Below, piece by piece: positions 1 through 7,973 of a stretch of DNA of 7,973 nt (positions are counted from its first letter, which is position 1; each line of letters begins with the position of its first letter). Source of the stretch: Anaerolineae bacterium. GTDB lineage: Bacteria; Chloroflexota; Anaerolineae; JAFGEY01. The position numbers were made by a program, and so were the translations under genes. Location of the stretch: positions 1 to 7,973 of the forward strand of contig JAFGJF010000244.1 in assembly GCA_016929205.1 (NCBI GenBank). Direction: 5' to 3'. Under the pieces are notes generated by a model, which saw only the letters and a list, made by a program, of their open reading frames with translations, was not told where the DNA came from and ran no database searches.

Positions 1-339
1 CATCGCGCGTGGTGTTTTGGCCAGCCCGGCGCTGCGGATGGCCTCGACCAGGCCGGGGGTCTCTCGCTGAATCGCGCCGCGTGTCGCTTCTGGCGTCACG
101 TCGCGCGGGGCAAAGCCGGTGCCGCCGGTGGTCAAGATTAGGTCCAGTCCCCGGCTGTCACACCATTCGACCAGCTTTTCACAGATCAAGGGCTGTTCGT
201 CAGGGACAATGTCCTGCTCCAGGACGCGCGCTGCCCAGTGTTCGCGCACCCATTGGGCGATGAACGGCCCGCTGAGATCATGTTCCTCACCACGCGAGCA
301 GCGATCGCTGACGGTCAAGATGCCTACCGTGAATGCCAT
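1..339 (-). CDS. mogA: Molybdopterin adenylyltransferase MogA/MoaB, C-terminus cut by window edge
   Basis: This cytoplasmic enzyme activates molybdopterin by adenylylation with ATP, giving the MPT-AMP that MoeA uses for metal insertion. I translated 113 residues from the ATG at 339-337 to the window edge; the frame stays open, so the C-terminus lies outside. Near the N-terminus is TVSDRCSRGEEHDLSGP (residues 9-25). Residues 70-86 read TTGGTGFAPRDVTPEAT, the pterin/nucleotide-binding signature of the MogA/MoaB/gephyrin-G family, followed by ETPGLVEAIR (93-102). The FAPRDVTPEAT wording is closer to the plant and animal Cnx1-G/gephyrin-G form than to E. coli MogA. The start is supported by AGGAG at 352-348, 8 nt upstream, whose first bases lie in the moeA stop codon. 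It is last in the visible run, directly behind moeA, as expected for its partner. The MogA versus MoaB subfamily is not settled, because the C-terminal part is missing. Confidence 0.93.
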   Translation of the reverse strand, partial: MAFTVGILTVSDRCSRGEEHDLSGPFIAQWVREHWAARVLEQDIVPDEQPLICEKLVEWCDSRGLDLILTTGGTGFAPRDVTPEATRGAIQRETPGLVEAIRSAGLAKTPRAM

Positions 340-350
340 ATTTTTGTCTC

Positions 351-1601
351 CTAATCAAACAACATCACTTTGACCCGCGATCCGGCAGGGGCGTGTGTCC
401 AGTCTTCGGGAATGATCGCAAAGCCATTGGCTTTGACCATTGAGTTCAGGATGCCCGATCCCTGCCCGCCGGTGAGCGATGCCTTGACGACGTCATTCTC
501 TTTTGTCACGTGTACACGCACGTAATGACGCCGCTCGTCTTTGGATTCGATCGCGTCGACCAGGATGGCGTCGACGGTGGGTTTGTCCAGGGCGGCGAAA
601 CCGAGCATCTTGAGCAGGGCCGGACGAGCAAAAATCTCAAACGAGACCATCACCGACACCGGGTTGCCCGGCATGCCGAGCATCGGGACGACGCGCCCGC
701 CAGCAGTCTTGAGCGTGCCAAAAGCCAGCGGTTTGCCCGGTTTCATGCGCACCCGCCAAAAGGTCATTTCTCCCTCGGCGGCGAGTACCTTTTTGACGAC
801 GTCAAAGTCGCCGACCGAGACGCCGCCGGAGGTCAGAAAGAGATCGACGCCCTGCTCCAGCCCGGCTTGAATCTTGGCCGTTAGATCGTGTTCCGTATCT
901 CGCGCGATGCCGAGCATGATCGGCACGCCGCCATACTTGAGCACCTGCGCGGCGTTCGAGTAGCCGTTCGAGTTGCGGATTTTGCCCGGCGCCAATGGTT
1001 CGTCAAGGTCGACCAGTTCGTCGCCCGTTGCCAGGATCGCCACACGCGGGCGGCGGATGACGCTGACCTCGGCGTATCCCAACGAGGCCAGCATGCCCAC
1101 TTCTTGCGGGCGGATGGGCGTGCCCTTGCACAAGATCAGATCGCCCCGGCGTACGTCTTCTCCGGCGTAGCGGATATTGTTCCCCACAGGCGGGGCAAAA
1201 AAGAGGTCGACCCAATCATCCTGCTGCCTGGTGCGTTCGAAACGGATCACGGCATCTGCGCCCCGGGGCACGGGCGCGCCGGTCATAATGCGAATCGCCG
1301 TGCCAGGGACCACGTCCTTTTGTGCCACATAACCTGCTGCCAGGTTCTCAACGATGCGCAAGCGCACCGGTGTTTCTTGAGTCGCGCTAATGGCGTCGGC
1401 GGCGATGACGGCGTATCCATCCATCGCCGAGTTGTCGTTCGGTGGAATGTCGATATCCGAGGTCACATCCTGTGCCAATACGCGCCCCAAAGAATCCAGG
1501 AGCGATACGCGTTCTGGTTCGAGGGGCTCAAACATGGACAAGACTTGCGTCAGCGCGTCCTCGACACTCAACATAGGGTATAAAGTGTGCTTGTGGTTCA
1601 T
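351..1601 (-). CDS. moeA: Molybdopterin molybdenumtransferase MoeA
   Basis: MoeA inserts molybdate into adenylylated molybdopterin, releasing AMP and giving active Moco. The 416-residue length is normal for the family. PPNDNSAMDGYA (53-64) carries the conserved Asp (D61, matching D59 of E. coli). MTGAPVPRGADAVIRFE (106-122) belongs to the early domain. The MogA-like domain III starts near 185 with RPRVAILATGDEL and includes LTSGGVSVGDFD (256-267), MKPGKPLAFG (286-295) and GMPGNPVSVMVSFE (309-322). The C-terminal domain IV runs from about 340, with GGQGSGILNSM at 378-388. The ATG overlaps the moaE stop (ATGA), and a GGAAGAG stretch lies about 9 nt upstream. A second Met at residue 10 has no ribosome binding site, so the long start is preferred. 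Only one moeA copy is visible. Function is assigned from family motifs and operon context. Confidence 0.97.
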   Translation of the reverse strand: MNHKHTLYPMLSVEDALTQVLSMFEPLEPERVSLLDSLGRVLAQDVTSDIDIPPNDNSAMDGYAVIAADAISATQETPVRLRIVENLAAGYVAQKDVVPGTAIRIMTGAPVPRGADAVIRFERTRQQDDWVDLFFAPPVGNNIRYAGEDVRRGDLILCKGTPIRPQEVGMLASLGYAEVSVIRRPRVAILATGDELVDLDEPLAPGKIRNSNGYSNAAQVLKYGGVPIMLGIARDTEHDLTAKIQAGLEQGVDLFLTSGGVSVGDFDVVKKVLAAEGEMTFWRVRMKPGKPLAFGTLKTAGGRVVPMLGMPGNPVSVMVSFEIFARPALLKMLGFAALDKPTVDAILVDAIESKDERRHYVRVHVTKENDVVKASLTGGQGSGILNSMVKANGFAIIPEDWTHAPAGSRVKVMLFD

Positions 1602-2020
1602 CCTGTTTCACTCTTCCATTCTGATCCGTCGGCCCATACCTCTTTTTTCCAAATTGGCGCGATCGCCTTGATGCGGTCGATGGCGTAATGCAGTGCGTCA
1701 AACATCTGCCGGCGGTGGGCGGCAGACAGGGCGATGACGATCGCTGTCTCGCCAATCTCTAGATGCCCGACGCGGTGCACCATCGCGGCCTGCCTGATCT
1801 CGGGCCAGCGTTCCCGCACTTCGCCGGCGATCTGGCCCAGAACGGCCTCGGCCATTTCGGGATACGCTTCGTATTCCAGGTACAGCGTCTCACGCCCATC
1901 CGAGTTGTTGCGTACCACGCCGACAAAGGTGACGACCGCGCCGTTGGCCGGATCAGCCAGCCGCGCAACGACCTCGTCAACCACAATCGCTTGTTCTGTA
2001 ATCTCGAACCGTTTTTTCAT
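1598..2020 (-). CDS. moaE: Molybdopterin synthase large (catalytic) subunit MoaE
   Basis: MoaE binds cyclic pyranopterin monophosphate and, with two thiocarboxylated MoaD subunits, installs the dithiolene sulfurs to form molybdopterin. From the ATG at 2020 the protein has 140 residues, close to the 150 of E. coli MoaE. Family motifs are GAVVTFVGVVR (27-37), the GRETLYLEYEAYPEMA stretch (42-57), HRVGHLEIGE (82-91), SAAHR (99-103) and IDRIKAIAPIWKKE (114-127). K118 and K125 sit where the active-site lysines K119 and K126 of E. coli lie. An in-frame TTG at 2038 would add six residues, but GGAGG at 2033-2029 lies inside that extension at ideal distance from the ATG, so the ATG is the start. The stop overlaps the moeA start by 4 nt. 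moaD ends 55 nt upstream. Confidence 0.97.
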   Translation of the reverse strand: MKKRFEITEQAIVVDEVVARLADPANGAVVTFVGVVRNNSDGRETLYLEYEAYPEMAEAVLGQIAGEVRERWPEIRQAAMVHRVGHLEIGETAIVIALSAAHRRQMFDALHYAIDRIKAIAPIWKKEVWADGSEWKSETG

Positions 2021-2028
2021 ATCCTTAT

Positions 2029-2033
2029 CCTCC
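2029..2033 (-). promoter_or_regulatory. Ribosome binding site of moaE
   Basis: GGAGG on the minus strand, 8 nt before the ATG at 2020. It decides between that ATG and the upstream in-frame TTG at 2038, because it would be coding sequence if the TTG were used. Confidence 0.85.
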
Positions 2034-2075
2034 GCCAACCGGGCCGGTCGTCCGGACCACGATCTTGTTCATATC

Positions 2076-2315
2076 TTACCCGCCGCCGACCGGGGGGATA
2101 AATGCCACCTGATCGCCGTCCTGCAGCGTCGTTTCCGGCCTGGCATAGATGGCATTGACCGCAAAGCGCAGTTCCATCCTGGCTAATCCGGGATAGGTTT
2201 CAAAGAGCGCCTTGGCTACATCCTGTACGGTCGTTTCTGGGGGAAACGGTTTGGTGATCGCACCCGTACCAGCCAATTCCCGTGCTGCTGCAAACAATTT
2301 GATCTGAATCTCCAT
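2076..2315 (-). CDS. moaD: Molybdopterin synthase small (sulfur carrier) subunit MoaD
   Basis: MoaD is a ubiquitin-fold sulfur carrier. Its C-terminal Gly is adenylylated and turned into a thiocarboxylate, which donates sulfur to the pterin inside MoaE. The 79-residue length is typical (81 in E. coli). The start MEIQIKLFAAARELAG is the classic first strand and helix, AVNAIYA (52-58) matches the middle strand, and DGDQVAFIPPVGGG is the family ending with the essential terminal Gly-Gly. The third residue from the end is Gly instead of the common Ser, which is harmless in known relatives. A stop codon lies three codons upstream in frame, so the ATG at 2315 is the only start. Its best ribosome site (GAGGTG) is unusually far, about 11 nt. 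The activating enzyme MoeB is not in this window. Confidence 0.96.
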   Translation of the reverse strand: MEIQIKLFAAARELAGTGAITKPFPPETTVQDVAKALFETYPGLARMELRFAVNAIYARPETTLQDGDQVAFIPPVGGG

Positions 2316-2389
2316 CTGTGTTTAGTCACCTCATTCACTAGACAACCAACTGCGTGGCTATTTGGTTTTGTTATGTCATGTCTGTAAAA
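2316..2389 (-). other. 74-nt gap between moaC and moaD
   Basis: This is the longest gap inside the run of complete genes, and it is richer in A and T than the flanking genes. I find no convincing promoter (TTTACA occurs without a matching -10 at normal spacing), no terminator hairpin and no small gene. It holds the distant GAGGTG ribosome site of moaD. Confidence 0.5.
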
Positions 2390-2863
2390 CTAGTCAAGTT
2401 CGATGTCGCCGCTTTTGCCGCCGCTCTTTTTGACCAGGCGAATATTGTTGATGCGCATGGTCTTTTCCACGGCCTTGGCCATATCATAGATCGTCAGTGC
2501 GGCGACGCTGACCGCGGTGAGTGCCTCCATCTCGACCCCGGTTTTGCCGCGCGTGCGCACCACCGCCGCAATCTCGATCTGTGAAGCGATTTGGTCGATC
2601 TCGAATGTCACGTCGACCTTGGTCAACATCAAGGGATGGCAGAGCGGGATCAAATTTGCCGTGTTCTTGGCTGCCATGATACCCGCCACTTGCGCCGTTG
2701 TCAACACGTCGCCTTTGGGCAGCCCTTTTTCAGCGATGAGACGCAGCGTTTCCGGTTTCATCTGCACTTCGCCCCGGGCCACGGCCACACGCTCTGTGTC
2801 CGGTTTGCCACCGACGTCCACCATCTGGACGCGGCCTTGTTCGTCAACGTGAGTCAAGCTCAT
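2390..2863 (-). CDS. moaC: Cyclic pyranopterin monophosphate synthase MoaC
   Basis: MoaC converts the 3',8-cyclo-GTP made by MoaA into cyclic pyranopterin monophosphate. From the ATG at 2863 the protein has 157 residues (E. coli 161). It begins [17 protein letters not shown], colinear with E. coli MoaC. All active-site positions are kept: K50 in LPKGDV, H76 in [12 protein letters not shown] (72-83), E111 and E113 in [11 protein letters not shown] (107-117), and D127 and K130 in [11 protein letters not shown] (124-134). The end [13 protein letters not shown] is also typical. An upstream in-frame GTG at 2881 would overlap moaA and add MVRWWG, which has no counterpart in the family. The ATG instead has AGGTGG 6 nt upstream. 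moaA ends 10 nt before, and their products work in sequence. Confidence 0.97.
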
Positions 2864-2869
2864 ACCCCA

Positions 2870-2875
2870 CCACCT
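2870..2875 (-). promoter_or_regulatory. Ribosome binding site of moaC, overlapping moaA stop
   Basis: AGGTGG on the minus strand, 6 nt before the ATG at 2863. Its first two bases are the last two of the moaA TAG stop codon. This favours the ATG over the GTG at 2881 and suggests translational coupling. Confidence 0.65.
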
Positions 2876-3884
2876 AACCACCGATTTGTGACATCACCCG
2901 TTTTTCTGCGCTGGTCAGGTCTTGCAGGTGATGCTGTTCCGGCTTTTCAGCGATCCCGTATGCCAACAGGGCTTGAATTTCTTCCACGCCGGCTCCACTG
3001 CGCAGCGGGGTGCGCAGGTCGATCTCGCGATCGGACAGCAAGCAGGGGCGCAGTTGGCCGTCGGCAGTGAGGCGCAGGCGGTTACACTGCTGGCAAAAGT
3101 GCTCGCTGATCGGCGTGATAAAGCCAATTGTGCCCTTGGCACCAGGCAAACGATAGTAGCGTGCCGGACCGGCCCCGGTAGGGCTGTGTGCGGCCTCGAG
3201 CGTGCCTAATGCTGCCTCAATTTTACCACGAATCTCGGCTGCTGTCACCACGGCATCGTCCCAAGCCTGGCCCGGTGAAGCCGTTTCCCCAACTGGCATC
3301 CATTCGATGAACCGGATGTGCCAGCCGTCACTCACACCTTGCTGGCCCAGGCTTTTCTGGGCCAGGTCGATCACTTCGTCGTCGTTTAGCCCCCGGATGA
3401 CGACGCTGTTGATCTTGACCGGCTCCAATCCGGCCCGGTGTGCGGCCTCGATGCCGTCCAGCGCATCCTGCAAGCTGCCGCGCCGGGTGATCGCGGCGAA
3501 ACGCTTGGGGCGCAGGGTGTCGAGGCTGATGTTGACCCGCTTGAGGCCCGCCCGGGCGAGAGCCTGGGCATAACGGGGCAGCAGGGTGCCGTTTGTGGTC
3601 AGCGACAGGTCATCGATGCCGGGGATGTTAGCCAGCAGACTGACCAGGTCGGCCAGTCCTTTGCGGACCAATGGCTCGCCGCCGGTCAATCGTATCTTGC
3701 TGATGCCCAGCCTGGCGGCAGCGCGTACGACTGTTTCAATTTCTTCGTAGCGCAAGATGTCGTCGTGTGCACAGGGTGGAACGCCGTCGGGCGGCATGCA
3801 GTAAACGCAGCGCAGGTTGCAGCGGTCGGTCACAGAAATGCGCAGATAGTTGATTGCGCGGTTGTATAAATCGAGATGCGTCAT
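2874..3884 (-). CDS. moaA: GTP 3',8-cyclase MoaA (radical SAM)
   Basis: MoaA is the first enzyme of Moco synthesis. It uses a radical-SAM [4Fe-4S] cluster and a second cluster to turn GTP into 3',8-cyclo-GTP. The 336-residue length is normal. The N-terminal cluster motif is C22-x3-C26-x2-C29 in [28 protein letters not shown] (around 67-78) is the SAM-binding GGE motif. The substrate-side cluster ligands are C264, C267 and C281 in [10 protein letters not shown] and LRPCLL. The protein ends in Gly-Gly, the tail that reaches into the active site and is needed for activity in known MoaA. The ATG at 3884 has AGGGGA just upstream, partly formed by the TAG stop of the ECF S gene 7 nt away. That tight junction physically links the transporter genes to the cofactor genes. 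Confidence 0.98.
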
Positions 3885-3891
3885 TGTTCCC

Positions 3892-4437
3892 CTATCGTTT
3901 TTCGGCCAGATATTTGAAAAAACCGGCCTTGCGCAGTGCGCGAAGCGTCAGGGCCCCTAACAGGCCACCAAGCGCACCCCACAGGATATAGTTGATCACC
4001 GACCAGGTCAGGCCAAGGGCCACGAATCCCAACGGCGCGCCGGACAAAATGCCAAATACCCATTTAACCAGGAATTTGCAAATATGTCCCAGCACGCCGG
4101 TCAAGGTGGCGGCGATCAGGTTTTCTGGATCTTGCAGCAGCCACAGTGCCAGATCGGCGCCGACGCCGACCATAGTATAAGAGAAAAACGTGTTCAATGC
4201 GCCAAAATCACCCATGCCCATAAAGGCGGCAATGAGGCCGGAGGTCAGGCCGACCAGGCTCACCGCGCCACGCTTGGGCACGACGCCGCCGGCGACAATG
4301 ACGATTGCCATCCAGAACAGTCCCGAATGTCCGGGCAGTTGCACCGGCAGGCGCAGTGCGATCTTGGCGATGACGACCAGTGCCGAGAAAAGGGCCAACA
4401 AGACGAGTTCGAACGTCGTAAAATATCGTTTCCTCAT
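3892..4437 (-). CDS. ECF transporter S component, substrate unknown
   Basis: This is a 181-residue, very hydrophobic membrane protein with the size and layout of the substrate-binding S subunits of energy-coupling-factor importers. About six helices can be drawn (roughly 10-28, 38-53, 57-75, 80-101, 108-130, 137-166). The N-terminus (MRKRYFTTFELVLLALFSAL) resembles S components that begin with a short basic stretch and an Ala-rich first helix used for docking onto EcfT. The loop after helix 1 has VQLPGHSGLFWM (32-43), a likely binding-site segment. Several polar or charged residues lie in or near membrane segments: K25, R29, H37, N82, H118, K121 and K125. It sits 6 nt behind the anchored sulfite-oxidase-like gene and 7 nt before moaA. 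I cannot place it in a named S family (BioY, ThiT, RibU, YkoE, CbiM/NikM). Context suggests molybdate, tungstate or a pterin, which is inference. Confidence 0.82.
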   Translation of the reverse strand: MRKRYFTTFELVLLALFSALVVIAKIALRLPVQLPGHSGLFWMAIVIVAGGVVPKRGAVSLVGLTSGLIAAFMGMGDFGALNTFFSYTMVGVGADLALWLLQDPENLIAATLTGVLGHICKFLVKWVFGILSGAPLGFVALGLTWSVINYILWGALGGLLGALTLRALRKAGFFKYLAEKR

Positions 4438-4443
4438 TTTGCA

Positions 4444-4917
4444 CTACTCACCGACCCTGATTTCGTCCACATCCTGGATCCATTCGTCACGCGTATCCAG
4501 GTTTTCAAGTTTGGAGACGAGCTTGAGCGTGCCCTTGTTGGATAGGTCAAACATGACCATATTGGTTTCGTCCTCTACCTCGCTCCAGGTCAGCGACGCC
4601 GTTTTTCCCCGGCTGCTGCTGACGACGACGATTGTCGTGTCCGGTTTGAATCGATCGGGCGCGAGGCGCAGCAGCAGTACATCGCGCAGCAGCCAGCCTT
4701 CCTGCGTTTTACCTTCCTCGGCGTCGACAAAACTGACCTGGGTCAATCGATCCAGATCTTCCGGCTTGAACGTGCCAACCAGTCTGTCCCGGTAATAGAT
4801 AGGAATGCTTCCTGGTTCCACAACCGCGTTCTTGCGCCTTATGACATCAATGCCGATGACTAGACCCGCCAGCGCCAGGATAATAACCAGGGCGATGATG
4901 ATCCGGGTTCGTCTCAT
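4444..4917 (-). CDS. Membrane-anchored protein with sulfite-oxidase-like fold domain
   Basis: A 157-residue protein with one N-terminal hydrophobic helix (about 6-25, after MRRTR), followed by a soluble domain probably outside the cell. The soluble part follows the layout of the molybdopterin-binding oxidoreductase (sulfite oxidase) domain: KPEDLDRL (51-58), GWLLRDVLL (74-82), a strand TIVVVSSSRG (95-104), LTWSEVED (109-116), and the closing EWIQDVDEIRV (145-155), which resembles the KWL-x-I-x-V ending of that family. It is shorter than catalytic members and has no cysteine at all, so the Cys that ligates molybdenum is absent and catalysis by that chemistry is unlikely. Basic residues flank both ends of the helix, so its orientation is uncertain. 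The ATG has GAGG about 4 nt upstream. Lying between EcfT and the S component, it may be an accessory or capture subunit of the transporter. The fold assignment is by eye. Confidence 0.62.
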   Translation of the reverse strand: MRRTRIIIALVIILALAGLVIGIDVIRRKNAVVEPGSIPIYYRDRLVGTFKPEDLDRLTQVSFVDAEEGKTQEGWLLRDVLLLRLAPDRFKPDTTIVVVSSSRGKTASLTWSEVEDETNMVMFDLSNKGTLKLVSKLENLDTRDEWIQDVDEIRVGE

Positions 4918-4953
4918 TTTTCCTCTTTTCTATCCTGTTATAGAAACAAGATT

Positions 4954-5682
4954 TTACAGTCTGACAAATACGAACAAGACGATTGCGACGACGGCGCTGC
5001 CGATCAGCCCCCAATCCTGCCACCTCATCGCCAACTGCTTGTAGGAGCGGCGGTGCGGCGCATCCAGGCCACGCGCACAAGCTGCTTCTGTTGCCGCCCA
5101 GGCACGCCGCGTGGTCAGCACAATCGCCGGCACGGTCAGCGCTACCAGGTCACGCAAGCGCAGGATCAACAGGCGCAGCGAGCTCTTTTCTACCTGCCAC
5201 GCGCCGCGGGCCATCTGTGCCTCCTGGATCGATCGCCATTCATCGCCGAGCAGGTAGGTGCTCTGAAAGGCCAGGCCCAGGCTGAATGCATAACGGTATG
5301 GAACGCGCAGTGCCTCCAGGGCCAGGCGAAACTCGTCGGATGTGGTGGTGCCAACCAAAAAAACCATGAGGCTGGCCAACAGGACGATGCGCAGGGTGAT
5401 GACGATTGCCAGGTCTAGCCCGACGACGAGCCAATCGACGATCAAGACGATGACCAGCAACCACTTGAGCTGCCACACTTGCCGGGTGACCTGGGGCAGC
5501 AGCCGCGCCCAGAGCAACACCAGGACGTAGAGCAGCATAAATGCGACAAGCCGCTCCAAAGGCAGCATGACGGCCAACGACAAACACACGCTCAAAGCCA
5601 GCTTGGCGCGGGGGTCAACCTGTCGCAGCGGCGATTCGGCGACCAGTGTTGGCTTGTGGGTACGGTGCCGTCCAAATCTCAC
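4954..5682 (-). CDS. ecfT: ECF transporter transmembrane coupling protein EcfT
   Basis: EcfT is the membrane scaffold that couples ATP hydrolysis to tilting of the S component. From the GTG at 5682 it has 242 residues. The N-terminal part has SPLRQVDPRAKLAL (17-30), a common opening of the CbiQ/EcfT family, followed by hydrophobic helices (about 28-62, 70-112 and a last one near 220-240). The two cytoplasmic coupling-helix motifs are clear: EAQMARGA (154-161) and AACARGLDAP (200-209), each with the Ala-Arg-Gly that contacts the ATPase. EALRVPYRYAF (123-133) also fits the family. An open frame continues upstream to an ATG at 5748, but that extension overlaps the ATPase gene and lacks family similarity. 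The GTG forms a GTGA overlap with the ATPase stop and has a near-perfect ribosome site, so I take it as the start. Confidence 0.92.
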   Translation of the reverse strand: MRFGRHRTHKPTLVAESPLRQVDPRAKLALSVCLSLAVMLPLERLVAFMLLYVLVLLWARLLPQVTRQVWQLKWLLVIVLIVDWLVVGLDLAIVITLRIVLLASLMVFLVGTTTSDEFRLALEALRVPYRYAFSLGLAFQSTYLLGDEWRSIQEAQMARGAWQVEKSSLRLLILRLRDLVALTVPAIVLTTRRAWAATEAACARGLDAPHRRSYKQLAMRWQDWGLIGSAVVAIVLFVFVRL

Positions 5683-7070
5683 ATTGCCTCCAGCGCCCAC
5701 TGCGGCACATGCAGTCCGATCCTGCCCCAGGCCGATCGATCGTCCCATATCTTTTCCGTCGGCCCATCGGCAACCAGTCCATCCCGGTCCAACAGCATTA
5801 GCCGGTCAGCGTGGCGAGCCAACGATAGATCGTGCGTGGTTATGATCACCAGCCGCCCGGCCTTGGCCAAGGCCCGAGCCAGCCGCACCAGCTTCGTCTT
5901 GTGTTCTGCATCCTGGCCCAATGAGGGTTCGTCGAGCAGCACGCCGTGCCGGGGCGTGCGCATCAAGGCCGTCGCCAGGGCCACGCGCTTTTTCTGTCCC
6001 TCACTGAGCAATAACGGTTGTGCGTTTTCGTGATCGCACAAGCCCAACACGTCGAGCAGCCAGCGATAACGGGCCATATCGGGGTTCGGTATCTTGAACA
6101 GGATCTCGTCGCGCACGGTGGCGCTAAAGAGCTGCCAATCCGGGTTTTGGAAAACCAGGGCCAGATCGGGCTGCCTGCCACCAACGGTGGCCGTACCGCT
6201 GTGCCGCTGCAGGCCGGCCAGGGCGCGCAACAGCGTCGTTTTGCCCACCCCGTTTCGCCCGATGATGGCCACAATCTGCCCGCTCTCGACAGAAAAGCTC
6301 AGGTCATGCAAGATGCTGCGTCCTGCCAGTTGCACCCCAAGCCCCGATACCTCCAGGGCGAACGGTTCGCCGCCACCGACCGGAAAGGCTGTGGCGTCGA
6401 TGTCGCGCGTATCGCATACACCGTTGCCAAGTTCGACGGCCCGCAGTCCAGGGCTGGCAGCAAAAGGCTCAGTCCGGTGTTCGCAGACGACGATGGTTGT
6501 GCCGTTTTCAGCCAGCCCGTCCAGGTGGGTGACCAGTTCTTCTGCCGCTGTGGCATCCAGCATCGACAGCGGCTCGTCGAGCACCAGTGTCGGAGGCCGG
6601 CGGGCCATAGTAGCCGCCAAGGCCACTTTTTGCTGCTCGCCTCCCGACAGCGCGAGCGGCGAACGGGCGACCAGGTTGTCTAACCCGAATTGGCACAGCG
6701 TCTCCTCAAGACGATCCGCGATCGTCCTACGTGGCAGGCCCAGGTTTTCCAGGCCGAACAGAATCTCGTCCTCTACCGTCGAGGCCAGCATCTGCGAGGC
6801 CGGATTTTGAAAGACCAGCCCGACGTGTTCTGATAACCGCCACAAGGGTGTATTGTGGGTGGCCAAGGTGTCGACCCACACCTGGCCTTGCAGATGCCCC
6901 TTGTACAGGTGTGGGATCAGACCGCTCAGGCAGCGAGCCAGCGTGCTCTTGCCGCATCCCGACGGCCCGCTGACGAGGACCATCTCGCCAGGCGCGATGG
7001 CCAGTGAAAGTGGATCCAGGCCGTGTTGTTCTCCCAAATAGTGATAGGAAAGCTGCTCAGTCCGTAACAT
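5679..7070 (-). CDS. ecfA: ECF transporter ATPase with two fused nucleotide-binding domains
   Basis: This cytoplasmic ATPase powers the ECF importer. It is a single 463-residue chain holding both nucleotide-binding domains, which many ECF systems make as separate EcfA1 and EcfA2. Domain 1 has Walker A GPSGCGKST (35-43), Q-loop VFQNP (86-90), signature LSGGEQQK (141-148), Walker B TLVLDEP (161-167), D-loop SMLD (169-172) and H-loop His198. Domain 2 has Walker A GRNGVGKTT (271-279), Q-loop VFQNPDWQLFS (306-316), signature LSEGQKKR (355-362), Walker B HGVLLDEP (375-382), D-loop SLGQD (383-387) and H-loop His413. A linker lies around 202-236. All catalytic residues are present in both halves; only the second signature differs, with Glu for the first Gly. 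FQNP followed by Q at the Q-loop is typical of ECF ATPases. The start lies 13 nt after the TiaS-like gene with no clear Shine-Dalgarno, so it may depend on translation of that gene. Confidence 0.95.
   Translation of the reverse strand: MLRTEQLSYHYLGEQHGLDPLSLAIAPGEMVLVSGPSGCGKSTLARCLSGLIPHLYKGHLQGQVWVDTLATHNTPLWRLSEHVGLVFQNPASQMLASTVEDEILFGLENLGLPRRTIADRLEETLCQFGLDNLVARSPLALSGGEQQKVALAATMARRPPTLVLDEPLSMLDATAAEELVTHLDGLAENGTTIVVCEHRTEPFAASPGLRAVELGNGVCDTRDIDATAFPVGGGEPFALEVSGLGVQLAGRSILHDLSFSVESGQIVAIIGRNGVGKTTLLRALAGLQRHSGTATVGGRQPDLALVFQNPDWQLFSATVRDEILFKIPNPDMARYRWLLDVLGLCDHENAQPLLLSEGQKKRVALATALMRTPRHGVLLDEPSLGQDAEHKTKLVRLARALAKAGRLVIITTHDLSLARHADRLMLLDRDGLVADGPTEKIWDDRSAWGRIGLHVPQWALEAM
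5687..5691 (-). promoter_or_regulatory. Ribosome binding site of ecfT
   Basis: GGAGG on the minus strand, 4 nt before the GTG at 5682 and inside the end of the ATPase gene. It decides for this GTG over the upstream ATG at 5748 and implies coupled translation of the two subunits. Confidence 0.85.
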
Positions 7071-7083
7071 AGTCAGGTGTCGT

Positions 7084-7791
7084 TTAGTCCAGCTTGAGCG
7101 GCAGCCAGTGCGCGCCTCCGCACTGGCCGTCAGGTGCGGCGCGCTCGACGACGGCCACGGCGCGCCCGCCGCGCCGCGCCGGACGCAGCTTGTCGCACTG
7201 CACCAGTCCTTCGTTTACCAGCTGGCCATCCGTGGTCTGTACGGCCGCGATCCCGGCGGCCAGCACAGCGGACACAGGCTGCAGGCCGGCCAGTTCTCGC
7301 GAGCGTTCGATCAACACATAACGCCCGTCGTCGCCGGAGGCAGCCAGGCCCACCGCAGCCAACGCGCCGATCACGCCATCCTTGCTGCCGCCCAATCCTT
7401 CCAAAAAGAGGCTATGTGCGGCAGCCAGCTCGCGCGCCTGCTGCTGGGTGACCAGCTCTTGCTGCACGCTCGCACCAAATACCGAGATTTCAGTTGGCAC
7501 CTCGTCCGCAACGCAGAGCCCGGGATCGCTGCCCGGATGAAAATCCGCCAGCATGAGCGACTTGACCTGTTCGGCCAGAGAGGCTACGGTTGCGCCATCT
7601 GCTGGCTGTACGAGGATAGTCGAGCTGCTGTTGTTCTTGGTATAGGGTACGCGCGCATCGACGAGCAGTTGGTGGCGTGTGACGCCAAGGATGTTATGCT
7701 CCTGGCTCAGCGCAGCCGCGATCTGCCGCGCCAGGTGTCCCGTTCCGCGCGATTTTAATGTATCTGTGTCGTCTAGTCCGATGAAAATCAT
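7084..7791 (-). CDS. Stand-alone TiaS-like (tRNA-Ile2 agmatinylcytidine synthetase N-terminal) domain protein
   Basis: A 235-residue protein resembling the N-terminal part of archaeal TiaS, the enzyme that attaches agmatine to C34 of tRNA-Ile2 using ATP. Matching features in order are IGLDDTD (4-10, the DDTD motif of the ATP-dependent kinase-like domain), RGTGHLA (15-21), VPYTKNNSSS (48-57, corresponding to the PYKTRGNGA region of TiaS), SDPGLCVAD (88-96), GLGGSKDGVIGALAAVGL (132-149) and DKLRP (200-204). Full TiaS is about 400 residues or more and adds an OB-fold and a zinc ribbon for tRNA binding; both are missing. Bacteria normally use TilS and lysidine for this tRNA, so tRNA modification is improbable here. 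The start has AAGGA 7 nt upstream. It is the first complete gene before the transporter, which suggests an ATP-dependent role in the same pathway. The real function is unknown. Confidence 0.72.
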   Translation of the reverse strand: MIFIGLDDTDTLKSRGTGHLARQIAAALSQEHNILGVTRHQLLVDARVPYTKNNSSSTILVQPADGATVASLAEQVKSLMLADFHPGSDPGLCVADEVPTEISVFGASVQQELVTQQQARELAAAHSLFLEGLGGSKDGVIGALAAVGLAASGDDGRYVLIERSRELAGLQPVSAVLAAGIAAVQTTDGQLVNEGLVQCDKLRPARRGGRAVAVVERAAPDGQCGGAHWLPLKLD

Positions 7792-7879
7792 GTTGTGTTC
7801 CTTTTGTCAAGAGTGTTTGATTTACGTGTTTTTGTATTGCGTACTGCGTAACTCGTGATGCGTGACGCCATCTCACGTT
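7792..7879 (-). other. 88-nt spacer before the TiaS-like gene
   Basis: Most of this spacer is the left arm, loop and part of the right arm of the heptad palindrome. The remaining 43 nt next to the TiaS-like start are AT-rich and hold its AAGGA ribosome site at 7803-7799. A TTGACA lies only 13 nt before the ATG, which is too close for a useful promoter. I see no Moco riboswitch and no convincing promoter, so transcription probably begins further upstream, outside the window. Confidence 0.5.
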
Positions 7880-7903
7880 TCACGCCTCACGCTTTACGCA
7901 ATA
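7835..7903. repeat. Imperfect palindrome of 7-bp units (31-bp arms)
   Basis: The left arm is 7835-7865, the loop 7866-7872 and the right arm 7873-7903. The reverse complement of the left arm matches the right arm at 24 of 31 positions. Each arm consists of four 7-bp units whose first five bases are mostly TCACG or TTACG with two variable bases, ending in a shared CAATA. Right-arm units read TCACGTT, TCACGCC, TCACGCT, TTACGCA; left-arm units (reverse complement) read TCACGCA, TCACGAG, TTACGCA, GTACGCA. The mismatches fall mostly in the two variable bases. The right arm runs into the end of the upstream kinase-fold gene, supplying its stop codon. No T-run follows on the minus strand, so it does not look like a simple intrinsic terminator. 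It may be a dispersed palindromic element like REP. Confidence 0.75.
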
Positions 7904-7973
7904 GATCCGCGTGCCCGGGTTTTCGCCTTGCAGGGCGTGGGTGAGGTTGCCGGGCTCGCGGCCGTTGATGATA
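7880..7973 (-). CDS. C-terminal end of an amino-acid-kinase-fold protein (UMP kinase or molybdenum storage protein type)
   Basis: Only the last 30 residues are visible, from the window edge (first whole codon at 7972) to a TGA at 7882-7880. They include IINGREPGNLTHALQGE followed by NPGTRIYC. This fits the ending of the amino-acid-kinase superfamily, where UMP kinase, isopentenyl phosphate kinase and the molybdenum storage protein subunits share a pattern like N-x3-PG-x-L-x2-AL-x-GE-x2-GT-x-I. The NG and PGNLT wording and the position directly upstream of a molybdenum operon make a storage-protein-like member attractive, but UMP kinase or another kinase is equally possible on so little sequence. 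The last residues after GTRI (YCVKREA) are encoded by the arm of a palindromic repeat, so the natural tail may have been replaced. The next gene starts 88 nt downstream on the same strand. Confidence 0.6.
   Translation of the reverse strand, partial: IINGREPGNLTHALQGENPGTRIYCVKREA

Follow-up and report, generated by a model that had tools for sequence, protein, structure and literature searches.

A putative ECF-type importer of molybdenum- and tungsten-cofactor metabolism in uncultured bacteria, with a pterin as its possible substrate

The window analysed here, a stretch of 7,973 nucleotides from an Anaerolineae bacterium, carries genes for an ECF-type importer next to a cluster of molybdenum cofactor (Moco) genes (Table 1). 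The initial annotation had described a two-domain ATPase, EcfT and an S component preceding moaA on one strand, and the Pfam and TIGRFAM matches agree with this order. EcfA-A matched PF00005 (E 6.4e-48 in the Pfam scan) and TIGR04520 (E 5.6e-88, below the cut-off of that model), each in two stretches. The stop codon of the S gene, TAG at 3894-3892, can be read directly 7 nt upstream of the moaA ATG and inside the motif TAGGGGA, so that its annotated place within the moaA ribosome site is confirmed. The genes of the unit share one strand, with short gaps or overlaps within the window, and would probably form one transcript. For EcfT the list of open reading frames gives a start at 5748; a GTG at 5682 overlaps the stop codon of EcfA-A (GTGA) and is, from the sequence, more likely to be the real start. 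The unit had been taken to be complete and contiguous between 3892 and 7070. All the genes named are present, but the Orf157 gene, between EcfT and S, and the TiaS-like gene, directly upstream of EcfA-A, had been missed, and since both recur with the ECF genes the unit extends beyond those limits. At the other end of the window, relatives of the truncated mog/moaB-type protein (46-63% identity) adjoin moeA in other loci. In the ten other window proteins, which made up the Pfam scan, no match was found to PF12849 or PF13531 that would indicate a PBP-type oxyanion-binding protein (for EcfA-A, among its best 25 families).

Table 1. Genes of the ECF unit and of Moco synthesis in the window
Feature	Position	Strand	Basis
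TiaS-like / methanogenesis-marker-11-like protein (TCKD-type part of TiaS matched)	7084..7791	-	PF22641, TIGR03280, NF040849, all sub-cut-off
EcfA-A, two fused ECF ATPase domains, 463 aa	5679..7070	-	PF00005, TIGR04520
EcfT transmembrane coupling component	4954..5682	-	PF02361 CbiQ, E 1.6e-18, over cut-off
Orf157, 157 aa, N-terminal helix and predicted sulfite-oxidase/PruR-like domain, no cysteine	4444..4917	-	model fold
S component (EcfS), 181 aa, YkoE-type fold	3892..4437	-	
moaA	2874..3884	-	TIGR02666, 381 bits, over cut-off
moaC	2390..2881	-	PF01967, E 2e-59
moaD	2076..2315	-	PF02597, E 7.7e-18; TIGR01682, 61.6 bits, just below cut-off 66.15
moaE	1598..2038	-	PF02391, E 5.2e-39
moeA	351..1601	-	PF03453, PF00994, PF03454
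mog/moaB-type protein, truncated by window edge	1..339	-	open ORF, family by eye

Dedicated A, T and S genes lying together, a T component of the CbiQ/EcfT family and an S component that adopts the six-helix S fold, as the structure model does here, are the marks of a group I ECF transporter. The nearest solved S component is the thiamine binder YkoE (PDB 5edl), with 18% identity in a structural alignment. Single-sequence searches of S or Orf157 against solved structures gave no relevant match. According to the part of PMC5037267 available, the A-A/T/S architecture is that of the group I thiamine importer YkoEDC, which would be expected if the unit were a thiamine or HMP importer of the YkoEDC type placed in a molybdenum island by happenstance, as would the weak match of the window protein to PF09819 (20.3 bits, below the curated 25.2). 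Some homologues within the S family, which has 1233 database matches, have a precomputed PF09819 match, and the source annotation of some is 'ABC-type thiamin/hydroxymethylpyrimidine transport system permease subunit'. However, in a profile alignment with YkoE, itself weak (E 0.093; 185 sequences), only Trp49 is kept among the four aligned thiamine contacts, while Glu77, Gln95 and Asp131 are replaced by Ala, Val/Leu/Ile and Lys/Arg, respectively; Tyr46 lies just beyond the aligned stretch and by offset would correspond to Gly39 of S. The basic residues K121 and K/R125 of S are conserved. Moreover, the scan for TPP riboswitches gave nothing at the gathering threshold in 30 loci and nothing in the window at E<=1; six loci, by contrast, have Moco riboswitches. 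No thiamine genes were noticed on reading through the neighbourhoods by eye. The YkoEDC operon is described in the same source as having a THI-box, in place of which two relatives of our unit have a Moco riboswitch, and it differs further from our unit, which adds the Orf157 and TiaS-like genes. We therefore give thiamine or HMP transport very little credence, and the close kinship with a proven vitamin carrier that the initial annotation had named as a possible objection is not what the distance from YkoE and the three differing contacts, in their weak alignment, point to.

Orf157 was modelled as an N-terminal helix (residues 2-29), which may serve as a membrane anchor, followed by a sulfite-oxidase/PruR-like domain. 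The best Foldseek match of the predicted structure was PruR, a periplasmic pterin-binding protein, at 10-15% identity; in VIA-align sulfite oxidases outscored PruR, and a profile search of Orf157 against PDB sequences did not find it. As modelled, Orf157 resembles PruR in being a small sulfite-oxidase-fold domain that lacks the cysteine ligand of molybdenum, and differs from it in keeping an N-terminal helix and in being encoded with an ECF importer rather than with the c-di-GMP enzyme DcpA. W146 and R143 are invariant in the Orf157 profile (A2); in PruR the pterin is contacted by Trp160 and Tyr104 (Agrobacterium numbering). In these same bacteria a PF00174-type domain is fused to the tungstate binder TupA, so the role of an Orf157-like domain could lie in the uptake of metal instead of pterin. 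A comparison of Orf157 with the TupA-linked domain by hhalign gave E 0.0037 over 115 columns, but with a printed probability of 9%, which is only suggestive of a kinship between the two. Among the three substrates first put forward (molybdate, tungstate or a pterin), it is the pterin that gains most, on account of the PruR-like predicted fold of Orf157.

The hosts of the ECF unit are uncultured bacteria, mostly Chloroflexota. Of 27 related loci, 20 contain recognisable copies of all five genes (TiaS-like, EcfA-A, EcfT, Orf157 and S). Among the 30 loci compared (L028, L029, L031 and L033 were skipped as duplicates, and L037, a repeat of L023, is outside the 30), Mo/W genes or a Moco riboswitch lie near the unit in 18, and Moco genes in seven, in three different gene orders. 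TupA or TupB is adjacent in 11 loci and WtpA/B in five, and tupBCA of L022 lies amid the genes of the ECF cluster. The Moco riboswitches (RF01055) lie within the ECF gene cluster only in L010 and L022, and before Moco genes in L007, L020, L025 and L036; L025 has one also before tupB, and L010 a second one before a peptidase M55 gene. In the window itself no riboswitch appeared at E<=1, the segment 7700-7973 giving only chance-level matches. The linkage recurs in divergent loci that include one of two MAGs titled Spirochaetes, contrary to the objection foreseen in the initial annotation, and this divergence, the several gene orders and the riboswitches support the assignment of the unit to Mo/W-cofactor metabolism. 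The 12 loci without any Mo/W marker, five of which are short or one-sided and seven of which are not, are what a generic ECF unit would leave if it shared Mo/W islands by chance or passively; against this stand the three different arrangements with Moco genes, the location of the riboswitch within the ECF genes in L010 and L022, and the TiaS-like genes of S-negative genomes, which in four of the five genomes having them lie beside MoSto, Wtp, Tup or moaA-moaC-MOSC. Chance co-location is already disfavoured, and we hold it to be highly improbable.

In L024, a Spirochaetes-titled locus, a TonB-dependent receptor gene is directly convergent to S; the best PDB match of its product is the colicin I receptor, followed by siderophore receptors.

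Import or sensing of some other small molecule for W/Mo enzymes, such as a metallophore or a sulfur compound, would accommodate that receptor and also the TiaS-like protein, for which we know of no small-molecule role. The receptor, however, is found at one locus, metallophore genes were not prominent, by inspection, among the recurrent gene clusters, and the presence of Moco genes and of the Moco riboswitch speaks for the cofactor pathway, all of which makes this explanation rather improbable.

The gene content of 29 S-positive genomes, from a scan of all genomes, was compared with that of the first 50 of the 153 S-negative genomes, all of one class, and the comparison thus ignores kinship; the counts are of presence or absence in genomes of unstated completeness, and the p values of the Fisher tests are uncorrected. 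It had been expected that genomes with S would lack modABC, wtpABC and tupABC, as they might if the ECF unit took up the oxyanions. This was not the case: 23 of the 29 keep at least one of the binding proteins ModA, WtpA and TupA, against 42 of the 50 without S, and the genomes with none of the three (6/29 against 8/50, p 0.76) reveal no excess loss with S. The retention of these proteins implies that the ECF unit does not replace the classical importers, which are found in the same Mo/W islands (TupA here carrying the PF00174-type domain) and which rely on a PBP-type binding protein, the counterpart of the S component in the ECF unit. On the other hand, the metal storage protein MoSto (12/29 against 4/50, p 8e-4) and WtpA (12/29 against 8/50, p 0.017) are enriched in S-positive genomes. 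Tungsten AOR, in 29/29 and 45/50 genomes (p 0.15), is uninformative.

The main rival to a pterin is molybdate or tungstate, for which the ECF unit would offer an additional or conditional path next to TupABC, WtpABC and ModABC. Orf157 would then be an accessory membrane protein in a place comparable to that of CbiN, the second small membrane protein that accompanies the S module in the cobalt importer CbiMNQO (available part of PMC13119186). The Tup and Wtp genes adjacent to the unit, tupBCA in L022, the enrichment of MoSto and WtpA, the fused TupA, the conserved K121 and K/R125 of S and the six S-positive genomes without TupA, ModA or WtpA over threshold all favour this. However, the classical importers are lost no more often with S, and a conserved Trp at a ring-stacking position together with a PruR-like partner would be unexpected for a tetrahedral oxyanion. 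In the accessible parts of the open-licence literature we met no ECF system that imports molybdate, tungstate, Moco or free pterins; a Geotalea paper found there concerns, in the part available, a cobalt ECF system. We judge oxyanion import possible, though on balance unlikely.

The genome comparison bears also on salvage, in which the importer would take up Moco itself or molybdopterin, the extracytoplasmic domain handing a metal-pterin or pterin phosphate to the YkoE-like S component. Since moaA (25/29 S-positive against 42/50 S-negative genomes) and moaC (25/29 S-positive) are retained with S, there is no sign of reliance on salvage, which weighs against the pterin reading as a whole. In G064 and G173 moaA and moaC were undetected while moeA and AOR are kept; this was rejected as a sign of salvage, since the S-negative G047 is also without moaA and has ten AOR matches. 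According to a review, the truncated pocket of PruR is likely too small for whole Moco. Salvage of this kind appears to us doubtful.

Orf157 was found with profile A2 in 28 of the 29 S-positive genomes and in 1 of the 50 S-negative ones; 21 rows of A2 come from S-positive loci and match by construction, so that what carries information is how rarely Orf157 turns up in the 50. S-positive sequences were the source of both profile A1, which has 26 of the 120 homologues listed, and A2, and their matches to either profile follow from this. A2 was made without L015, which has a stop codon inside its Orf157 stretch, and without L004, L009, L013, L018, L021 and L026. The TiaS-like gene has a similar distribution (27/29 against 5/50): matches are 36-43% identical in G002, G143 and G173 and partial in G016, and in the two S-positive genomes without a match, G174 and G176, the contig breaks off within Orf157 or close to it. 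The window protein matches PF22641 with E 1.1e-5, TIGR03280 with E 2.2e-12 (46.7 against the curated 255.8 bits) and NF040849 with E 4.5e-8 (32.1 against 600 bits). Two genomes fit the favoured reading less well: G034 has Orf157 and a TiaS-like gene with no S detected, while in G037 both S and Orf157 are missing although EcfA-A and EcfT are present.

Taken as a whole, the evidence leads us to favour, tentatively, an ECF importer of the dedicated group I kind, built like YkoEDC and serving Mo/W-cofactor metabolism; its substrate would most likely be a pterin, be it a precursor, molybdopterin/Moco or a breakdown product. Orf157, exported and held by its single helix with the PruR/sulfite-oxidase-fold domain outside the membrane, would capture the pterin and hand it over to the S component, where W42 and Y87 may stack on the ring, D95 may read the pterin, and H118, K121 and K125 may hold an anionic group (phosphate or metal-oxo). 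EcfT and the fused EcfA-A would then spend ATP to release it inside, transport being presumably inward, and the TiaS-like protein could modify or activate the imported pterin for MoaC, MoaE or MoeA. ECF-FolT takes up folate, a vitamin with a pterin moiety whose ring is stacked against Phe80 and whose N2/N3 are read by Asp64 (available part of PMC4525288). The initial claim that no pterin ECF importer is known must hence be narrowed. The open-licence literature offered nothing on YkoE with HMP, on methanogenesis marker 11 or on a pterin transporter.

Moco is generally regarded as a cofactor that cells make entirely for themselves. A pterin substrate, if confirmed, would give it an import route in which the binding protein and the S component can be named, whereas an oxyanion substrate would add a new substrate class to ECF transport. 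Under either, the unannotated Orf157, TiaS-like gene and S family would be assigned to Mo/W-cofactor metabolism in a large group of uncultured bacteria.

The genes described in the window all lie on the minus strand and are listed below. The initial annotation had placed the S stop codon 7 nt ahead of the moaA start, which is borne out by the sequence (within TAGGGGA), while its gene content for the ECF importer held in part, the TiaS-like gene not having been counted in and Orf157, with its predicted sulfite-oxidase/PruR-like domain, having been overlooked.

Coordinates of genes of the window and of features at fetched loci (L numbers)
Feature	Location	Strand	Remark
TiaS-like	window:7791-7084	minus	first in reading order
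EcfA-A, fused	window:7070-5679	minus	after TiaS-like gene
EcfT	window:5682-4954	minus	GTG start 5682 likelier than listed 5748
Orf157, 157 aa	window:4917-4444	minus	between EcfT and S
S component	window:4437-3892	minus	after Orf157
moaA, moaC, moaD, moaE, moeA, truncated mog-type gene	window	minus	downstream of S, in that order
TupA-PF00174 fusions	L003:4522-5901, L020:12293-13627
PF00174-type/WtpA-like ORF	L038:3639-6203		854 aa
MoSto homologues	L007:4992-5822, L014:2916-3746, L020:4856-5683, L036:4319-5146		near TiaS-like genes
MoSto homologues	L038:8499-9500, L040:8847-9677, L042:7292-8122		near TiaS-like genes, genomes without S
DUF134 protein plus small conserved protein	L014:3759-4430		small protein 104 aa
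Module without S or Orf157	L039:1-7620		moaA-moaC-MOSC-MOSC-TiaS-EcfA-A-EcfT
Orf157/TiaS-like pair	L041:2601-3796
TonB-dependent receptor	L024:10077-12563		convergent with S; Spirochaetes-titled MAG
Second Moco riboswitch	L010:7419-7549
NiCo riboswitch	L006:11632-11713		ahead of P-type cation ATPase

The S family comprises 1233 database proteins at E<=0.001 (best 120 of the 1233 listed). Across the bacterial and archaeal genomes scanned, 27 loci with S were obtained, with Chloroflexi/Anaerolineae-type titles save for two Spirochaetes-titled ones (L006, L024), and the TiaS-like protein, EcfA-A, EcfT, Orf157 and S were all matched in 20 of them. Among the seven incomplete loci, contig ends truncate four (L001, L004, L009, L026), two have an EcfT-sized ORF in the place of the unmatched EcfT (L002, L021), and in L003 the TiaS-like match (36%) lies ca. 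11 kb upstream of S on the contig that also carries S. Of 160 genomes drawn from one class, seven matched the S profile, including the divergent G143, whose S found 47 proteins as query; the G143 stretch read holds only a triad of a lipoprotein-like Orf157 analogue, a TiaS-like gene and S, with no EcfA or EcfT adjoining. When 29 S-positive genomes (G143 and 28 carrying the main S) were compared with 50 S-negative ones, Orf157, whose search profile derives from S-positive loci, was matched in 28/29 vs 1/50 and the TiaS-like gene in 27/29 vs 5/50. The latter five correspond to L038-L042: the TiaS-like gene adjoins MoSto with Wtp, Tup or DUF134 in L038, L040 and L042; the S component of the L039 module may be lost or encoded elsewhere; and in L041 no ECF genes adjoin the pair, nor was S detected in the genome.

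Of the 30 distinct loci whose fetched neighbourhoods were counted (window, L001-L027, L035, L036), 18 contain a Mo/W marker, defined as Moco genes, TupA/TupB, WtpA/B, MOSC, MoSto, PBP-type regulators or a Moco riboswitch. Moco biosynthesis genes appear in seven (window, L007, L014, L020, L022, L025, L036), TupA or TupB in 11 and WtpA/B in five; the marker is a PBP-type regulator in three of the 18 (L005, L008, L015) and the riboswitch alone in L010. The 12 loci with no marker include five short or one-sided ones (L001, L004, L009, L023, L026). Arrangements of the Moco genes vary: TiaS-ECF-moaACDE-moeA-mog in the window; Moco genes, MoSto and TiaS-ECF, with two opposite-strand genes in between, in L007, L014, L020 and L036; and moeA-moaA-moaC-MOSC-TiaS-ECF in L022 and L025. 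The largest set, in L036, reads moaACDE-moeA-mog-MoSto-TiaS-EcfAA-EcfT-Orf157-S-TupBCA-two PF00174-type proteins (so called by similarity to PF00174 proteins of other loci)-WtpAB. TupA-type tungstate-binding proteins were also observed with a PF00174 sulfite-oxidase/PruR-like domain fused at the N- or C-terminus, and a single L038 ORF joins a multi-domain PF00174-type protein to a WtpA-like one. The L024 receptor has the colicin I receptor as top PDB match, followed by siderophore receptors.

MoSto, identified by the match of the L007 protein to a solved molybdenum storage protein subunit beta (E 1.7e-74), occurs in 12/29 S-positive vs 4/50 S-negative genomes (p 8e-4). The DUF134 protein and its small companion, which has no Pfam match, also adjoin MoSto in L003, L007, L020, L036 and L042, and, L003 excepted, the TiaS-like gene too.

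Scanning the 30 fetched loci (29 distinct) and the window for RF01055, the Rfam Moco/tungsten riboswitch, rendered eight matches above gathering score in six loci, none in the window, and no TPP riboswitch. The riboswitch lies upstream of moaA in L007, L020 and L036, between EcfA-A and tupBCA-ecfT-orf157-S in L022, and ahead of the mog-moeA genes and again of tupB in L025, while one of the two in L010 ends 68 nt upstream of the first gene in a compact cluster (PF00174 lipoprotein, TiaS-like, EcfA-A, EcfT, Orf157, S). The riboswitch has been associated with molybdate transporters, Moco synthesis and Moco enzymes (PMC2408646), so the unit would belong to the Moco regulon, a placement that does not discriminate between a pterin and a metal. 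Unexpectedly, the second L010 riboswitch directly precedes a peptidase M55-matching gene and one for a TPR protein; the NiCo riboswitch bears no relation to the ECF finding.

The absence of modABC, wtpABC and tupABC that the initial annotation had envisaged for genomes with S was contradicted: TupA, ModA and WtpA are all missing in 6/29 S-positive vs 8/50 S-negative genomes (p 0.76), and two of the six contain a 61-residue TupA-like match with stops (G004) or a ModA match below cut-off (G064). Individually, the TupA binding domain was found in 18/29 vs 28/50, excluding matches solely to the PF00174-type part of the query, and, above cut-off, ModA in 10/29 vs 19/50 and WtpA in 12/29 vs 8/50. 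moaA is present in 25/29 vs 42/50 and tungsten AOR in 29/29 vs 45/50, with moaC in 25 and moeA in 28 of the 29 S-positive genomes. The importer, moaA and moaC counts thus indicate that the unit does not replace oxyanion importers and does not visibly offset a loss of pterin synthesis.

Among the substrates initially proposed, a pterin-type compound is tentatively ranked first, its main support being structural and model-based, namely the PruR-like partner and a putative Trp site. Against it, dependence on imported pterin was seen in no genomic test, and a domain of the Orf157 type is fused to TupA. Molybdate or tungstate ranks second, as the less likely candidate. The assignment of the ECF unit to Mo/W-cofactor metabolism is strong.
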